From: Brachybacterium vulturis
GTDB lineage: Bacteria; Actinomycetota; Actinomycetes; Actinomycetales; Dermabacteraceae
Direction: 5' to 3'
Length of the DNA stretch: 64,000 nt
Assembly (NCBI RefSeq): GCF_002407185.1
Contig: NZ_CP023563.1
Coordinates: 1,674,001 to 1,738,000, forward strand
The notes beneath the pieces were generated by a model that saw only the letters and a list, made by a program, of their open reading frames with translations, had not been told where the DNA came from and did not search any database. Made by a program: the position numbers and the translations under genes. This document shows, piece after piece, positions 1 to 64,000 of this stretch (positions are counted from its first letter, which is position 1; each line of letters starts with the position of its first letter).

Positions 1-1052
1 AGGTGCGCCGCCTCATGCAGCAGTGGCTGGTGGCCGCTGAGCAGATGAGCACCGGCGACCTGGTCGGCGGCACCCCGCTCGCCGATCTGCAGGCCGTCCC
101 GCGCGACACCGGCGAGGCCTGGGGATACCCCGCCTCGTCCGTGACGATCACCGTCGGGGCGGGACGATCCTTCTTCGTCGATGCCGAGGGGAGGGACCGC
201 TTCGGTATCGCGGAGCGCATGCCCGAGGCCCTGGCCGACGGCGTCCCGCGCTTCGCCGGCGAAGCGCTGCAGGCCGAGCGCTCCGACGGGGACCTGGTGA
301 TCCAGGCCTGCGCCGACGATGCGCAGGTCGCCATGCACGCCATCCGCAACCTCACCCGGATCGCCGTCGGCACCGCGGCGCTGCGGTGGACGCAGATGGG
401 CTACGGGCGCACGTCCTCCACCTCGACGACGCAGGAGACCCCGCGGAACCTGTTCGGGTACAAGGACGGCACCAACAACCTCAAGCAGGAGGACGGTGCC
501 GAGGAGCTGGGGCGCCACGTGTGGATCGACCGGGCGGACTCCGGCGGGGAGCGCCTGGCCGGCGGCTCGTACATGATGATCCGCAAGATCCGGATGAACC
601 TCGAGACCTGGGATCGGCTGCGATTGATCGAACAGCACGAGATCATCGGGCGCGACAAGCGCTTCGGTGCGCCGCTGACGGTGCCGGACCCGACCTCCGG
701 CGAGGACGAATTCATCGACCCCGATCTCGCGGCCACCGAGGACGGCAGCCCGGTGATCCCCCGCGACGCGCATATCCGCGTCGTCTCCCCGCACACGAAC
801 AAGGGCGCCAGCATGCTGCGCCGCGGCTTCAACTATACCGAGGGCAGCGACTCCCTGGGACGCATCGATGCCGGGCTGTTCTTCATCGCCTACGTGCGCG
901 ACCCGCGAGAGTCCTTCTTCCCGATCCTGGAGCGGATGGTCAGCACCGATGCGCTCGAGGAGTACCTGCGCCACGTCGCCTCCGCGATGTTCGTGGTGCT
1001 GCCCGGCGTGGGCGCGAAGGACACCATGTTCGGGCAGGCGCTGCTGAGCTGA
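1..1052 (+). CDS. efeB: DyP-type deferrochelatase/peroxidase EfeB, 3' part
   Basis: The window opens inside this gene. The reading frame is open from base 3 and the N-terminus (signal peptide and first residues) lies upstream. About 349 residues are visible. They include the DyP signature GYKDGT (visible residues 152-157) and the proximal haem histidine in DAHIRVVSPH (about residue 257), followed by MLRRGFNY, all typical of the EfeB branch. Family members take electrons from peroxide-dependent reactions on haem and are the periplasmic or exported partner of the EfeUO iron importer, so efeO and efeU are expected just upstream of the window. The gene ends at TGA 1050-1052. The next gene is on the opposite strand and converges on it. 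Confidence 0.93.
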   Translation, partial: VRRLMQQWLVAAEQMSTGDLVGGTPLADLQAVPRDTGEAWGYPASSVTITVGAGRSFFVDAEGRDRFGIAERMPEALADGVPRFAGEALQAERSDGDLVIQACADDAQVAMHAIRNLTRIAVGTAALRWTQMGYGRTSSTSTTQETPRNLFGYKDGTNNLKQEDGAEELGRHVWIDRADSGGERLAGGSYMMIRKIRMNLETWDRLRLIEQHEIIGRDKRFGAPLTVPDPTSGEDEFIDPDLAATEDGSPVIPRDAHIRVVSPHTNKGASMLRRGFNYTEGSDSLGRIDAGLFFIAYVRDPRESFFPILERMVSTDALEEYLRHVASAMFVVLPGVGAKDTMFGQALLS

Positions 1053-1068
1053 TCAGCGGCCCGTTCTC

Positions 1069-1401
1069 TCACCGGGCGGTGCGAGCCGCGGCGGCGTGGG
1101 GCGAGCGGACGTCCAGGGCCTCGAGGACTCGCCGGACCAGCTCGCTGAGGGTGCCCGTCTCGTGCAGCCGCGGGGTGTGCGGATGGGGGACCCCGAGCAC
1201 CCACCCGGCACCGGGCTCCGCATCGGTCTTCGCCACGAGCATGGTGGTGCCGTCCGTCAGCGGGATCCGCAGCAGCGGTCGATCCTCGTCGAGCACGAGC
1301 AGTCCCTCGAGGTCCGGGCGGGCATGCACGAGGGCGTGATGGATCTGTTCGCGTTCCAGCCAGTCGCCGAAAGCATCGGCCATGGGGCGGGTGAAGAGCA
1401 T
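1069..1401 (-). CDS. Small conserved hypothetical protein, paralogue of the gene at 19796-20140
   Basis: This is a 110-residue protein with no signal peptide or membrane segment. I do not recognise its family. It is clearly a real gene because a second copy, about 45% identical by eye, lies at 19796-20140. Both share the N-terminal core MxFT-x3-ADAFGDWLER, the middle DExRPLLxIR/IP and a V/IG-I/VPxxPxPxLHD/E stretch. An AAGGAA ribosome site sits 5 bases before ATG 1401. Its 3' end faces efeB, 16 bases away. Acidic and proline-rich composition suggests a small soluble protein, and the sequence does not say what it does. Confidence 0.8.
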   Translation of the reverse strand: MLFTRPMADAFGDWLEREQIHHALVHARPDLEGLLVLDEDRPLLRIPLTDGTTMLVAKTDAEPGAGWVLGVPHPHTPRLHETGTLSELVRRVLEALDVRSPHAAAARTAR

Positions 1402-1489
1402 GCATTTCCTTCCATGGGGACGGGACCGAGCGACAGCGGCTCAGGACGGCGCGAGAGGCATGCCTGCCGTCGCCGCGGGGACAGGTACA

Positions 1490-1505
1490 GCATGCCGTAC
1501 GAATC
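1490..1505 (-). promoter_or_regulatory. Upstream element shared with the paralogous gene at 20 kb
   Basis: On the plus strand this reads GCATGCCGTACGAATC. It lies about 90 bases upstream of the start at 1401. The paralogue has GCATGCCG(CGCA)TACGAGTC at a similar distance (20216-20235). Conservation outside the coding region, at the same spacing, suggests a promoter or operator, although it could equally be a relic of the duplication. Confidence 0.4.
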
Positions 1506-1633
1506 GGACATTTCCACACATTGTCCACGTGAGCGTCCTGCGTCCCAGGTATCTCGGGCGCGTGGCCCGGCCTCGTCCACGGGCGGGGCGGCGTCGGATC
1601 GAGGGCGCTCGCGGAGGGTGGGAGAATGCCGGG

Positions 1634-3295
1634 ATGACCGCCGCTCTCGTCGCCCACGGACTCTCCGGCGGGTTCGGCCACCGCGTCCTGTTCGAGGAGG
1701 TCGACCTCACCGTCGCCCCCGGCGACGTGATCGGGGTGGTCGGCGCCAACGGCGCCGGGAAGACCACGCTGCTGCGGCTGCTGGCCGGGGCCGGGATCCC
1801 GCATGCAGGGACGGTCTCCCTCTCCCCGACCGACGCCTTCGTGGGCTGGCTGCCGCAGGAGCACGAGCGCCGGGCGGGAGAGACCGTCGCCGGGTACATC
1901 GCCCGCCGCACCGGTTGCGCGCGCGCCACCGCCGAGATGGATGCCGCGGCGGCCGCGCTCGCGCACGCTGCGCCACGGGGTGGCCCCGATCCGGCCGACG
2001 TGTACTCGAGCGCCCTGGAGCGCTGGCTCGCCAGCGGCGCCGCCGATCTCGAGGAGCGGATCCCGATGGTGCTCGCGGAGCTCGGCCTGCCGTTCGCCGC
2101 GGAGGAGCTGGAGCGGACCCTGATGACGGGCCTGTCCGGTGGGCAGGCCGCCCGGGTGGGACTGGCCGCGCTGCTGCTGAGCCGCTTCGACCTGGTGCTG
2201 CTGGACGAGCCCACCAACGATCTCGACCTCGACGGGCTCCAGCGGCTGGAGGGCTTCGTCCAGCAGCTGCGCGGGGGAGCGGTGCTGGTCAGCCACGACC
2301 GCGAGTTCCTGGCCCGCTGCGTCACCGAGGTGCTCGAGCTCGATCCCGCCCAGCACTCCCACCGCCTGTACGGCGGCGGGTACGAGGCCTACCTCGAGGA
2401 GCGCGCCACCGTGCGCCGCCATGCCCGCGAGCAGTACGACCAGTTCGCCGCGACCAAGGCCGATCTGGTCTCCCGGGCCCGCACCCAGCGCGAATGGTCC
2501 AGCCAGGGCGTGCGCAACGCGATGAGGAAGGCCCCGGACAACGACAGGATCCGCCGCCGCGCACAGTCCGAGTCCAGCGAGAAGCAGGCGCGCAAGGTGC
2601 GGCAGCTGGAGAGCCGGATCGCGCGGCTCGACGAGGTCGCCGAGCCCCGCAAGGAGTGGCAGCTGCAGTTCTCGATCGGCGCCGCCCCTCGCTCCAGCTC
2701 CGTGGTGGCGACGCTCACCGGTGCCGTGGTGCGCCAGGGCGGCTTCACCCTGGGACCGGTCTCGGTGCAGGTCGCTGCCGGGGACCGGATCGGGATCACG
2801 GGCGCCAACGGGGCCGGGAAGTCGACCCTGCTGCGGGCCCTGCTGGGGGCCCGGGAGGTCGACGAGGGCTCGGCCGCACTCGGGGCGAGCGTGCGGATCG
2901 GCGAGATCGACCAGGCCCGCTCGCTGTTCACCGGCACGGCGCCGCTCGCCGACGTCGTCGAGGCGCAGCTGCCCGCGCTGAGCCCGGCGGAGGTGCGCAC
3001 GCTGCTGGCGAAGTTCGCTCTGCGGGCGGACCACGTGGACCGCCCCGCCGCCGAGCTGTCACCGGGGGAACGCACCCGCGCCGCCCTGGCGCTGCTGCAG
3101 GCCCGCGGCGTGAACCTGCTGGTGCTGGACGAACCCACCAACCACCTGGACCTGCCCGCGATCGAGCAGCTCGAGCAGGCGCTGGAGAGCTACCAGGGCG
3201 CGCTGCTGCTGGTCACCCATGATCGGCGCATGCTGGAGACGGTGCGCATCGACCGGCGCTGGCACGTCGAGCGGGGGAGCGTCCGCGAGCTCTGA
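1634..3295 (+). CDS. ABC-F family ATP-binding protein
   Basis: A soluble protein of 553 residues with two ATP-binding cassettes in one chain and no membrane domain, which is the ABC-F layout. Walker A motifs are GANGAGKT (about residues 38-45) and GANGAGKS (about 391-398). The signature motifs are LSGGQAAR and LSPGERTR, with Walker B LLDEPTND and LVLDEPTNH. The charged linker between the cassettes is about 60-80 residues and rich in Arg/Lys/Gln. ABC-F proteins act on the ribosome, either as translation factors or as antibiotic-protection proteins, and the sequence alone does not separate these. ATG 1634 is chosen because it starts directly before the first cassette and has a GGGAG upstream. 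The open frame extends upstream to 1382 without resembling protein. Confidence 0.92.
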   Translation: MTAALVAHGLSGGFGHRVLFEEVDLTVAPGDVIGVVGANGAGKTTLLRLLAGAGIPHAGTVSLSPTDAFVGWLPQEHERRAGETVAGYIARRTGCARATAEMDAAAAALAHAAPRGGPDPADVYSSALERWLASGAADLEERIPMVLAELGLPFAAEELERTLMTGLSGGQAARVGLAALLLSRFDLVLLDEPTNDLDLDGLQRLEGFVQQLRGGAVLVSHDREFLARCVTEVLELDPAQHSHRLYGGGYEAYLEERATVRRHAREQYDQFAATKADLVSRARTQREWSSQGVRNAMRKAPDNDRIRRRAQSESSEKQARKVRQLESRIARLDEVAEPRKEWQLQFSIGAAPRSSSVVATLTGAVVRQGGFTLGPVSVQVAAGDRIGITGANGAGKSTLLRALLGAREVDEGSAALGASVRIGEIDQARSLFTGTAPLADVVEAQLPALSPAEVRTLLAKFALRADHVDRPAAELSPGERTRAALALLQARGVNLLVLDEPTNHLDLPAIEQLEQALESYQGALLLVTHDRRMLETVRIDRRWHVERGSVREL

Positions 3296-3325
3296 CGCGG
3301 CGGTCCCGGTCCTGGGCAGTCGGGG

Positions 3326-4918
3326 TCAGGCGCCCTGCTCGCCGCGGATCAGGTCTGCGGCGCGCTCGCCGATCAGCATGGTGGTGAGGTTGGGGTTCAC
3401 CGCGACCAGCTGCGGCATCACCGAGCCGTCGACCACGCGCAGGCCCGTGACGCCCTTGACCCGCAGCTGCGGATCCAGCGGCGACATGTCGTCGTCGATC
3501 GCGCCCATCCGGCACGAGCCCGCCGGGTGGTAGACGGTGTTGTGCGTCGCGGCGACGTAGTCGGCGATCTCCTCATCGGACTGCACGGCCTCACCGGGGA
3601 ACAGCTCCCGGCCGCGGAAGGCATCCATGCCGGGCTGGGCGATGATCTCGCGGGCCCTGCGGATCCCGGCCACCGCGACGGCCATGTCATGGCCCTCCTC
3701 GTCGGTGAAGTAGCGCGGATCGACCTTCGGCTTGTCGCGGTAATCGATCGTGCGCAGCCGCACCGTGCCGCGCGAGCGGGCGTGGGTGACGTTCGGCGTG
3801 AGCGCGAAGGACTCCGGCGAGGTGGGATAGCCCTGACGCCGGGTGTGCATGTCGAAGGGCACCGAGCCGTAGTGCATCATCAGGTCCGGCAGGTCCAGGC
3901 CCGCCTCGGTGGCGGCGAAGATCCCGATCTCCCACCACTGGGTGCTCTCCCGCGTCATCGGCTGCGCCGACTCCCAGGAGATGACCGCTTCCGGGTGGTC
4001 CTGCAGGTTCGAGCCGACGCCGGGGGAGTCCACCCGCACCTCGATGCCCACCTCGCGCAGGTGCTCGGCGGGGCCGATCCCGGAGAGCATCAGCAGCTTG
4101 GGGGAGTCGATCGCCCCGGCGGAGAGGATCACCTCGCGGCGGGCGTGCAGGAGCGAGGAGCGGTCGAAGGCGTTGTCGATGTACTCCACGCCCGTGGCGC
4201 GCTGCTCCTGGTCGAAGAGCACCCGCATCACCTGCCGGTCGGTGAGGACGTGCAGGTTCTCGCGCTCCCGGTTCGGGTGCAGGTAGGAGACGGAGGAGGA
4301 GGCGCGGGTGCCGTCGGCCTGACGGTTCACCTGGAACCAGTTCGCGCCGGTCACGACGGTCTCGAAGTCGTTGAACGTGGCCCTCGGGATGCCGGCCTGC
4401 TCGCAGGCCTCCAGCAGCGCGACGCCCACGGGATCCTCGGGCGGGACATCCATCAGGTGCACCGGACCGTCGGTGCCGTGGCCCTCCCCGCTGCGGTCCA
4501 GGTTCGTCTCCAGGCGCGCGATCAGCGGCATGATCGTCGCCGCATTCCAGCCCTCCGCGCCGAGCTGCTCCCACAGGTCCATGTCCTCCGCCGGCGGGTG
4601 GAAGGCGATGCAGGAGTTGTGGGAGGAGCAGCCGCCCAGCACCTTCGCACGGGCGTGGCGCATGAAGGAGTTGCCCCTCTCCTGCGGCTCGATCGGATAA
4701 TCCCAGTCCAGCCCGCCCCCCAGCAGCTCGGGCCACCGCTTCAGCTGCAGCACCTCCTCGTGCTCGAGATCGGAGGGACCGGCCTCGAGCAGAGCCACCT
4801 CGACGGACGGGTCCTCGCTGAGGCGAGCGGCGAGAGCCGCGCCGGCGGAGCCGCCGCCGACGATGACGTAGTCGAACTCGGCGAGAGGGTTCTCGGAGGG
4901 GAGGTCCTGCGGGGACAT
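3326..4918 (-). CDS. betA: Choline dehydrogenase (GMC oxidoreductase) BetA
   Basis: A GMC-family flavoprotein of 530 residues. The FAD-binding GGGSAG motif is at residues 21-26 after a short N-terminus. GAIDSPKLLMLSGIGP (GMC signature 2) lies mid-chain, and the C-terminal region carries YHPAGSCRMG and VNPNLTTMLIGERAADLI, which hold the active-site His and Asn. The expected reaction is oxidation of choline to betaine aldehyde at the membrane or in the cytoplasm. Start ATG 4918 has AGGAAG at a good distance; an in-frame ATG at 4978 would add an unlikely proline-rich leader. It is the last gene of betT-betB-betA, 86 bases after betB. The identification as BetA rather than another GMC enzyme rests mainly on this context. 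Confidence 0.9.
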   Translation of the reverse strand: MSPQDLPSENPLAEFDYVIVGGGSAGAALAARLSEDPSVEVALLEAGPSDLEHEEVLQLKRWPELLGGGLDWDYPIEPQERGNSFMRHARAKVLGGCSSHNSCIAFHPPAEDMDLWEQLGAEGWNAATIMPLIARLETNLDRSGEGHGTDGPVHLMDVPPEDPVGVALLEACEQAGIPRATFNDFETVVTGANWFQVNRQADGTRASSSVSYLHPNRERENLHVLTDRQVMRVLFDQEQRATGVEYIDNAFDRSSLLHARREVILSAGAIDSPKLLMLSGIGPAEHLREVGIEVRVDSPGVGSNLQDHPEAVISWESAQPMTRESTQWWEIGIFAATEAGLDLPDLMMHYGSVPFDMHTRRQGYPTSPESFALTPNVTHARSRGTVRLRTIDYRDKPKVDPRYFTDEEGHDMAVAVAGIRRAREIIAQPGMDAFRGRELFPGEAVQSDEEIADYVAATHNTVYHPAGSCRMGAIDDDMSPLDPQLRVKGVTGLRVVDGSVMPQLVAVNPNLTTMLIGERAADLIRGEQGA

Positions 4919-5004
4919 GGCTGCTGCTTCCTGTCGAGGGAGGGGTGGGGGAGGTGGGCCGGCCCCGGCACGCTGCACGAGGGGCCGGCCCAGGAGCGCG
5001 GGGC

Positions 5005-6489
5005 TCAGCCCTTGCGCGGGAACCAGCCGGTGACGGCCGGTTCGGTGTTCTCATAGATGTGCTTGGACTCGGTGTACTCCTCGAGCCCGGTGGGGCCCAG
5101 CTCGCGGCCCACGCCCGACATCTTGAACCCGCCCCACTCCGCCTGCGGCAGGTAGGGGTGGTAGTCGTTGATCCAGATGGTGCCGTGGCGCAGGCGCCGC
5201 GAGACCCGGTTCGCGACCCCGGAATCCGAGGTCCATACGCCGCCGGCCAGGCCGTACTCGGTGTGGTTGGCGATCGCGATCGCCTCCTGTTCGGTGGAGA
5301 AGGTCTCCACGGTGATCACCGGGCCGAAGCCCTCCTCGACCACTGCGGGGTTGTCCACGGTGCAGTCATCCAGCACGGTCGGCGCGAAGAAGAAGCCCCG
5401 CTCGTGCTCGGGGCCGCCCCAATGGCCGCCGGTGCGCAGCCGGGCACCGGCCGCGATGCCGCGCTGGACGTAGTCGGTGACCTTGTCGCGATGCTCCTTC
5501 GAGATCAGCGGACCGGTCTCCGCCTGCTCCTCCAGCGGGCCGCCCATCACGATGCCCTCGGCGCGGGCCACCAGGTCATCGACGAACCGCTCGGCGATGG
5601 TGTCCTGCACGATCAGGCGGGTGCCTGCCGAGCACAGCAGGCCGGAGTCCATGAACGCGGCGTTGAGCGCGTTGTCGAGCGCGGCCTCGTAGTCGGCGTC
5701 GGCGAACACCACGTTGGGGTTCTTCCCACCCAGCTCGAGGGCGACCTTCTTGATGCCCTGCGCGGCCGCCCCCGCGATCTTCCGCCCGGTGACCAGGCCG
5801 CCCGTGAAGGAGACCAGGTCGATCTCCGGGTGGGAGGACAGCGGCGCTCCGACCACGGCGCCGTCCCCGAGGACCAGGTTCGCGACCCCGGCGGGCAGGC
5901 CCAGCCGGTCCAGCACGTCGAGGATCAAGATGGTGGTGTGCGGGGTGAGCTCGGCGGGCTTGATGATGAACGAGTTGCCGGCCGCGAGGGCCGGGGCGAT
6001 CTTCCACGCGGCCTGCAGCAGCGGGAAGTTCCAGGGCGTGATCATGCCGCACACGCCGATCGGCTCGTGGACCACGCGGGAGATCACGCTCTGGTCCCCG
6101 GCATCGATCAGGCGGCCCGGGTTCTGGCCGGCGATCTTGCCGAAGTAGCGGAAGCAGGCGGTGATGTCGTCCATATCGCCCTCGGCCTCGACCAGGCGCT
6201 TGCCGGTGTCGAAGGCCTCGGCGCGGGCGAACTCGGCCTTGCGCTCCTGGAGCGTGTCGGCGACCTGCAGCAGGAAGTCGCCGCGCTCGGCGGCGGGCCT
6301 GTCGGCCCAGACGCGGGACTCGAAGGCCCGACGGGCCGCGAGGACGGCCCGCTCGACGTCCTCCGCGGTGGCCTCGGAGACCACGCCGACCTCGCTCTGA
6401 TCGGCCGGGCAGATCACCGTGCGGGTCTGGCCGGAGGACGAGGCGACCCACTCTCCGTCGATGAACAGGGTGGCGGTGGGCTCAGTCAT
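5005..6489 (-). CDS. betB: Betaine aldehyde dehydrogenase BetB
   Basis: An NAD(P)-dependent aldehyde dehydrogenase of 494 residues, the usual length. The general base Glu lies in LELGGKNPN (E252) and the nucleophile Cys in LLCSAGT (C286). The N-terminal TPWNFPL and IKPAELTP motifs bind the cofactor. It should convert betaine aldehyde to glycine betaine, an osmoprotectant. The usual FTGS motif is FTGG here (about residues 228-231), a small departure in the cofactor site. The start codon overlaps the last 8 bases of betT, indicating translational coupling. A decayed copy of part of this gene lies at 21.4-21.8 kb. Confidence 0.93.
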   Translation of the reverse strand: MTEPTATLFIDGEWVASSSGQTRTVICPADQSEVGVVSEATAEDVERAVLAARRAFESRVWADRPAAERGDFLLQVADTLQERKAEFARAEAFDTGKRLVEAEGDMDDITACFRYFGKIAGQNPGRLIDAGDQSVISRVVHEPIGVCGMITPWNFPLLQAAWKIAPALAAGNSFIIKPAELTPHTTILILDVLDRLGLPAGVANLVLGDGAVVGAPLSSHPEIDLVSFTGGLVTGRKIAGAAAQGIKKVALELGGKNPNVVFADADYEAALDNALNAAFMDSGLLCSAGTRLIVQDTIAERFVDDLVARAEGIVMGGPLEEQAETGPLISKEHRDKVTDYVQRGIAAGARLRTGGHWGGPEHERGFFFAPTVLDDCTVDNPAVVEEGFGPVITVETFSTEQEAIAIANHTEYGLAGGVWTSDSGVANRVSRRLRHGTIWINDYHPYLPQAEWGGFKMSGVGRELGPTGLEEYTESKHIYENTEPAVTGWFPRKG

Positions 6490-8734
6490 GTCGCTCCTTG
6501 GGGTCGGTGGTCGCTGCGGGCTCGTGAACCGTCGGCGCGGAGCCGGCGGGGCGGTGGAGGTGGTCGGTGTCGGCCCAGGTGTTCGGTGCGGTGACGGGGA
6601 CCGTACCGGTGGCCGTACCGATCTCGGAGCTCAGGGTCAGGTACATGATGTGCGCATCGTAGGAGTCCAGGAGATCGGCGATCACCTGCTCCTTGGAGTA
6701 CCCCATGATGTCGTGGCCGCGGGAGCCGAGGGACGAGAAGATCTCCACGCGGTAGTAGGTATCGCGCACCGCGGCCAGGTTCGCCGCGAAGCTCGGCGTC
6801 GAGTAGGCCACCGGATAGGTCTGGTACTTGAAGTCCTCGCCCTCGGGGAAGGAGACGACCAGGTCCACGAAGGGCAGCGCGCTGTCCGGGTGGGCGCCGC
6901 GCTGGCAGGCGACGTCGGCCCCGAGCGTGCCCAGCTCCTCCGCGACCTCCTCCACGGCGGGGGTGGCCACGGTGTCGACGAAGGTCCTCGCCTGCTCGGC
7001 GGAGGCATAGGACATGCGGTGCTGGAGGCGCGTGCGCCACGACCCCCGCTCGCCGCCCCCGGCCTCGCGGACCCGGCTGGTCAGCAGCGCGGGAAGCGTC
7101 GCCTGCCGGGATTCGAGGTTGATGCTCTCGGTCCTGAGCACCTTCCACAGGCTGAACATGACCAGGTACAGCATCACGGACAGCGGCAGCCCGACCATCA
7201 CGGTCGCGGCCTGCAGGGTGTAGACGCCGTTGATGAACAGCATCACGAGGGTCAGGGCGCCGGTGATCACGGCCCACACGATGCGCAGCCAGGGCGGGCC
7301 GTCCGAGTCCGCGGTGGTGGTCTTGGAGGTCATGTTCGCCATCACCAGCGAGCCGGAGTCCGCCGAGGTGGTGTAGAAGAACAGACCGGTGAGAAGGGCG
7401 AGGGTGACGGTGAAGGTCGAACCCGGGTACTGCTCGAGCAGGTTGAAGAACCCGGACTCGGGCTGGTTCACGGCGAGATCGAGGAACTTCTCGTCGTCGA
7501 AGAAGCTCATGGCGGCATTCCCGAAGATCGAGACCCACAGCAGGATGAAGGAGAACGGGATCAGCAGCACGCCGACCACGAACTGGCGCAGGGTGCGGCC
7601 CCGGGAGATGCGCGCCAGGAACAGGCTCACGAAGGGCGCCCAGGCGATCCACCAGGCCCAGAAGAACAGCGTCCAGTCGGCCATCCACTGGTCGGCGGGA
7701 TAGTCCGCCGCCCCCTCGCTGTACGCGAAGGTGTTCATCAGCATCGAGGGGAACCGGGAGAAGAAGTCGCCGATGTTCTGGACCAGCGAGTTCAGCAGCT
7801 GATGGGTGTTCCCGGAGAACAGCACCCAGAGCATCAGGACCAGGGCGAGGAGCACGTTGAGCTCGGAGAGCCGACGGATGCCCTTGTCCACCCCGGAGAC
7901 GGTGGAGAGGATGGTGATGAACACGGCCAGCGCCATGAGCGCGACCTGCACCGCGACCGAGGTCGGGATGCCGAACAGCGCGGAGAGCCCGAAGTTGAGG
8001 AAGACCACGCCGATGCCGAGGGACACCGAGATGCCGAAGATGGTGCCGATGGTCGCGCCGATCTCGGCGACGTGGCCGATGGGCCCGTGGATCCGCTTGC
8101 CGAAGATCGGCGCCAGGGCGGAACGGATCGACAGCGGCAGGTGGTAGCGGTAGGCGAAGAGGCCGAAGGCCATGCCCATCAGCGCATACATCGCCCAGCC
8201 GGGGATCCCGTAGTGGAAGATCGTCCAGATCGTCGCCATCCGCGCGGCCTCCGCGGACCCGGCGGGGACGTCCGGCGGGGTGAGCACGTTCGTGGCGGGC
8301 CCGGAGATCCCGAAGAACATCAGGTCCACGCCGATACCGGCCGCGAACAGCATGGCCGCCCAGGTGAACATGTTGTATTTGGGCAGCGAATGGTCCGGCC
8401 CCATCTTCGTGCCGCCCACCTTGGAGAACGCGACGATCAGCACGAACACCACCACGATGGCGGCGGTCAGGACGTAGTACCAGCCGAAGTTCGTGGCCAC
8501 CCACGCCATGGAGCCGAAGATGACGTCCGCTGCGGTGTCCGGCCAGATCCCGGCGAACAGCACGAAGCCGACGATGATCACGGCGGTGCCGAGGAACACC
8601 GGCCAGTTCACCGGGGAGCGGGAGGGCCGCGCGGCACCGGTCGAGGTGGAGCTCGGTCCTTCATCCCCGCCGCCGGGGTTCGGCCCGCCTCCGAGGGAGT
8701 CAGCTGGGCGAGGAGAGGGAGTGGCCTCAGCCAT
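6482..8734 (-). CDS. betT: BCCT family choline/glycine-betaine transporter, BetT-like
   Basis: A 750-residue membrane carrier. Twelve hydrophobic segments span about residues 45-550. The BCCT tryptophan-rich stretch reads FFWAWWIAWAPFVSLF and is followed by ARISRGRTLRQFVVG. After the last segment comes a cytoplasmic tail of about 190 residues, the arrangement seen in BetT-type proteins where the tail tunes activity to osmotic strength. The N-terminus carries a disordered Gly/Pro/Ser-rich leader. Start ATG 8734 is preceded by GAAAGGA. It leads the betT-betB-betA operon, so choline uptake and oxidation are made together. Substrate choice (choline rather than betaine) is inferred from the neighbours. 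Confidence 0.9.
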   Translation of the reverse strand: MAEATPSPRPADSLGGGPNPGGGDEGPSSTSTGAARPSRSPVNWPVFLGTAVIIVGFVLFAGIWPDTAADVIFGSMAWVATNFGWYYVLTAAIVVVFVLIVAFSKVGGTKMGPDHSLPKYNMFTWAAMLFAAGIGVDLMFFGISGPATNVLTPPDVPAGSAEAARMATIWTIFHYGIPGWAMYALMGMAFGLFAYRYHLPLSIRSALAPIFGKRIHGPIGHVAEIGATIGTIFGISVSLGIGVVFLNFGLSALFGIPTSVAVQVALMALAVFITILSTVSGVDKGIRRLSELNVLLALVLMLWVLFSGNTHQLLNSLVQNIGDFFSRFPSMLMNTFAYSEGAADYPADQWMADWTLFFWAWWIAWAPFVSLFLARISRGRTLRQFVVGVLLIPFSFILLWVSIFGNAAMSFFDDEKFLDLAVNQPESGFFNLLEQYPGSTFTVTLALLTGLFFYTTSADSGSLVMANMTSKTTTADSDGPPWLRIVWAVITGALTLVMLFINGVYTLQAATVMVGLPLSVMLYLVMFSLWKVLRTESINLESRQATLPALLTSRVREAGGGERGSWRTRLQHRMSYASAEQARTFVDTVATPAVEEVAEELGTLGADVACQRGAHPDSALPFVDLVVSFPEGEDFKYQTYPVAYSTPSFAANLAAVRDTYYRVEIFSSLGSRGHDIMGYSKEQVIADLLDSYDAHIMYLTLSSEIGTATGTVPVTAPNTWADTDHLHRPAGSAPTVHEPAATTDPKERHD

Positions 8735-9043
8735 CACGGTCCTTTCGTTCACGGGGCGAGCGTCGCGGACCTGCTCGCGCGGCGAGCAGGCCCAGCGGTG
8801 GGATCGGAGCCGGCGACAGGAGAGACATCCCCAGGTCGCAGGCCGTTCGACCCTAGATCGGTTCGGGGCCCGGGCCCAACGGGACACCCCGTAAGTGACC
8901 GAGCAGTCACTTGCAGGATCCGGGCAGGACAGCGCCGTCGGACCCGGGCGGTGCGTGCTCTGTGTCCTGCAGCACGTTCGGTGTTCAGGAGACCTTGCCC
9001 GACTCGTGGGCACCGCTCGCGAGCTCCGGTGAACGCTCGGAGC
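8735..9043. other. Intergenic region holding the betT promoter region
   Basis: These 309 bases hold no convincing gene. They carry the palindrome at 8893-8912 and, on the minus strand, a possible promoter: TTGGGC and TAGGGT separated by 18 bases, ending near 8850. Further left lies an untranslated betT leader of over 100 bases in which I see no clear structure. Confidence 0.5.
8893..8912. promoter_or_regulatory. TetR/BetI-like operator upstream of betT
   Basis: AAGTGACCGAGCAGTCACTT is an imperfect 20-base palindrome (16 of 20 positions symmetric) with arms AAGTGAC/GTCACTT. It lies about 160 bases before betT, just upstream of the candidate promoter. TetR-family repressors, including BetI, bind such sites. 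No betI gene is visible in the window, so the regulator would act from elsewhere. Confidence 0.5.
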
Positions 9044-9538
9044 TCAGGCGGGCAGATCCGCGGGGGCCAGCTCCTTGAAGCGGCTGCGGTGGAAGACCAG
9101 CGCCTCGGCCTCGGGGACGCTGCCGATGGATCGCACCTCGAGCAGCACCAGGTCATGATCCCCGGCCCGCATCTGCTCGTGGACGCGCACCGTCATCCAT
9201 GCCGGGGCGTCCTGCACGAGCAGGGCGCCCTGCGCATCGACGGTCACGTCGACGCCGTCGAAGCGGCGGGCACGATCGGTCGCGGCGAGCTGACGCGCCA
9301 CCGGCAGCTGCGCGCTCCCCAGCATCGTCACCCCGAGGTGTCCGTGCTCTCGCAGGAGGGGCCAGGTGCGCGAGCTGTGCTGCGCCGCGAAGGAGACCAG
9401 CGGCGGGTCCAGGGAGATGCCGACGGTGAACGTCGAGGCGACCAGTCCGTGGCGGACGCCGTCCACCTCCGCCGCCACCAGGACGAGGCCCTGGGGGAAA
9501 TGCGAGAACGCCTCTCGGAGCGCGGAGTCGGTCAGCAT
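9044..9538 (-). CDS. Flavin reductase family protein (FMN-binding split barrel)
   Basis: A 164-residue protein. The fold is suggested by LREAFSHFPQGLVLVAAEVDG at the N-terminus, GLVASTFTVGISLDPPLVSFAAQHSSRTWPLL (the flavin-binding core with S/T-rich loop) and a C-terminal DHDLVLLEVRSI followed by LVFHRSRFKEL. Members reduce FMN or FAD with NAD(P)H, usually to supply a separate monooxygenase, and no such oxygenase is adjacent. Start ATG 9538 is chosen because the family N-terminus begins there; the open frame runs 23 codons further upstream without family resemblance. It stands alone, downstream of the membrane gene on the same strand. Confidence 0.85.
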   Translation of the reverse strand: MLTDSALREAFSHFPQGLVLVAAEVDGVRHGLVASTFTVGISLDPPLVSFAAQHSSRTWPLLREHGHLGVTMLGSAQLPVARQLAATDRARRFDGVDVTVDAQGALLVQDAPAWMTVRVHEQMRAGDHDLVLLEVRSIGSVPEAEALVFHRSRFKELAPADLPA

Positions 9539-9603
9539 GGCTTTCACTGTAGGACGCGAGCGGCCGGGCGCGAAGACGAGGAGTCCAAGATCGCCGCACG
9601 ATG

Positions 9604-10020
9604 TCACATGCTTCTCGCCCCCGAGGGTGCCGAGCTCTCCACGATCTCGATCTGCACTGGGCCGGTGCCGTGCTCGAGCCCGACCACGATGGCCGCGACC
9701 GCAGTGCCGATCAGTGCCGTACTCATCGCGATCTGGTCGAGATCGATGAGGAGGCAGAGCGTCAGGAGGTAGGCTAAGGTCGCCTGCGGGCTGACGTTGT
9801 AGATCGCGCGGCGAAAGGTCGCCGCCATGCTGATCGCGGACCCGATCAGCACGGCGGCTCCGCCGAGGGTGACGGCCGGGCTGGAGCTGAGCGACTCCAT
9901 GAGTGTGCCGATGAGCCAGTCGGCCGCCCCGTCCAGTCCGACGGAAGCCAACACCGCGGCGACGGTCTCACGCAGACGAGCCCGGTCAGTCCTTGGCGAT
10001 CGTCCAGGTGCCGTCGGCAT
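9604..10020 (-). CDS. Small membrane protein, unknown function
   Basis: A 138-residue product with about three hydrophobic segments (roughly residues 50-66, 78-95 and 97-115) and charged ends. I recognise no family. Its start at ATG 10020 lies 35 bases inside the end of the upstream lipoprotein gene, so it may be translated by re-initiation, or a later start may be the true one. The segment DLDQIAMSTALIGTAVAAIVVG is the most membrane-like. Function cannot be inferred. Confidence 0.6.
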   Translation of the reverse strand: MPTAPGRSPRTDRARLRETVAAVLASVGLDGAADWLIGTLMESLSSSPAVTLGGAAVLIGSAISMAATFRRAIYNVSPQATLAYLLTLCLLIDLDQIAMSTALIGTAVAAIVVGLEHGTGPVQIEIVESSAPSGARSM

Positions 10021-10843
10021 CGACCTGGAGGACCATGGAGCCGTCCGGAAGCAAGGTGGTGCCGTCGTAGGCGCCGATGTCGTTGACGATCAGGTCGGGG
10101 TAGCTCTCTCCCCAGGCCCAGATCGCGAAATTGCTCTCGCCGTCGTGGGTGAGGGTCACGGGGGTGAGCCCGTCGGCGACACCGTCGACGATGACGATGG
10201 AGTCCCCGGAGCCTTCGTAGGCCGAGTCGCCGTCCCAGCGCGGCGCCTCGCCGAGGTGGACGAGCTCGATGGTCCAGTCCCCGTCGGCCTCCACCCGGAT
10301 CGCGGCCGGGTCCTCGCGGAAGTTCAGTGCCACCTGACCCTCGTAGCTCCCGATCTCGTTGACCATCAGGTCGAGGTCCTGACCGTTCTCGTCCACGGAC
10401 CACAGGGCGACGTTGCCCGAGCCGTGGTGGGTGACGGTGGCGAAGAAGACGTCCTCGCCGAGCGGCTCGAGCATCACGACCTCGGCGCCCGTGCCGGAGA
10501 AGGACTGCGCCTCGACGGGTTCCGGCGCGGGTGCCGGCTCCGGGGTCGACTCCTCGGAGGAGGTGGCCTCCGCCGGCTCCGCGGCGGCTGCGGGGGTCGC
10601 GGTGCTGGCGGCCTCCGGGTCGGTGCCGGTCGGATCCGAGCTGCTCTCCTCAGCCGGCTCCACGTCTGCCGCCGCGACCTCCGAGCTGCCGGCCGGCTCC
10701 TGGACATCGGTGGAGGGATCGGTCACAGTGCCGCATCCGCTGAGCAGCATGAGCGTCGCGAGCGCACCGGTGGCGCCGCTGCCGAGCAGTCGCAGGGTCC
10801 GGCTGCGCTGCGCAGTGGTGGGGAAGGACGGGATCGGGGACAT
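9986..10843 (-). CDS. Secreted lipoprotein with acidic linker, unknown function
   Basis: A 285-residue protein. The N-terminus has arginines, a hydrophobic stretch and the lipobox LLSGC, so it should be anchored on the outer face of the membrane. After the Cys follows an 80-residue Glu/Ser/Ala/Pro-rich linker. The C-terminal half holds two similar repeats of about 65-70 residues, each with VxLxHxGxSNFAIWxW or VxVTHHGSGNVALWSVDENGQ, then a V/IVNE/DIGxYxGxxxL motif and a DGxWTIxL/K ending. This beta-rich duplicated module looks like a binding domain, and I do not know its ligand. AGGAGA lies 6 bases before ATG 10843. It diverges from the restriction-modification operon. Confidence 0.85.
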   Translation of the reverse strand: MSPIPSFPTTAQRSRTLRLLGSGATGALATLMLLSGCGTVTDPSTDVQEPAGSSEVAAADVEPAEESSSDPTGTDPEAASTATPAAAAEPAEATSSEESTPEPAPAPEPVEAQSFSGTGAEVVMLEPLGEDVFFATVTHHGSGNVALWSVDENGQDLDLMVNEIGSYEGQVALNFREDPAAIRVEADGDWTIELVHLGEAPRWDGDSAYEGSGDSIVIVDGVADGLTPVTLTHDGESNFAIWAWGESYPDLIVNDIGAYDGTTLLPDGSMVLQVDADGTWTIAKD

Positions 10844-11057
10844 GTCATCTCCTGATGGGGCGAGGTGGGCAGTCGCGCCGGGGGTTCCGACGGGAGGGTG
10901 ACGAGAGGTCGACGGGGCGACTCGACACGGCCCAATCATGCGAACGCCAGCGGACACATCGCAGTGGATGCTCAGATAACAGCCCTTATCGCGCCACAGT
11001 GATCAATTGACTCACCCGTCCAGTACGGTGTCTCCGATGCCGATCTGGAGGTGAGCC

Positions 11058-13013
11058 GTGCCGACGTTGACGATGCAGTCCATCGCGGACCTCACCCAGG
11101 TGCGCCGCGAGGTGGTCAGCGTATGGCGCTCCCGCTCCACCGGCAGCGAGCATCCGTTCCCGCCGCGGCTGTCTGCGGACGAGCTCCTCTTCGACGCCGG
11201 CGAGATCGCCGCCTGGCTGGACGTGACCGGGCGGGGGAACAACCCCGAGGCCCCGCTGGAGGTGCTCCTGCACTCCTCGCAGTTCGAGCAGCTGCGGGAG
11301 GACCTCGACGCCGCCTCGACCCTGCTCCTGGTCCACGACCTGGTGGGCGGCCCGCTGGCCACCCTCACCGCCGGTGAGGTCCTCGCCGGAACCGCTGCCT
11401 ACGAGCTCGGCGCTCTGGTCGCGCGGGAGCATCTCGCGGAGCTTCTCGAGCGCACCGCACTCGTGCGAGCCATCGACGAGCTCGCCGAAGCCGCCTTCTC
11501 CGGCCGGGGCCTGCTGGACCGGCTGATCACGTCCTTCGCCCGTCCCGACGGGCCCTGGGCCGGTGAGGCGCTCACCCCGGCCGGCACCTCGGTGATCCTC
11601 GAGGTGCTGCGCGGACTGCTGGACCAAGCAGCCTTCCGCCTCGACCCGCAGGGACGCGGCGGCCTGCTCCTGACCACAGCGCTCTCCGCGCTGCTCAGCG
11701 ATGAACTGCAGCCGGCCTTCGGCCTCGACTCCCAGGAGGGGCAGGACACCGTCACCCGGGCAGCGATGCGAATGCTCGCCGCGCACGCCGGACCGGACGC
11801 GGTGGGCCCGGTCGACGACGGCACACCGCATCTCGCGCTGTTCCAGCACCAGGACGTCCAGGACCCGCACGCCTTCTTCGAGCAGCTCGAATCGGTGCTG
11901 CTGGACCTCGGCCCCCGGGACGCGGCCGTGGTCATCGGGCCCTGCGAGCTCCTGGTCGACGGGATCGGGGACGAGCAGGTGCGCGCCACCCGCCACCGGC
12001 TGCTGCTGCCCACCCCGCAGAGCCCCGCACCGCTGCGCTACGTGGCCCGCCTGCCGAAGGGGCTCAGCCGCTTCGGGGGCCGCCGCCGGCTCGCGATGTG
12101 GGTGTTCGGCACCGCAGCGCCCCACGCCGGCACGGACTGGACCGTCTACGGGGAGCACGCAGACACCCCGCTCGATGCCTCCTCGCGGGCCGCGATCGCC
12201 GCCGATGTCACCGCGGCGCTCACCGGGGGCACCGCACTGACCGCCCACGCCTTCCTGCGCAGCACCCGCCTGGCCACCCCCGCCCTGCTGCGCCGACGAG
12301 ACCTCGTGCTCACCCCGTTCTCCCGCCCGCAGCGCAGCGGCGGCGAGAGCCTGGCCCGGCTCTGGGAGCTCGACGACGGACTGCTCGGGCAGTCCCTCAC
12401 CCTGGGCGCCACCGGCGAGGACGGCACCGACCCCACCCTCGCCTGGGCCGACGCCCTGGACGGGTTCGCGAGAGAGATCCGAGGCACCAGACTGACCTCG
12501 GACGTGATCGGCGCCCCCGCCGCGGGCAGCGTCGGGGTGATCGGACCGCAAGAGGTCCGCGAGCCCCAGCGCCTCGGCGAGCGGGCGATCGATCGTCTGG
12601 TCCTGGAGAAGGTGGCCGCTCGCAGCACTTTCACCGCCCCCGGCGACGTGGTGTTCACCGCGGAGGGCGGCGCCGCCGCCTTCGTCGACACCACGGGAGG
12701 CCATGTGCTCCAAGCCCCGGTCCGGGCCCTGCGATGCCTCCCCGAGCCCCGCCGGGAGCGGGTGCTGCATCCGCAGGCGCTCGCCGCGGACATCGCCGGC
12801 CAGAAAGGCCGCGACCGGCGCACCTGGCGGCTGCGCACCATCCCCGCCGAGGCGGTCCCCGCCCTCGACGCCGCCGCGCTGCGGCTGCAGGAACGCCGTG
12901 CGCAGCTGCGCCGACAGCTTTCGACCCTCGACCACCTCGAGGACGAACTCATCCAGGCCGTGGCCGCGGGAACCCTCGCCGCCACCGTCACCACCCCCAC
13001 GAAGGAGAACTGA
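11058..13013 (+). CDS. First gene of type I RM operon: HTH-like N-terminus, degenerate methylase-like core, S-like tail
   Basis: A 651-residue protein starting at GTG 11058 (GGAGG upstream). The first 60 residues resemble the helix-turn-helix seen at the N-terminus of some actinobacterial N6-methylases (SIADLTQVRREVVSVWRSRS, then FDAGEIAAWL). The middle (about 90-430) has the overall pattern of an N6-adenine methylase, including LPKGLSRFGGRRRLAMWVFG. However, the DPCCGSGG and NPPF motifs are missing; the position of NPPF appears replaced by VVIGPCELLV. The last 130 residues look like a specificity-subunit half: GDVVFTAEGG, then a C-terminal helix RRQLSTLDHLEDELIQAVAAGTL. It overlaps hsdM by ATGA and so is translationally coupled. 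Function is unknown; a role in DNA recognition or regulation of the RM complex is inference. Confidence 0.8.
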   Translation: MPTLTMQSIADLTQVRREVVSVWRSRSTGSEHPFPPRLSADELLFDAGEIAAWLDVTGRGNNPEAPLEVLLHSSQFEQLREDLDAASTLLLVHDLVGGPLATLTAGEVLAGTAAYELGALVAREHLAELLERTALVRAIDELAEAAFSGRGLLDRLITSFARPDGPWAGEALTPAGTSVILEVLRGLLDQAAFRLDPQGRGGLLLTTALSALLSDELQPAFGLDSQEGQDTVTRAAMRMLAAHAGPDAVGPVDDGTPHLALFQHQDVQDPHAFFEQLESVLLDLGPRDAAVVIGPCELLVDGIGDEQVRATRHRLLLPTPQSPAPLRYVARLPKGLSRFGGRRRLAMWVFGTAAPHAGTDWTVYGEHADTPLDASSRAAIAADVTAALTGGTALTAHAFLRSTRLATPALLRRRDLVLTPFSRPQRSGGESLARLWELDDGLLGQSLTLGATGEDGTDPTLAWADALDGFAREIRGTRLTSDVIGAPAAGSVGVIGPQEVREPQRLGERAIDRLVLEKVAARSTFTAPGDVVFTAEGGAAAFVDTTGGHVLQAPVRALRCLPEPRRERVLHPQALAADIAGQKGRDRRTWRLRTIPAEAVPALDAAALRLQERRAQLRRQLSTLDHLEDELIQAVAAGTLAATVTTPTKEN

Positions 13014-14614
13014 TGGCCACGACGCAGGCCGCCTTGGCGCCCTCGACGCCCAAGGAGCTCAAGGACACGCTGTGGAAGGCGGCGGACAAGCTCCGCGGCT
13101 CCATGGACGCCAGCCAGTACAAGGACGTGGTCCTGGGGCTCGTGTTCCTCAAGTACGTCTCCGACGCCTTCACCGAGCGCCGGGAGGCCATCCGCGCCGA
13201 GCTCGCCGGCGAGGGCGAGGAGTTCATCGCCGAGACCCTCGAGGAGGTGGACGAGTACACCGGCTCCGGCGTGTTCTGGGTGGCCCCCACTGCCCGCTGG
13301 GAGTACATCGCCACCCACGCCAAGGGCACCCAGGCCGGTGCGGGCACGGACCGCCAGACCGTCGGCGATCTCATCGACGCCGCGATGACTCACCTGGGCA
13401 CGGACAACACCTCGCTCGAGGGCACCCTGCCGCGGATCTACGGCCGCGACAACGTGGACCAGCGCCGCCTGGGCGAGCTGGTGGACCTGCTGAACTCCGC
13501 CCGTTTCACCGGCCAGGGCGCCAGCAAGGCCCGCGACCTGCTCGGTGAGGTCTACGAGTACTTCCTGGACAAGTTCGCCAAGGCCGAGGGCAAGCGCGGC
13601 GGCGAGTTCTACACCCCGCCGGTGCTGGTGCGCACCCTGGTGGAGATCCTCGAGCCCCACAAGGGCCGGGTCTACGACCCGTGCTGCGGCAGCGGCGGCA
13701 TGTTCGTGCAGGCCGAGAAGTTCCTCGCCGCGCACGACGAGGACCCCACGAACATCGCCGTCTACGGCCAGGAGCTCAACGAGCGCACCTGGCGGATGGC
13801 GAAGATGAACCTCGCCATCCACGGCATGGACTCCCAGGGCCTCGGCGCCCGCTGGGGCGACACCTTCGCCCGCGACATCCACCCGAACCTGGTGGCGGAC
13901 TACGTGCTGGCGAACCCGCCGTTCAACATCAAGGACTGGGCCCGTAACGAGGACGATGCCCGCTGGACCTATGGCGTGCCGCCGGTGCGGAACGCCAACT
14001 ACGCCTGGATGCAGCACATCCTCTCCAAGCTCTCCGCCCAGGGTGAGGCGGCCGTGGTGATGGCCAACGGCACCATGGCCTCGAACACCGGGGGAGAGGG
14101 CGAGATCCGCAAGCAGATGCTGAAAGCCGGCGTGGTCTCGGCGGTGGTGGCGATGCCGCCGAACCTGTTCCGCTCGGTCGCGATCCCGGTGTGCGTGTGG
14201 TTCTTCGCCAACGACAAGACCGCTGGGTCGAAGGGGTCGATCGATCGCAGCCGCGAGGTGCTGTTCATCGATGCCCGCGAGAGCGGGCACATGATCGACC
14301 GCGTGGAGCGCACGTTCTCCGACGAGGACATCCACCAGATCGCCAACACCTTCCGCACCTGGCGCGGCCGCGCCTCCGCCGAGGGCGAGTACGCGGACGT
14401 GCCCGGCTTCTGCAAGAGCGCAACGATCGAGGAGATCGAACAGGCCGGCTGGGCCGTGACGCCCGGCCGCTTCGTCGGTGTTCCGGAGGCAGAGGAGGAC
14501 GAGGAGCCGATCGACGAGAAGATCGAGCGGCTGACCAAGGAGCTGACGGCGGCGCTGGATGAGTCGGCGCGGCTGGATGCCGTGGTGCGAGAGCAGTTGG
14601 GGAGGCTGGCGTGA
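13013..14614 (+). CDS. hsdM: Type I restriction-modification system methylase subunit HsdM
   Basis: A 533-residue N6-adenine methyltransferase. The N-terminal HsdM helical domain (KELKDTLWKAADKLRGSMDASQYKDVVLGLVFLKYVSDAF) is intact. S-adenosylmethionine motif I is DPCCGSGGMF (about residue 222) and the catalytic motif IV is NPPF (about 301). A C-terminal stretch of acidic residues and helix follows. It modifies adenine in the target set by HsdS and forms the M2S core that HsdR joins. ATG 13013 overlaps the stop of the preceding gene, and its end overlaps the GTG of hsdS, so the four genes form one operon. Confidence 0.96.
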   Translation: MATTQAALAPSTPKELKDTLWKAADKLRGSMDASQYKDVVLGLVFLKYVSDAFTERREAIRAELAGEGEEFIAETLEEVDEYTGSGVFWVAPTARWEYIATHAKGTQAGAGTDRQTVGDLIDAAMTHLGTDNTSLEGTLPRIYGRDNVDQRRLGELVDLLNSARFTGQGASKARDLLGEVYEYFLDKFAKAEGKRGGEFYTPPVLVRTLVEILEPHKGRVYDPCCGSGGMFVQAEKFLAAHDEDPTNIAVYGQELNERTWRMAKMNLAIHGMDSQGLGARWGDTFARDIHPNLVADYVLANPPFNIKDWARNEDDARWTYGVPPVRNANYAWMQHILSKLSAQGEAAVVMANGTMASNTGGEGEIRKQMLKAGVVSAVVAMPPNLFRSVAIPVCVWFFANDKTAGSKGSIDRSREVLFIDARESGHMIDRVERTFSDEDIHQIANTFRTWRGRASAEGEYADVPGFCKSATIEEIEQAGWAVTPGRFVGVPEAEEDEEPIDEKIERLTKELTAALDESARLDAVVREQLGRLA

Positions 14615-15774
14615 GGACTGTACGGCTCGCAGACTTCATTTCGCTTCGCCGAGGTGCATCATACAAGGGAAGGCTGGTCGGCGACGAAGGAATTCCGCTG
14701 CTGGGGCTTGGGACAATTGCAAAGCATGGGGGGTTCAAGGCTTCCGGTGTTCGAAAATATGAGGGAGATGCCCCGGAGCGCATGCTCGTGCGAGGAGGAG
14801 ATCTTTATGTATCCCTCAAGGATATGACGCAAGAGGCCGCTCTCCTTGGCGCTGTCGCAAGAGTTCCCTCCGATATTGAGCTAGGTCGACTCACTCAAGA
14901 CACCATTGCGGTGGACGTAGACCCAGGGTTTGGCGTCGATCAGAGTTATTTGTACTGGACGCTTCGTGGCCCGAGATTTCGTGCGTACTGCAGAAATTTG
15001 GGAACAGGAACCATGAACCTTGATCTCTCGCAGAAGAATTTTCTGTCTTATGAGTTTGAATTACCTGAGCTCTCGTCCCAATCTGCGGTAGTCCAACTCC
15101 TTGGTGACCTCGATGACAAGGTAGTCGGGAACAGGGGACTGGTGGCGTCCTTGGATACTCTCCGCAAACAAATTTGGGCGAGAGTGTCTCGAGTAGATGC
15201 AGAGTCGACGCTCTCGTCGCACGCGCAATTCGTGAATGGTGGCGCCTATACGAAAGATGCTACCGGGAAAGGGAGAGTTGTCGTCCGGATCGCGGAGCTC
15301 AATAACGGTATCGGATCATCGACGGTTTACAACGATTTGGACGTACCGGACAAGCAAGTCGCGCGCGCCGGTGACCTGCTAATGTCGTGGTCTGGTTCCC
15401 TGACCGCAGTTCGCTGGTACCGCGACGATGCCATCGTTAACCAGCACATCTTCAAGGTCATCCCGAACGGTGGTACGCATGTATGGGCCGTTGCCTGCGC
15501 GATTGAAACGAAACTTGATCAGTTTCGCGAGATTGCCGCTGGTAAGGCGACGACGATGGGGCATATCAAGCGTGCAGATTTGGATGCTCCAGTTGCGTGG
15601 CCCGAGATCAGTGATCGCCTGAACGATGCAGGAAAAGCGCTGTGGGAGCGGGCACTCGCGGCCGAGAAGGAGAATCAGATCCTCGCCGCCACCCGCGACG
15701 AGCTTCTCCCGCTCCTGATGTCCGGCAAGATCACCGTCAAGGATGCCGAGAAGTCCGTCGAAGGAGTGCTCTGA
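14611..15774 (+). CDS. hsdS: Type I RM specificity subunit HsdS
   Basis: A 387-residue protein starting at GTG 14611, overlapping hsdM by 4 bases. Two target-recognition domains are visible. The first spans about residues 1-145 with conserved helix SQSAVVQLLGDLDDKVVGNRGLV (about 150-172). The second spans about 200-330, with AGDLLMSWSGSLTAVRW, and is followed by the closing helix EKENQILAATRDELLPLLMSGKI. Bases from about 14630 to 15655 are much poorer in GC than hsdM, hsdR or the last 40 codons of hsdS, and use many A/T-ending codons. This points to replacement of the recognition domains by transfer. The recognised DNA sequence cannot be told from the protein. Confidence 0.93.
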   Translation: MRTVRLADFISLRRGASYKGRLVGDEGIPLLGLGTIAKHGGFKASGVRKYEGDAPERMLVRGGDLYVSLKDMTQEAALLGAVARVPSDIELGRLTQDTIAVDVDPGFGVDQSYLYWTLRGPRFRAYCRNLGTGTMNLDLSQKNFLSYEFELPELSSQSAVVQLLGDLDDKVVGNRGLVASLDTLRKQIWARVSRVDAESTLSSHAQFVNGGAYTKDATGKGRVVVRIAELNNGIGSSTVYNDLDVPDKQVARAGDLLMSWSGSLTAVRWYRDDAIVNQHIFKVIPNGGTHVWAVACAIETKLDQFREIAAGKATTMGHIKRADLDAPVAWPEISDRLNDAGKALWERALAAEKENQILAATRDELLPLLMSGKITVKDAEKSVEGVL

Positions 15775-15775
15775 C

Positions 15776-18700
15776 ATGTCGTCCCACACCGGCGAAGACG
15801 CCTGGGAGCAGCTCGTCATCGATCGGATGGCCGAGCTGGATTGGCGGTTCACGCCCGGCGCGGAGGTCGCGCCGGGCTCGGGGGAGCGGGAGTCCTGGCA
15901 GGACATCGTGCTGCGCGGCACGCTCGATCGGGCGCTGAAGAACCTCAACCCCGAGGTGCCGGGGGAGTACCTGCAGCAGGCCGCCGCCGAGGTGCTTGCC
16001 CCGCAGTCGCAGGACGCGATCACTGAGAACCATCGCCTTCACGAGATCCTCCGGGACGGCTACCGCGGCATCACCTATGTGGACCATGACGGGCGCGAGC
16101 GCACTCCGGTGATCCGCTTCCTCTCCGGTGACCCGGCAGTGAACAGCTACCGGGTGGTGAATCAGGTGACCCTGCGGCGCGGTCAGGTGGAGCGTCGCTT
16201 CGACGTGATCGCCTATGTGAACGGTCTGCCGCTGGCGATCATGGAGCTCAAGCAGGCCGGCAGCCGGGCCGCAACGGCCGAGGCCGCGTTCAACCAGCTG
16301 CAGACCTATGTCACCGAGCTGCCGATGGCGTTCCGCTTCGCAGCTTTCGTGGTCGCCACCGACGGCATCAACGCGCGGTACGGCACGGCGTTCACGCCGT
16401 GGAACCACTTCGCGTCCTGGAACGTCGATGACGATGGTCGCCCCGTCGCGATCGGCGAGCCGGGACCGGACGGTGAGATCCTCACCGAGATCGACTGGAC
16501 GCTGAACGGCCTGTTCAACCTTGAACGCTTTGGGCAGCTGCTGCACGACTTCGTCGCCTTCGACGAGGACGCCGGTGGGCTCAGTAAGCGCATCGCCAAA
16601 CCGCACCAGTATTTCGCGGTCACCAAGGCCGTCGGCTCCACCATCAGCGCCGTCCGCTCCGACGGGAAGATCGGTGTGGTCTGGCACACCCAGGGCTCCG
16701 GCAAGTCCATGGAGATGGAGCTGTACACCGCGAAGGTGATGGGCCACCCGCAGCTGGCGAACCCCACCATCGTCGTCCTCACCGACCGCACCGAGCTGGA
16801 CACCCAGCTGTTCGACGGGTTCCAGCGCTCCACGCTGCTGCCCGAGCAGCCACGCCAGGTCGGCTCCCGCGAGGAGCTGCGCAGCCAGCTCAGCCAGCGC
16901 CGCACCGGCGGGATCTACTTCACCACCCTGCAGAAGTTCGGCCGCTCCCAGGCCGAACGGGAAGCGGGCACCGCCCACCCCCTGCTCTCGGACCGTCGCA
17001 ACATCATCGTCATCGCCGATGAGGCCCATCGCAGCCACTACGGAGACCTCGACGGCTACGCCCGCCACCTGCGCAGCGCCCTGCCCAACGCCGCGCTGAT
17101 CGCCTTCACCGGCACCCCCATCCGGGAGGCGGACCGCGACACCCGCGAGGTGTTCGGCGCCGACATCGACGTGTACGACCTGCGCCGCGCCGTGGAGGAC
17201 AACGCCACCGTCCCCGTCTACTTCGAGCCCCGACTGATCCAGCTCGCCCGGCTCGCCGACCTCGACGACGACGCGATCGACGACGCCGCCGAGGAGGCCA
17301 CCACCGGGCTGGACGAGGTGGACAAGCAGCGCCTGCAGCAGTCCGTCGCCGTGCTCGAAGCCCTCTACGGCGCGCCCGACCGGCTCGCCACCCTCGCGGC
17401 GGACTTCGTCGCCCACTGGGAGCAGCGCCGCGAGAACCTGCGCCCCATGATCGAGGGCCCCGGCAAGGCCATGATCGTCACCGCCACCCGCTCCATCGCC
17501 GCGCGGCTGTACGAGGAGATCGTCGCACTGCGCCCGGACTGGCACGACGACTCCGATGCGAAGGGCAAGATCAAGGTCGTCTACACCGCGAACCCCTCGG
17601 ACCCCGCGCAGATCAAAACCCATATGCGCCGGCCCGGTGCGATCGCCGCCGTCAAGCAGCGGGTCAAGGACCCCAGCGACGAACTCGAGATCGTGATCGT
17701 CAAGGACATGATGCTCACCGGGTTCGACGCCCCGGCCCTGCACACCCTGTACCTGGACCGCAGCATCAAGGGCGCCCTGCTCATGCAGACCCTCGCCCGC
17801 GTGAACCGCACCTTCAAGGGCAAGCAGGACGGGCTGCTGGTCGCCTACGCCCCGCTGCTGGAGAACCTCAACGCCGCACTGCGCGAGTTCACCCACGAGG
17901 TCGACCCCACCGACCCCTCCGCGGGCCGGCGCGACGTGGACGAGGCCGCCCAGCTGGTCCATTCGCTCGTCGGCTCCCTGCGGGAGATCGTCACCCTCGA
18001 CTGGAGGGCGATCCAGAACTCGGATGTGCGCCGAGGACATATCGACGCCGTCACCGCGACCGCCAACTTCCTGCGCTCTCCGCTCACCGAGGGGAACACG
18101 GACCCGGAAGATCCGGACGTTCGTCCGCTCGCTGACGCGTTCCGCAGCCTCTCGGCGAAGCTCGACCGGGCCTGGGCGCTCGCCGCCGGGCACGCCGACA
18201 TCCAACCGCTGCTGCCCGAGGTGCAGTTCTACAAGGAGGTGCGGGTATGGATGGCGAAGTACGACGCCCGTGACCGCCTCTCCCGCGGTGAACCGGTCTC
18301 CGACGAGGTACGGCGACTGCTCGGCGAGCTGCTGGTGGACTCCGCCGAGAGCACCGGCGTAGTGGACATCTACCAGGAGGCCGGGCTCGACCTCCAGCGA
18401 CTGGACGCGATCACCCCGGGTTGGGTCGAGGAGGCGAAGAAACCCTCGAAGTCCCAACTCGCGATCGAGGCGCTGAAGGCCACGATCCTCGAGGAAGCCG
18501 CCCAGGTGACCCGCGGCAACCAGGTGCGTTCGACACTGTTCTCCGACCGGATCAACGAGCTGATGCTGAAGTACACCAACAAGCAGCTCACCGCCGCGGA
18601 GATCATCACCCAGCTGATCGAGATGGCCCAGGAGGTCAGCGCCGAAGCGAGCCGAGGTGAGCGATTCAGCCCCCCGCTCGGCACCGACGAACTCTCCGTC

Positions 18701-18988
18701 TATGACGTGATCGCTCAGAACCCATCGGCTCTGGACGTGATGGGGGACGACACCCTCGCCCAGATCGCCCGCGATCTGGTGAGGATCATGCAACGGGACA
18801 TCCGCACCGACTGGACCGTGCGCGATGACGTCAAGGCCAAGATGCGCTCCTCGATCAAACGGCTGCTGCGCAAGTACAAGTACCCGCCGGACCAGCAGCC
18901 CCAGGCGATCGTGAGTGTCATGCACCAGATGGAGTCGCTCGCGCCGCGCTACGCCGAGCGGCACGATGTGGGTCGCGCTGGTAGCTGA
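15776..18988 (+). CDS. hsdR: Type I restriction enzyme motor/nuclease subunit HsdR
   Basis: A 1070-residue protein. The N-terminal nuclease domain has the RFDVIAYVNGLPLAIMELKQAG motif (Asp near 143, Glu and Lys near 158-160), the PD-(D/E)xK pattern. The helicase part has Walker A HTQGSGKS (about 303-310), the DEAH-type box IADEAHRSHYG (about 416) and IAFTGTPI (motif III). Later come MIVTATRSIAARLYEEI, DMMLTGFDAPALHTLYLD and TLARVNRTFKGK. It translocates and cuts unmodified DNA when bound to M2S. ATG 15776 lies directly after the hsdS stop and completes the operon. All motifs look intact, so the system may be active. Confidence 0.95.
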   Translation: MSSHTGEDAWEQLVIDRMAELDWRFTPGAEVAPGSGERESWQDIVLRGTLDRALKNLNPEVPGEYLQQAAAEVLAPQSQDAITENHRLHEILRDGYRGITYVDHDGRERTPVIRFLSGDPAVNSYRVVNQVTLRRGQVERRFDVIAYVNGLPLAIMELKQAGSRAATAEAAFNQLQTYVTELPMAFRFAAFVVATDGINARYGTAFTPWNHFASWNVDDDGRPVAIGEPGPDGEILTEIDWTLNGLFNLERFGQLLHDFVAFDEDAGGLSKRIAKPHQYFAVTKAVGSTISAVRSDGKIGVVWHTQGSGKSMEMELYTAKVMGHPQLANPTIVVLTDRTELDTQLFDGFQRSTLLPEQPRQVGSREELRSQLSQRRTGGIYFTTLQKFGRSQAEREAGTAHPLLSDRRNIIVIADEAHRSHYGDLDGYARHLRSALPNAALIAFTGTPIREADRDTREVFGADIDVYDLRRAVEDNATVPVYFEPRLIQLARLADLDDDAIDDAAEEATTGLDEVDKQRLQQSVAVLEALYGAPDRLATLAADFVAHWEQRRENLRPMIEGPGKAMIVTATRSIAARLYEEIVALRPDWHDDSDAKGKIKVVYTANPSDPAQIKTHMRRPGAIAAVKQRVKDPSDELEIVIVKDMMLTGFDAPALHTLYLDRSIKGALLMQTLARVNRTFKGKQDGLLVAYAPLLENLNAALREFTHEVDPTDPSAGRRDVDEAAQLVHSLVGSLREIVTLDWRAIQNSDVRRGHIDAVTATANFLRSPLTEGNTDPEDPDVRPLADAFRSLSAKLDRAWALAAGHADIQPLLPEVQFYKEVRVWMAKYDARDRLSRGEPVSDEVRRLLGELLVDSAESTGVVDIYQEAGLDLQRLDAITPGWVEEAKKPSKSQLAIEALKATILEEAAQVTRGNQVRSTLFSDRINELMLKYTNKQLTAAEIITQLIEMAQEVSAEASRGERFSPPLGTDELSVYDVIAQNPSALDVMGDDTLAQIARDLVRIMQRDIRTDWTVRDDVKAKMRSSIKRLLRKYKYPPDQQPQAIVSVMHQMESLAPRYAERHDVGRAGS

Positions 18989-19655
18989 CTACTTCGTCTA
19001 CATGGACGAGACGGGGACTCTCGATTTCGGACCCCCGCGGAGCCCGACCGAGTCGCCCTACTTCGGATTCGGCTCGGTGATCTTCCCCGGGGAGCACTCC
19101 GAGGCGATACGGGACGGCCATGCGCCCCGTGCATCGCTCGAATCTCGCGGAGTCAGGATCCCGTCCCAGTTCCATGCCAAGAACGACTCGTGGAGCACCC
19201 GTGGAGACGTCTACGCTGTCATCGCAGGGCAGAAGCCGCGCTTCGATTCGACGCTGCCGTGAAAACAGAACGCGTAACCGAGAGTCGTGGCCGGGGGCAA
19301 GCCACGTCTGTACAAGATCGCGCTCTTCCTGCATCTGAGGTTTCTTTGCGAGAAGGTCTTCGCCCGCGAGGATCGGCTCTATGTCGTGGTCGCGACGATC
19401 GGGACCAAGGCGATGAGGAGCGCAGCCTCAGCTGCCGTCGACGACGTCGCGGCACAGATGCCGCAGGACGTGACAGCGTGCTTCTGGGACTCATCCTCGA
19501 CGTGGGGTCTTCAGGTAGCTGACTACCTGCTCTGGGCGAGGCAGCGAGTTCTTCAGGGGAAGGCCGTGAACGTCTACGAGACTCATGTCGCGCCGCTGGT
19601 CGAGTCCACGTTCTTTCCCTGGGGACGCACGGAAGACAGCCCGCTGGACACCTGA
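18966..19655 (+). pseudogene. DUF3800 family gene broken by two in-frame stop codons
   Basis: The first part, from ATG 18966, reads ADYFVYMDETGTLDFG, the N-terminal DUF3800 signature with its conserved acidic residues. The last part reads GKPRLYKIALFLHLRF and ends with SSSTWGLQVADYLLWARQR, the C-terminal DUF3800 signature (QVADYLxWA). Both parts are in the same frame, but TGA at 19260 and TAA at 19275 interrupt it. The four codons between the stops (KQNA) and PRVV after them also fit the family. DUF3800 proteins are thought to be nuclease-like and are often found next to defence genes, and this one overlaps the hsdR end by 23 bases. Two different stops in one frame argue against recoding. Confidence 0.85.
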
Positions 19656-19795
19656 GAATGGGAGATGCCAGCTATCCGGAACCCCGGAAGAGGATCCCTG
19701 ACCCTCTTGTCGCTGGCACCTACATTGTATCAGCCCGGGTGGCCGAGAGCGGTCAGGGCTACGGCTCCTGGGAGACCTCGCAGGCCGAGGCCTGC

Positions 19796-20140
19796 TCAGG
19801 GCCCGGGTATGTCGCGCCCGTCGCCCTGATCATCTCGGGAATCCGGTCGCGCGAGGGCGTCCCGCACGATGTCGACGACCTCGTCCGGGGAATCGACGTC
19901 GTGCAGCGTCGGTGCCGGCTGATCGGGGATGCCGACGATCCACCGCCCGGCGGCGTCATCGGCCGCCCGCGCGACGATCAGCGTGTCGCCGGCCGGTCGC
20001 CGGATCCACAGGAGCGGACGTTGCTCGTCGGGTGTGATCGCGTCGGCGAGTTCCGGGAGCGCAGCGATGAGCGCTCGCTGGATGTGTCCGCGCTCGAGCC
20101 AGTCACCGAAGGCGTCGGCGATATCGTGGGTGAAGAACAT
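19796..20140 (-). CDS. Small conserved hypothetical protein, paralogue of the gene at 1069-1401
   Basis: A 114-residue soluble protein of unknown family. It shares with the copy at 1.1 kb the opening MFFTHDIADAFGDWLER, the segment DEQRPLLWIRRPAGDTLIVARA, and WIVGIPDQPAPTLHD. The last 20 residues are richer in Asp and Arg and do not match the other copy. GAAAGGG lies 5 bases before ATG 20140. It lies between the DUF3800 pseudogene and a quinone oxidoreductase on the other strand. Confidence 0.8.
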   Translation of the reverse strand: MFFTHDIADAFGDWLERGHIQRALIAALPELADAITPDEQRPLLWIRRPAGDTLIVARAADDAAGRWIVGIPDQPAPTLHDVDSPDEVVDIVRDALARPDSRDDQGDGRDIPGP

Positions 20141-20215
20141 GGGGTCCCTTTCCAGCAGCCCTGATCCTGCAGCGAGGCCCGCCGTGGGCTGCCGCGAGAA
20201 CGGTGATCGTGGATC

Positions 20216-20235
20216 GCATGCCGCGCATACGAGTC
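20216..20235 (-). promoter_or_regulatory. Upstream element shared with the paralogous gene at 1.1 kb
   Basis: GCATGCCGCGCATACGAGTC (plus strand) lies about 80 bases upstream of the start at 20140. It matches the element at 1490-1505 except for four extra bases and one substitution. On the minus strand it is adjacent to TATGAC, which could be a -10 element. Confidence 0.4.
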
Positions 20236-20373
20236 ATAGTGAAAGGATGCGGTCACGCTCTGACACGACGGGTGCGAGATTTCGATAAACCTCCTTATCA
20301 GTTCGCCGTGCGCGCTGATACCGCATGGAGCGCTGTCGGGAATTCATCGCGGCCCCGCCGCGTTGACCCCGCC

Positions 20374-21297
20374 ATGCGTGCAATGACCTATTCCGAGTAC
20401 GGCGACCCCTCCACCCTCGAGCTCACCGACGCCCCGCTGCCGAAGGTCAGCCCGGGCGCGGTGCTGATCCGGGTGGAGCGCGCCGCCGTCAATCCCGTCG
20501 ACTGGAAGGTGATGAGCGGGGGCCTGGATGCCCTGATGGACGCGGTCTTCCCGATCATCCCGGGCTGGGACGTGGCCGGCGTGGTCGAGGCCGTCGGCCC
20601 CGACACCCCCGAGTTCGCCGCCGGTGACCGCGTCGCCTCCTACGGCCGCAAGGATGTCCTGCACGGCGGCACCTTCGCCGAGTACGTGGCGCTGCCCGCG
20701 ACCTCCGTCGCCACGATCCCGGACGGTGTCGGGTTCGACGCCGCCGCGGGCCTGCCCCTGACCGGCCTGACCGCCCTGCGCAGCCTCGAGACCCTGGAGC
20801 TGACCGGGCAGGACACACTGCTCATCCATGCCGCCTCCGGCGGGGTGGGTCACCTCGCCGCCCAGCTCGCCCGCGCACGGGGCGCAGCCGTCATCGGCAC
20901 GGCCTCCCCTCGCCACCACGAGAAGCTGCAGGCGATCGGTGTCACTCCGGTGGCCTACGGGGAGGGCCTGGTCGAGCGGGTGCGTGAGCTCGCTCCGGAG
21001 GGCGTGAGCGCGGTCGCGGACTTCGTCGGCGGCGTGCGGGAGGAGACCCTCGCCCTGCTGACCGAGGGTGGCCGACACGTCTCGATCGCCGACCCCTCCG
21101 TCGAGGAGGCCGGCGGCCGCTGGGTGTGGGTGCGGCCGGACGGAGCCCGGCTGAGCACCCTGCTGGAGAAGCTCGCCGCCGGCAGCCTTCACGTGGACAT
21201 CGACCGGACCTTCGGCCTCACCGAGGCGGCGACGGCCTTCAGGACGAGCATGGAGGGCGCGGCCAGCGGCAAGCTCCTCATCGATCCGAGCCGCTGA
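20374..21297 (+). CDS. NADP-dependent quinone oxidoreductase-like protein (MDR superfamily)
   Basis: A 307-residue zinc-free medium-chain dehydrogenase/reductase. The N-terminal GroES-like domain holds AVNPVDWKVMSGG and FPIIPGWDVAGVVEAVG. The cofactor-binding fold holds LLIHAASGGVGHLAAQLARARGAAVIGTAS, the AxGGVG pattern of NADPH-dependent quinone reductases. There is no zinc-ligand cluster. It should reduce quinones or enones. ATG 20374 begins at the family N-terminus, with no strong ribosome site; an imperfect inverted repeat, GATAA-acctcc-TTATC, lies about 80 bases upstream and could be an operator. The gene sits where an ABC-F gene sits in the related block at 1-6 kb. Confidence 0.9.
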   Translation: MRAMTYSEYGDPSTLELTDAPLPKVSPGAVLIRVERAAVNPVDWKVMSGGLDALMDAVFPIIPGWDVAGVVEAVGPDTPEFAAGDRVASYGRKDVLHGGTFAEYVALPATSVATIPDGVGFDAAAGLPLTGLTALRSLETLELTGQDTLLIHAASGGVGHLAAQLARARGAAVIGTASPRHHEKLQAIGVTPVAYGEGLVERVRELAPEGVSAVADFVGGVREETLALLTEGGRHVSIADPSVEEAGGRWVWVRPDGARLSTLLEKLAAGSLHVDIDRTFGLTEAATAFRTSMEGAASGKLLIDPSR

Positions 21298-21370
21298 GCC
21301 GTCGGGAGATGAGGACGGGCCCGAACCTGCGGCCCGCCCGAGGAACCGGGCCAGAGGCCGGCCCGCCGGA

Positions 21371-21822
21371 TCATGTGCTGCGGGCGTCGCGGATCAGATC
21401 CGCCGCGCGCTCGCCTCCTGCTCGGTGGCGAAGGTCTCGACGGTGATGACGGGACCGAAGCCTTCCTCGACCGCGGCGGGATCGTCCGGGCGGCACCGGT
21501 CCAGCACGGTCGGGGCGAAGAGGCAGCCCTGCGCATGCTCCGGGCCGCCTCACTGCCCGCCGGTGCGCAGCCGGGCACCGGCTTGGATCCCGCGGTCCGT
21601 AGTCGGTGACCCTGTCGCGGTGTTCCGTCGAGATCAACGGATCGGTCTCCGTTTGCTCATCCAGCGGGTCGCCCATCACGATCCGGTCGGCGCGGGCCAC
21701 CAGGTCGTCGACGAACCGCTCGGCGATGGTGTCCTGCACGATCAGGGGCGTGCCCGCGGTGCACAGCAGACCGGAATCCATGAAACCGGCGTTGAGCGCG
21801 TTGTCGAGCGCGGCCTCGTACA
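21371..21822 (-). pseudogene. Decayed betA-betB chimera (3' end of betA joined to an internal part of betB)
   Basis: The first 45 bases match the 3' end of betA, giving the C-terminus ERAADLIRD and a TGA at the same place. They run directly into sequence matching betB bases 5280-5695, including the active-site segment SGLLCTAGTPLIVQDTIAERFVDDLVARAD. The join falls at the 5-base sequence TCGCC (21411-21415), present in both genes, suggesting a deletion between short repeats. A 2-base deletion near 21597 shifts the frame (the product loses similarity after RVTDY). Roughly three quarters of the bases match betB. It is not expected to give a working enzyme. Confidence 0.88.
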
Positions 21823-22195
21823 GGCAGTGGTCGCTTCGTCGGGAGGCCCACCAGTCCACGCAGGTTCAATGGGATGCTCTCGACCCCAGCGTGCAGGGGG
21901 TCATTCGCACGAACCCTCCACAGTGCGTACCCGGTGCTCCCGTGCCCGAACCCAAGGTTGCGCGAACCCCTGGGCCGGGCCCGTCACCAGCGCCGTCGGA
22001 GACCCTGTACCACCAGCGGGCACGCAGGACAGCCAAGCGTCCGCGGGATCGTGACTACGGGGGATGAGGCTGTCGCGGGGCTGCGCCCGTTGCCTTCGAG
22101 ACCGGTGGTGATGCCTCATCGCAGTAGATCAGACAAGTGCCTTCCCGCTCGTAGTGAAGGACAGGGTACTTCGGATGGATCGTTAAGAAATCATC
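21823..22195. other. Region without recognisable genes
   Basis: These 373 bases follow the betB remnant. Short open frames exist on both strands but none resembles a known protein, has a convincing ribosome site or is conserved nearby. Composition becomes more mixed towards 22150, where the low-GC gene begins. It may be remnant DNA from earlier rearrangement. Confidence 0.5.
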
Positions 22196-22597
22196 TCAGA
22201 CGCCGTCGTATACCAAGAGAATCTGCACGGCGGTGACACGCTCGTCTGAACTGAGATCATGATCGCGCGAATCCAGAACAAAATCCTTCCATTGTGCGCC
22301 TTCGCCTCCGAATATCGTAGCCCAATGGGTAGCTTCCAACCTCGAGTCAAATTGCATGTATACCCCGTACCGGGTCTCCCATGCTTCCGAGCAGCTTATC
22401 TCGTTGGCGCAGTACTCCCCAGTCACATCTTTCACTTCGCCGAGGGCCGGCTGATTCAAAACAAGGTGCTCAACTCTCACGCTCGGGAAAAAATACGACC
22501 TAACCCCAAGGGCTATAGCAACTACTGCGACGAGTGCGAAACCGATCGCAAAAAATGCCTTTCGATGATCCCCGCGGCTCCGCTTAGCGGTTTCCAT
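22196..22597 (-). CDS. Membrane-anchored small protein, low GC, unknown function
   Basis: A 133-residue protein with a charged N-terminus (METAKRSRGDHRK), one hydrophobic segment (about residues 14-31) and an external domain of about 100 residues. That domain has two cysteines, in YCANEISCSE, that could form a disulfide. A strong GGAGGAGG lies 8 bases before ATG 22597. The gene is notably A/T-richer than core genes in the window, suggesting recent acquisition. No family is recognised. It lies 149 bases downstream of the 632-residue gene on the same strand, so the two may be co-transcribed. Confidence 0.72.
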   Translation of the reverse strand: METAKRSRGDHRKAFFAIGFALVAVVAIALGVRSYFFPSVRVEHLVLNQPALGEVKDVTGEYCANEISCSEAWETRYGVYMQFDSRLEATHWATIFGGEGAQWKDFVLDSRDHDLSSDERVTAVQILLVYDGV

Positions 22598-22746
22598 TGC
22601 CTAAGCCTCCTCCATGGTGAATTCTGCGGCATACTCTAGGGAGCTATCAACCTGTATTGCCTACTTCAGCAGCCCGAGGGGCTCAGCGCCCATTGGTCGT
22701 CCTCCAGCTGCAATGATGGAGGTCCGAGGCGTCATAGCGGCATCAC

Positions 22747-24645
22747 TCAATTGGTCTTGGTATTGGTCAGATGTACGCCCATGTATCCGATGTAGGCCCT
22801 GGTGGTCGGACCTTCTTTGCCTACTGCGTAGTACAGACGCGGGGCGTTCTGGTCCCGGTGTGTCGGAGCGAAGTGCGTGGCCATGAAGAGCTGGCCCGAA
22901 GGATCGAGTGACTTTGGTACCGGGAAGGTTCGCTCTCGCCGGAGCTTCTTGTTGTTCTGGACGGTCTGGCTCTCGTTGGCGCGATGGCGCTGGCCCGGGC
23001 ACTTCCGGCCTCTGGCAGCGTCGGACTTCAAGTACATGTGGACGTTCCCCTCGAAGCCCTGCTCGTCGACCGCGATCGCATAATCCCGGAGCACGAGGAC
23101 GTACTCCCAGAAAGACGTCGCGTACAGGCTGCTCTTGTCGATGGCGTCTATCGCGTCCGCGTCATCGATCGCGCGGGTCGGATCCGTGAGGGTCACGTGC
23201 TTCCGGACCTCGCTGAACTCCGAGCCGCCGGTGAGGCGCTCGATGATCGCCATGACATTGACCGGGTCGGTTTCCCACAACTCATTAGGGGTCTCGACGA
23301 ACTCAAAGCGATCTTCCCGTTCGGAGCGCCAGAGCTCGAGCGCCCGGGTCTTTTTCTCCGCAGCCTGGCGGTCTTCCTCTGTGATTGCGCGCTCGAACTG
23401 CTCGGCCTCAAGCCGCTGCTTGAGGTCAGTCACACGGTCCTCGAGCCTCTCGCGTTCGACCTGCAGCTTGGTAGCCATCGCAGCAGAGGTACGTGCTGCC
23501 GTCTCGTTCCGATCGAATCGTTCGGCGATAGTCTGCAGCGCCTGTTCGTCGACCTTGTCGCGTCCGACTATCCGTTGGATCAAGGCGCGTAGCCCCTCGT
23601 ACCACGGAGCGCGCGTTTCGGGCAGAGTAGTTGGCTCGGTGTCCCGCTGCGGGGCCTCAGCGGTGATGGACGGTTCAGCGACTGCTGTCGGTGACTGATG
23701 CGGGGCCTGCTCGACAGTTGGCGTTTCGGCCGCCGCGATCTGTTGACGCTGGAGAATCCTCACCGTGCGAGTGAGCTCCGCTGGAAGATCTCGCTCCAGG
23801 AGCGACAGCCTCGGGGTAATCGAGACCAGACGTTTAGTGCGCTCGTCGAACTTGAGGTGATCTCCGAGCCCCGTGAGGATAGTCTGCGCCGTGAGCATTC
23901 GGTGCCTCCGGGCGTCAGCCGGGTCGGTCAGATCGACCTGTGGGGTGAACGTTCGAATTGCCCCCGCCGGGATCGCGTGGGCCTGTCCCAGCTGTTCGTT
24001 GAGCCGTGTGTGGGCGTCGGCGTCGAGAACGAAGAAGGACGCGCAGCCGAGGGTGTCTCGCGTGAGGGAGTCAACGGCCCTTGCCCAGCTTTCGCTGTCC
24101 ACCCCGGGGATCGGGGCGGCAACCACGATCGAGATGTTCCGGTGGGCGTCCTCGATGTAACCCAGCAGCTCGTCCGTGTCGTCCCCGCGTGTAGTTCGCG
24201 GGCCAGCGAGAATCGGGACACTCGCATCCCGGGCTTCGTTCGTCTCGAGAGTGTTGCGAACGATCCGCGGGGTCGCCGGCTTTAAGGGAGTGCCATTGTT
24301 CGCTCGCTCTCCTTCACTTTCGAACCACAGCACCTGACGGTACTTTCGCGAGTCTGGGTTGGACATCGCGTAGACGCGGGTCGTCCAGATCCCATGAGAG
24401 TTCTCCTCGACGTACTCGAGCGAGGCACGCCGCAGATTGTCACCGTTGCTGACGTGCTCGACGACAGTCAACGTGTTCCGGGGGCCCAGATGGTGCTCGC
24501 CTTCGCCTTCCCACTCCGTCGTCTCGAGTCCGCTGTTGCCCTTGCGTGCCTTGTCAGTGAGCCAGCCGCGCAGCTGTACCTCCGCCACGCGGAGCGCGTC
24601 TTCGCGGTCGTCGAGCTGCAGAATCGATCGGTAGCCGATGGTCAT
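22747..24645 (-). CDS. Large coiled-coil protein of unknown function, candidate defence gene
   Basis: A 632-residue soluble protein. Residues 1-120 form an N-terminal domain (YRSILQLDDREDALRVAEVQL, then a beta-rich part ending VLWFESEGE). Residues 135-330 look like a second alpha/beta domain with ISIVVAAPIPGVDSESWARAV. A Pro/Thr/Ala linker follows, then a long coiled coil (about 372-438). The last 90 residues form a compact basic module, with ESQTVQNNKKLRRERTFPVP, LDPSGQLFMATHFAP, PRLYYAVG and YIGYMGVHL. I recall this last module at the ends of unknown proteins near defence genes, but cannot name it. AAGGA lies 9 bases before ATG 24645. Position between an RM operon and IS/GIY-YIG debris supports a mobile or defence role; this is inference. 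Confidence 0.82.
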   Translation of the reverse strand: MTIGYRSILQLDDREDALRVAEVQLRGWLTDKARKGNSGLETTEWEGEGEHHLGPRNTLTVVEHVSNGDNLRRASLEYVEENSHGIWTTRVYAMSNPDSRKYRQVLWFESEGERANNGTPLKPATPRIVRNTLETNEARDASVPILAGPRTTRGDDTDELLGYIEDAHRNISIVVAAPIPGVDSESWARAVDSLTRDTLGCASFFVLDADAHTRLNEQLGQAHAIPAGAIRTFTPQVDLTDPADARRHRMLTAQTILTGLGDHLKFDERTKRLVSITPRLSLLERDLPAELTRTVRILQRQQIAAAETPTVEQAPHQSPTAVAEPSITAEAPQRDTEPTTLPETRAPWYEGLRALIQRIVGRDKVDEQALQTIAERFDRNETAARTSAAMATKLQVERERLEDRVTDLKQRLEAEQFERAITEEDRQAAEKKTRALELWRSEREDRFEFVETPNELWETDPVNVMAIIERLTGGSEFSEVRKHVTLTDPTRAIDDADAIDAIDKSSLYATSFWEYVLVLRDYAIAVDEQGFEGNVHMYLKSDAARGRKCPGQRHRANESQTVQNNKKLRRERTFPVPKSLDPSGQLFMATHFAPTHRDQNAPRLYYAVGKEGPTTRAYIGYMGVHLTNTKTN

Positions 24646-24840
24646 GGGGAATGTCCTTCTCGTCGGTGAGCGAGGAAACTGATCTCTTCATCTTCGCCGA
24701 CGTCTATGACAGATGAGCGAGATGTCCTGAAATCGAGGAGGGGTTGCGGCTGAGCGCGAGGTGCGGGCCCGTGCATGAGCCGCACCGACCCGGTGCAGGG
24801 CTCTACGTGATGGGTCGCTGAGCACCGCTACAGTCTGATC

Positions 24841-25027
24841 ATGGCTGACTCGTCTCCAGCGGCGAAGCTAATCCTCGACCCGGTAGATCCCACCCCCGCA
24901 GCCCACGTCGAGTTCGCTCCTGCGTCTCCCGGCATCTACGGCTGGTGGTTCAGGCGCGGTGCCCTCGACGTGCCCGAGGCCGACTACCGGTGCCGTGATG
25001 AGTACGAGCTGCTCTACATCGGCATCA
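24841..25027 (+). pseudogene. GIY-YIG nuclease domain gene, 5' fragment
   Basis: Some 62 codons from ATG 24841 give SPGIYGWWFRR and, 26 residues on, ELLYIGI, the two halves of the GIY-YIG motif in its GWWF variant. Beyond LLYIGI the family similarity stops abruptly at about base 25027, and the downstream frame looks like non-protein sequence, so the Arg and Glu catalytic residues are missing. There is no ribosome site. TACAGT sits 6 bases before the ATG, so the ancestral gene may have been leaderless. The cut coincides with the transposase remnant on the other strand. Confidence 0.72.
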
Positions 25028-25112
25028 TGCGCTGGCCGGTGGCTGTGAGGCCGAGTCCGTCCAAGCCGCAGAAAGCATCGAGATCAGGGGCCGAGAAGGT
25101 AGCGTTAGACAT
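25028..25112 (-). mobile_element. ISL3-type transposase, N-terminal fragment
   Basis: Read on the minus strand from ATG 25112, 28 codons give MSNATFSAPDL, then FCGLDGLGLTATGQR, which I recognise as the start of ISL3-family transposases of actinobacteria. After GQR the frame runs into the antisense of the GIY-YIG fragment and stops. Only the N-terminus remains. A 10-base inverted repeat lies just before it (25113-25122 and 25158-25167). Assignment is from memory of the family, so it is moderate. Confidence 0.55.
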
Positions 25113-25167
25113 GTCGAGGTCTTCCAGATGGCGAGCGTCAGAACTTCCATCATCGGGAGACCTCGAC
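25113..25167. repeat. Inverted repeat GTCGAGGTCT / AGACCTCGAC
   Basis: Perfect 10-base arms at 25113-25122 and 25158-25167, separated by 35 bases, immediately upstream of the ISL3-like start codon. It could belong to the lost insertion sequence (end or transposase operator). Confidence 0.5.
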
Positions 25168-25662
25168 GTCTATCCCCGCACCGACGCGCCGACCCCGCCA
25201 CCGGCTGAACAGTGCGCAGTCCTGTTGACTCGGAAGGATTCCAGGCCCCAGGCCCCAGGCCCCAGGCCCCAGGCCCCAGGCCCCAAGCCCCAGGTGCCTG
25301 CGCCGATTGCGCCAAGGGCGTGGCAGGAGAACTGCTGTCGCATGCTCTTCGTGGAGAGGGGCTGAGTCCTGACCTTGCCTCCCCTTGCCAAAGCTCCATG
25401 CCGACCATTCGTATTGAGAATCCCCTGACCTGCTATCACCCCACCTGCGCCTGGCTCGCGGTCTCGCCCGGACCGTTGGCGGCGTCGTGGAACGATGCAC
25501 CCTCCTTCGGCGCTCCCGGTGGCACCAGCTGGGCGTCGCACACAGGACGATAGAATACAGAGGCGGTGCCGTGCTCCAGGACGGACAGGTCGGTCCAGGT
25601 GCTGGATCCGGTGGTCCTGCTCATGAGCCCTCCCGGGATGGGGCCCTCGGTGACCGGGAAGA
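25168..25662. other. Non-coding region with heptanucleotide repeat
   Basis: No gene is supported here. A tandem GGCCCCA repeat lies at 25241-25294. On the minus strand, an open frame of 62 codons (25436-25624) begins 38 bases after the efflux-pump stop and has GGGAGG before its ATG, but it resembles nothing known and is not called. The remainder shows no motif. Confidence 0.45.
25241..25294. repeat. Tandem heptanucleotide repeat (CCAGGCC), about 7.7 copies
   Basis: Seven full units CCAGGCC, the seventh varied to CCAAGCC, followed by CCAGG. The unit length is not a multiple of three, so copy-number change would shift any reading frame across it. Such arrays change length by strand slippage. 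Confidence 0.9.
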
Positions 25663-27114
25663 CTACTCTTCGGGCAGAGGCACGGACTCCGGCTGCTGCG
25701 GCCGCGAGCCGCGCAGGAAGAACGAGCCGATCAGCCCCAGCACAGCGATCCCACCGGCGACGATGAACGCCACGTTCACGCCGTGGATCGGGCCCGCCAT
25801 GCCGTACACCTCGGGATCCCTCGCAGCGGCGGTCATCACCGTCACCAGCACGCCGGTGCCCACGGACGCGGCGACCTGGCGCATCGTGTTGTTCACCGCG
25901 GTGCCGTGCGGGATCATCCGCTGCGGCAGCTGGTTCAGCGCCGCCGTGGTCACCGGCATCATCACCATCGCGGTGCCCAGCATCCGCACCGCGTTGACGA
26001 CGGCGATGTACGTGAAGGTGGTGTCCACGCTCAACTGGGCCAGCAGGAAGCTGGTGACCGCCAGGAGCGCGAAACCGATGATCGCGAGCGCCGAGGCCCC
26101 GAAGCGGTCGAAGATCCGCCCGGTCACCGGGGACATGACGCCCATGATGACCGCGCCCGGCAGCAGCACCAGCCCGGACTCCATGGCGCTGAAGTCACTC
26201 ATGTTCTGCATGTACAGCGGGATCATCAGCATCCCCCCGACCATCGCCATGAACACCAGCATGCCCAGCACGGTGCCGAGGGCGAACATGCGGTTGGCCA
26301 GCACCCGCAGCTCCAGCAGCGGCTCCTCCAGGCGCAGCTGACGGTGCACGAACCAGACCAGGGTCAGCACGCCCACGATCAGGGGGATGATCACCTGCAG
26401 GCTGCCCCAGCCCACATTGCCCGCATTGCTGAAGCCGAACAGCAGCCCTCCGAAGGCGAAGGTGGACAGGATCAGCGAGAGCGTGTCCAGGTGCGGGTTC
26501 GTCTGCTCGGTCACGTTCTTCAGCGTGAGGTGGGCGAAGATCAGGGCACCCACGGCGATCGGCAGCATCATCACGAACAGCCAGCGCCATGACCAGTTGT
26601 CCACGATGAAGCCGGACAAGGTCGGCCCGATCGCGGGGGCGAAGGAGATCACCAGGCCGAAGGTGCCCATGGCGGTGCCGCGCTTGTGGATGGGGAAGAT
26701 CGCGAACAGGATCGTCTGCATCAGCGGCATGATCATGCCGCCGGCGGCGGCCTGTACCACCCGGCCCAGCAGCAGCACCGGATAGATGGGTGCGATCGCG
26801 CAGATGATCGTCCCCAGCGTGAAGATGCCCATCGCGGCGAAGAACATCGTGCGCGTGGTGAATTTCTGGATCAGGAACGCCGTCGCCGGGATCATGATGC
26901 CGTTGACCAGCATGAACAGGGTGGTCACCCATTGGGCGGTGTTCGCGGAGATGCCGAAGTCCACCATGAACGCCGGCAGGGCGGTGTTCAGCAGGGTCTG
27001 GTTGAGGATGATGACGAACGCGCCTGCGAGCAGCACCGCCATCACCAGGATGGGGTTCACCGCAGGCTGTGTGCGGCCGCTCGCCTCCGGGGTCTCGTCG
27101 TCGGTGTGGCCCAT
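25663..27114 (-). CDS. DHA2-family multidrug efflux MFS transporter
   Basis: A 483-residue membrane protein with 14 predicted segments, the DHA2 (EmrB/QacA) size. Conserved motifs include LNQTLLNTALPAFMVDFGIS in segment 1, WVTTLFMLVNGIMIPATAFL, LLGRVVQAAAGGMIMPL, and the antiporter motif in AIGPTLSGFIVDNWSWRWLF. It should export drugs or lipophilic compounds using the proton gradient. Start ATG 27114. It diverges from a TDT carrier over a 169-base region holding a GTGCAA/TTGCAC palindrome. No regulator gene is adjacent. Confidence 0.93.
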   Translation of the reverse strand: MGHTDDETPEASGRTQPAVNPILVMAVLLAGAFVIILNQTLLNTALPAFMVDFGISANTAQWVTTLFMLVNGIMIPATAFLIQKFTTRTMFFAAMGIFTLGTIICAIAPIYPVLLLGRVVQAAAGGMIMPLMQTILFAIFPIHKRGTAMGTFGLVISFAPAIGPTLSGFIVDNWSWRWLFVMMLPIAVGALIFAHLTLKNVTEQTNPHLDTLSLILSTFAFGGLLFGFSNAGNVGWGSLQVIIPLIVGVLTLVWFVHRQLRLEEPLLELRVLANRMFALGTVLGMLVFMAMVGGMLMIPLYMQNMSDFSAMESGLVLLPGAVIMGVMSPVTGRIFDRFGASALAIIGFALLAVTSFLLAQLSVDTTFTYIAVVNAVRMLGTAMVMMPVTTAALNQLPQRMIPHGTAVNNTMRQVAASVGTGVLVTVMTAAARDPEVYGMAGPIHGVNVAFIVAGGIAVLGLIGSFFLRGSRPQQPESVPLPEE

Positions 27115-27196
27115 GGTGGGATCCTCCCCCGTCTTGATCCTCGCCGGGCGGTGTCCCCGCTCATCGTGCGGCGGATGCCGCCGCGCACGAGGTTAG

Positions 27197-27219
27197 GTGC
27201 AAAGTTGCACTGGGTGCAA
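27197..27219. promoter_or_regulatory. Palindromic operator between divergent transporters
   Basis: GTGCAA-AG-TTGCAC at 27197-27210 has perfect 6-base arms, followed after 3 bases by another half-site GTGCAA (27214-27219). It lies 83 bases from the efflux-pump start and 74 from the TDT start, so one repressor could control both. The type (TetR, MarR or LysR) cannot be told. Confidence 0.5.
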
Positions 27220-27283
27220 GGTCTGAGGGCTGGGATGCATGTCTCGATGCCCCAGGTCACCGTATTCATCGCACAATGGTGAC

Positions 27284-28342
27284 GTGCCCTCCTCGACCTC
27301 GACCCCACTGACGCTGACCGCGCGCGCCGACCAGGCGCTCGCGGGGCTCGCTCCGGGCTACTTCGCACTGGTGATGGCCACCGGGATCGTGTCGGTCGGG
27401 CTGCGCACCGCCGGAGCCGCCGGCGTGGCGCGGGTGCTGCTGGGCCTCGGGGTGCTCGCCGCCGCGGTGCTGGCCGTCCTCTACATCGCGCGGTGGATCC
27501 GTCACCGGGAGCGGATGCGCAGCGACGCGAAGAATCCCGAGAGCGCCTTCGGGTACTTCACGGTCGTCGCCGCCTGCAGCGTGCTGGCCGTCGGCCTGCA
27601 GGCGGAAGGTCTGGGCATGGCCTCCGTGGTGCTGCTCGGGATCGGCGCCTCGATCTGGATCGTGCTGGGGTATGTGCTGCCCTGGCAGGTGCTGATGACC
27701 CGGGACGGGGAGCCGATCCTGGCTCGCACCAATGGCAGCTGGTTCGTCTGGTCGGTCGCCTCGCAGTCCCTGGCCGTGGGCCTGTCCGGCCTGGAGCCGG
27801 CCTCGCCCGCCTTCGCCTCGGCGCTGGGGCTGCTGACGGTGCTGTCCTGGTCCGTGGGGACGATCCTCTATGTGGGGATCGCGGTGCTGGTGATCCTGCG
27901 GATCGTGCACTTCGGGATCACGCCGCAGCAGTTCGAGCCCACCTACTGGGTGGCGATGGGGGCGCTGGCGATCGCCGTCGTCGCCGGAGCGGGGATCTAC
28001 GCCATGGAGCCGGTGCCGATGGTCGACGCCGCCCGCGGGCTGATCGGCGGGACCGTGGTGCTCTTCTGGTGCTTCGCCCTGTGGCAGTACCCGCTGCTGT
28101 TCGGGGCGGGGCTGTGGCGCCACCTGATCCACCGGGTCCCGCTGCGCTACGTCCCCTCGCTGTGGTCAATGGTGTTCCCGCTGGGCATGTTCGCCGTCGC
28201 CTCGCTGCGGCTGGGCCACGTCGAGCATCTGCCGCTGGTGGAGGGGATCGGGGTGGCCGGGCTGGTGGTCGCAGTGTGCGCATGGGCCGCGGTCTTCGCC
28301 GGGATGCTGGTCACGCTGATGCGCGGGGTGCGCGGCACCTGA
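27284..28342 (+). CDS. TDT family transporter (tellurite-resistance/dicarboxylate type)
   Basis: A 352-residue membrane protein with about ten hydrophobic segments. The first reads LAPGYFALVMATGIVSVGL, the hallmark of the TehA/Mae1/SLAC1 family. Later WSVGTILYVGIAVLVILRI and VPSLWSMVFPLGMFAVASL match conserved helices. Members are anion or C4-dicarboxylate channels or exporters; the substrate cannot be assigned. GTG 27284 is the likely start, giving a short hydrophilic leader; an upstream in-frame start at 27239 is possible but adds a non-conserved stretch. Confidence 0.85.
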   Translation: MPSSTSTPLTLTARADQALAGLAPGYFALVMATGIVSVGLRTAGAAGVARVLLGLGVLAAAVLAVLYIARWIRHRERMRSDAKNPESAFGYFTVVAACSVLAVGLQAEGLGMASVVLLGIGASIWIVLGYVLPWQVLMTRDGEPILARTNGSWFVWSVASQSLAVGLSGLEPASPAFASALGLLTVLSWSVGTILYVGIAVLVILRIVHFGITPQQFEPTYWVAMGALAIAVVAGAGIYAMEPVPMVDAARGLIGGTVVLFWCFALWQYPLLFGAGLWRHLIHRVPLRYVPSLWSMVFPLGMFAVASLRLGHVEHLPLVEGIGVAGLVVAVCAWAAVFAGMLVTLMRGVRGT

Positions 28343-28520
28343 GGGCGGATCCGCCGAGAAGGGTCCGCGCCCGGGGCCAGGGCGCAGCGATCACGGCGTC
28401 GACATCGCAGTGCCGGGATCCGGGTGCCGGAACCATGGACGGGTGCCCCCGGACGTGCTTGGGTGAAGGGGACCGGACCTCGGCGCCTGCCGGGGCGGAT
28501 TCCTCCGAGGAGCGATCGCC

Positions 28521-29207
28521 ATGAGCGATACGAGCACGCACAGCAGTCAGGCCGCCGCGGAAGCCGCGCCGGGAGAGCTGGTGGTGGACTTCATCCTCTC
28601 ACTGGACGGCTGCGCGGCCGGTGAGGGCTGGCCCGGCTGGTGGGGTCTGCAGAGTCCCGAGTACCTCGCCTGGCTGGGCGAGCAACCGGACTCCGTGACC
28701 CTGATGGGTGCCACCACATACCGACTGATGTCGCAGATGGCCGTGCAGGCCCAGCAGATCGACGTCTCCGCGGAGGAGAAGGCCAGCTTCGCGCAGATGG
28801 CCGCTCTGCCGAAGATCGTCTTCTCCTCTACTCTCGAGAAGCCGCTGTCCTGGCCGAACACCACCCTGATCAGCACCGATGCGATCGAGGCCGTGAGGGA
28901 GCTCAAACGCACCGCGACCTCGCCGCTGACCACCACCGGCAGCATCCGCCTCAGCCACTCGCTGATGAAGGCGGGCCTCGTGGACCGCTTCCGCATCGTG
29001 CTGTTCCCGGTGCTCACCGGGCGCTCCGGGCTGGAGCGGATCTGGGAGCAGTTCGAGGACTACTCCCTCGAACTCGTCGCCGCCCGCACCTTCGAGGGCG
29101 GTCTGCAGCTGCTGGAGTACGTGCCGACATACCTGCCGCGACCACCCGGATCCGCCTGGGACCGCGGCGGGAGCACCGAGAACACCAGTGGGAGCACCGA
29201 ATCATGA
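28521..29207 (+). CDS. Dihydrofolate-reductase-like protein (RibD C-terminal domain)
   Basis: A 228-residue protein. LVVDFILSLDGCAAGEGWPGWW, then VTLMGATTYRLMS, KIVFSSTLEKPLSWPNTTLI, GSIRLSHSLMKAGLVDRFRIVLFPVLTG and a final GGLQLLEYVP follow the order of the RibD C-terminal/DHFR-like family. These bind NADPH, and most are of unknown substrate. GAGGAG precedes ATG 28521. It overlaps the next gene by ATGA, so the two are coupled. The C-terminal 25 residues are low-complexity Gly/Ser/Thr/Glu. Confidence 0.88.
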   Translation: MSDTSTHSSQAAAEAAPGELVVDFILSLDGCAAGEGWPGWWGLQSPEYLAWLGEQPDSVTLMGATTYRLMSQMAVQAQQIDVSAEEKASFAQMAALPKIVFSSTLEKPLSWPNTTLISTDAIEAVRELKRTATSPLTTTGSIRLSHSLMKAGLVDRFRIVLFPVLTGRSGLERIWEQFEDYSLELVAARTFEGGLQLLEYVPTYLPRPPGSAWDRGGSTENTSGSTES

Positions 29208-29974
29208 CGGATCCTTCGACGGAACCCTCCGGCCGGCCGGCCATCGTCGACATGGCATCCTGGCAAGCCGCCCGCGACCAGCTGCTGATGCGGGAGAAGG
29301 CGCACACCCGCGAGGGTGATGCGATCGCCGCCGCGCGGCGTCGGCTGCCGATGGTGGAGGTCGACGCGAGCACCCCGGTGACCGGCCCCGTCGGCCCCGT
29401 GCCGTTCCTGTCCCTGTTCGAGGGGCGCGACCGGCTCATGGTCTACCAGCACATGTGGCACGACGGCGCCCCGCACCAGGGACAGTGCGAGGGCTGCACC
29501 ACCACTGCCTGGCACCTGCACGACGCCACCTACCTCCACGCCCACGGGGTCTCGCTCGCGATCCTCACCACCGGACCCTGGGAGGAGGTCCACCCCTTCA
29601 CCGCATTCATGGGCTACCGCCGCGTGCCCTGGTACTCCGTGCGGGAGGCCCCCGCCCCGATCGGCGGCGACATGGGGCACCTGGCGAGCTTCCTGCGTGA
29701 CGGGGACCGGGTGTTCCTCACCTACCGCACCACCGGGCGCGGCAACGAGGCGGTCAACTTCTCGATGAGCCTGCTGGACATGACGCCCTACGGTCGCAGC
29801 GAGGACTGGGAGGAGGTGCCCGACGGCTGGCCCGCCGGGCACCACGCCTGCTGGAGCTGGCGCTCCGACGCCGAGGGCACCCCCACCTGGGGAGAGGCCA
29901 GCAGGCCCCTGCCCCAATGGGCACGGCCAGGAGCGACTCCGGTCACGACGCTGGGTCGGCACGGGCAGCACTGA
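29204..29974 (+). CDS. DUF899 (thioredoxin-like) family protein
   Basis: A 256-residue protein starting at ATG 29204 inside the stop of the previous gene. Family features are EKAHTREGDAIAAARRRLPMVEV near the N-terminus, LSLFEGRDRLMVYQHMWHDG, a CEGCTTTAWHL segment (CxxC-like), GYRRVPWYSVREAP, and VFLTYRTTGRGNEAVNFSMSLLDMTPYGRSEDWEEVPDGWP. DUF899 proteins have a thioredoxin-like fold and unknown reactions. Coupling with the DHFR-like gene suggests a shared small-molecule redox task, which is inference. Confidence 0.88.
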   Translation: MTDPSTEPSGRPAIVDMASWQAARDQLLMREKAHTREGDAIAAARRRLPMVEVDASTPVTGPVGPVPFLSLFEGRDRLMVYQHMWHDGAPHQGQCEGCTTTAWHLHDATYLHAHGVSLAILTTGPWEEVHPFTAFMGYRRVPWYSVREAPAPIGGDMGHLASFLRDGDRVFLTYRTTGRGNEAVNFSMSLLDMTPYGRSEDWEEVPDGWPAGHHACWSWRSDAEGTPTWGEASRPLPQWARPGATPVTTLGRHGQH

Positions 29975-30060
29975 CCTTCTGCTGCGGCCCCGCTTCCGCG
30001 GCGCCGATCCGCCCTCCTTCGGCACCGGTCCCGCGGCACCGGTCCTGGCGTGCGCAGGGT

Positions 30061-30378
30061 TCAGGCGGCGCGACGGATCAGGATGCGCCAGCGCTCGGGG
30101 CCCTGGTCGAGGTACTCGGTCCCATAGGCGTCCCCGTGCTTGGCCTGCAGCTGCATCAGCAGCGGCACCGGGTCGTGGGTGGCAGAGATGATCATGCCGC
30201 CGCCGGGCACCAGCGACTCGATCGCCCCGAAGATCGAGGCGTGCCGGATCGCGTGGGGGATCGTCTGCACGTCGAGCTCGGGCAGCGCTTCGTCATGCTC
30301 CCCGCAGGCGCATCCCTGCTGGGACGGCTTCTGATCGACGGCGTCCTCGCGCGAGCTCTGGATCTGGATGTCTGCCAT
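30061..30378 (-). CDS. DUF2249 domain protein
   Basis: A 105-residue protein. The C-terminal two thirds, LDVQTIPHAIRHASIFGAIESLVPGGGMIISATHDPVPLLMQL then GPERWRILIRR, is the DUF2249 domain, common beside denitrification and NO-response genes. The N-terminal 30 residues contain CACGEH, a possible metal site. AGGAG lies 6 bases before ATG 30378. It diverges from the regulator and nirK genes, so it may share their control and work in nitrite/NO handling. Confidence 0.88.
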   Translation of the reverse strand: MADIQIQSSREDAVDQKPSQQGCACGEHDEALPELDVQTIPHAIRHASIFGAIESLVPGGGMIISATHDPVPLLMQLQAKHGDAYGTEYLDQGPERWRILIRRAA

Positions 30379-30429
30379 GTCGGCTCCTGTCTGTCGTCCC
30401 CTCGGGACGATCGTGGCGGATCGGGTCCG

Positions 30430-30452
30430 CTGAATATATTACCTTTGATCCC
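30430..30452. promoter_or_regulatory. AT-rich promoter/operator between DUF2249 and the regulator
   Basis: TGAATATATTACCTTTGATC (from 30431) stands out against GC-rich surroundings. It contains the palindrome AATATATT and -10-like sequences on both strands. It lies directly before the GTG of the regulator gene and about 50-70 bases before the DUF2249 gene, so it could be a promoter and the regulator's own binding site. Confidence 0.45.
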
Positions 30453-31145
30453 GTGGAAAACATTGGCACTGGTCCCGCCGCGCAGAACGGCCCGCCGCCG
30501 CGCCGCAGCGCCGCGGGGCGCCGCCACTCGAGCGCCCGCGAGCAGGTGCTGCGCACGGTCGAGGCGCAGCGCTCCCCGGTCTCGGTCGCCGCGATCGGCC
30601 GCGCCACCGGGCTGCACGAGAACACCGTGCGCGGCCACCTGGACCAGCTGCTGGCCGACGGGCACGTCACCCGCGCCCGGGCGGCCGCCGACGGGCGCGG
30701 CCGCCCCGCCTGGCTCTGGCGTCCCACCCGGTACGGTCCCGCCTCGCCCTATGCCGCGCTCGCCGGTGTGCTGGCCGGGACCATCGCCCGCACCAGCCCC
30801 GACCCCGCCGCCACCGCCCACGAGGCCGGCCGCGGCTGGGGTGCACAGCTGGCCGCGGACCTCCCCGAGACCGCCCCGCCCGCCACGGCCCGCGATGTCG
30901 TCACCGACGCCATGGCCGCGCAGGGCTTCGCTCCCGAGGACGACGGCGAGCAGATCGTGCTGCACCGCTGCCCGCTGCTGGAGGCCGCGAGCCGCCACAC
31001 CGAGGTGGTCTGCTCCGTGCACCGCGGCCTGCTCGCCGGCCTGCTCGAGGGTGCGCCCGGCCTCGACGGAGGACGGCCCGAGGTCGAGCTGCTCCCCTTC
31101 GCCGCCCCCGGGCAGTGCCAGCTGCGCCTGCGGGATGCGGGATGA
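30453..31145 (+). CDS. Winged-helix regulator with C-terminal cysteine motif (SufR/NO-sensor-like)
   Basis: A 230-residue protein. Residues 28-85 form a winged helix (REQVLRTVEAQRSPVSVAAIGRATGLHENTVRGHLDQLLADGHV, with RGRPAWLWRPT as the wing). The C-terminal half carries HRCPLLEAASRHTEVVCSVHRGLLAGLL and a final GQC, three cysteines spaced as in Fe-S or metal-sensing regulators of the SufR group. It begins with GTG 30453. Its end overlaps nirK by ATGA, so it is probably the local regulator of nitrite reductase. Fe-S binding is inferred from the cysteines only. Confidence 0.85.
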   Translation: MENIGTGPAAQNGPPPRRSAAGRRHSSAREQVLRTVEAQRSPVSVAAIGRATGLHENTVRGHLDQLLADGHVTRARAAADGRGRPAWLWRPTRYGPASPYAALAGVLAGTIARTSPDPAATAHEAGRGWGAQLAADLPETAPPATARDVVTDAMAAQGFAPEDDGEQIVLHRCPLLEAASRHTEVVCSVHRGLLAGLLEGAPGLDGGRPEVELLPFAAPGQCQLRLRDAG

Positions 31146-34006
31146 GCGGCCCCGCCGCGCCGCGCCGCCGATCCCCGTCCTGGCGCCTGGCCTGGATGCT
31201 CCCGGCCGGACTCGCCCTGCTGGCCGGCCTCGACGCCGCGCTGCTGCTGATCGGACTGCCCGCCCCGGTGAGCACCGACCGGCTGCCGGTGGTGCACGGG
31301 ATGCTGCTGGTGCTCGGCTTCGTCGGCACCCTGATCGCGCTGGAGCGCGCGACCGCCCTCGCCCGCTGGTACGGCTTCCTCGCCCCGGCGCTGCTGGGGC
31401 TCGGCGCGATCGCGCTGGTCGCCGATCCGGTGCCGCTGGGCGTGGGCAAGCTGCTGCTGGTCGCCGGCACCGCCGCGTTCACCCTCCTCTACCTCCCGCT
31501 GTGGCGGCGCCAGCACGACGAGGCCGTGCTCACCGAGCTGCTCGCCGCGGGACTGGCCTGCGGGGCCGCGATCCGCTGGGCCGGCGGAGCGGACTTCGCC
31601 GAGGTGCTGCCCTGGCTGATCGGCTTCGTGGTGCTCACCATCGCCGCCGAACGCGTCGAGCTCGCCCGGATCACGCTCGGCGCCGGCGCCGGCGTCCGCG
31701 TGCTGGTGCACGCAGCCGGGGTGGTGGTGGCACTGCTGGTCGGGGTGGTGTTCCCGGAGGCGGGCGCGATCCTGCTCGGTGCCGCGCTGGGCGCCCTGCT
31801 GCTGTGGCTGATCCCCCATGACATCGCGCGCCGCACCCTGCGCACCCGGGGCGCGACCCGGTTCATGGCCGCGGCGATCCTGTGCGGCTACGGATGGCTC
31901 GCCATCGCCGCCGCCGTGCTGCTGCTGGGCGGCACCCCGCAGGGCGGCGCCTACGACGCCGTCGCCCACGCAGTGTTCCTCGGCTTCACGATCTCGATGA
32001 TCATGGCGCACGCGAGCACGATCCTGCCCGCTGTGCTGCGGATCGACCTGCCCTACCGCAGCGCGTTCTGGGTGCCGCTGGGGCTGCTGCAGCTCAGCCT
32101 CGCGGTGCGGCTCGGGCTCGGGGATGCGCTCGGCTGGGGCCCGGCCTGGCAGCTCGGCGGCGTCCTGGGAGTGCTCGCGCTGCTGGGGTTCCTCGCCACG
32201 GCGCTGAGCAGTGCGCTCCTGGGCCCCACGCGCGCACCGACCCGCCCGGCACCACGTCCCGCACCCGCCACGCGCGCCGCACAGACTCCGCACGCGGCGC
32301 CGAGCCCGTCGCCCGCACGTCCCACGGCAAGGGCTGCCACCGGTGCCCTCACCACGCCCGCGCCGCCCGCAGCCCCCACGGCCGTGGGGGCATCCCGCTT
32401 CGGGGGACGACGTGCCGGGGCCGCCGTCGGCGCCCTGCTGCTGGCCACCCTCACGGTCCTCACGATCGGCACCCTCCACCCGCTCGCCGGGGGCAGCGGC
32501 GCCTCCCCGGCGCCGCAGACCGCCGCCGGGGACACCGCGGACGACGAGGCGCCGGTGCAGACGGTCGCGGTGAGTGCCGCGGATCTCCGCTTCACTCCGG
32601 ACCGCATCGAGGTGCCGGCCGGCACGCACCTGATCATCGAGCTGACGAACACCGATCCGGCGATGACCCACGACCTGGTCCTCGAGAACGGCGCCCGCAC
32701 CGCGCGCCTCGCCCCCGGCCAGAGCGAGACCCTCGACCTCGGCGTGGTCACCGGCGACCTCGACGCCTGGTGCGGCATCGCCGGGCACCGCCAGCAGGGG
32801 ATGGCGCTGAGCATCATCGCCACCGGCGGCGACCCGGGCGAGTCCCCTGCGGTCGCCGGTGCGGAGGGCGATCCTGCCGAGCATGCCCACGGCGCGGGGA
32901 CACGGGGTCCCGTCCAGAAGCCCGCGATCGACCTCGCCACCGAGCCCGGTGCGGGATTCACCCCGTACGACGCCGAACTGCCTCCGCTGCCGCCGAGCGA
33001 CGGCCCCGTCACTCGTGAGGTCACGCTCGCGGTCACGGAGCAGGAGGGGGAGGTCGCCCCCGGCATCACCCAGCAGCTGTGGACCTTCGGCGGCACCGCA
33101 CCCGGGCCGGTGCTGCACGGCCGCGTCGGGGACGTGTTCGAGGTGACCCTGGTCAACGACGGCACCATCGGCCACTCCATCGACTTCCATGCCGGTGAGC
33201 TCGCCCCCGACGGGCCCATGCGCACGATCGCCCCGGGCGAGTCGCTGACCTTCACCTTCACCGCCGAACGGGCGGGGATCTGGATGTACCACTGCGGGAC
33301 CGCACCGGTCTCCGCCCATGTGGCCTCGGGGATGTACGGCGCGGTGATCATCGAACCGGAGGACCTCCCCGCCGTGGACCGCAGCTACGTGCTCATCCAG
33401 GGCGAGTACTACCTCGGAGCACAGGGCCAGGAGCTCGATGGCGACGCGCTCGCGGAAGGAGAGCCGGACCTGGTCGTCCTCAACGGCTATGCGGCGCAGT
33501 ATGTCCACGCCCCGCTGCAGGCCGCGGCCGGGGAGCGGGTGAGGTTCTGGGTGCTCGATGCGGGCCCCGAACGGCCGCTGAGCTTCCACGTGATCGGCAC
33601 CCAGTTCGACACCGTGTGGAGCGAGGGCCGCTATCTGGTGGAGACCGGCTCCGGCGAGGGCTCCCAGGCGTTCGGCCTGCTGCCGGCGCAGGGCGGATTC
33701 GTCGAGCTGACCCCGCCCGAGCCCGGCCACTACCCGTTCATGTCCCATCTGCTCCGCGACGCGGAGCGCGGAGCACACGGGGTTCTCGAGGTCCGCGCCC
33801 TAGCGAGGACGCCGCAGCCTGCGCACCGTGGTCACTCCACGGTGATCTCTCCCATCGGGCCCCAGCCCTCGCTGTCGATCTGGTGGGAGATGATCTGCGG
33901 GGTTCGCTCGAGGTACTGCGGGAACTCCTCCTGCATCTTTGCGAAGTGCGGGGAGTTCACGTGCGGGCCCGCGCCCTCGTCCGTGAACGCCTCGATCAGC
34001 ACGTAG
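31142..34006 (+). CDS. nirK: Membrane-cupredoxin-nitrite reductase fusion (NirK-type multicopper protein)
   Basis: A 954-residue fusion. Residues 1-350 form about ten membrane helices, including VVHGMLLVLGFVGTLIALERATALARW. A Pro/Ala/Thr-rich linker and one more helix follow. Residues 473-560 form a cupredoxin with its own His, Cys, His and Met (THDLVLENG, then CGIAGHRQQGM). Residues 625-887 form a NirK-type two-domain part. It has IGHSIDFHAG (type 2 copper His and active-site Asp), WMYHCGTAPVSAHVASGMYG (type 1 Cys, His, Met plus a type 2 His) and FHVIGTQFDTVW (third His). It should reduce nitrite to NO outside the membrane. The final 67 residues, after HGVLEVRA, do not belong to the family and overlap the antisense gene; see findings. 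Confidence 0.88.
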   Translation: MSGPAAPRRRSPSWRLAWMLPAGLALLAGLDAALLLIGLPAPVSTDRLPVVHGMLLVLGFVGTLIALERATALARWYGFLAPALLGLGAIALVADPVPLGVGKLLLVAGTAAFTLLYLPLWRRQHDEAVLTELLAAGLACGAAIRWAGGADFAEVLPWLIGFVVLTIAAERVELARITLGAGAGVRVLVHAAGVVVALLVGVVFPEAGAILLGAALGALLLWLIPHDIARRTLRTRGATRFMAAAILCGYGWLAIAAAVLLLGGTPQGGAYDAVAHAVFLGFTISMIMAHASTILPAVLRIDLPYRSAFWVPLGLLQLSLAVRLGLGDALGWGPAWQLGGVLGVLALLGFLATALSSALLGPTRAPTRPAPRPAPATRAAQTPHAAPSPSPARPTARAATGALTTPAPPAAPTAVGASRFGGRRAGAAVGALLLATLTVLTIGTLHPLAGGSGASPAPQTAAGDTADDEAPVQTVAVSAADLRFTPDRIEVPAGTHLIIELTNTDPAMTHDLVLENGARTARLAPGQSETLDLGVVTGDLDAWCGIAGHRQQGMALSIIATGGDPGESPAVAGAEGDPAEHAHGAGTRGPVQKPAIDLATEPGAGFTPYDAELPPLPPSDGPVTREVTLAVTEQEGEVAPGITQQLWTFGGTAPGPVLHGRVGDVFEVTLVNDGTIGHSIDFHAGELAPDGPMRTIAPGESLTFTFTAERAGIWMYHCGTAPVSAHVASGMYGAVIIEPEDLPAVDRSYVLIQGEYYLGAQGQELDGDALAEGEPDLVVLNGYAAQYVHAPLQAAAGERVRFWVLDAGPERPLSFHVIGTQFDTVWSEGRYLVETGSGEGSQAFGLLPAQGGFVELTPPEPGHYPFMSHLLRDAERGAHGVLEVRALARTPQPAHRGHSTVISPIGPQPSLSIWWEMICGVRSRYCGNSSCIFAKCGEFTCGPAPSSVNASIST

Positions 34007-34152
34007 GTGCTGGGCTCCTCCACGCTGCGCGACCACTCGAACCACAGGTTGCCGGGCTCGGCCAGGGTGGTCTCGGTGAACTCGCGCGAGAGCTCGGGCC
34101 ACTGGTCGGCGAACTCGGGCTTCACCGGGAACTTCACGTTGATCAGGATCAT
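33832..34152 (-). CDS. Antibiotic biosynthesis monooxygenase (ABM) domain protein, quinol monooxygenase-like
   Basis: A 106-residue protein with the ABM fold pattern: MILINVKFPVKPEFADQW, then FTETTLAEPGNLWFEWSRSVEEPSTYVLIEAFTDEGAGPHVNSPHFAKM. The conserved His in HVNSPHF and the preceding Trp fit the YgiN group. Members oxidise quinols or phenols without cofactors, or degrade haem. The gene has a weak ribosome site. It converges on nirK and overlaps its last 175 bases. The good family match shows this strand is the real coding one there. Confidence 0.9.
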   Translation of the reverse strand: MILINVKFPVKPEFADQWPELSREFTETTLAEPGNLWFEWSRSVEEPSTYVLIEAFTDEGAGPHVNSPHFAKMQEEFPQYLERTPQIISHQIDSEGWGPMGEITVE

Positions 34153-34176
34153 GGCCCGGACCCTACGTGATCCGGA

Positions 34177-34956
34177 TCAGAGGTTGATGGTCACCTCGCC
34201 GGCCTCGCGGAGCTCGGCGGCGATGGTGGTCGCCGCCTCGTTCTGCTGCTGGCTGACCGACTGCTGGGCCAGCTGCTCCTTGACGTCCTCGAAGGGAGGC
34301 ACCTCGGCCTGCTGACCGCCGGCCTGGGACTGCTGCTCGACCAGCTGGTCGTACTGGGTCTTCAGCTCCTCGTCGCTCGGCGGCTGGATATCGGCCTCCT
34401 GCTCGACGAAGGAGGTCAGCGTGAACTGCGAGGCGGCCTCCTTGCGGATGTCCTTCTCGCTCATGCCCTGCTTCTCGAGCGCCGCGACCACCTCGTCGCC
34501 GGAGCCCAGGCCGTTCTGCTGCGCGATCTCCTCGAGGGTCGCGTCGATGTCCTCTTCGCTCGGCTCGATCCCGGCTTCCTTCGCTCCCTGGACCAGCAGA
34601 CGGTTGTCCACCAGCTGGTTCGCGACCTGCTGCTTGAGCTCCGTCTGGTCCACTTCCTGGCCGGTGCTCTGCTGCTGCATCGCGGCCTGCTGGAACTGCC
34701 CCTCGTACACGGAGACGAACTCGTCCTTGGTGATCTTCTCGCCGTTGACCTCGGCGACGACGTCCGGGACGTCGGAGACATCCGCGTCGGGCAGCTGCGG
34801 CTGCCCGCCGTCGCTGGCCGCAGGCGCCTGGCCGCCCTGGTCGCTGGCGCCCGTGGGGGCGGCCTGGTCACCGCTGCATCCCGTCAGGGCGACCGCCGTC
34901 GTGAGCGTGACAGCGGCGAGCATGCGCCGGAGCGCCCGGTGGCTCGGAATCTTCAC
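34177..34956 (-). CDS. SurA/PrsA-like peptidyl-prolyl isomerase-type lipoprotein
   Basis: A 259-residue protein starting at GTG 34956 after AGGAGG. The N-terminus ends in the lipobox LTGC, giving a membrane-anchored exported protein. After an acidic linker, VVAEVNGEKITKDEFVSVYEGQFQQAAMQQQ begins the SurA N-terminal domain, continuing through QVANQLVDNRLLVQGAKEAGIEPSEEDI. The region that would hold a parvulin domain is replaced by a short Gln-rich helical part, so isomerase activity is doubtful. It is probably a foldase or chaperone for exported proteins. Confidence 0.88.
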   Translation of the reverse strand: MKIPSHRALRRMLAAVTLTTAVALTGCSGDQAAPTGASDQGGQAPAASDGGQPQLPDADVSDVPDVVAEVNGEKITKDEFVSVYEGQFQQAAMQQQSTGQEVDQTELKQQVANQLVDNRLLVQGAKEAGIEPSEEDIDATLEEIAQQNGLGSGDEVVAALEKQGMSEKDIRKEAASQFTLTSFVEQEADIQPPSDEELKTQYDQLVEQQSQAGGQQAEVPPFEDVKEQLAQQSVSQQQNEAATTIAAELREAGEVTINL

Positions 34957-35062
34957 AGTGCCTCCTGAGATCGGTGGAGCGGGCGACAGTACGCCCCGGA
35001 TCCGGGAGTGCGGTGCACGACCGTGCACAGTCCACTCAGGAATCCGCTTGCTGTGGCCAGTG

Positions 35063-36274
35063 TCACGGAATGGTAACGGTGGGGATGCCTTGCGAGGGCT
35101 CGAGCCGACGGCCCCGGGGCCGGGCACCTGCCGGGGAGCAGAGCTCCCGGGCCATGCGTCGAGCGAGCCGGGAATCGTAGCCCGTCAGTCCGGGACGCGC
35201 GACGTAGCCGAGGCACCGAAGGCCGGGCAGCAGCTCGTGGCCGCGGCCGTCGCGGGGGAGCCCTCGGACATCGAGGACCCCGAGATGCCCGATCAGCGGC
35301 GCCAGCCCCGAGGAATAACCGGTGGCCACCACGATCGCGTCCGCCTGGACGTCGGAGCCGTCGCCGAGCCGTGCCGAGTGCTCGCCGAGCTCCACCACGG
35401 CAGGCCGCACCCGGATCCGTTCCTCCCGGATCGCCTCGATCACCTCCGGATCGACCACCGCGATGCCCGCCCCACGGCGCCTCAACGAGGTCATCGCACC
35501 CTCCGTCGGGACGGGCAGCCCGTACGGGGCGAGATCCCCGACCATCGCCGCGGACAGCGAACGCAGCGCGGCATCCGCGATGGCGGCGGGGAGGTGGAGC
35601 ATCAGCGGTGCGCCGAGATCCCCGGCCATCCCCCGGAACTCGCGCAGGAGCAGCGTGGGCGGGGTGCGCACCGACAGGGTCACCTCGGCGGCGCCTGCGA
35701 CGGCCGCCTCGTGGGCGATCTCCATCCCGGTGCTGCCCGCCCCGACGACCAGCACGCGCCGGCCGACGAACGGGGCAGGGTCCTGATAGTGCGCGGCGTG
35801 CACGAGCTGCCCGCGGAACGGTGATCCCACCGCCCATTCGGGCCATGCGGGGGCGTTGAACGGGCCGGTCGCGACGACGACGTGCTCGGAGCGCACGGGG
35901 CCGGCGCTGGTGGCCACGACCCAGCCCTGCTCAGCGGGTTCGATGCGGGTGGCGGTGCACCCGGTGCGGACCTCGATCTCCTGCTCCCGGCAGAAGTCGC
36001 GCAGGTACCTCACGTACTGGTCGCGGGTGGGGAACCGGCCGAACGACCGCGGGAACGGATGCCCGAGCAGGGCCGAGGTGGTTCGGCTGGTGTTGAAGCG
36101 CAGGCCACGGTAGCGGGACGCCCACGCCTGGGCCACCGCGCCCCCCTTCTCCAGCACCGTGACGCGGGCGCCGCGGTGCTGGAGCTGGGCGGCGCTGCTG
36201 AGACCGGCCGGGCCGCTGCCCAGCACCGTGACGGTGGGTGGGGCGACGGTGCGAGCGGTGCGCACGGTATTCAT
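35063..36274 (-). CDS. Flavin-dependent monooxygenase-like oxidoreductase
   Basis: A 403-residue protein with two nucleotide-binding motifs: GSGPAGLSSAAQLQHRGARVTVLEK (FAD, about residues 18-22) and VLVVGAGSTGMEIAHEAA (NADPH, about 175-180). VVVATGPFNAPAWPEW and IVVATGYSSGL fit the flavin-containing monooxygenase group, in which the FATGY-like motif precedes the end. It should hydroxylate or oxidise a small molecule. ATG 36274 overlaps the stop of the methyltransferase gene, so the pair is translationally coupled. Confidence 0.88.
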   Translation of the reverse strand: MNTVRTARTVAPPTVTVLGSGPAGLSSAAQLQHRGARVTVLEKGGAVAQAWASRYRGLRFNTSRTTSALLGHPFPRSFGRFPTRDQYVRYLRDFCREQEIEVRTGCTATRIEPAEQGWVVATSAGPVRSEHVVVATGPFNAPAWPEWAVGSPFRGQLVHAAHYQDPAPFVGRRVLVVGAGSTGMEIAHEAAVAGAAEVTLSVRTPPTLLLREFRGMAGDLGAPLMLHLPAAIADAALRSLSAAMVGDLAPYGLPVPTEGAMTSLRRRGAGIAVVDPEVIEAIREERIRVRPAVVELGEHSARLGDGSDVQADAIVVATGYSSGLAPLIGHLGVLDVRGLPRDGRGHELLPGLRCLGYVARPGLTGYDSRLARRMARELCSPAGARPRGRRLEPSQGIPTVTIP

Positions 36275-37344
36275 GGTCGAGCCTCCAGAACGGTGTGGAA
36301 CGGGGTGTCAGCGGCCCGGCGCACCCGGGAGAAACCGGCCGCCGCGAGCACGCGGCACACCGCGTCGGCGCCCGCCTGGCTGCCCAGGGAGGAGCCGCCG
36401 GGCTGCGACATCGCATTGGGCACGCACAGGCTGGTGGAGGCCGCGAAGCTGATCGCGGCCATCGGAATGGTCGCCACCGTGCTGTCCAGGTCATCGCCCG
36501 CGCGGGGCTCGACCACCATCACGGTGCCGTCGGGCGCGAGCGCCCGGCGGGCATGGGCCGCCGCCGCGGTGGGGTCACCGAGGTCGTGGAGCACGTCGAA
36601 GAAGGTGATGAGGCCGTACCCCGCGATGGGGTAGCCCTCGGCCGAGGCGACCTCGGCGCTCACCCGATCGCTCAGCCCCGCGTCGGAGATCCGGCGGCGA
36701 GCGACGTCGATGGAGCCGGCGTGGAGGTCGAAGCCGGTGTACTGCGAGGCCGGGAACGCCTCCGCCAGCATCAGCAGCGGCGCCGCGTGCCCGCACCCGA
36801 CGTCGGCGACGCGGATGCCGCGGGCCAGCTGCTCCTCCACCCCGTCCAGGGCAGGCAGCCATTCAGGGACCAGGAACCCGCGGTAGGCGGAGCCGAAGAA
36901 CCGCTCGGTGGACTCCAGGATGGTGGGGTCCTGTTCGCCCCAGGGGATCCCGGCACCGGTGCGGAACATCTCGGTGAGCCGGTCGAGCCCCCGGTGCAAC
37001 CCGGTCACCAGCGGTGCCGCCCCGATCAGGCTGGCGGGCGAGTCGTCCGTGGCGAGCACGGCGGCGCGCTCGGGCGGCAGGGCGAAGGTGCCCGTGTCCG
37101 CGTCGTGGTCGACGATCCCGGCGGCGGTCTGCTGGGACAGCCATTCCCGCAGGGGGCGTTCGAGCGTCCCGCAGCGGGCGGCGAGCTGGGCGGGGGTGAG
37201 GGGTCCCGCCTCGCCGAGAGCGGCATAGAGGCCGAGGCGGTCGCCGATCACCATCATCGCGGTGGTGGCGCCGCCGCTCAGGGAGGCCGCCACCTGCTGG
37301 GCGAAGGCTTCCACGGCAGTGGGGTCGAGGTCGGTGGTGGTCAT
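36271..37344 (-). CDS. SAM-dependent methyltransferase with N-terminal winged-helix dimerisation domain
   Basis: A 357-residue protein. The N-terminal 100 residues (VIGDRLGLYAALGEAGPLTPAQLAARCGTLERPLREWLSQQTAAGIV) form the winged-helix-like domain of plant-type O-methyltransferases. The SAM-binding motif is VADVGCGHAAPLLMLAEAFP (about residues 178-183), followed by YTGFDLHAGSI and LITFFDVLHDLGDP. The class methylates small molecules. AGGAGG lies 7 bases before ATG 37344. It is coupled to a flavin monooxygenase and diverges from an AfsR-like regulator, which suggests a small specialised-metabolism unit. Confidence 0.9.
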   Translation of the reverse strand: MTTTDLDPTAVEAFAQQVAASLSGGATTAMMVIGDRLGLYAALGEAGPLTPAQLAARCGTLERPLREWLSQQTAAGIVDHDADTGTFALPPERAAVLATDDSPASLIGAAPLVTGLHRGLDRLTEMFRTGAGIPWGEQDPTILESTERFFGSAYRGFLVPEWLPALDGVEEQLARGIRVADVGCGHAAPLLMLAEAFPASQYTGFDLHAGSIDVARRRISDAGLSDRVSAEVASAEGYPIAGYGLITFFDVLHDLGDPTAAAAHARRALAPDGTVMVVEPRAGDDLDSTVATIPMAAISFAASTSLCVPNAMSQPGGSSLGSQAGADAVCRVLAAAGFSRVRRAADTPFHTVLEARP

Positions 37345-37437
37345 GACTGATCCTCCTGGCAGTGGTCGTGGAACCCAGACTGTGGGATCCTCCTTTCATG
37401 GACCTTTCAGCCCGCTGGCCATGGCGGGAAGGCCGCC

Positions 37438-40308
37438 GTGAGTGAGCTCCGCTTCCTGGTGCTGGGCCCCGTGGAGGTGCTCCTCGGGGACGAGCCCCTG
37501 CGGCTGCCGTCGGGTCACCAGCAGGCGGTCCTGGCGTGCCTGTTGGTGCACCCCGGGCAGGTGGTGAGCGGGGACCTGCTCATCGAGGCGGTCTGGCCCG
37601 GGGCCCTGCCTGCGAACCCGCGCGGGGCGCTCCACACCGTCATCTCCCGCCTGCGCAGCACTCTCGGCGAGGCCGCGATCGACTCGGCGCCAGGCGGGTA
37701 CCGGCTGTGCGTGGCCTCCGGGAGGATCGACGCCCAGCGATTCGAGCAGCTGCGCCGGGAAGCGCACCGGGCCGGGCCGCCGCGGTCCCTCGAGCTCTTC
37801 GAGCAGGCCCGGGCGCTGTGGCGCGGGCCCGCCTACGGTGAGCATGCAGAGCTCGGCGCCGTCACCGCCGAGGCCGCGCGCCTGGACCGGCTCGGCAGCG
37901 ACACCCTCGAGGAGCACGCCGCCGCGCTGGGGGAGTGCGGGCGGCACGGTGAGGCCGCGAGCGTGCTCGCCCAGCTGCTCGCCGCGGACCCCTTCCGAGA
38001 GCATGCCGTCGAGCTGCTGATGGGCGCCCTGCACGACGCCGGTCGACCGGCCGAGGCCCTCGAACGCTTCCGCTCCTATCGGGATCAGCTGGCCGCGGAG
38101 CTCGGTCTCGATCCCGGGCCGGCGCTGCTCGCGCTCCAGGGAAGGATCCTGGGCCGCGACCCGCCCCCGCAGCCCGCGCGCGGCACCGACCCGGGATGGT
38201 CCCGGGTCCCGCCGGTCTGGGTGGACACCTCCGGCGCGTTCCTCGGCCGGGCCCGGGAACAGCAGGAACTGGTGCACCTGGTCGGGGGGAACCGCCTGGT
38301 CACCGTCACCGGGGTCGGTGGGGTGGGCAAGACCCGCTTGGTCGCCGAGACGCTGCCCGCGCTGATGCAGAACCGGGCGGCGGTCGTGGTCGAGCTGTCC
38401 GTCGCCGTCCCGGGGCAGGTGACCGGCCGTGTGGCGCGAGCGCTCGGCCTCCGCCGTTCCCGGGCCGAGGACATCGTGGAGCTGCTGAGCCTGTCGCGGC
38501 TGCTGCTCGTCCTGGACAACTGCGAGCACGTGCGCGAGGAGGTGGCGGCGCTCGCCGCGGAGGTGGCGCGGCACTGCGCCGGGGTGCGGATCGTGGCCAC
38601 CAGCCGGCATCGGCTGGAGGTCGCCGCCGAGCAGGTGCTGACCGTGGAGCCCTTCGCCGCGCCGAGCACCCCGGGGGACGAGGACCCCGCCGTCCAGCTG
38701 TTCGCGGAACGGCTCGCCCGGGTGCGTCATGCGGCCGATCTCGGGAGGCCGGTGTCCGTCCAGCGTCTCTGCCGGCGCCTGGACGGGCTCCCCCTGGCCA
38801 TCGAGCTGGCGGCCTCCCGGGCGGCGACGATCGGGGTGGACGCGGTCGCGGAGCTGCTCGCGCGAGAGCCCGGGTCCGCCCTGCCCGAGCTCACTCCCAT
38901 CGTGGACTGGTCCGTCCGCCTCCTCACCGCGCGACAGCGCGACCTGCTGTGCCGGCTCACGGTGTTCGCCGGGCCGTTCGACCAGGAGGCCGCGTGCGCG
39001 GTCGCACCGCACGCCGCTGCCCGCTCGGACCCTGCGCGGACCGCGACCGATCTCGCGGAGCTGGTCGCCGCCCATCTCGTGGTCCGTCGTCCCGGAGAGG
39101 AGGGCGAGGCGGAGTTCGGGATGCTGGCGATGGTGCGGGACCGCGCGATCCAGCTGCTGGAGGACTCCGGGGAGGCGGAGCGGACCAGAGAGGCGCATGC
39201 GCGCTGGGTCGCCGCCGTGATGCGACGCGGGGCACGGGACTGGATCGGCGGCGCCACGGCGGCTGCCTCGAGGCGACTGACCGGCCGCGCCCCCGACGTC
39301 GCCGTCGCTCTGCGGTGGGCGCTGCATGCCGGACATCTCGATCAGGCTGCGGAGATCGTGGTGCCGCTCAAGCTGCACATGCACTGGCTCGGCGACGTGG
39401 GCCTCGGGGATCTCGTCGTCGAGACGGCGCAGAGGTGCGCGAGCGGGTCCCCCGGCGGCACGTCGAGCGCCGTGGCCGCCGGCGCCCTGGCCTGTGCGGA
39501 GCGCGGCTCGACCGCCGCCGCCCAGCGTCTGGCACACCGTGTCCTGGCCCAGGAGCTGCCTCCCCAGGGGCAGGCGCTGGCGGGCATCGCCATGGCCGTC
39601 GCCACCTTGTACGAGGGGGACCTGACCGGGGCCGCCCACTGGTCCCGCACCGTCGCGGACCAGCCGCGCGTCGCGGTGGGACATCGCGCCGACGCCGGCG
39701 GCACCCTCACCCTCGCCCTGGTCTATGCCGGGGAGGTCGACGCAGCCCGCCGAGCGGTGCGCCTGGCCCTGCTGGGTGCGCAGGCGGCCGGGGCCGAGGC
39801 GGCGCACGCCTTCGCGCTGTATGCCGCAGGAGAGCTCGCGGTGGTGGAGGAGCCCGAGCGTGCCGCGGCGCTGCTCCGAGATGCCGCCGCACGAGCCGAC
39901 GAGATCGATGCCCGGCACATCTCGCAGGTGGCGAGGCTGGCGCTGCTGGCCGTGCTGGGGCGGACCGGGGCAGGGGACGAGGCGCTGGAGATCGCCGGAC
40001 CGCTGCTGCATGACATCCGGCTCGCGGGCGCCTGGCCCCAGGCCTGGACGACGGTGCGCCTGGTGGCCGAGCTGCTGCTGGCACGGCACCGCTTCCCGGA
40101 TGCGGCCCTGCTGCACAGCGCCGTCGACCTCGCCACCGGGGCGCCGCCCCTGATCGCAGCGGATGTGGAGCGGGGCGTCGGCGAGCAGCTCCGGGACGCC
40201 CTCGGCGAGGACGTGCTGCACGGCATCATCCGGGTCTCCGCGGGGCTGTCCCGCACCCAGGTCCTGGATCGCGCGGCGGCCCTGGTGGCGGAGGAGCGTC
40301 GCGCCTGA
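37438..40308 (+). CDS. AfsR/SARP-family transcriptional regulator with BTAD and NTPase domains
   Basis: A 956-residue regulator. The first 95 residues are the OmpR-like winged helix of SARPs (LRFLVLGPVEVLLGDEPLRLPSGHQQAVLACLLVHPGQVVSGDLLIEAVWP, cut here). Residues about 100-240 form the BTAD domain, ending YRDQLAAELGLDPGPALLALQ. An NB-ARC-like NTPase follows, with Walker A GVGGVGKT (about 292), LLVLDNCEH (Walker B) and IVATSRHRL. The rest is TPR-like repeats. Start GTG 37438 has GGAAGG upstream; nearby ATGs run into stops. Divergent orientation to the methyltransferase-monooxygenase pair, 93 bases away, suggests it controls them. Confidence 0.92.
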   Translation: MSELRFLVLGPVEVLLGDEPLRLPSGHQQAVLACLLVHPGQVVSGDLLIEAVWPGALPANPRGALHTVISRLRSTLGEAAIDSAPGGYRLCVASGRIDAQRFEQLRREAHRAGPPRSLELFEQARALWRGPAYGEHAELGAVTAEAARLDRLGSDTLEEHAAALGECGRHGEAASVLAQLLAADPFREHAVELLMGALHDAGRPAEALERFRSYRDQLAAELGLDPGPALLALQGRILGRDPPPQPARGTDPGWSRVPPVWVDTSGAFLGRAREQQELVHLVGGNRLVTVTGVGGVGKTRLVAETLPALMQNRAAVVVELSVAVPGQVTGRVARALGLRRSRAEDIVELLSLSRLLLVLDNCEHVREEVAALAAEVARHCAGVRIVATSRHRLEVAAEQVLTVEPFAAPSTPGDEDPAVQLFAERLARVRHAADLGRPVSVQRLCRRLDGLPLAIELAASRAATIGVDAVAELLAREPGSALPELTPIVDWSVRLLTARQRDLLCRLTVFAGPFDQEAACAVAPHAAARSDPARTATDLAELVAAHLVVRRPGEEGEAEFGMLAMVRDRAIQLLEDSGEAERTREAHARWVAAVMRRGARDWIGGATAAASRRLTGRAPDVAVALRWALHAGHLDQAAEIVVPLKLHMHWLGDVGLGDLVVETAQRCASGSPGGTSSAVAAGALACAERGSTAAAQRLAHRVLAQELPPQGQALAGIAMAVATLYEGDLTGAAHWSRTVADQPRVAVGHRADAGGTLTLALVYAGEVDAARRAVRLALLGAQAAGAEAAHAFALYAAGELAVVEEPERAAALLRDAAARADEIDARHISQVARLALLAVLGRTGAGDEALEIAGPLLHDIRLAGAWPQAWTTVRLVAELLLARHRFPDAALLHSAVDLATGAPPLIAADVERGVGEQLRDALGEDVLHGIIRVSAGLSRTQVLDRAAALVAEERRA

Positions 40309-40353
40309 CGAGGCCGGCGGTGCCGTCCCGGCCGCCGACGCGCCGCGACGGGG

Positions 40354-41202
40354 TCAGTACCCGATGGACCTCAGGTACTCCCGGGAGTCGCGGATGCAGT
40401 CGATCGGGTCGCGGCCGTAGGTGTCGTCCTGCTCGATGAGGAAGTACTCGGCGCCGGCCTGCTCCGCCGCCGGCAGCAGCGCGGGCCAGTTCATGTTGCC
40501 CTGGCCCACCTCCGCGAACTGGGTGAGGGACAGGAACTCGGCCTGGAACTCCGCCCACTCGATCTCCTTCGCCTCGGCCTTGCGGTAGGTCTCCAGGGAC
40601 ACCGGAGCGATGCGGAAGTCCTTGACGTGGATCAGCTTGCAGACCCCGGAGTAGGCCTCGAGCATGTCCAGCGGTGCCATCCCGCCGCGCTGGACCCAGT
40701 GCAGATCCACCTCGAACAGCAGCGAGGGCGCGACCCGGCGCACGATGTCGAAGATCCGCTCACCGTCGAACTGGATGAGGTCCACGTGGTGGTTGTGGTA
40801 GCACAGCGTGATGCCCTGCGCGGCGAGACGAGCGGCGTAGGGCTCCACCGAAGCGGCCCACTCCTCGCAGGCCTCCTTCGAGGTCATCGCCAGATGGGGC
40901 ATCATGCCGATCCGCAGGAAGCGCGAGCCGGTCTTCGCGCAGGCCTCGACGGCGCGGTCGAACTCGGTCTCGAGCGCGAAGCCGTTGCCTCCGGGGGCGA
41001 TCGAGACGCTCATCGCGGCGGTCTCGACACCGAAGTCGGCCCTGCCGCGCACCAGGTCGTCGATCAGCGCATCGGTCATCTCCACCTGGGAGACCTCGAC
41101 GGCGTCGATGTCGAGCTCGCGCACCTGGCGCAGCACCTCGTACATCCCTTTCTCGTGGATCTGCTCCTTGAGCATCATGAGCTGGAGTCCGAGGACGGGC
41201 AT
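40354..41202 (-). CDS. Sugar phosphate isomerase/epimerase (TIM barrel)
   Basis: A 282-residue protein of the AP-endonuclease-2-like sugar isomerase family. LGLQLMMLKEQIHEKGMYEVLRQVRELDIDAVEVSQVEM leads, followed by CYHNHHVDLIQFDGERIFDIV (metal His), LLFEVDLHWVQRGG (metal Asp/His) and LIHVKDFRIAP. Gene pairing with a Gfo/Idh/MocA dehydrogenase is typical of inositol- or sugar-acid-type catabolism; the substrate cannot be assigned. AAGGAG lies 8 bases before ATG 41202. It is the second gene of the pair, 86 bases after the dehydrogenase. Confidence 0.9.
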   Translation of the reverse strand: MPVLGLQLMMLKEQIHEKGMYEVLRQVRELDIDAVEVSQVEMTDALIDDLVRGRADFGVETAAMSVSIAPGGNGFALETEFDRAVEACAKTGSRFLRIGMMPHLAMTSKEACEEWAASVEPYAARLAAQGITLCYHNHHVDLIQFDGERIFDIVRRVAPSLLFEVDLHWVQRGGMAPLDMLEAYSGVCKLIHVKDFRIAPVSLETYRKAEAKEIEWAEFQAEFLSLTQFAEVGQGNMNWPALLPAAEQAGAEYFLIEQDDTYGRDPIDCIRDSREYLRSIGY

Positions 41203-41288
41203 GGTGTACTCCTTCGAGACGTGGTGGGGATCGACGGCGGGGGAGGGGGCGTGCGAGGGTCGGGACCGGCCCTGGCGGGGAGGGTCGT

Positions 41289-42461
41289 TCAGGAGCGGGT
41301 GGGGAACGTCCCCTCCTCCTCGATGCGCCGGTTGAGCTCGGCGAGGTACTCCTCGGCCGGGTAGTCGACCAGGTCGATCTCGCGACCGGTCCAGGCCGAC
41401 AGCTGCATGCCGGAGGCCAGGCGCACGCCGTTGATGCCCTCGGCGCCATCGGCGATCAGCGGGGTGCCGTCGTTGATGTTCGCGGCGAAGTTGGTCAGGA
41501 CGTCGATGTGCTGCTGGCCCCACACCGACTCGTACTCCTTCTCCTCGACGGTGAAGACGGAGGAGGGGTCCATCTCGCCGCGGAACAGCTGGGCGACCTC
41601 CTGCATGGTCATCTTCTCGCTGAGGGTGCGCTCATCCTCCGCCAGGCGGTAGATGGTCACCTTCTTGGAGCTGTCCACGACGACCTTGCCCCGGTCGAAG
41701 AGCATCTCCAGGCGGTCCGTGCCGAAGATGTCGTTCGTGCAGGTGATGAAGCTGCCGGTGACGCCGTCCCCGAAGTCGACGACCGCATTGACCTCGTCCT
41801 CGGTGGCGATGTCGCGCTGGAAGCCGAAGGCCAGCTTCGCGAAGACCTTCTTCGGCGCACCGCACAGCCACTGCCAGAGGTCCAGCTGGTGGGGGGCCTG
41901 GTTGACCAGGACGCCACCGCCCTCGCCGCCCCAGGTCGCGCGCCAGGCCGACTGGTCGTAGTAGCCCTGCGGGCGCCACCAGGTGGTGATGATCCATGAG
42001 GTGTGGCGCAGCGCGCCGAGCTCACCGGAATCGATGAGCTCCTTCAGCTCCGTGTACACCGGGTTGGTGCGCTGGTTGAACATGATCGCGAAGGTGGTCT
42101 CGGGATGCGCCGCCGCGAAGGAGTTCATCTCCTCGACCTGCGTGGTGTAGACGCCCGCCGGCTTCTCGGTGAGGGTGTGGATGCCCTTGCCGATCGCGGT
42201 GATCGTCATCTCCGCGTGGTCGAAGTGCGGCACGGTGGTGACCACCGCGTCGACGTCGCCGGAATCCAGCATCGCGATGTAGTCGTCGTAGAAGGGGACG
42301 TCCGGGTAGGTCTCCGCGGCGACCTGCTGCTTGGCGGGGTCGGTGTCGGCGATGGCGCCGAGGGTCATGCCCTCGATCCTGCCGTCGGTCACGACGCCGG
42401 CGTACATGCCACCCTGGGCGCCGAGCCCGATGATCCCGAGGCGGACGTTCTTCGTCGACAT
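41289..42461 (-). CDS. Gfo/Idh/MocA family oxidoreductase
   Basis: A 390-residue NAD(P)-dependent dehydrogenase. The cofactor motif is GIIGLGAQGGMYAG (about residues 9-22). LTEKPAGVYTTQVEEM is the EKP motif holding the catalytic Lys (near 100). GGGVLVNQAPHQLDLWQWLCG supplies the conserved Asp/His. Family members oxidise sugars, inositols or their derivatives. GGAG lies 8 bases before ATG 42461. It is the first gene of the pair with the isomerase. Confidence 0.92.
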   Translation of the reverse strand: MSTKNVRLGIIGLGAQGGMYAGVVTDGRIEGMTLGAIADTDPAKQQVAAETYPDVPFYDDYIAMLDSGDVDAVVTTVPHFDHAEMTITAIGKGIHTLTEKPAGVYTTQVEEMNSFAAAHPETTFAIMFNQRTNPVYTELKELIDSGELGALRHTSWIITTWWRPQGYYDQSAWRATWGGEGGGVLVNQAPHQLDLWQWLCGAPKKVFAKLAFGFQRDIATEDEVNAVVDFGDGVTGSFITCTNDIFGTDRLEMLFDRGKVVVDSSKKVTIYRLAEDERTLSEKMTMQEVAQLFRGEMDPSSVFTVEEKEYESVWGQQHIDVLTNFAANINDGTPLIADGAEGINGVRLASGMQLSAWTGREIDLVDYPAEEYLAELNRRIEEEGTFPTRS

Positions 42462-42929
42462 GGTGTCTCCGTTCAGTGGTGGATGCCCGCGACCCGGAGG
42501 GAGGGCGCGGCCGATGAGAGGTGTGCGGGCCTGCCGGAAAGCCGTCCTACCAGGGGCGGAGGCACTGCCGACGATACTGCCTCCGGTCCCGACCGGACGG
42601 CGCGGCAGTGGTGCTCGACATTGTGCTCCTCGGTGCTCATCGGTGAGTGGGGTCGGCGCTGATCCGCCGTCGGCATCTCGGCCCTGCCGTTCCTGCTCGC
42701 GCGGGACAGGGCGGTCCGTGACCCGAGTCTGCCCAGCGGTCTCGGGAAGAGGTAGGGGTTGCCGGAGGTTGCAGCGCTGCTGCCGGGTGTTGCTCCGTCC
42801 TCGGCGGGTCACCGGGTGGACGAGGAACGGCCGGGCCACCCGCGAGGGTGACCCGGCCGTCCGGGAGCTGCGGCGAGGCCGCGCGGCGATGGCGGTCCGA
42901 GGCGAACGGACCGTTGCTGCCGGAGTGGA
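42462..42929. other. Intergenic region between two leftward genes
   Basis: These 468 bases hold no supported gene. They carry the rpf terminator (42827-42860) and must carry the promoter of the dehydrogenase-isomerase pair. ACATTGTGCTCC at about 42619 has a -10-like look, but nothing is convincing. No operator was identified with confidence. Confidence 0.5.
42827..42860 (-). terminator. Hairpin terminator after rpf
   Basis: A 15-base stem with one mismatch: ACGGCCGGGCCACCC, loop GCGA, then GGGTGACCCGGCCGT. It starts 70 bases after the rpf stop in the direction of transcription. There is no T-run, as is common in high-GC actinobacteria. Confidence 0.75.
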
Positions 42930-44267
<1,338 letters not shown>

Positions 44268-45029
44268 ATGCGACGAAGCATCGACCGGGCCGGCGGAGAC
44301 CGGAGCGTCCGCGCCGCGGCGGCGTCCGCGTCTGCGCTCTGCGGGGCGCTGCTGTGCGGGATCGCGCTCGTGCACCTGGCGGCACAGCTGCTCGGCAACG
44401 TGCCCCTCGCGGGCCTCACCCAGGTGCTGCTGATGCCGCTGCTGGCCGCCGCGCTGTGGGCGGGCACCACCGCCCCGCGCCCCCTGATGGTGCGCCTGGC
44501 ACTGGTGGCGCTGGGGTTCTCCTGGCTGGGGGACGTCATCCCGCGCTTCGTCGGTGGTGAGCCCGGATTCCTCGGGATGCTGGGCAGCTTCCTGGTCGCA
44601 CAGCTGGTGTTCGCGCTCGCCTTCTGGCCGCGACGGGGCCGCTCGGTGCTGCGCAGCCCGCTGAAGGTGCTGCCCTACCTCGCCGTGGCAGTGAGCATCA
44701 TCGTGCTGTGCGCGCCGGGCGCCGGCTCGCTGCTGCCCACCGTCACGGTGTACGCGGCCGCGATCGGCGCGATGGCGGTGCTGGCCACCGGAATGGGCCG
44801 GCGCGGCGGTCTCGGGGGAGCGCTGTTCGTGCTCTCCGATGCGCTGATCGCACTGCGCGCGTTCGGGGTGCTCACCCTCCCGGCCCACGAGACGTGGGTG
44901 ATGGCCACCTACATCACCGCGCAGGTGCTGCTGATCCTCGCCGTGCGCTCCGTGTCGCGGACGGACCCGCCCGAGGGCGACGGGACGGTGCCCGGAGGAC
45001 GCTCCGCGGAGCGCCGTCGACGAGGCTGA
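44268..45029 (+). CDS. Lysoplasmalogenase (YhhN/TMEM86 family)
   Basis: A 253-residue membrane protein with about eight hydrophobic segments. The family residues are present: ALGFSWLGDVIPRF (conserved Gly-Asp) and ALFVLSDALIALRAF (conserved Ser-Asp), with KVLPYLAVAV between. The family hydrolyses the vinyl ether of lysoplasmalogens, but many bacterial members are untested. ATG 44268 has no ribosome site but has TACGCT 6 bases upstream, so the message may be leaderless. The C-terminal 25 residues are an Arg/Gly/Asp-rich tail. Confidence 0.88.
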   Translation: MRRSIDRAGGDRSVRAAAASASALCGALLCGIALVHLAAQLLGNVPLAGLTQVLLMPLLAAALWAGTTAPRPLMVRLALVALGFSWLGDVIPRFVGGEPGFLGMLGSFLVAQLVFALAFWPRRGRSVLRSPLKVLPYLAVAVSIIVLCAPGAGSLLPTVTVYAAAIGAMAVLATGMGRRGGLGGALFVLSDALIALRAFGVLTLPAHETWVMATYITAQVLLILAVRSVSRTDPPEGDGTVPGGRSAERRRRG

Positions 45030-45121
45030 CGGGAGGGGTCAGCGACCCTGCTGCCGTCGCCGAGGCTGCCGGCAGCTCCGGGACGGGCACTCAGGAGGCC
45101 CGGCCGGGGAGCGTTCCCGGT

Positions 45122-45448
45122 TCACCGGTCCTCGACGGCCTCGCGCAGCTCCTCCTTGGTCATCGACGAGCGTCCCTCGACGTCCTGGCGCTTCGCATCC
45201 TCGTAGAGCTGCTCCTTGGTGCGTCCCTCCGCCCCGGAGTGGGAGCGCCGGCCGCCGCGCTGCGCGGGGGACTCGTCCTCGACCGAGGTGCGGCTCGCCT
45301 CCTCCGCCTCGCCCTCCTGCGCGCGGGTCTTGTTCACGGTGCGGGCGGCGATCTCCTCCGCCTCGTCCTGTGAGACGCCCTTGTCCAGCTGGCCGTCCTT
45401 GACGTGCTGGTACTGGCGCTCTCGTTTCCGCTTCCATGCCTCGGGCAT
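45122..45448 (-). CDS. Small soluble protein with Rho-N-like C-terminus (often labelled plasmid stabilization protein)
   Basis: A 108-residue, highly charged protein. Its start MPEAWKRKRERQYQHVKDGQLDKGVSQDEAEEIAARTVNKTRAQEGE (cut here) and end GRTKEQLYEDAKRQDVEGRSSMTKEELREAVEDR (cut) match a family common in actinobacterial chromosomes and wrongly called plasmid stabilization. The C-terminal 35 residues resemble a Rho N-terminal (SAP-like) helical domain. AGGAGG precedes ATG 45448. It is likely a small stress or nucleic-acid-binding protein, which is inference. Confidence 0.87.
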   Translation of the reverse strand: MPEAWKRKRERQYQHVKDGQLDKGVSQDEAEEIAARTVNKTRAQEGEAEEASRTSVEDESPAQRGGRRSHSGAEGRTKEQLYEDAKRQDVEGRSSMTKEELREAVEDR

Positions 45449-45608
45449 GATCCCTCCTGATCTCGTCGGATCCGCGGTGCCGTGGGCCCGCCTCCTCATC
45501 ATCCTGCGCGGCGACGGTGCGGTCGAGAACCCCCACCGAACGGTCGACGGGTCGGCGCCGTCCCCGGCACCGACCCGTCGATGATCCTCGGCGCTGCCCC
45601 GAGGGGCA

Positions 45609-46715
45609 TCACTCGCGGCGCGAGTCCCCGGACATCGAACCGATGCTGTTGGAGGGGGTGGATCCGTCGCGCCAGCGCAACAGCGCCCCGATGCCCTCGG
45701 GGATCCCGAGCGTGTCCTCCTCGAGCGCCGAGATGGACGCATCCGTGGCCAGCGCCGAGCGCAGCAGCTCCTCGATCCCGGCGGGCTCGTGCCCGCTGAC
45801 GAGGACCAGCTCCTCGACCTGCCCGCGGGCGAGGGCCTGGCCGACCTCGGCGGCCCCGCCGACGGAGGCGCCGTCGCGGGCCTGGCTCTCGCGGAACCGC
45901 TCGGCGAGCTCCTGCTGGCGGGCCGCGATGAAGGCGTCGGTGGCGGCGTTCAGCTCCTCCCGGAACGGGCCCCGATCCAGCGCGACGCCGCGACTGCCGC
46001 CCTGGACCTCGATCAGACGGTCCCTGGTCTCCCGACCCAGGGCCTCGCGCAGCAGACCGATCGCTCGCACATCGCCGCTGAGCATCACCATGTCCACCTG
46101 GCGCTCGCGCAGGATCTTCTCGACGGAGCCGGCGACGGCGTCGGCGTTGCGCTCCCAGGAATCCTCGACCCGGGCCTCGAAGTTGTCCGCGCGCCACCCG
46201 TGCTGAGGACCACCGCCGACGCTCGCCTTGTGCAGGACGTCGTGCCCGCCCTCGACCGTCGAGTCCTCTCCCAGACCGTTCGGGCCATGGCTGATCGAGG
46301 GATTCTCCGCGGAGCGCAGGTGCAGGTCCGCGCCCGCCCGATCGACCACGATCAGCAGCTGGCTGACGGCGAAGGGGATCAGTCGCAGGAGCGGCAGCAG
46401 CTGCGGGAACTCCCCGCGGTGTGCGGACTCCTGCAGCGGCGGGGCCGGCAGCACCCGGTCCACGAGGATCTCCGTGTCCGTGGCGAAGATCGACCGTCCC
46501 TGCCGGCCACCGAGGGAGGACGGGGTCAGCACGGACTCCTCGATCTGCGCGAGCAGCTCCTGCGGGGCGCCGTCGGCTGCGAGTCGGGAGCGCATCTGCG
46601 CCCACCTCGCCTCGAGCTGGGTGGCGGCGGAGGGATCGGTCCGGGTGGTGTCGAGATGGACCGAGAGGAAGGGGCCGGCCTGGTCGAGGAGGGGGGTGAG
46701 CCAGGGCAGTTTCAC
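45609..46715 (-). CDS. Bacterial archaeo-eukaryotic release factor-like protein (baeRF2, Rv2629-like)
   Basis: A 368-residue protein beginning at GTG 46715 after GGAGG. It follows the eRF1-like order: an N-terminal domain FLSVHLDTTRTDP, then a central region AVSQLLIVVDRAGADLHL, GWRADNFEARVEDSWERNADAVAGSV, and VDMVMLSGDVRAIGLLREAL, ending with VGQALARGQVEELVLVSG and a C-terminal GIGALLRW. This matches baeRF family 2, with Rv2629 of Mycobacterium as the known member. Ribosome or hibernation-related roles are proposed for these proteins but not settled. The GGQ-type loop of true release factors is not visible. Confidence 0.85.
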   Translation of the reverse strand: MKLPWLTPLLDQAGPFLSVHLDTTRTDPSAATQLEARWAQMRSRLAADGAPQELLAQIEESVLTPSSLGGRQGRSIFATDTEILVDRVLPAPPLQESAHRGEFPQLLPLLRLIPFAVSQLLIVVDRAGADLHLRSAENPSISHGPNGLGEDSTVEGGHDVLHKASVGGGPQHGWRADNFEARVEDSWERNADAVAGSVEKILRERQVDMVMLSGDVRAIGLLREALGRETRDRLIEVQGGSRGVALDRGPFREELNAATDAFIAARQQELAERFRESQARDGASVGGAAEVGQALARGQVEELVLVSGHEPAGIEELLRSALATDASISALEEDTLGIPEGIGALLRWRDGSTPSNSIGSMSGDSRRE

Positions 46716-46848
46716 AGGGGGACCTCCAGCATGTTCGTCGCGCGGGGATCGACGCCCAGTTCAGCGTCGTCGCCCCGCCTGGGTCCGCTCAACCTTTCCA
46801 CGCGGGGTCGGTCGCCGCAAGCGCCGGGCGTTCTTCGGCCCCGCCGCC

Positions 46849-46896
46849 GGGCCGGTCGCCGGGTCCGCCATCGGGCCGGCGGCCGGGTCCGCAGCG
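46849..46896. repeat. Imperfect 24-base tandem repeat
   Basis: Two copies of a GC-rich unit (GGGCCGG-GCCGGGTCCGC pattern) differ at about six positions, in the gap between the baeRF and mug genes. The region 46716-46921 holds nothing else. Confidence 0.6.
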
Positions 46897-46921
46897 GTGC
46901 CCGCGACCGCCCCGTCGGCCG

Positions 46922-47581
46922 TCAGTCCTCGTCCCGGTGCGCTACTCCTGCCGTGCGGGCCACGTCTCGCCAGGTGGCGGCGAGGGACGCGATGTTGGCG
47001 TGCGCGTTCAGCCCGCTCGGCTGCGGCACCACCCACAGGGGGACGTCCACCGGCCATCCCGTCACCTCTGCCGGATCCTGCAGGCCCAGGTGGGCCTTCG
47101 GCAGCGCATAGGCGGTGCGGAAGGCCGTGATCCCGGCGATCGCGACCGTCCCCGGCCGCAGCGCGGACACCCGCGCCACCAGGTCTTCACCCGCGCGGCG
47201 CAGCTCCTCGCGGCTCAGCTCGTCGGCGCGCACGGTGGCGCGGCCGATCATGTTCGTGATCCCGATGCCGCGGGCATGGAGGTCCTGCTCGTCCTCGGGG
47301 TCCAGGCCGCGGGATGCATCGACCGGTCGGGAGGTGAGCCCGGCGCGGTGCAGCGAGGGCCAGAAGCGGTTGCCCGGCCGGGCGAACGGGGCATTGACCG
47401 CCGCGGTCCAGAGCCCCGGATTGATGCCGACGATGAGCAGCCGCAGCGGCGCATCGCCGTCGCGGCCGGCGGGATCCGGCAGCACGTCGTCGATCGCGTC
47501 CGGATCGGGGGTCGCGAACGCGGTCAGATCGTTCCTGGTGGGCTTGCGGCCGGCCAGCGGGGAGGGGCGCCGAGTGCTCAT
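46922..47581 (-). CDS. mug: G/U mismatch-specific DNA glycosylase (Mug/TDG family)
   Basis: A 219-residue enzyme. LLIVGINPGLWTAAVNAPFARPGNRFWPSLHRAG, cut here, has the GINPG catalytic loop (residues 52-56) and NRFW (71-74) of Mug. A later PQPSGLNAH segment is the second DNA-contact motif. It removes uracil or thymine from mismatches in the first step of base excision repair. ATG 47581 is chosen because the family N-terminus follows; further upstream the frame is not conserved. It diverges from thymidine kinase. Confidence 0.92.
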   Translation of the reverse strand: MSTRRPSPLAGRKPTRNDLTAFATPDPDAIDDVLPDPAGRDGDAPLRLLIVGINPGLWTAAVNAPFARPGNRFWPSLHRAGLTSRPVDASRGLDPEDEQDLHARGIGITNMIGRATVRADELSREELRRAGEDLVARVSALRPGTVAIAGITAFRTAYALPKAHLGLQDPAEVTGWPVDVPLWVVPQPSGLNAHANIASLAATWRDVARTAGVAHRDED

Positions 47582-47642
47582 CCGTCCACGGTACTCATCA
47601 CGCTTCCCGGCGCGGTGGGCAGGCGGCGAGTAGCCTCGTCCC

Positions 47643-48293
47643 ATGCGCCCCATGGAGGCAGGACGACTGCACGTGATCGCAGGTCCGATGTTCGCCGGCA
47701 AGACCGAGGAGCTGCTGCGCAGGGTCCACCGGGCCCGCCTGGCAGGTCTCGCGGTCGAGGTGATCGGACACCGTCTCGACTCGCGCAGGGGCACGGATCG
47801 CCTGAGCACGCATGCCGGGCGCAGCACACCGGCACGGATGCTCGAGCGCGCCGAGCAGCTGCGGGTCCCGGCCGGGGCGGACCGCGCCGGTGCGCCCGCA
47901 GTTCCCGACATCGTCGCCCTCGACGAGGCGCAGTTCTTCGGCCCGGCCCTGGTCCCCGCGATCGAGGCGCTGCTGGAGGCCGGCATCCAGGTGGAGGCCG
48001 CCGGACTGTGCCTCACCTACGACGGCGGCCCCTTCGAGCCCCTGCCCACCCTGATGGCGATGGCCGAGGAGGTCGTGAAGCTCACCGCGGTCTGCACGGT
48101 CTGCGGGGCCGACGCCGCCTTCCATGTGCGTCTGGTCGCCGATGGCGCCTCGGCGCTGGAGGCGACCGCCGCCCAGGTCGGTGGCGCCGAGTCCTACCAG
48201 GCGCGATGCCGCAGCCATCGGCAGGACGCACCGCCGCGGGACCGCTCCGGGGACAGCAGCCGTCCCGGCGGCGCGGCGGGAGCGCTCAGGTGA
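47643..48293 (+). CDS. tdk: Thymidine kinase
   Basis: A 216-residue type II thymidine kinase. P-loop GPMFAGKT (residues 14-21), DEAQFF (94-99), and the zinc ligands CTVCGADA plus a final CRSH are all present. It phosphorylates thymidine in the salvage pathway. Start is ATG 47643 or ATG 47652, both just after TAGCCT and with no ribosome site, so leaderless translation is likely. Its last 8 bases overlap the convergent gene at 48286. Confidence 0.94.
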   Translation: MRPMEAGRLHVIAGPMFAGKTEELLRRVHRARLAGLAVEVIGHRLDSRRGTDRLSTHAGRSTPARMLERAEQLRVPAGADRAGAPAVPDIVALDEAQFFGPALVPAIEALLEAGIQVEAAGLCLTYDGGPFEPLPTLMAMAEEVVKLTAVCTVCGADAAFHVRLVADGASALEATAAQVGGAESYQARCRSHRQDAPPRDRSGDSSRPGGAAGALR

Positions 48294-48786
48294 TCGGCTC
48301 CGTGCCCTCCTGCACCAGCTCGATGGCGTCGAGATCCCATTGGCCGTCGATGCGGCGCACGTAGTAGCGCAGCTCGACCTCGACCTCCTCGCCGTTGTCG
48401 GTATAGGTCTCGGTGACGGCGAAGATCGCGTAGCCCTGGCGGTTGATCCGGTCGTCGACCTGGTACTCGACGGCGCTGATGTCGCCCAGGTTCTCCTCGA
48501 AGCTCCTGCAGCTGGTCAGCCCGGTCGCTTCGCGGAACGTCTCGGTCGTGGACTCCGTGAACAGCTCGCAGTCGGTGCTCTCGAGCGAGGCGTAGAAGTC
48601 CTCGAGGGTGGTCTGCGGATTGCCGCGGGTCAGCACCTGGAACCCGATGTAGATCGCGAAGGCGGCCACCATCAGCAGTCCGGCGGCGGCCACGCCGCCG
48701 AGCAGCAGCCAGTGCCACAGCGGACGCTTCGGCCGTCCCGACGCGGACGGCATCGGACGCCCCTGCGGCGCCGGTGCGTGAACCAT
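48286..48786 (-). CDS. Membrane-anchored protein of unknown function
   Basis: A 166-residue protein. A Pro/Arg-rich N-terminus, one membrane segment (about residues 23-50: LWHWLLLGGVAAAGLLMVAAFAIYIGF, cut) and an external domain of about 115 residues. The domain begins NPQTTLEDFYASLESTDCELFTESTTETF and ends VRRIDGQWDLDAIEL, a layout like the small NTF2-type fold of DUF4878-like proteins. Two cysteines (DCELF and TSCRSF) may pair. GGGAGAG precedes ATG 48786. Function is unknown. Confidence 0.82.
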   Translation of the reverse strand: MVHAPAPQGRPMPSASGRPKRPLWHWLLLGGVAAAGLLMVAAFAIYIGFQVLTRGNPQTTLEDFYASLESTDCELFTESTTETFREATGLTSCRSFEENLGDISAVEYQVDDRINRQGYAIFAVTETYTDNGEEVEVELRYYVRRIDGQWDLDAIELVQEGTEPIT

Positions 48787-48938
48787 GGAACTCTCCCGAG
48801 GGCGGTGCGCGGCGCACCTGGTGGTGCGAGGTACGGCTGCAGTATTCCCCACCAGATCGCGGGGCGCGATGGGGAGCGGTCCCCCTCATCGGGCCTGTCC
48901 CGCCGCTCGAGGCCCGGGCTGTGGATAGCCTTGTCCCC

Positions 48939-51900
48939 ATGATCGCCACCGCAGACCCGGGCCCCGTCGGCTCACCGACCAGCAAGGACGCAGCGGGTTT
49001 CCTCGCCCCGTCGGCCGTGCGCTTCACCGGCACCGCGGGGGAGCGGTGCGAGATCCGACTGCCGGCCCCTGCCGGCGCCGAGGACCTGCGCGGGCGGAGG
49101 ATCGCCCCCGGTGACATGCTCCGCTGGTTCGTGCACCCGGTGCTGGATGCCGACCAGACCTGGGGCGCGACCTGGGTCGCGGTCGACCTCGTCCTGGACG
49201 ACGGCACCCGGTTGTCCGAGCACGCGCCCCGCGACCAGTACGGGACCCTCGCCACGGCGGAGGGTCTCGGCGAGGGCGCGATCCTCTATCCGGATCAGTG
49301 GAACGACGTGCAGATCGACCTCGCGGCCCTCGCCGGCCGCACCGTCACCGAGGTGCAGCTGGTCCTGGAGGCGCCGGCGGACCCCGAGGGCGATCTGCTC
49401 GAGGAGCTCGAGGAGCCGCACCGGGACGCCCCGGAGCTCACCGGGTGGATCGACGGCCCCTACCTCGCGCCGCGCCCGGCGGACCCGCCGCTGACGGACC
49501 CCGTGGCCTGGGTCGACACCCGTCGCGGGACCCATGCCTCCGGCGACTTCTCCCGCGGGAACACGCTGCCGCTGACGGCGATGCCCAACGGCTTCGCGCT
49601 CTTCACCCCCGCCACCGACGCCCGCACCCGCAACTGGCTGTACGAGTACCACCGCGCGAACGGCGCCGACAATCGACCCCGCCTGCAGGGGATGGCGGTC
49701 TCCCACCAGCCCAGCCCCTGGATGGGGGACCGGAACCAGTTCCTGCTGATGCCGCTGCTGGGCGCCGCCCCGGACACGGCACCGGCGGCCCGGGCACGAG
49801 GCTTCGACCACGACCAGGAGACGGCGCGGCCGGACCTGTACGAGGTCCGGCTCGACGGAGGGACCACGCTGCGGCTGGCACCGACGGACCACGGGGCGAT
49901 CTGCGAGATCGATCTGCCGACCGACGCCGACGCCGGCCACCTGCTGCTCGAAGGGGTCGACGAGCACTCCCGCCTCGACGCCTCCGGAGCGGTGTTCGAC
50001 GGCTGGGTCCATGCCTGGGTGGACTCCTCGACCGCGCAGGGCCAGGCCCGCGCCGACGGGGCCAGGCGCATGTACGTGGTCGCCGAGGTGGAGCCGGCTC
50101 CGGTCTCCGTGGAGCAGGCCCGCAGCGGGAGCACCGGCAGCGTGCTCACCTTCGCTCCGGGCACCGAGCGGGTGACCGTGCGCCTGGCCACCAGCTATCT
50201 CGGGCTCGCCCAGGGCCGCCGCACCCTCGCCCAGGAGCTCGCCGGCCGCTCCTTCGAGGAGATCCGTCTCGCCGCCCACGCCGCCTGGGCCGAGCGCCTG
50301 CAGGTGATCGACGCGCCCGAGGCCACCCCCGCGCAGCGTCGCACCCTGTACGGCAACCTCTACCGGCTGAACCTCTACCCCAGCTCCCACTGGGAGAACG
50401 CCGGCACCCTGGCCCGGCCCGAGCCGGTGCACGCGAGCCCGGTGCTGCCGGTCAAGGGCGAGGCCACCGACAGCCGCAGCGATGCGCAGGTGCTGCCCGG
50501 CACGCTCTTCGTCAACCACGGCTTCTGGGACACCTATCGCACCGCCTGGCCCGCCTATGCACTGCTGTACCCGCAGCTGGCAGCGCAGCTCGCCGACGGC
50601 TTCGTCCAGCAGTACCGCGAGGGCGGCTGGATCGCCCGCTGGTCCTCGCCCGGCTATGCGGACTGCATGACGGGCACCAGCAGCGACATCGCCTTCGCCG
50701 ACCTGCAGGTCAAGGGCGTGCCGCTGCCCGATGCGCGTTCCGCCTACGACGCCGGGCTGCGCAACGCCACCGTCGCCCCGCCCGTCCCGGAGGTGGGGCG
50801 CAGGGGCAACGAGCGGGCGGTGTTCACCGGTTACGTCGACACCGACACCGCGGAGTCCGTCTCCTGGACGCTGGAGGCCCACCTCAACGATGTCGGCCTC
50901 GCGGCCCAGGCCGAGCTGCTCGCCGCGAGCGCTGCCGAGGACGGGCAGGAGCAGGCGGCGGCGCAGCTGCAGGAGGAGGCGAACTACCTGCGCGCCCGCA
51001 GCCTGAACTACCCCCTGCTGTTCGACCCCGCGATCGAGTTCTTCCAGGGGCGCCGACGGGACGGCGGCTTCGCGCAGAGCCCGGCGGAGTACGACCCGCG
51101 GGTGTGGGGCGGGGACTACACCGAGACCGATGGCTGGAACTTCGCCTTCCACGTCCCGCACGACGGGGAGGGGCTGGCGACGCTGTACGGCGGCCGGGAG
51201 ATGCTCCGCGGGCGCCTCGAGCAGTTCTTCGCGACCCCCGAGCGGGCGGACCTCCCGGGCAGCTACGGGGACGTGATCCACGAGATGGTGGAGGCCCGGG
51301 CGGTGCGGATGGGGCAGTTCGGCATGTCCAACCAGCCCTCGCACCACATCCCCTTCCTCTTCCACCACGTGGGCGCCCCCGAGGAGGCCTCCCGGATCGT
51401 GCGCGAGGTGCAGCGGCGGCTGTTCGTCGGCGAGCAGATCGGCCAGGGCTACCCGGGGGATGAGGACAACGGGGAGATGAGCGCCTGGTGGCTGCTCACG
51501 GCGCTGGGCCTGTACCCGCTGCAGCTGGGGACCGGCCGCTACCACCTGGTGGCCCCGCTGTTCCCGCGAGCGACCGTGCGCCCCCTGGGCGGGGCGCCCT
51601 TCTCGGTGACGAGAGAGGCGGAGGATCCCGGCGACACCTGCATCACCGGCATGACCGTCGAGGGCCGCGAGCATCATGACTCCTGGATCGACCACGCCGA
51701 CCTGCAGGGCCGGCTGCACCTGCGGGTGGCGGCGGAGCCCACCGGCTGGGGCGGGATCCCGCCCTCGCCGAGCGCGCCCGGGGAACGACCGCAGCCGCTG
51801 CGGGACCTGTTCGCCACCGATCCCGGTGACCCCCTGCGCGATGACGACTCCCGCACCGAGCAGGAGTTCGACTCCGCCGGCGTCGTGATCGAGCTGCCGG

Positions 51901-52166
51901 TGCTGGGAGAGCCGCAGCAGGCCCGCTTCCTCACCCTCACCTCCTCCGCCCGCGCCGGCGCGGACCCGATCGCCTGGCGGCTCGAGGGCTCCGACGACGG
52001 CCATCGCTGGACGACGCTCGATGCGCGCTCCGCACAGCGATTCCGGTGGCGCCGCCAGACCAGACCCTTCGAGATCTCCGCGCCGCGACCGTGCCTGCAT
52101 CACCGCCTGGTGATCACGACCTCCGAGGGCCCGCTGCGGCTCGCCGAGGTGGAGCTGCTCGCCTGA
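48939..52166 (+). CDS. Glycoside hydrolase family 92 (alpha-mannosidase-type), with C-terminal F5/8-like domain
   Basis: A 1075-residue protein. The GH92 core is shown by DTRRGTHASGDFSRGNTLPLTAMPNGF, TLFVNHGFWDTYRTAWPAYALLYPQ, GYVDTDTAESVSWTLEAHLND and the catalytic PGDEDNGEMSAWWLLTALGLYPL (cut here). The N-terminal 160 residues are a carbohydrate-binding-like beta domain. The last 80 (FLTLTSSARAG, WRLEGSDDGHRWTTLDAR) resemble a discoidin/F5-8 type C domain. No signal peptide is seen from ATG 48939, unlike most GH92 enzymes, so it may act on imported glycans or the start may lie elsewhere. TAGCCT 8 bases before ATG fits leaderless translation. Confidence 0.92.
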   Translation: MIATADPGPVGSPTSKDAAGFLAPSAVRFTGTAGERCEIRLPAPAGAEDLRGRRIAPGDMLRWFVHPVLDADQTWGATWVAVDLVLDDGTRLSEHAPRDQYGTLATAEGLGEGAILYPDQWNDVQIDLAALAGRTVTEVQLVLEAPADPEGDLLEELEEPHRDAPELTGWIDGPYLAPRPADPPLTDPVAWVDTRRGTHASGDFSRGNTLPLTAMPNGFALFTPATDARTRNWLYEYHRANGADNRPRLQGMAVSHQPSPWMGDRNQFLLMPLLGAAPDTAPAARARGFDHDQETARPDLYEVRLDGGTTLRLAPTDHGAICEIDLPTDADAGHLLLEGVDEHSRLDASGAVFDGWVHAWVDSSTAQGQARADGARRMYVVAEVEPAPVSVEQARSGSTGSVLTFAPGTERVTVRLATSYLGLAQGRRTLAQELAGRSFEEIRLAAHAAWAERLQVIDAPEATPAQRRTLYGNLYRLNLYPSSHWENAGTLARPEPVHASPVLPVKGEATDSRSDAQVLPGTLFVNHGFWDTYRTAWPAYALLYPQLAAQLADGFVQQYREGGWIARWSSPGYADCMTGTSSDIAFADLQVKGVPLPDARSAYDAGLRNATVAPPVPEVGRRGNERAVFTGYVDTDTAESVSWTLEAHLNDVGLAAQAELLAASAAEDGQEQAAAQLQEEANYLRARSLNYPLLFDPAIEFFQGRRRDGGFAQSPAEYDPRVWGGDYTETDGWNFAFHVPHDGEGLATLYGGREMLRGRLEQFFATPERADLPGSYGDVIHEMVEARAVRMGQFGMSNQPSHHIPFLFHHVGAPEEASRIVREVQRRLFVGEQIGQGYPGDEDNGEMSAWWLLTALGLYPLQLGTGRYHLVAPLFPRATVRPLGGAPFSVTREAEDPGDTCITGMTVEGREHHDSWIDHADLQGRLHLRVAAEPTGWGGIPPSPSAPGERPQPLRDLFATDPGDPLRDDDSRTEQEFDSAGVVIELPVLGEPQQARFLTLTSSARAGADPIAWRLEGSDDGHRWTTLDARSAQRFRWRRQTRPFEISAPRPCLHHRLVITTSEGPLRLAEVELLA

Positions 52167-52966
52167 GCGGCGCCGGGCCGGCGCATCAGGGAGGCCCGGC
52201 CGAGGGCCGGGGTCCCGGCGCGCCGGTCCAGCAGCACCCACGGCAGCGTCATCAGCGCCCACACCGCCGCGATCAGCAGCGCTTCGAGAAGCAGGTACTG
52301 CGGCCACGGGCCGAGCAGGTCGAGGATCGAGGCGCCCTCGGGAGCGCGGTTGAGGTAGCCGTAGTTCGCACCGGTCAGGGCGTTCGCGGTGACGGCGATC
52401 GCCGCCCAGCCCGCCGTGACCGCGAAGGCGAGGCCGAAGCCGCGCCAGGTGGGATGGAAGCGCAGCCCCCACACCAGCACGACGGGACCGAGCACCCCGC
52501 TGAGATGCGCGATCCAGTACTCGACGAACTCCAGCGGGATCCAGACGAAGTAGTTCACGTCCGGGGTGAGCACCGACTGCAGGTTCAGCGTCAGCCCCCA
52601 GAACCAGCTGACCACGATCGCCCAGGGCACCCGGGTGATCAGTGCGATCGGGAGCAGGAAGCGCAGCGCATCGGAGTAGTGCAGCGGGAGTGATTCGTCG
52701 AGGTTCCAGGCCCAGGGCATGAACCCCCAGAGGGTCCAGAGCACGGAGTTGGCCAGCAGCGCCCAGCCCGTGACCCGCAGCCTCCGCTCCACCCGGTCAC
52801 GGTCGCTGTCTCGGGCCCAGCGGACCAGTGCCGCCGCGGCCACCACGAGCAGGACGAGCATGCTCAGGTGCGCGGCACCGTAGGCGGGCATGTGCCCCAG
52901 CGTCCCCTCGGCCAGGACGGGCCCCGGTCCGGCCAGGAGCTGCCTCGAGATCCCGCTGTCCCGCAT
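52100..52966 (-). CDS. TIGR02206 family membrane protein (YwaF-like)
   Basis: A 288-residue membrane protein with seven predicted segments. AYGAAHLSMLVLLVVAAAALVRW, LPLHYSDALRFLLPIALIT (conserved aromatic loop) and VNYFVWIPLEFVEYWIAHL match TIGR02206. GANYGYLNRAPEGASILDLLGPWPQYLL is a second hallmark. Function is unknown. AAGGGGG precedes ATG 52966. The last 67 bases overlap the convergent GH92 gene; the overlapping tail is a Ser/Arg-rich extension. Confidence 0.88.
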   Translation of the reverse strand: MRDSGISRQLLAGPGPVLAEGTLGHMPAYGAAHLSMLVLLVVAAAALVRWARDSDRDRVERRLRVTGWALLANSVLWTLWGFMPWAWNLDESLPLHYSDALRFLLPIALITRVPWAIVVSWFWGLTLNLQSVLTPDVNYFVWIPLEFVEYWIAHLSGVLGPVVLVWGLRFHPTWRGFGLAFAVTAGWAAIAVTANALTGANYGYLNRAPEGASILDLLGPWPQYLLLEALLIAAVWALMTLPWVLLDRRAGTPALGRASLMRRPGAAQASSSTSASRSGPSEVVITRR

Positions 52967-53069
52967 CGACGCCCCCTTGCGCTCCGCTGTGTCCTGGCCC
53001 CGTGGTCCGGGCCCCGTGCCGCTGCACCGCCGCGCTGCGCAGGGCCTTCGGTGCCACGGCCGAGCATAC

Positions 53070-53099
53070 GGAAGCACCCCGCCGCGGCGGGGTGCTTCC
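53070..53099 (-). terminator. Hairpin terminator after the fructose operon
   Basis: GGAAGCACCCCGCC and GGCGGGGTGCTTCC form a perfect 14-base stem with a tiny loop. It lies 36 bases past the end of the PTS gene in its direction of transcription, and about 100 bases upstream of the TIGR02206 start. Confidence 0.8.
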
Positions 53100-53134
53100 C
53101 GGGGATCGCCCGCCGCGCGCGGCGGGAGCGCTGA

Positions 53135-55159
53135 TCAGGCGAGGGCGCCCTGGCGGCGCTGCCCGACCTCCTTCAGCACGGTCACCAGTGCGCCGGCCAC
53201 CAGGGCGCCGACGAGGATCGCGAGCAGGAAGCCCCAGATCGGGGAGATCGCGAAGGCGACGAAGATGCCGCCGTGCGGGGCCTGCGAGCCGACGGAGAAG
53301 GCCATGATCAGCGCGCCGGTGACGGCGCCGCCGGTCATCATCGAGGGGATCACGCGCAGCGGGTCGGCCGCGGCGAAGGGGATCGCGCCCTCGGTGATGA
53401 ACGCCGCGCCCAGCAGCCACGCGGTGGCGCCGTTCTCCCGCTCGACGGGGGAGTAGAGGTGACGGCGCACCACCGTGGACAGCGCCATCGCCAGCGGCGG
53501 GACCATGCCCGCGGCCATCACGGCCGCCATGATCTCGAAGGCCGCCTCGGTGCCCTGCGAGAGGCCCGCCGTGGCGAAGAGGTAGGCGGCCTTGTTCACC
53601 GGACCGCCGAGGTCGAAGCACATCATCAGCCCGATGATCACGCCGAGCAGGATCGCCGAGGAGCCGGACATGCCGGTCAGGGCGTCCTGGAGCGTGGTCA
53701 TCAGCGCAGCCAGCGGACGCCCGAGGAAGAGCAGCATCAGACCGCCCACCACCAGGGTGGTCACCAGCGGGATGATCACCACCGGCATCAGGCCCGCGAG
53801 CCAGCGCGGCGGGGTCAGGGTCGTGAACCACAGCGCGACCAGGCCCGCGAGCAGGCCGGTGACCAGGCCGCCGAGGAACCCGGCGCCGACGGCCAGGGAG
53901 ATCGCCCCGCCGATGAAGCCGGGGGCGATGCCGGGGCGCCCGGCCAGGCCGAAGGCGATGTAGCCGGACAGCGCCGCGACCAGGAAGCCCATCCCGAGGC
54001 TGCCCAGGGTGAACAGGACCGCACCGAGGTAGAGGGCCAGGCCCGCCCGGTCCGTCTGCAGCATCCCGGTCGCGCCCTCGTACTCCTGCGCGCCGGGCAG
54101 GGAGGAGAGGGAGTAGCCGGTCGCGACATCCTGGGCGACGAAGGCGACGTCGAAGCCGCCGATCAGGAAGCCCAGCGCCATCAGCAGGCCGCCGGCGGCG
54201 ACGAACGGGATCATGTACGACACCCCGGTCATCACGGCGCCCTGGATGCGGCGCGGCCAGGACTGCTTGCCCGCCGAGCCCGTGTCCTCGCCCGCTGCGG
54301 ACCCACCGCCTGCGGAGACCCGGGCGGCGGAGGGATCGGAGGCCGCGGCCACCGCTTCGTCGATCAGCTGCGGGCCGTGCGAGATCGCCCGCTTGACCGG
54401 ATGCTCCACCAGCGGCAGGCCCGCGAAGCGCTCACGGCCGGAGATGTTCACGTCCGCGGCGACGATCAGCGCGCTCGCCGCGGCGATCTGCTCCGTCGTG
54501 AAGGGGGTGACCCCGCCGGATCCCTGGGTCTCCACATGCAGGGTGACGCCCTTGTCCTTCGCGGCGTTCTCGAGCGACTCGGCCGCCATGTAGGTGTGGG
54601 CGATCCCGGTGGGGCAGGAGGTGATCGCCAGCAGCACGGGGGCATCGCCCGGCGCGCCGTCACCGGCCGAGGTCGCCGTCCCGGCCGCAGCGGCCGCCGG
54701 AGCCTCCGTGGGCTCGAGCACGCCCATCACCAGGTCGGAGACCTGCTCCGGTGCCGTCGCCGCGCGCAGCTCGGCGAGGAACTCGGGGCGGATCAGGGCC
54801 CGGGAGAGCTGGGCCAGCAGCTGCAGGTGCTGATCATCGGTGCCGGCCGGGGCGGCGATGCCGATGATGAGGTCGGCGGGGCCGTCGGCCGCGCCGAAGT
54901 CCACGGGCTCTGCCAGGCGGAGGACGCCGAGGGCGGCCTCCTGCACGGCATCGGTGCGGCAGTGTGGGATCGCGAAGCCGCCGGGCATGCCGGTGGCGAA
55001 GGACTCCTCGCGCTGCAGCAGGCCGGCTTCGAGACCGGCGCGGTCGGCGCGGCCGGTGGCGGCGATGAGATCGGCCATCAGCCCGATCACGGCGAGCTTG
55101 TCGCCGGGAGGGTCGACCTCGAGGCGCACCAGCTCAGGGGTCATCAGGGGACCGGACAT
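53135..55159 (-). CDS. fruA: Fructose-specific PTS enzyme IIABC
   Basis: A 674-residue three-domain PTS permease. The EIIA domain has the phospho-His in FAIPHCRTD (H66). The EIIB domain has the phospho-Cys in ITSCPTGIAHTYMAAESLE (C182). The EIIC domain begins near 300 with VMTGVSYMIPFVAAGGLLMALGFLIGG and carries about nine membrane segments. It imports fructose as fructose 1-phosphate, using phosphate from EI and HPr encoded elsewhere. AAGGAG lies 6 bases before ATG 55159. Last gene of fruR-fruK-fruA, 63 bases after fruK. Confidence 0.95.
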   Translation of the reverse strand: MSGPLMTPELVRLEVDPPGDKLAVIGLMADLIAATGRADRAGLEAGLLQREESFATGMPGGFAIPHCRTDAVQEAALGVLRLAEPVDFGAADGPADLIIGIAAPAGTDDQHLQLLAQLSRALIRPEFLAELRAATAPEQVSDLVMGVLEPTEAPAAAAAGTATSAGDGAPGDAPVLLAITSCPTGIAHTYMAAESLENAAKDKGVTLHVETQGSGGVTPFTTEQIAAASALIVAADVNISGRERFAGLPLVEHPVKRAISHGPQLIDEAVAAASDPSAARVSAGGGSAAGEDTGSAGKQSWPRRIQGAVMTGVSYMIPFVAAGGLLMALGFLIGGFDVAFVAQDVATGYSLSSLPGAQEYEGATGMLQTDRAGLALYLGAVLFTLGSLGMGFLVAALSGYIAFGLAGRPGIAPGFIGGAISLAVGAGFLGGLVTGLLAGLVALWFTTLTPPRWLAGLMPVVIIPLVTTLVVGGLMLLFLGRPLAALMTTLQDALTGMSGSSAILLGVIIGLMMCFDLGGPVNKAAYLFATAGLSQGTEAAFEIMAAVMAAGMVPPLAMALSTVVRRHLYSPVERENGATAWLLGAAFITEGAIPFAAADPLRVIPSMMTGGAVTGALIMAFSVGSQAPHGGIFVAFAISPIWGFLLAILVGALVAGALVTVLKEVGQRRQGALA

Positions 55160-55222
55160 GGGTTCTCCTTCGAACGGGCCCGCCCCGCGGCAGCAGGACG
55201 AGGGACTGCGGGATGCGGGAGG

Positions 55223-56179
55223 TCAGAGCCGGATGACGCGCTCTGCGTCGGGCCGGACCTGGTCGGGGCGGGGGATGGTGGTGCCGGGGAGGCCGACGGC
55301 GGCGGTGCCGTAGGCGAGGGACCGGGCGAGGCGCTCGCGGGGATCCTCGCCCCGCTCGCGGGCGATGAGATAGCCGGCGGTCGCGGAGTCCCCGGCGCCG
55401 ACGGTGGAGACCACCGGACCGGCCGGGGACGGGGAGTACCAGGCGGTGCCGTCGGTGGCGAGCAGGCCACCGGCGGCGCCCAGGGTCACCAGCACGGCGC
55501 CCACGCCCTGGCGGTGGAGGTCCAGGGCGGCATCCCGGACCCCGGTCAGCTCCCCGGCCGCGGCCTGCTGCTCCAGCAGCACGCCGTCGGTCCCCACGAT
55601 CTGCCCGAGCTCCTCCGCATTGGGCTTGAGGAAGTCCGGGGCGGTGCCCGGCAGCGCGGCGGCCAGCGCGGTCAGCGGCGACTCGGAGGTGTCGACCCCG
55701 ACCCGGGCTCCGATGCCCTGGAGCGACTGGACCAGGCGCACGTACGTGTCCGTCGGCAGGCCCGGGGCGAGGGAGCCGGAGAGCATGACGCTGTCGCCGG
55801 CGGCCACAGCACCCAGCAGCAGCTCCTCGAGCGCCGTGACCTCGGCGGGGGAGAGCGTCGCGCCGGGCTCGTTGAGCTTCGTGGTCGTCTGCGGGGTGGA
55901 GAGCACGGTGAGGTTCGTGCGCACCCGGCCTGCGACGGTGCAGCTGCGGTGCGGGAGCCCGGCCGCCTCCAGGAGCTCCAGCAGCGGATCGGAGGGGGCG
56001 GCGGGGAGCACGGCCAGGACGGGCAGGCCGGCGCGGTGCACCCCGAGGGCGACGTTGATGCCCTTGCCGCCGGGCTGGGTGCTCTCGGCCCCGATGCGGT
56101 GCACGCCGCCGGGGGTGAGCGGGCCGCCCAGGTCCACCGTGCGGTCCAGGGAGGGGTTGGCGGTGAGGGTGATGATCAT
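55223..56179 (-). CDS. fruK: 1-phosphofructokinase
   Basis: A 318-residue PfkB-family kinase. IITLTANPSLDRTVDLGGPL starts it, GGKGINVALGVHRAGLPVLAVL holds the substrate site, and VSTVGAGDSATAGYLIARERG holds the catalytic Asp. It phosphorylates fructose 1-phosphate to fructose 1,6-bisphosphate. ATG 56179 overlaps the stop of fruR (ATGA), so the two are translationally coupled. Confidence 0.95.
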   Translation of the reverse strand: MIITLTANPSLDRTVDLGGPLTPGGVHRIGAESTQPGGKGINVALGVHRAGLPVLAVLPAAPSDPLLELLEAAGLPHRSCTVAGRVRTNLTVLSTPQTTTKLNEPGATLSPAEVTALEELLLGAVAAGDSVMLSGSLAPGLPTDTYVRLVQSLQGIGARVGVDTSESPLTALAAALPGTAPDFLKPNAEELGQIVGTDGVLLEQQAAAGELTGVRDAALDLHRQGVGAVLVTLGAAGGLLATDGTAWYSPSPAGPVVSTVGAGDSATAGYLIARERGEDPRERLARSLAYGTAAVGLPGTTIPRPDQVRPDAERVIRL

Positions 56180-56937
56180 GCGAGGTGGACCTCGATCCCG
56201 GAGTCGAGGAGGCGCTGGCGGAGCTCGGTGGGGAGCTCGGCGTCGGTCACGAGCACGTCCACGTCGGTGAGGGCGGCGAAGGTGACCAGGTGACGGGCGC
56301 CGATCTTCGTGGAGTCGGCCAGCACCACCCGCCGTCCCGCAGCGCGGACCATCGCGGTCTTGACCGCGGCCTCATCGGGGTCGGGGGTCATGAAGCCCTC
56401 GGCATCCACTCCGTTGCAGCCCAGGAAGGCGACCTCCGGGTGCAGGGGGCGCAGCGCCTGCACGGTGGAGGAGCCGACGGCCGCCTCGGTGGTGGGGCGG
56501 ACCCGACCGGGCAGCACGTGCACCGCGAGATCGGTGTGGACCAGGGCGCCCTGCGCGATGGCCGGGGCGTTGGTGATCACGGGGCCGCGCCGCCCGGACA
56601 GGTGGGGGAGCAGCTCGGCGGTGGTGCTGCCGGCGTCCAGCAGCACGGCGGCCTGCGGGTCGGCCGGCAGCAGGGCCGCGGCGGCGACGGCGATGCGGCG
56701 CTTGGCCTCGACGTTCGTCACCCGGCGCGAGGTGAGGTCGGGTTCGACCTCGGCGGTGCGGCGGGGGACGGCGCCGCCGTGGACACGCACCAGCAGGGCC
56801 CGCTCGGCGAGCTGGTCGAGGTCGCGGCGGATGGTCTCGGTGGTCACCTCGAACTGCGCGGCCAGCTCCGTGACGGTCACCCGGCCGGTGCGGGAGAGTG
56901 CGTCGAGGATCCGGCGCTGGCGCTCTCTGGCGTACAT
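56176..56937 (-). CDS. fruR: DeoR-family transcriptional regulator of the fructose operon
   Basis: A 253-residue DeoR-type repressor. The winged helix is RQRRILDALSRTGRVTVTELAAQFEVTTETIRRDLDQLAERALLVRVHGGAV (cut here), typical of the group, followed by a sugar-phosphate-sensing domain with LLDAGSTTAELLPHL and FLGCNGVDAEGFMTPDP. AGGTGG precedes ATG 56937. Position as the first gene of fruR-fruK-fruA and the nearby CCCACA repeats suggest autoregulation released by fructose 1-phosphate. Confidence 0.93.
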   Translation of the reverse strand: MYARERQRRILDALSRTGRVTVTELAAQFEVTTETIRRDLDQLAERALLVRVHGGAVPRRTAEVEPDLTSRRVTNVEAKRRIAVAAAALLPADPQAAVLLDAGSTTAELLPHLSGRRGPVITNAPAIAQGALVHTDLAVHVLPGRVRPTTEAAVGSSTVQALRPLHPEVAFLGCNGVDAEGFMTPDPDEAAVKTAMVRAAGRRVVLADSTKIGARHLVTFAALTDVDVLVTDAELPTELRQRLLDSGIEVHLA

Positions 56938-57008
56938 CGGTCCACCTGCTTCATCGGAGGGACGGAGGCGGCCGACGGGGGTGCCGGGTGCCGCGTTGCC
57001 CGGAACAC

Positions 57009-57060
57009 TACCCACAGAACCCACAAAGAACAAGTGTGGGATCGTGTTGCTTTGTGGGTT
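57009..57060. promoter_or_regulatory. FruR operator array of four CCCACA/TGTGGG half-sites
   Basis: Half-sites lie at 57011-57016 and 57020-57025 (CCCACA) and at 57035-57040 and 57053-57058 (TGTGGG). The outer arms extend to perfect 11-base inverted repeats AACCCACAAAG (57018-57028) and CTTTGTGGGTT (57050-57060). They lie 72-123 bases before fruR and about 105-160 bases before the BCCT gene, so both divergent promoters may be affected. Confidence 0.75.
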
Positions 57061-57165
57061 GTCGGTCCGGTGCCCGTTGCGGCGTTCCCGGTGTCCCGGG
57101 GCCGACCGGCAGTTACAGTGAGCGCTGCGCCCACGCCGGATGCCGCGCTGACTCCTGGAGGATCG

Positions 57166-59271
57166 ATGAACCGTCCTGACCCTGAGCACCCGGAGAGCCG
57201 CACTCGGCAGTCCGCACCCGGCGAGACCTCGCGCGGCACGGCTGCCGCGGCCGACGAGTACGCGGCCCAGCGCCGGGTCCGCTTCTTCACCACGCGCCAG
57301 CAGGCGCGCCGGTTCCTGTCGGAGGTGAACTACCCCCACCGCATCCACCCTGCGCTCGTGCCCGGCGTCGCGGTCGAGGACCAGAAGGTGCGCTATGGCG
57401 TGGACCGCGGGGTCGTCGTGGTGGTCGGAGCGCTGATCATCGGATTCGTGGTCTGGGGTGCGCTCTCGCCGCAACAGGTGTTCGACATCTCCGGCGCGGC
57501 CCTGAGCTGGGTGATGGAGAACCTCGGCTGGATCTTCAACGTGATCGCCATCGGCATGGTCCTGGTGCTCCTCGTCCTCGCCTTCTCCCGCTACGGGAAG
57601 ATCCCCCTGGGTCTGGACGGAGAGAAGCCCGAGTACGGGACGGCCTCCTGGGCGGCGATGCTCTTCGGCGCCGGCATCGGCATCGGCATCATCTTCTTCG
57701 GGCCCTACGAGCCGCTGACCTTCTATCTCTCGCCGCGTCCCGGAGCGCCGTACGACGGCGGATCGATCGCGGCGATGAAGGGGGCGATCGCCCAGTCCGC
57801 CCTGCACTGGGGTTTCAACGCCTGGGCGATCTACGCGATCGTGGGGCTCGCGGTCGCCTACGTGTCCTTCCGTCGCGGACGCGTGCCGCTGATGAGTGCG
57901 ATCGTCTCCGGTCTGTGGGGCGGGGACTCCAGCTCGCTGCCCAGTCGCATCATCGACGGCCTGGCGATCATCGCGACCCTGTTCGGCACCGCCGCCTCCC
58001 TCGGCATCGGCGCGATGCAGATCGCCCGCGGCGTCGAGATCGTCACCGGGCTGGGCACCGCCGGCAACGGGGTGGCGATGGCCATCATCATGGTGCTGAC
58101 CATCGGGACGATCGCCTCCGCGGTCTCCGGGGTCAACCGCGGCATCCGCTGGCTCTCGAACATCAACATGGCCCTCGCCCTCGCACTGGCCGTGTTCATC
58201 TTCGTCGTCGGCCCGGCCGTGTTCCTGCTGAACATCATCCCCGGGGCGATCGCCGAGTACGTCGGCACCCTGCCGGCGATGCTCGGGGCCAATATGTCCG
58301 AGGGCGAGGACATGCAGGCGTTCCTGTCCTCCTGGACCTCGTTCTACTGGGCGTGGTGGGTGAGCTGGGCCCCGTTCGTCGGCGTGTTCACCGCGAAGAT
58401 CTCCCGCGGCCGCACCATCCGCCAGTTCGTGCTCGGGGTGCTGCTGATCCCCTCGTCGATCATCGTGCTCGCCTTCGCCGTGCTCGGCGGGACCGCGATC
58501 TGGCTGCAGCGCCGCGCGAGCGAGCTCGATGCCGCGGGCAACACCGTGGGGATCGCGGACCCGGACCTGGCGATCGCCCCCGACGGCACGATCGATTCAC
58601 TCCCGCTGCCCGCGGAGATCTTCTTCGCCGTCATCGACCAGCTGCCCGGCAGCGTGGTCATCTCCGCGATCGTGATCATCATGCTGGGGATCTTCTTCAT
58701 CACCTCGGCGGATTCCGCCTCGCTGGTGAACTCGCAGCTGTCCCAGAAGGGCAATCCCTCGCCCCGGCGCCTGATCACCGCGTTCTGGGTGCTGTGCATG
58801 GCGGGGATCGCCGTGGTGATCCTGCAGTTCGGCGGGGAGAACGCTCTGAAGGGCCTGCAGAACCTCATCGTCGTCACCGCGCTCCCCTTCGCCGTGATCC
58901 TCATCCTGATGGTGGTGGCGCTGGTCAAGGAGCTGCGCAATGACCCGATGATCATCCGCGACCACTACCAGGAGGTGGCGATCGAGAACGCCGTCAAGGT
59001 CGGGGTCGCCGAGTACGGCGACCACTTCGCGCTCAGCGTCGAGCCCACCAGCACCGACAGCGAGTTCGCGACCGGAGCCGAGTTCGACTCCACCGCCGCG
59101 GAGGTCACCGACTGGTACGTGCGCACCGACGAGGAGGGCAACCCCGTCGAGTACGACTATGAGACCGGGGAGTACCTCTCCGAGGGCGGCACGGAGCAGC
59201 GTGGGTCCGGGCCGGAGCAGTCCGGCTCCGGGCCGGAGCGGGAGGGCTCCGGAGGCACCGCACAGGGGTGA
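57166..59271 (+). CDS. BCCT family osmolyte transporter
   Basis: A 701-residue membrane carrier with twelve segments (about residues 75-590). The BCCT signature is present: TSFYWAWWVSWAPFVGVFTAKISRGRTIRQFVLG, cut here. AAMLFGAGIGIGIIFFGPYEPLTFY is conserved segment 4. The hydrophilic tail of about 110 residues ends in a GSGPE repeat. GGAGG precedes ATG 57166. It imports glycine betaine or a related osmolyte and is a separate subfamily from the BetT at 6.5-8.7 kb. It diverges from fruR. Confidence 0.92.
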   Translation: MNRPDPEHPESRTRQSAPGETSRGTAAAADEYAAQRRVRFFTTRQQARRFLSEVNYPHRIHPALVPGVAVEDQKVRYGVDRGVVVVVGALIIGFVVWGALSPQQVFDISGAALSWVMENLGWIFNVIAIGMVLVLLVLAFSRYGKIPLGLDGEKPEYGTASWAAMLFGAGIGIGIIFFGPYEPLTFYLSPRPGAPYDGGSIAAMKGAIAQSALHWGFNAWAIYAIVGLAVAYVSFRRGRVPLMSAIVSGLWGGDSSSLPSRIIDGLAIIATLFGTAASLGIGAMQIARGVEIVTGLGTAGNGVAMAIIMVLTIGTIASAVSGVNRGIRWLSNINMALALALAVFIFVVGPAVFLLNIIPGAIAEYVGTLPAMLGANMSEGEDMQAFLSSWTSFYWAWWVSWAPFVGVFTAKISRGRTIRQFVLGVLLIPSSIIVLAFAVLGGTAIWLQRRASELDAAGNTVGIADPDLAIAPDGTIDSLPLPAEIFFAVIDQLPGSVVISAIVIIMLGIFFITSADSASLVNSQLSQKGNPSPRRLITAFWVLCMAGIAVVILQFGGENALKGLQNLIVVTALPFAVILILMVVALVKELRNDPMIIRDHYQEVAIENAVKVGVAEYGDHFALSVEPTSTDSEFATGAEFDSTAAEVTDWYVRTDEEGNPVEYDYETGEYLSEGGTEQRGSGPEQSGSGPEREGSGGTAQG

Positions 59272-59372
59272 GGCATCCGCCATCGTCACCGCGCTGGGGA
59301 CGTCCCGGGCGCCCGCGGGCCGTTACCATCGGAGCACGCTGCGAGCACCGCACCCCCAGGAGAAGAGCACCG

Positions 59373-59885
59373 ATGTCCCAGGCCTTTCACGCCGACTCGT
59401 CCGACCTCGTCGCCAAGGAGGTGCTGACGTGGGAGCTGTTCGGCACCGCCTCGCGGGAGCTCGCGCAGTCCATCGCCGATTCTGACTTCGACCCGGAGAT
59501 CATCATCGCGGTCGCCCGGGGCGGTCTGCTGCCGGCCGGCTCCCTCTCCTACGCGCTGGGTCTGAAGCTCTCCGACGCGATCAACGTCGAGTTCTACACC
59601 GATGTCCACGAGACGCTGCCGGACCCGGTGCTGCTGGCCCCGATGCTCGACACCGAGTCGATCCAGGGCAAGCGCCTGCTGGTGGTCGACGACGTCGCCG
59701 ATTCGGGTCGCACCCTCGCCCTGGTGCTGGATCTGCTGCGCGAGATGGGGGCCGACGCCCGCAGCGCGGTGCTCTACGCGAAGTCCGCCTCGGTGGTCGA
59801 TCCCGACTTCGTCTGGCGCCGCACCGACGAGTGGATCGTCTTCCCCTGGTCGGCCGAGCCGCCGGTCACCCCGTCGAAGGGCTGA
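59373..59885 (+). CDS. Phosphoribosyltransferase family protein
   Basis: A 170-residue protein. The PRPP-binding loop is LLVVDDVADSGRTLALVLDLL (cut here), with IIAVARGGLLPAGSLSYALGLKLSDAINVEFYTD (cut) before it. These fit the xanthine/hypoxanthine-type phosphoribosyltransferase fold. Which base it uses cannot be told. A good ribosome site (AGGAGA) precedes ATG 59373. Confidence 0.9.
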   Translation: MSQAFHADSSDLVAKEVLTWELFGTASRELAQSIADSDFDPEIIIAVARGGLLPAGSLSYALGLKLSDAINVEFYTDVHETLPDPVLLAPMLDTESIQGKRLLVVDDVADSGRTLALVLDLLREMGADARSAVLYAKSASVVDPDFVWRRTDEWIVFPWSAEPPVTPSKG

Positions 59886-59952
59886 CCGCCCGGTTCTGAG
59901 GTTCCGTCGACGTCGGGGCCTCGGTCCGGCATCGACGGGCCCCAGCGCTCGC

Positions 59953-61011
59953 TCAGCGAACGTCCGAGGGGGGCGGGGACTGCCGATCGTCAGGGTCGCG
60001 GGGCCCGCTCCGCCCCGTGCCGCTCCCGTGTTCCGCACCGCGCTCCGTGCCGTGCTCCGTCGGGACCTGCGCGCCCTCCTCGCCCCCGTGGTGGCCGAAG
60101 GGCAGGACGTGCATGATCACGACGACGACGGCGCCGATCAGCAGCCCGAACACGAAGGAGCAGAAGGTGTTCAGCAGCCAGGCGAGCACGCCGCCGACCG
60201 CGGCGACGCCCGCCACCATCTGCTCGAGGTGGTGGACGAGGCCGTAGGGCTGGGCGAGACCGAGATCGTGGGTGCCGACCAGCAGGATGTGGCCGCCCAC
60301 CCACAGCATCGCGACCATGCCCACGTAGCTGATCACGTCCATGACGCGCGGCATCGCCCGGACCAGGCCGTGGCCGAAGGTCCGCTTGAACTCGGAGTCA
60401 CCTTCGGCCGCCATCGCGAGACCCACGTCGTCCATCTTCACCAGGATGCCGACGGCGCCGTACACCAGCACGGTGATGCCGATCGCGACCACCACGAGCA
60501 CGATCGCGCGCGCCCACAGCGACTCCGCCTCGATCGAGTTCATGGAGATCACCATGATCTCCGCGGAGAGGATCAGATCGGTGCGCACCGCGCTGGAGAC
60601 GATCTTGTCCTCGGCGTCCGGGCCCTTGGCGGCGGCCGGTGCCTGCTTGGGCTTGCCACGGACCAGCTCCCAGATCTTCTCCGCACCCTCGAAGCTCAGA
60701 TACAGACCGCCGAGCATGAGGATCGGGGTCAGTGCCCAGGGCGCGAACACGCTCAGCAGCAGCAGGGCCGGCAGGATGAAGAGCAGCTTGTTGCGGAAGG
60801 AGCCCTTGGTGATCCGCCAGATGATCGGCAGCTCGCGCTGGGGCTTGAGCCCCTTCACGTACTGCGGGGTCACCGCGGCGTCGTCGATCACCACGCCCAT
60901 GGCCTTCGACCCCGCTCTCGCGGACGCGGCCGCCACGTCATCGGCGCTGGCGGCGGCCAGGCGGGCGAGCACGGCGACGTCATCGAGCAGTGCGGCGAGT
61001 CCACCGGCCAT
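59953..61011 (-). CDS. DUF808 family membrane protein (YedI-like)
   Basis: A 352-residue membrane protein. It begins AGGLAALLDDVAVLARLAAASADDVAAASARAGSKAMGVVIDDAAVTPQYV, cut here, the typical DUF808 N-terminus. WRITKGSFRNKLLFILPALLLLS, then GGLYLSFEGAEKIWELV and RTDLILSAEIMVISMNSIE follow. Six or so membrane segments are predicted, and the C-terminal tail is charged. Function is unknown. Confidence 0.9.
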   Translation of the reverse strand: MAGGLAALLDDVAVLARLAAASADDVAAASARAGSKAMGVVIDDAAVTPQYVKGLKPQRELPIIWRITKGSFRNKLLFILPALLLLSVFAPWALTPILMLGGLYLSFEGAEKIWELVRGKPKQAPAAAKGPDAEDKIVSSAVRTDLILSAEIMVISMNSIEAESLWARAIVLVVVAIGITVLVYGAVGILVKMDDVGLAMAAEGDSEFKRTFGHGLVRAMPRVMDVISYVGMVAMLWVGGHILLVGTHDLGLAQPYGLVHHLEQMVAGVAAVGGVLAWLLNTFCSFVFGLLIGAVVVVIMHVLPFGHHGGEEGAQVPTEHGTERGAEHGSGTGRSGPRDPDDRQSPPPSDVR

Positions 61012-61210
61012 GCTGAGGTCCCTTCCCTCGAGGAGCGGGCCGCCCTGCGGCGACCGGGGCCAGGATAACCGGGCGAGTCGGCCCCGCCGGCACCGTCGAG
61101 CCGGGATCCGGAGCCGCCCACCGCGGTCGGTCGCCGGGCCGGAATCACCCCACAGCGAAAGCGGCGGCCCGGGGGTCGACGGCGTCCGGCTGCGGTGACA
61201 TGGTGAGGAC

Positions 61211-61858
61211 ATGGATATCGCACTCATCGGAGGACATGGCAAGGTCGCGCTGCTCGCGACCCCGCTGCTGGTGGAGGCCGGCCACACGGTCCACTCAGTG
61301 ATCCGCAACCCGGACCACACGGCGGAGGTGGAGGCCACCGGCGCCCAGGCGGTGCTCACCGACATCGAGACCCTCGACGGACCGGGCTGGGACGAGCTGC
61401 TGCGCGGCAAGGACGCGGTGGTGTGGACCGCCGGAGCCGGCGGCGGAGCCCCGCAGCGCACCCGCGCCGTGGATCAGGACGCGGCGATCGCCTCGATGGA
61501 CGCCGCCCAGCGGGTCGGCGCGGATCGCTACCTGATGATCAGCTACTTCGGGGCGAGCCTGGACCACGGCGTCCCGGAGTCGGAGCCCTTCCACGCCTAT
61601 GCGGAGGCCAAGGCGCAGGCCGATGAGCACCTGCGCGGCACGCAGCTGGCATGGACGATCCTGCAGCCCTCCGGTCTCACCCTCGAGGAGCCGACGGGGC
61701 GGATCGCGCTGGCTGCCGCCGAGGCCGGCACCGTCTCTCGCGGCAACGTGGCCCGCACCATCGCGGCCGCCCTCGAGCGGCCCGGCACGGCCGGGAAGAC
61801 GCTGCCCTACAACGACGGCGAGCAGGAGATCGGCGAGGCCTTCGGCGCCGTGGGCTGA
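61211..61858 (+). CDS. NAD(P)-binding protein, atypical SDR (NmrA/YwnB-like)
   Basis: A 215-residue Rossmann-fold protein. IALIGGHGKVALLATPLLVEAGHTVHSVIRNPDH is the cofactor motif. AVVWTAGAGG and ISYFGASLD follow. YAEAKAQADEHLRGTQLAWTILQPSGLTLEEPTG (cut here) has the lysine of the SDR active site but a different surrounding, so enzyme activity is uncertain. A weak GGTGAGG lies before ATG 61211. A strong hairpin follows the gene. Confidence 0.88.
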   Translation: MDIALIGGHGKVALLATPLLVEAGHTVHSVIRNPDHTAEVEATGAQAVLTDIETLDGPGWDELLRGKDAVVWTAGAGGGAPQRTRAVDQDAAIASMDAAQRVGADRYLMISYFGASLDHGVPESEPFHAYAEAKAQADEHLRGTQLAWTILQPSGLTLEEPTGRIALAAAEAGTVSRGNVARTIAAALERPGTAGKTLPYNDGEQEIGEAFGAVG

Positions 61859-61886
61859 CAGCGCCCGTCACCGACTGCAGACGCGT

Positions 61887-61921
61887 GACGTCCCCGGCCG
61901 CCAGGAGCGGCCGGGGACGTC
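61887..61921 (+). terminator. Hairpin terminator after the SDR gene
   Basis: GACGTCCCCGGCCG and CGGCCGGGGACGTC make a perfect 14-base stem with a 7-base loop CCAGGAG. It lies 29 bases after the stop codon. Confidence 0.85.
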
Positions 61922-61989
61922 CGCCGTCCGGGGACCGGCGGTGCCCTATCGTGTGAGCGTTCGACCAGGCCGGAGACCGAAGGAGCACA

Positions 61990-63171
61990 GTGGACAGCGC
62001 ACGCCGATGGGCAGGAGTGGTGGCGCTCGCCATCGGGATCTTCGTGCTCATCACCGTCGAGGAGCTGCCCATCGGGGTGCTCAGCGTGATGGCTCCGGAT
62101 CTCGGCGTGAGCGAGGGCGTGGCCGGTCTCGCGGTCACGGTCCCGGGGATCCTCGCCGGCGCGGTCGCCCTGTGCACACCCGTCCTGGTGCGCGGCCTGG
62201 ACCGACGGCTGGTGCTGGTCCTGGCGCTGGCCTCGGTGGCGCTGTCCTGCGCACTGAGCGTCATCGCCCCGACCTTCGCCGTGCTGCTGCTGGCGCGGCT
62301 GTTCGCCGGGGTCGCGATCGGCCTGTACTGGGCGGTGATGGCGATCGTCGCCCTGGGACAGGTGCCCGCGAAGCATGCCGCCCGGGCGCTGACCATCGCC
62401 TTCGCCGGCGCCGGGGGAGCGCTCGTGCTCGGGGTGCCGGTGGCCGCCTGGATCGGCACCCACCTGGGGTGGCGCCTGGCCTTCGCGGTGGTCGGGATCG
62501 TCGCCGCCGGGGTCGCCCTGCTGATCCTGGTGCTGGTCGAGCCGGTCCGCTCCCCGGTGAAGGTGACGGGACGGATGATGCTCGCCGCCGCCCGCACCCG
62601 CGGGGTGCGCTACGCGCTCGGCCTGATCGCGCTGGCGGTGGTGGGACAGTTCCTCACCTACAGCTATATCAGCCCCGTCCTGCTCGAGCGCGCCGGCGTG
62701 GGGCTGGGGGACATCGGGCTGATGCTGCTGGTGTTCGGCGTCGCCGGGCTGGTGGGGAACTTCGCGGTGGGCCCGCTGGTGCGCCGCAGCCCGCCGGTCG
62801 CAGTGCTGGTGGTGGTCACCGGGATCGGCCTGAGCCTGCTCGCCGTGCTGACCGTGATGGACGACCCGCGGCGAGCGCTGGCGGTGATGGCGGGATGGGG
62901 GCTGTGCGTCGGCGCTATCTCGGTGGCGATGCAGGCCTTCATCGGCTCCGAGGCGGGAGAGGTCCTGGAGGAGGCCACGGCGCTGAACAGTGCCGGCTTC
63001 AACACCGCGATCGCGATCGGGGCCCTGATCGGCGGGCTGATCCTCGACGCCGCCGGACTGACCCCGATGATCCTCACCTCGGTGCTGATGGTGGGCGGCG
63101 GGGCGCTGCTGGTCGGGCACTATCTGCGCACCTCCCGGGTCCCGGACCCGGCGGCGTCGCTCAACCGGTGA
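61990..63171 (+). CDS. MFS transporter (DHA1-type, arabinose/drug exporter-like)
   Basis: A 393-residue membrane protein with twelve segments. Features include ITVEELPIGVLSVMAPDLGVSEGVAGLAVTVPGILAG (cut), LLARLFAGVAIGLYWAVMAIVA and GAGGALVLGVPVAAWIGTHLGWRLAF, the motif C region. It may export sugars or drugs. GTG 61990 follows AAGGAG 5 bases upstream. Its 3' end overlaps the acylphosphatase gene by 11 bases on the other strand. Confidence 0.9.
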   Translation: MDSARRWAGVVALAIGIFVLITVEELPIGVLSVMAPDLGVSEGVAGLAVTVPGILAGAVALCTPVLVRGLDRRLVLVLALASVALSCALSVIAPTFAVLLLARLFAGVAIGLYWAVMAIVALGQVPAKHAARALTIAFAGAGGALVLGVPVAAWIGTHLGWRLAFAVVGIVAAGVALLILVLVEPVRSPVKVTGRMMLAAARTRGVRYALGLIALAVVGQFLTYSYISPVLLERAGVGLGDIGLMLLVFGVAGLVGNFAVGPLVRRSPPVAVLVVVTGIGLSLLAVLTVMDDPRRALAVMAGWGLCVGAISVAMQAFIGSEAGEVLEEATALNSAGFNTAIAIGALIGGLILDAAGLTPMILTSVLMVGGGALLVGHYLRTSRVPDPAASLNR

Positions 63172-63460
63172 TCCGGAACGAGGCGACGCCGCGAGGATCC
63201 TCCCGGCGCACGTCGACCCCGTCGACCCGGGCGCCGGAGGGACCCCGGCGCAGCTGAGCGATCATCGCCTCCACGGCCTCGGGGCTGCCCTCGAGCGCCG
63301 CCTCGACGCTGCCGTCCAGCAGGTTCCGCACGGTGCCGCCGACCCCCAGCCGTGCTGCCTCGGCGGCGGCATCCATCCGGAACCCGACCCCCTGCACCCG
63401 GCCCCGCACACGCACGATCCGCCGGACCCGGTCGGCACCGTCCTCGGTGTCCTCGCTCAT
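63161..63460 (-). CDS. acyP: Acylphosphatase
   Basis: A 99-residue enzyme. RVRGRVQGVGFRMDAAAEA carries the phosphate-binding loop and catalytic Arg (R28), and GTVRNLLDGSVEAALEG carries the Asn (N46). It hydrolyses acyl phosphates such as 1,3-bisphosphoglycerate; the physiological role is unsettled. It converges on the MFS gene. ATG 63460 is in the usual place for the family. Confidence 0.93.
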   Translation of the reverse strand: MSEDTEDGADRVRRIVRVRGRVQGVGFRMDAAAEAARLGVGGTVRNLLDGSVEAALEGSPEAVEAMIAQLRRGPSGARVDGVDVRREDPRGVASFRITG

Positions 63461-63652
63461 GCTCGCTCCCGTGTCTCCGCATCCCGCTGCCGGGCCGCGC
63501 CCGGCTCGGCCTCGGCTGTCGCCCGTCGCGCCTCAGCGATCGGCTCTCGTCGGTCGATCCTAGCCGAGCCCGTTCGCGACCTGCCCGTGCGCAGAGGCAC
63601 GGGAGCGGGCAGATGAGGTGGGGATGAGAGTCCCCTCAGAGTCGCCCTGACC

Positions 63653-63681
63653 TTCTGCTTCGCCTCTACGCTGGGTATATC
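63653..63681 (+). promoter_or_regulatory. Candidate promoter of the terminal lipoprotein gene
   Basis: TTCTGC (63653-63658) and TATATC (63676-63681) are 17 bases apart, a sigma70-like arrangement. They lie about 77 bases before the ATG. Upstream, CTGCCCGTGC and GCACGGGAGCGGGCAG can form a hairpin that may end transcription from the right. Confidence 0.4.
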
Positions 63682-63757
63682 CGGCCGCTTCCACGGCCAT
63701 GACCTCGGGACCGCGCCGCAGGGCGGCGGGAGTCCCTCCCCAGGAAGGTGTCCCGCC

Positions 63758-64000
63758 ATGACCCGCACGATCCTCCGTCCCCGCAGCACCGCCCGCGCCG
63801 CCGCGCTCGGCGCGCTCGTGATCGCCCTCGCCGCCGGCTGCGGCGGCACCGAGCAGGGTGAGGACGGTGCCGCCCCTGCGGACGAGCCCGGCACCGCCCA
63901 GGACGGCGGTGCCTCCGACGGCGGCGGCGACTCCGAGGCCGGTGCCCCGGCCGAGGACGACGCCACCGCCGACGGGGCCGCGAGCGATGGCGGAGCGGAG
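63758..64000 (+). CDS. Lipoprotein, 5' part (runs off the window)
   Basis: From ATG 63758 the frame reads through a signal peptide (TRTILRPRSTARAAALGALVIALAAGC, cut) with the lipobox LAAGC, then an acidic linker rich in Gly/Ala/Asp/Glu to the window end. 81 codons are seen. It should be a membrane-anchored exported protein; the functional domain lies outside. An AGGAAGG lies 8-9 bases before the start. The overlapping minus-strand open frame is a shadow. Confidence 0.8.
   Translation, partial: MTRTILRPRSTARAAALGALVIALAAGCGGTEQGEDGAAPADEPGTAQDGGASDGGGDSEAGAPAEDDATADGAASDGGAE

Follow-up and report, generated by a model that had tools for sequence, protein, structure and literature searches.

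Why should an operon for a type I restriction-modification (RM) system begin with a gene whose product has the outline of a modification subunit, starts like a DNA-binding protein, ends like a specificity subunit, and lacks the signature motifs of a methylase? The gene, here named X, lies in a stretch of 64,000 nucleotides of Brachybacterium vulturis DNA (NZ_CP023563.1, positions 1,674,001 to 1,738,000). We call this whole stretch the window; it belongs to a genome of 3.80 Mb, held in one contig. What is such a protein for?

The operon and its distribution

X, hsdM, hsdS and hsdR form a single unit on the + strand, X-M-S-R, that is, a type I operon led by X (Table 1). S and R lie downstream, as the initial annotation had it, on the same strand and with the Pfam domains expected of them. 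It had also described X as coupled by ATGA to a normal hsdM: the coupling and the normality of hsdM stand, the ATGA does not, the real junction being TGATG, where the TGA of X (13011-13013) overlaps by 1 nt the ATG of M (13013-13015). M and S overlap in turn by 4 nt (GTGA). For hsdR, reading the sequence makes the Met at 15776 a likelier start than the ATG at 15743. Directly after hsdR, at 18978-19655 of the window, comes a DUF3800-like gene, apparently broken, the second piece of which matches Pfam DUF3800 (E 3.8e-4) while the first has no match.

Table 1. Features of the X-M-S-R operon and of its upstream region, in window positions
Feature	Positions	Strand	Description
Predicted operator palindrome AGATAACAGCCCTTATCG	10974..10991	strandless	10/12 positions of the family consensus TGATAA-N6-TTATCA
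-10-like hexamer TACGGT	11024..11029	+	begins 33 nt past the operator; a -35 consensus is lacking at the proper spacing
X ORF	11058..13013	+	651 aa; GTG start, GGAGG ahead; proposed operon controller
X residues 1-62	11058..11243	+	putative DNA-binding head at the N terminus, containing the HTH (recognition helix at about 14-26)
X residues about 191-400	11628..12257	+	degenerate N6-methylase region without motifs I and IV
X residues about 467-600	12456..12857	+	TRD-like domain with the conserved PGDVVF stretch (525-562)
X residues about 601-651	12858..13010	+	helical tail resembling an HsdS conserved region; weakly conserved in X (0.26)
hsdM (M)	13013..14614	+	DPCCGSGG and NPPF intact; Pfam HsdM_N/N6_Mtase
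hsdS (S)	14611..15774	+	Pfam Methylase_S
hsdR (R)	15776..18988	+	Pfam HSDR_N/SWI2_SNF2; the ORF has its first ATG at 15743

The same gene order was sought in other genomes. Forty loci were reduced to 33 comparable ones by leaving out L065, L066, L067, L069 and L070 (remote, remnant or at a contig end), L068 (contig end, with a cut M after X) and L071 (the same locus as L001); in this and the later counts near copies (L036/L037, L149/L150, L161/L162, L175/L176) were retained, except for L036 in the count of -10 hexamers given below. In all 33, X is followed on its strand by hsdM as the next gene found, and hsdM by hsdS. The gap between X and M is at most 30 nt in 30 of them (the exceptions are L045, 52 nt, L036, 803 nt, and L037, 505 nt), and hsdR is present in the fetched stretch in 30, often past inserted genes. 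The order X-M-S-R is also that of 7/7 loci from other orders, and a layout that recurs to this extent is not due to chance. The genes found between hsdS and hsdR (L061:7967-9076, L053:7840-9663, L055:7816-9579) code for a DUF1016/YhcG PDDEXK nuclease and for Schlafen AlbA_2 proteins.

Looking from hsdM instead of X leads to the same picture. Within the order to which the window belongs, 32 of 33 HsdM homologues of at least 61% identity are preceded by X (in pieces in genome G074), so that X is not a gene that related operons lack; among remoter homologues (at most 55% identity) none of 17 has X ahead. One close HsdM operon, in genome G333 (locus L125), has neither X nor an operator-like site before hsdM and, given this case, X is not indispensable in every operon.

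Genome searches scored 3 to 8 candidates per genome, which makes all genome counts for X and M lower bounds. X is present in at least 4 of the 47 genomes of the own-family sample (one a mere fragment), in at least 36 of the 396 of the order sample (some partial) and, at full length, in at least 10 of 246 class genomes, three of which are already counted. At least 48 of these 246 gave a match; in most of them it is confined to the HTH part, and such cases do not enter the count of X. Among the best few candidates per genome in a phylum sample of 149, a full-length X appeared only in the window's own genome. Several actinobacterial families have the gene, which two conjugative plasmids of Micrococcaceae also carry; the closest named relative of the window's X, 66% identical, is that of Brachybacterium massiliense. 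Genomes G026, G424 and G524 hold remnants. A decayed locus (L112:6901-7387) has a 143-aa remnant of X followed by hsdR fragments, with an operator core (GATAAACCGGCTTATC) that begins 55 nt ahead of the remnant.

The X protein and its methylase kin

Taken alone, the X protein of the window has no significant match among Pfam, NCBIfam and PADLOC profiles. An alignment of 33 X proteins (L059 left out) is more telling: the N-terminal HTH (...VQRPVVSMWR...) and the PGDVVF stretch near residue 530 are conspicuous in it. HTH_17 matches two of these 33 members and HTH_23 three (E up to 0.1; best 8.8e-4), while the N6_Mtase profile matches three weakly (best 0.014). The X of L064 goes further, with 1.7e-12 against the mad2 methylase profile and 5.8e-8, HTH included, against a type I methylase profile; from this match we infer that the PADLOC family MTase_I PDLC03037 may hold proteins of the HTH-N6_Mtase-TRD type.

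Such single-chain proteins, of which we collected eleven from actinobacteria (L114-L124), provide the bridge to the methylases. The X profile aligns to L114 over 5-663 of its 675 positions (full-sequence E 4e-26), and L114 itself matches the M profile (5e-36), Pfam N6_Mtase (1.9e-36) and the S profile (2e-7). X is thus homologous to the N6-methylase domain through intermediates, over nearly its full length, and its methylase ancestry follows from them, direct profile-profile comparison of X with HsdM (hhalign) being not significant. The same kind of comparison does succeed with HsdS, where residues 516-650 of X match the second half of S (E 1.7e-5, probability 79). An HsdS has two TRDs with conserved helices between them, and X matches just one half.

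DPCCGSGG and NPPF, present in the M of the window, are both absent from its X. NPPF is found in none of 40 X proteins (the 33 of the alignment plus L105-L111, aligned with relatives), and motif I is degenerate, with traces such as DPxPGxGDLL surviving in several (L046, L047, L049). Neither the motif I (DPxxGSGG) nor the motif IV (NPPF) of a catalytic HsdM or N6_Mtase is there, and X, judged by this loss, would not be an active methylase. The initial annotation had read X as an HTH, a dead methylase devoid of these two motifs and an S-like half, ending as a specificity subunit does. This description is borne out: the HTH is conserved, the methylase is recovered via intermediates and the S half by profile comparison. 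Structure prediction (window X, L001 homologue) gave a mean pLDDT of 33.6, too low for the fold to be read, and a scan of viral_contigs for further X homologues usable in modelling yielded none.

A candidate operator and its probable reader

Upstream of X lies a palindrome of consensus TGATAA-N6-TTATCA. At least 10 of its 12 fixed positions are matched in 34 of 36 X loci (the 33 comparable ones, L068, L069 and the window), a score reached by 0.17% of letter-shuffled upstream regions; the outliers are L060 (9/12) and L062 (8/12, a symmetric variant). The motif was read from these 36 loci themselves, and only 26 later loci are independent; these omit L145, L147, L152, L157, L164, L173, L177 and L179 (genomes already seen) and L154 (a fragment). 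Twenty-five of the 26 have the operator, 20 of them at 10/12 or better, four as GTTAA/GTTTA variants and L165 by direct search, while L160 has X and no operator in its 1.5-kb flank. It is also present in all seven loci from other orders, in two of them as GTTAA. The search score is partly a similarity to the GATAA consensus, and could hide variants.

No fetched X locus has the pattern more than once, and its place is always ahead of X; the window has one more, at 20284. In 18 HsdM loci that lack X, there is no operator within 300 nt of hsdM (best 9/12), a looser pattern being present elsewhere in two X-less loci, L135 and L140. The core is also absent from the eleven relative loci L114-L124, and a shared palindrome, looked for before the HTH-methylase relatives, was not found. 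In the host genome GATAAN6TTATC occurs in three places. The second, at 20284-20299 of the window, lies 1.3 kb past hsdR and is followed after 75 nt by what is likely the ATG of an ORF resembling quinone reductases (its name and start are read from the sequence); by eye, no TANNNT stands at +31..+35 from it in either direction. The third is at genome position 2486190. X, then, has what marks a controller: it is an HTH protein encoded in an RM operon, with a conserved predicted operator at its own promoter.

The palindrome keeps its distance from a -10-like hexamer. TANNNT begins at +31..+35 from the operator in 37 of 42 loci (L036, a near copy of L037, is dropped), when 1000 letter shuffles give 1.4 on average and 6 at most, and it does so again in 21 of 26 later loci. 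No conserved -35 was seen at a spacing of 16-18 nt: TTGACA is matched at 2-4 of its 6 positions in 35 of 37 loci, mostly at 2-3. Reckoned from a typical start site, the operator would be centred at about -54, on the upstream side of the -35 position. With a -10 at constant spacing and a -35 that is not conserved, this geometry makes activation the most likely mode of action of X. In six loci (L046, L049, L051, L054, L060, L063), the start codon of X lies 43-46 nt past the operator, close to the expected start of the transcript, which means that X may be read there from a leaderless message. The start codons used in L068, L069 and L105-L108 lie 9-38 nt past the operator, and were probably set too early.

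Protein and operator also change together. Counted over 67 loci, after dropping L160 (no site) and L165 (found by direct search), a position of the recognition helix is Val (once Leu) or Ala. Ala goes with a T..A operator (GTTAA/GTTTA) in 9/9 loci, a number swollen by related loci (L148-L151 with L053), and T..A is found in none of the 58 non-Ala loci, which have 53 A..T, three G..T, one A..C and one A..A. The match is not one-to-one: the three G..T and the A..C belong to Val-type loci, the A..A to the Leu locus L060. A tree of 43 X proteins, from which the HTH columns were left out, shows three changes in each trait, and a sister pair with 100/100 support separates L107 (Val, GATAA) from L108 (Ala, GTTAA). 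All three independent pairs agree; with n=3 the sign test (p 0.25) is incapable of significance.

Layout, motif loss, operator, spacing, this covariation and the evolutionary distances considered below, which follow M, are what the sequence statistics cover. Taken together, they lead us to regard X as probably a dedicated transcription controller of its type I operon, one that was built from a dead methylase and most likely activates. The idea that X could control expression, put forward in the initial annotation, is thereby well supported at the level of sequence statistics, through operator, fixed spacing and covariation. We would picture the following course. X shares ancestry with single-chain HTH-methylase-TRD proteins and would have lost its catalytic motifs afterwards. 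A dimer of X would bind TGATAA-N6-TTATCA via its N-terminal HTHs, just upstream of its own promoter, and would activate transcription of X-M-S-R in an autogenous loop, as C proteins do. The pseudo-methylase/S-like body might then act as a sensor of HsdM or of the M2S core, so that expression would depend on the amount of modification enzyme. The HTH-operator half of this proposal appears well supported; a body that contacts HsdM is a conjecture.

Possible roles and known counterparts

A body of 650 residues exceeds the needs of a plain regulator, and this counts against reading X as a controller. Tentatively, X might compete with HsdS for HsdM via its S-like half, free HsdM or assembled M2S setting the drive of the operon. 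Beside control, X might also take part in the enzyme complex. Pushed further, the thought makes of X a structural fourth subunit, inactive M and half S, that would join HsdM and HsdS and change assembly, restriction or DNA binding, with binding of the HTH to the operator a side role or none; we hold this to be rather unlikely. The S-like C-terminal half speaks for it, as does the tight coupling ahead of hsdM in 30 of the 33 loci. Over 28 loci, the distances between X proteins correlate with those of M (r 0.84) and of R (0.79), and still with M once R is removed (partial r 0.51), which favours a structural subunit. For the third role offered in the initial annotation, a possible reshaping of the M2S core, what bears on it is this same X-M correlation, which is compatible with contact to HsdM. 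Against a structural subunit, X distances show hardly any correlation with those of S (r 0.13), although M and S themselves correlate at merely 0.24, S being near saturation, so that the low X-S value is weak evidence. Between L036 and L037, X is 95% and M 99% identical, when S is only 35%. The TRD-like domain of X (467-600), with a mean pairwise identity of 0.37 (0.55 in its best stretch, 525-562), is less variable than the two TRDs of S (0.20) and is not swapped along with S, and a purely structural role leaves the match between operator and HTH unexplained.

The same figures bear on another suggestion of the initial annotation, that X could add a target-recognition half, which they disfavour. 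The TRDs of HsdS diverge and are exchanged, the TRD-like domain of X does neither in this manner, and the helical tail of X is less conserved (0.26) than the conserved regions of S (0.44, 0.50). Distances that follow M and R, an S swapped in L036/L037 beside a kept X, and the lesser variability of the TRD-like domain argue that X does not choose targets; on these comparisons it would go with M and with the promoter.

If X is a controller, it could also be a repressor, holding the operon down until HsdM/HsdS titrates it away. This version of control is possible, and it has precedents: the regulatory methylases Ecl18kI, SsoII and EcoRII repress via their N-terminal HTHs (according to sections of PMC12707154 and PMC3874152), and for a type I operon of Mycoplasma gallisepticum, HsdC appears to act as a repressor (in the text of PMC5282649 bearing on it). 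The HsdC site overlaps the -10 box (same section of PMC5282649), however, whereas the palindrome of X stands at a fixed distance upstream of the -35 position, with no -35 conserved. That some other cellular regulator binds the palindrome, the HTH of X serving to target the enzyme to DNA, is improbable. The genome does hold two core sites besides that of X, and the binding of X to its palindrome is predicted from sequence only; but three core sites in a genome are few, the site tracks X across genera and was not found ahead of hsdM where X is absent, and HTH and operator change together. Least credible of all would be that X is what a duplicated methylase gene left behind, now in decay. Catalytic motifs are lost, X changes faster than M (66% vs 95% identity) and remnants are known in the three genomes named above, and yet frames are full length in 33/33 comparable loci, HTH and TRD residues are invariant and the operator is conserved. 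Over four pairs dN/dS is 0.20-0.43 for X, as compared with 0.04-0.13 for M; values such as those of X indicate that the gene is maintained.

A controller of the kind we propose has a number of counterparts. M.Ecl18kI, M.SsoII and M.EcoRII are cytosine methylases. They are type II enzymes headed by an HTH that control their own RM genes (as given in parts of PMC12707154 and PMC3874152). X resembles them in its HTH head on a methylase body and, by prediction, in the regulation of its own RM genes. These enzymes are live and repress from an operator overlapping the promoter. X differs from them in its lost motifs, in its S-like half and in being part of a type I operon, and its predicted operator lies ahead of the -35 position. 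C proteins, for their part, are small HTH proteins. Those of AhdI and PvuII activate from sites upstream of -35, the side on which the operator of X is also found, and in one type I operon, of Mollicutes, the C protein HsdC has direct repeats over the -10 box, with some of its homologues fused to modification subunits (portions of PMC5282649). X is like HsdC in that its gene belongs to a type I hsd operon with a predicted site in its own promoter; it is unlike C proteins by its length of about 650 aa, its pseudo-methylase/half-S body and its inverted repeat. A third relevant case is RptR, a repressor of 79 aa from Gammaproteobacteria whose binding sites are repeated palindromes of 6 bp; the gene is next to a type I RM system for 54 of 117 homologues, with palindromic sites conserved in the promoter (excerpts of PMC12255303). 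Linkage to type I RM and a palindromic site in the promoter are common to RptR and X, but RptR has no methylase or S part. The consulted portion of a BREX survey (PMC12839542) describes nothing matching X. As the initial annotation had supposed of the exact layout, we found no description of it as a part of RM systems in the open-access literature (subscription papers, preprints and REBASE lay outside this scope). X thus combines known ideas, the regulatory HTH-methylase, the type I C protein and RptR, in a form that we did not find described there.

The nearest comparison is with the actinobacterial HTH-N6_Mtase-TRD proteins. They have the domain order of X; unlike X, ten of the eleven keep motif I (DPxxGxG) and nine have PPF or PPY at motif IV, and none has a GATAA operator. 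The full NPP[FY] is found only in L118 and L120, and some of the eleven may be inactive too. Three of these genes (L118:7893-10013, L120:7983-10022, L121:7959-10097) lie directly before a different clade of type I M-S-R; their motif I looks intact and their motif IV reads NPPY, NPPF and NLPF respectively. These proteins are possibly a live counterpart of X and, since they precede another type I clade, recruitment of an HTH-methylase may have occurred more than once. The X family offers a defined candidate controller, with one protein, one operator and one promoter, spread over several actinobacterial families and two conjugative plasmids. Were X indeed to compete with HsdS for HsdM, type I systems of conjugative plasmids would gain, at the level of transcription, a way to modify the DNA of a new host before restricting it. 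In X a dead methylase has been kept as a probable regulator, and it can be compared with relatives that retain the methylase motifs.
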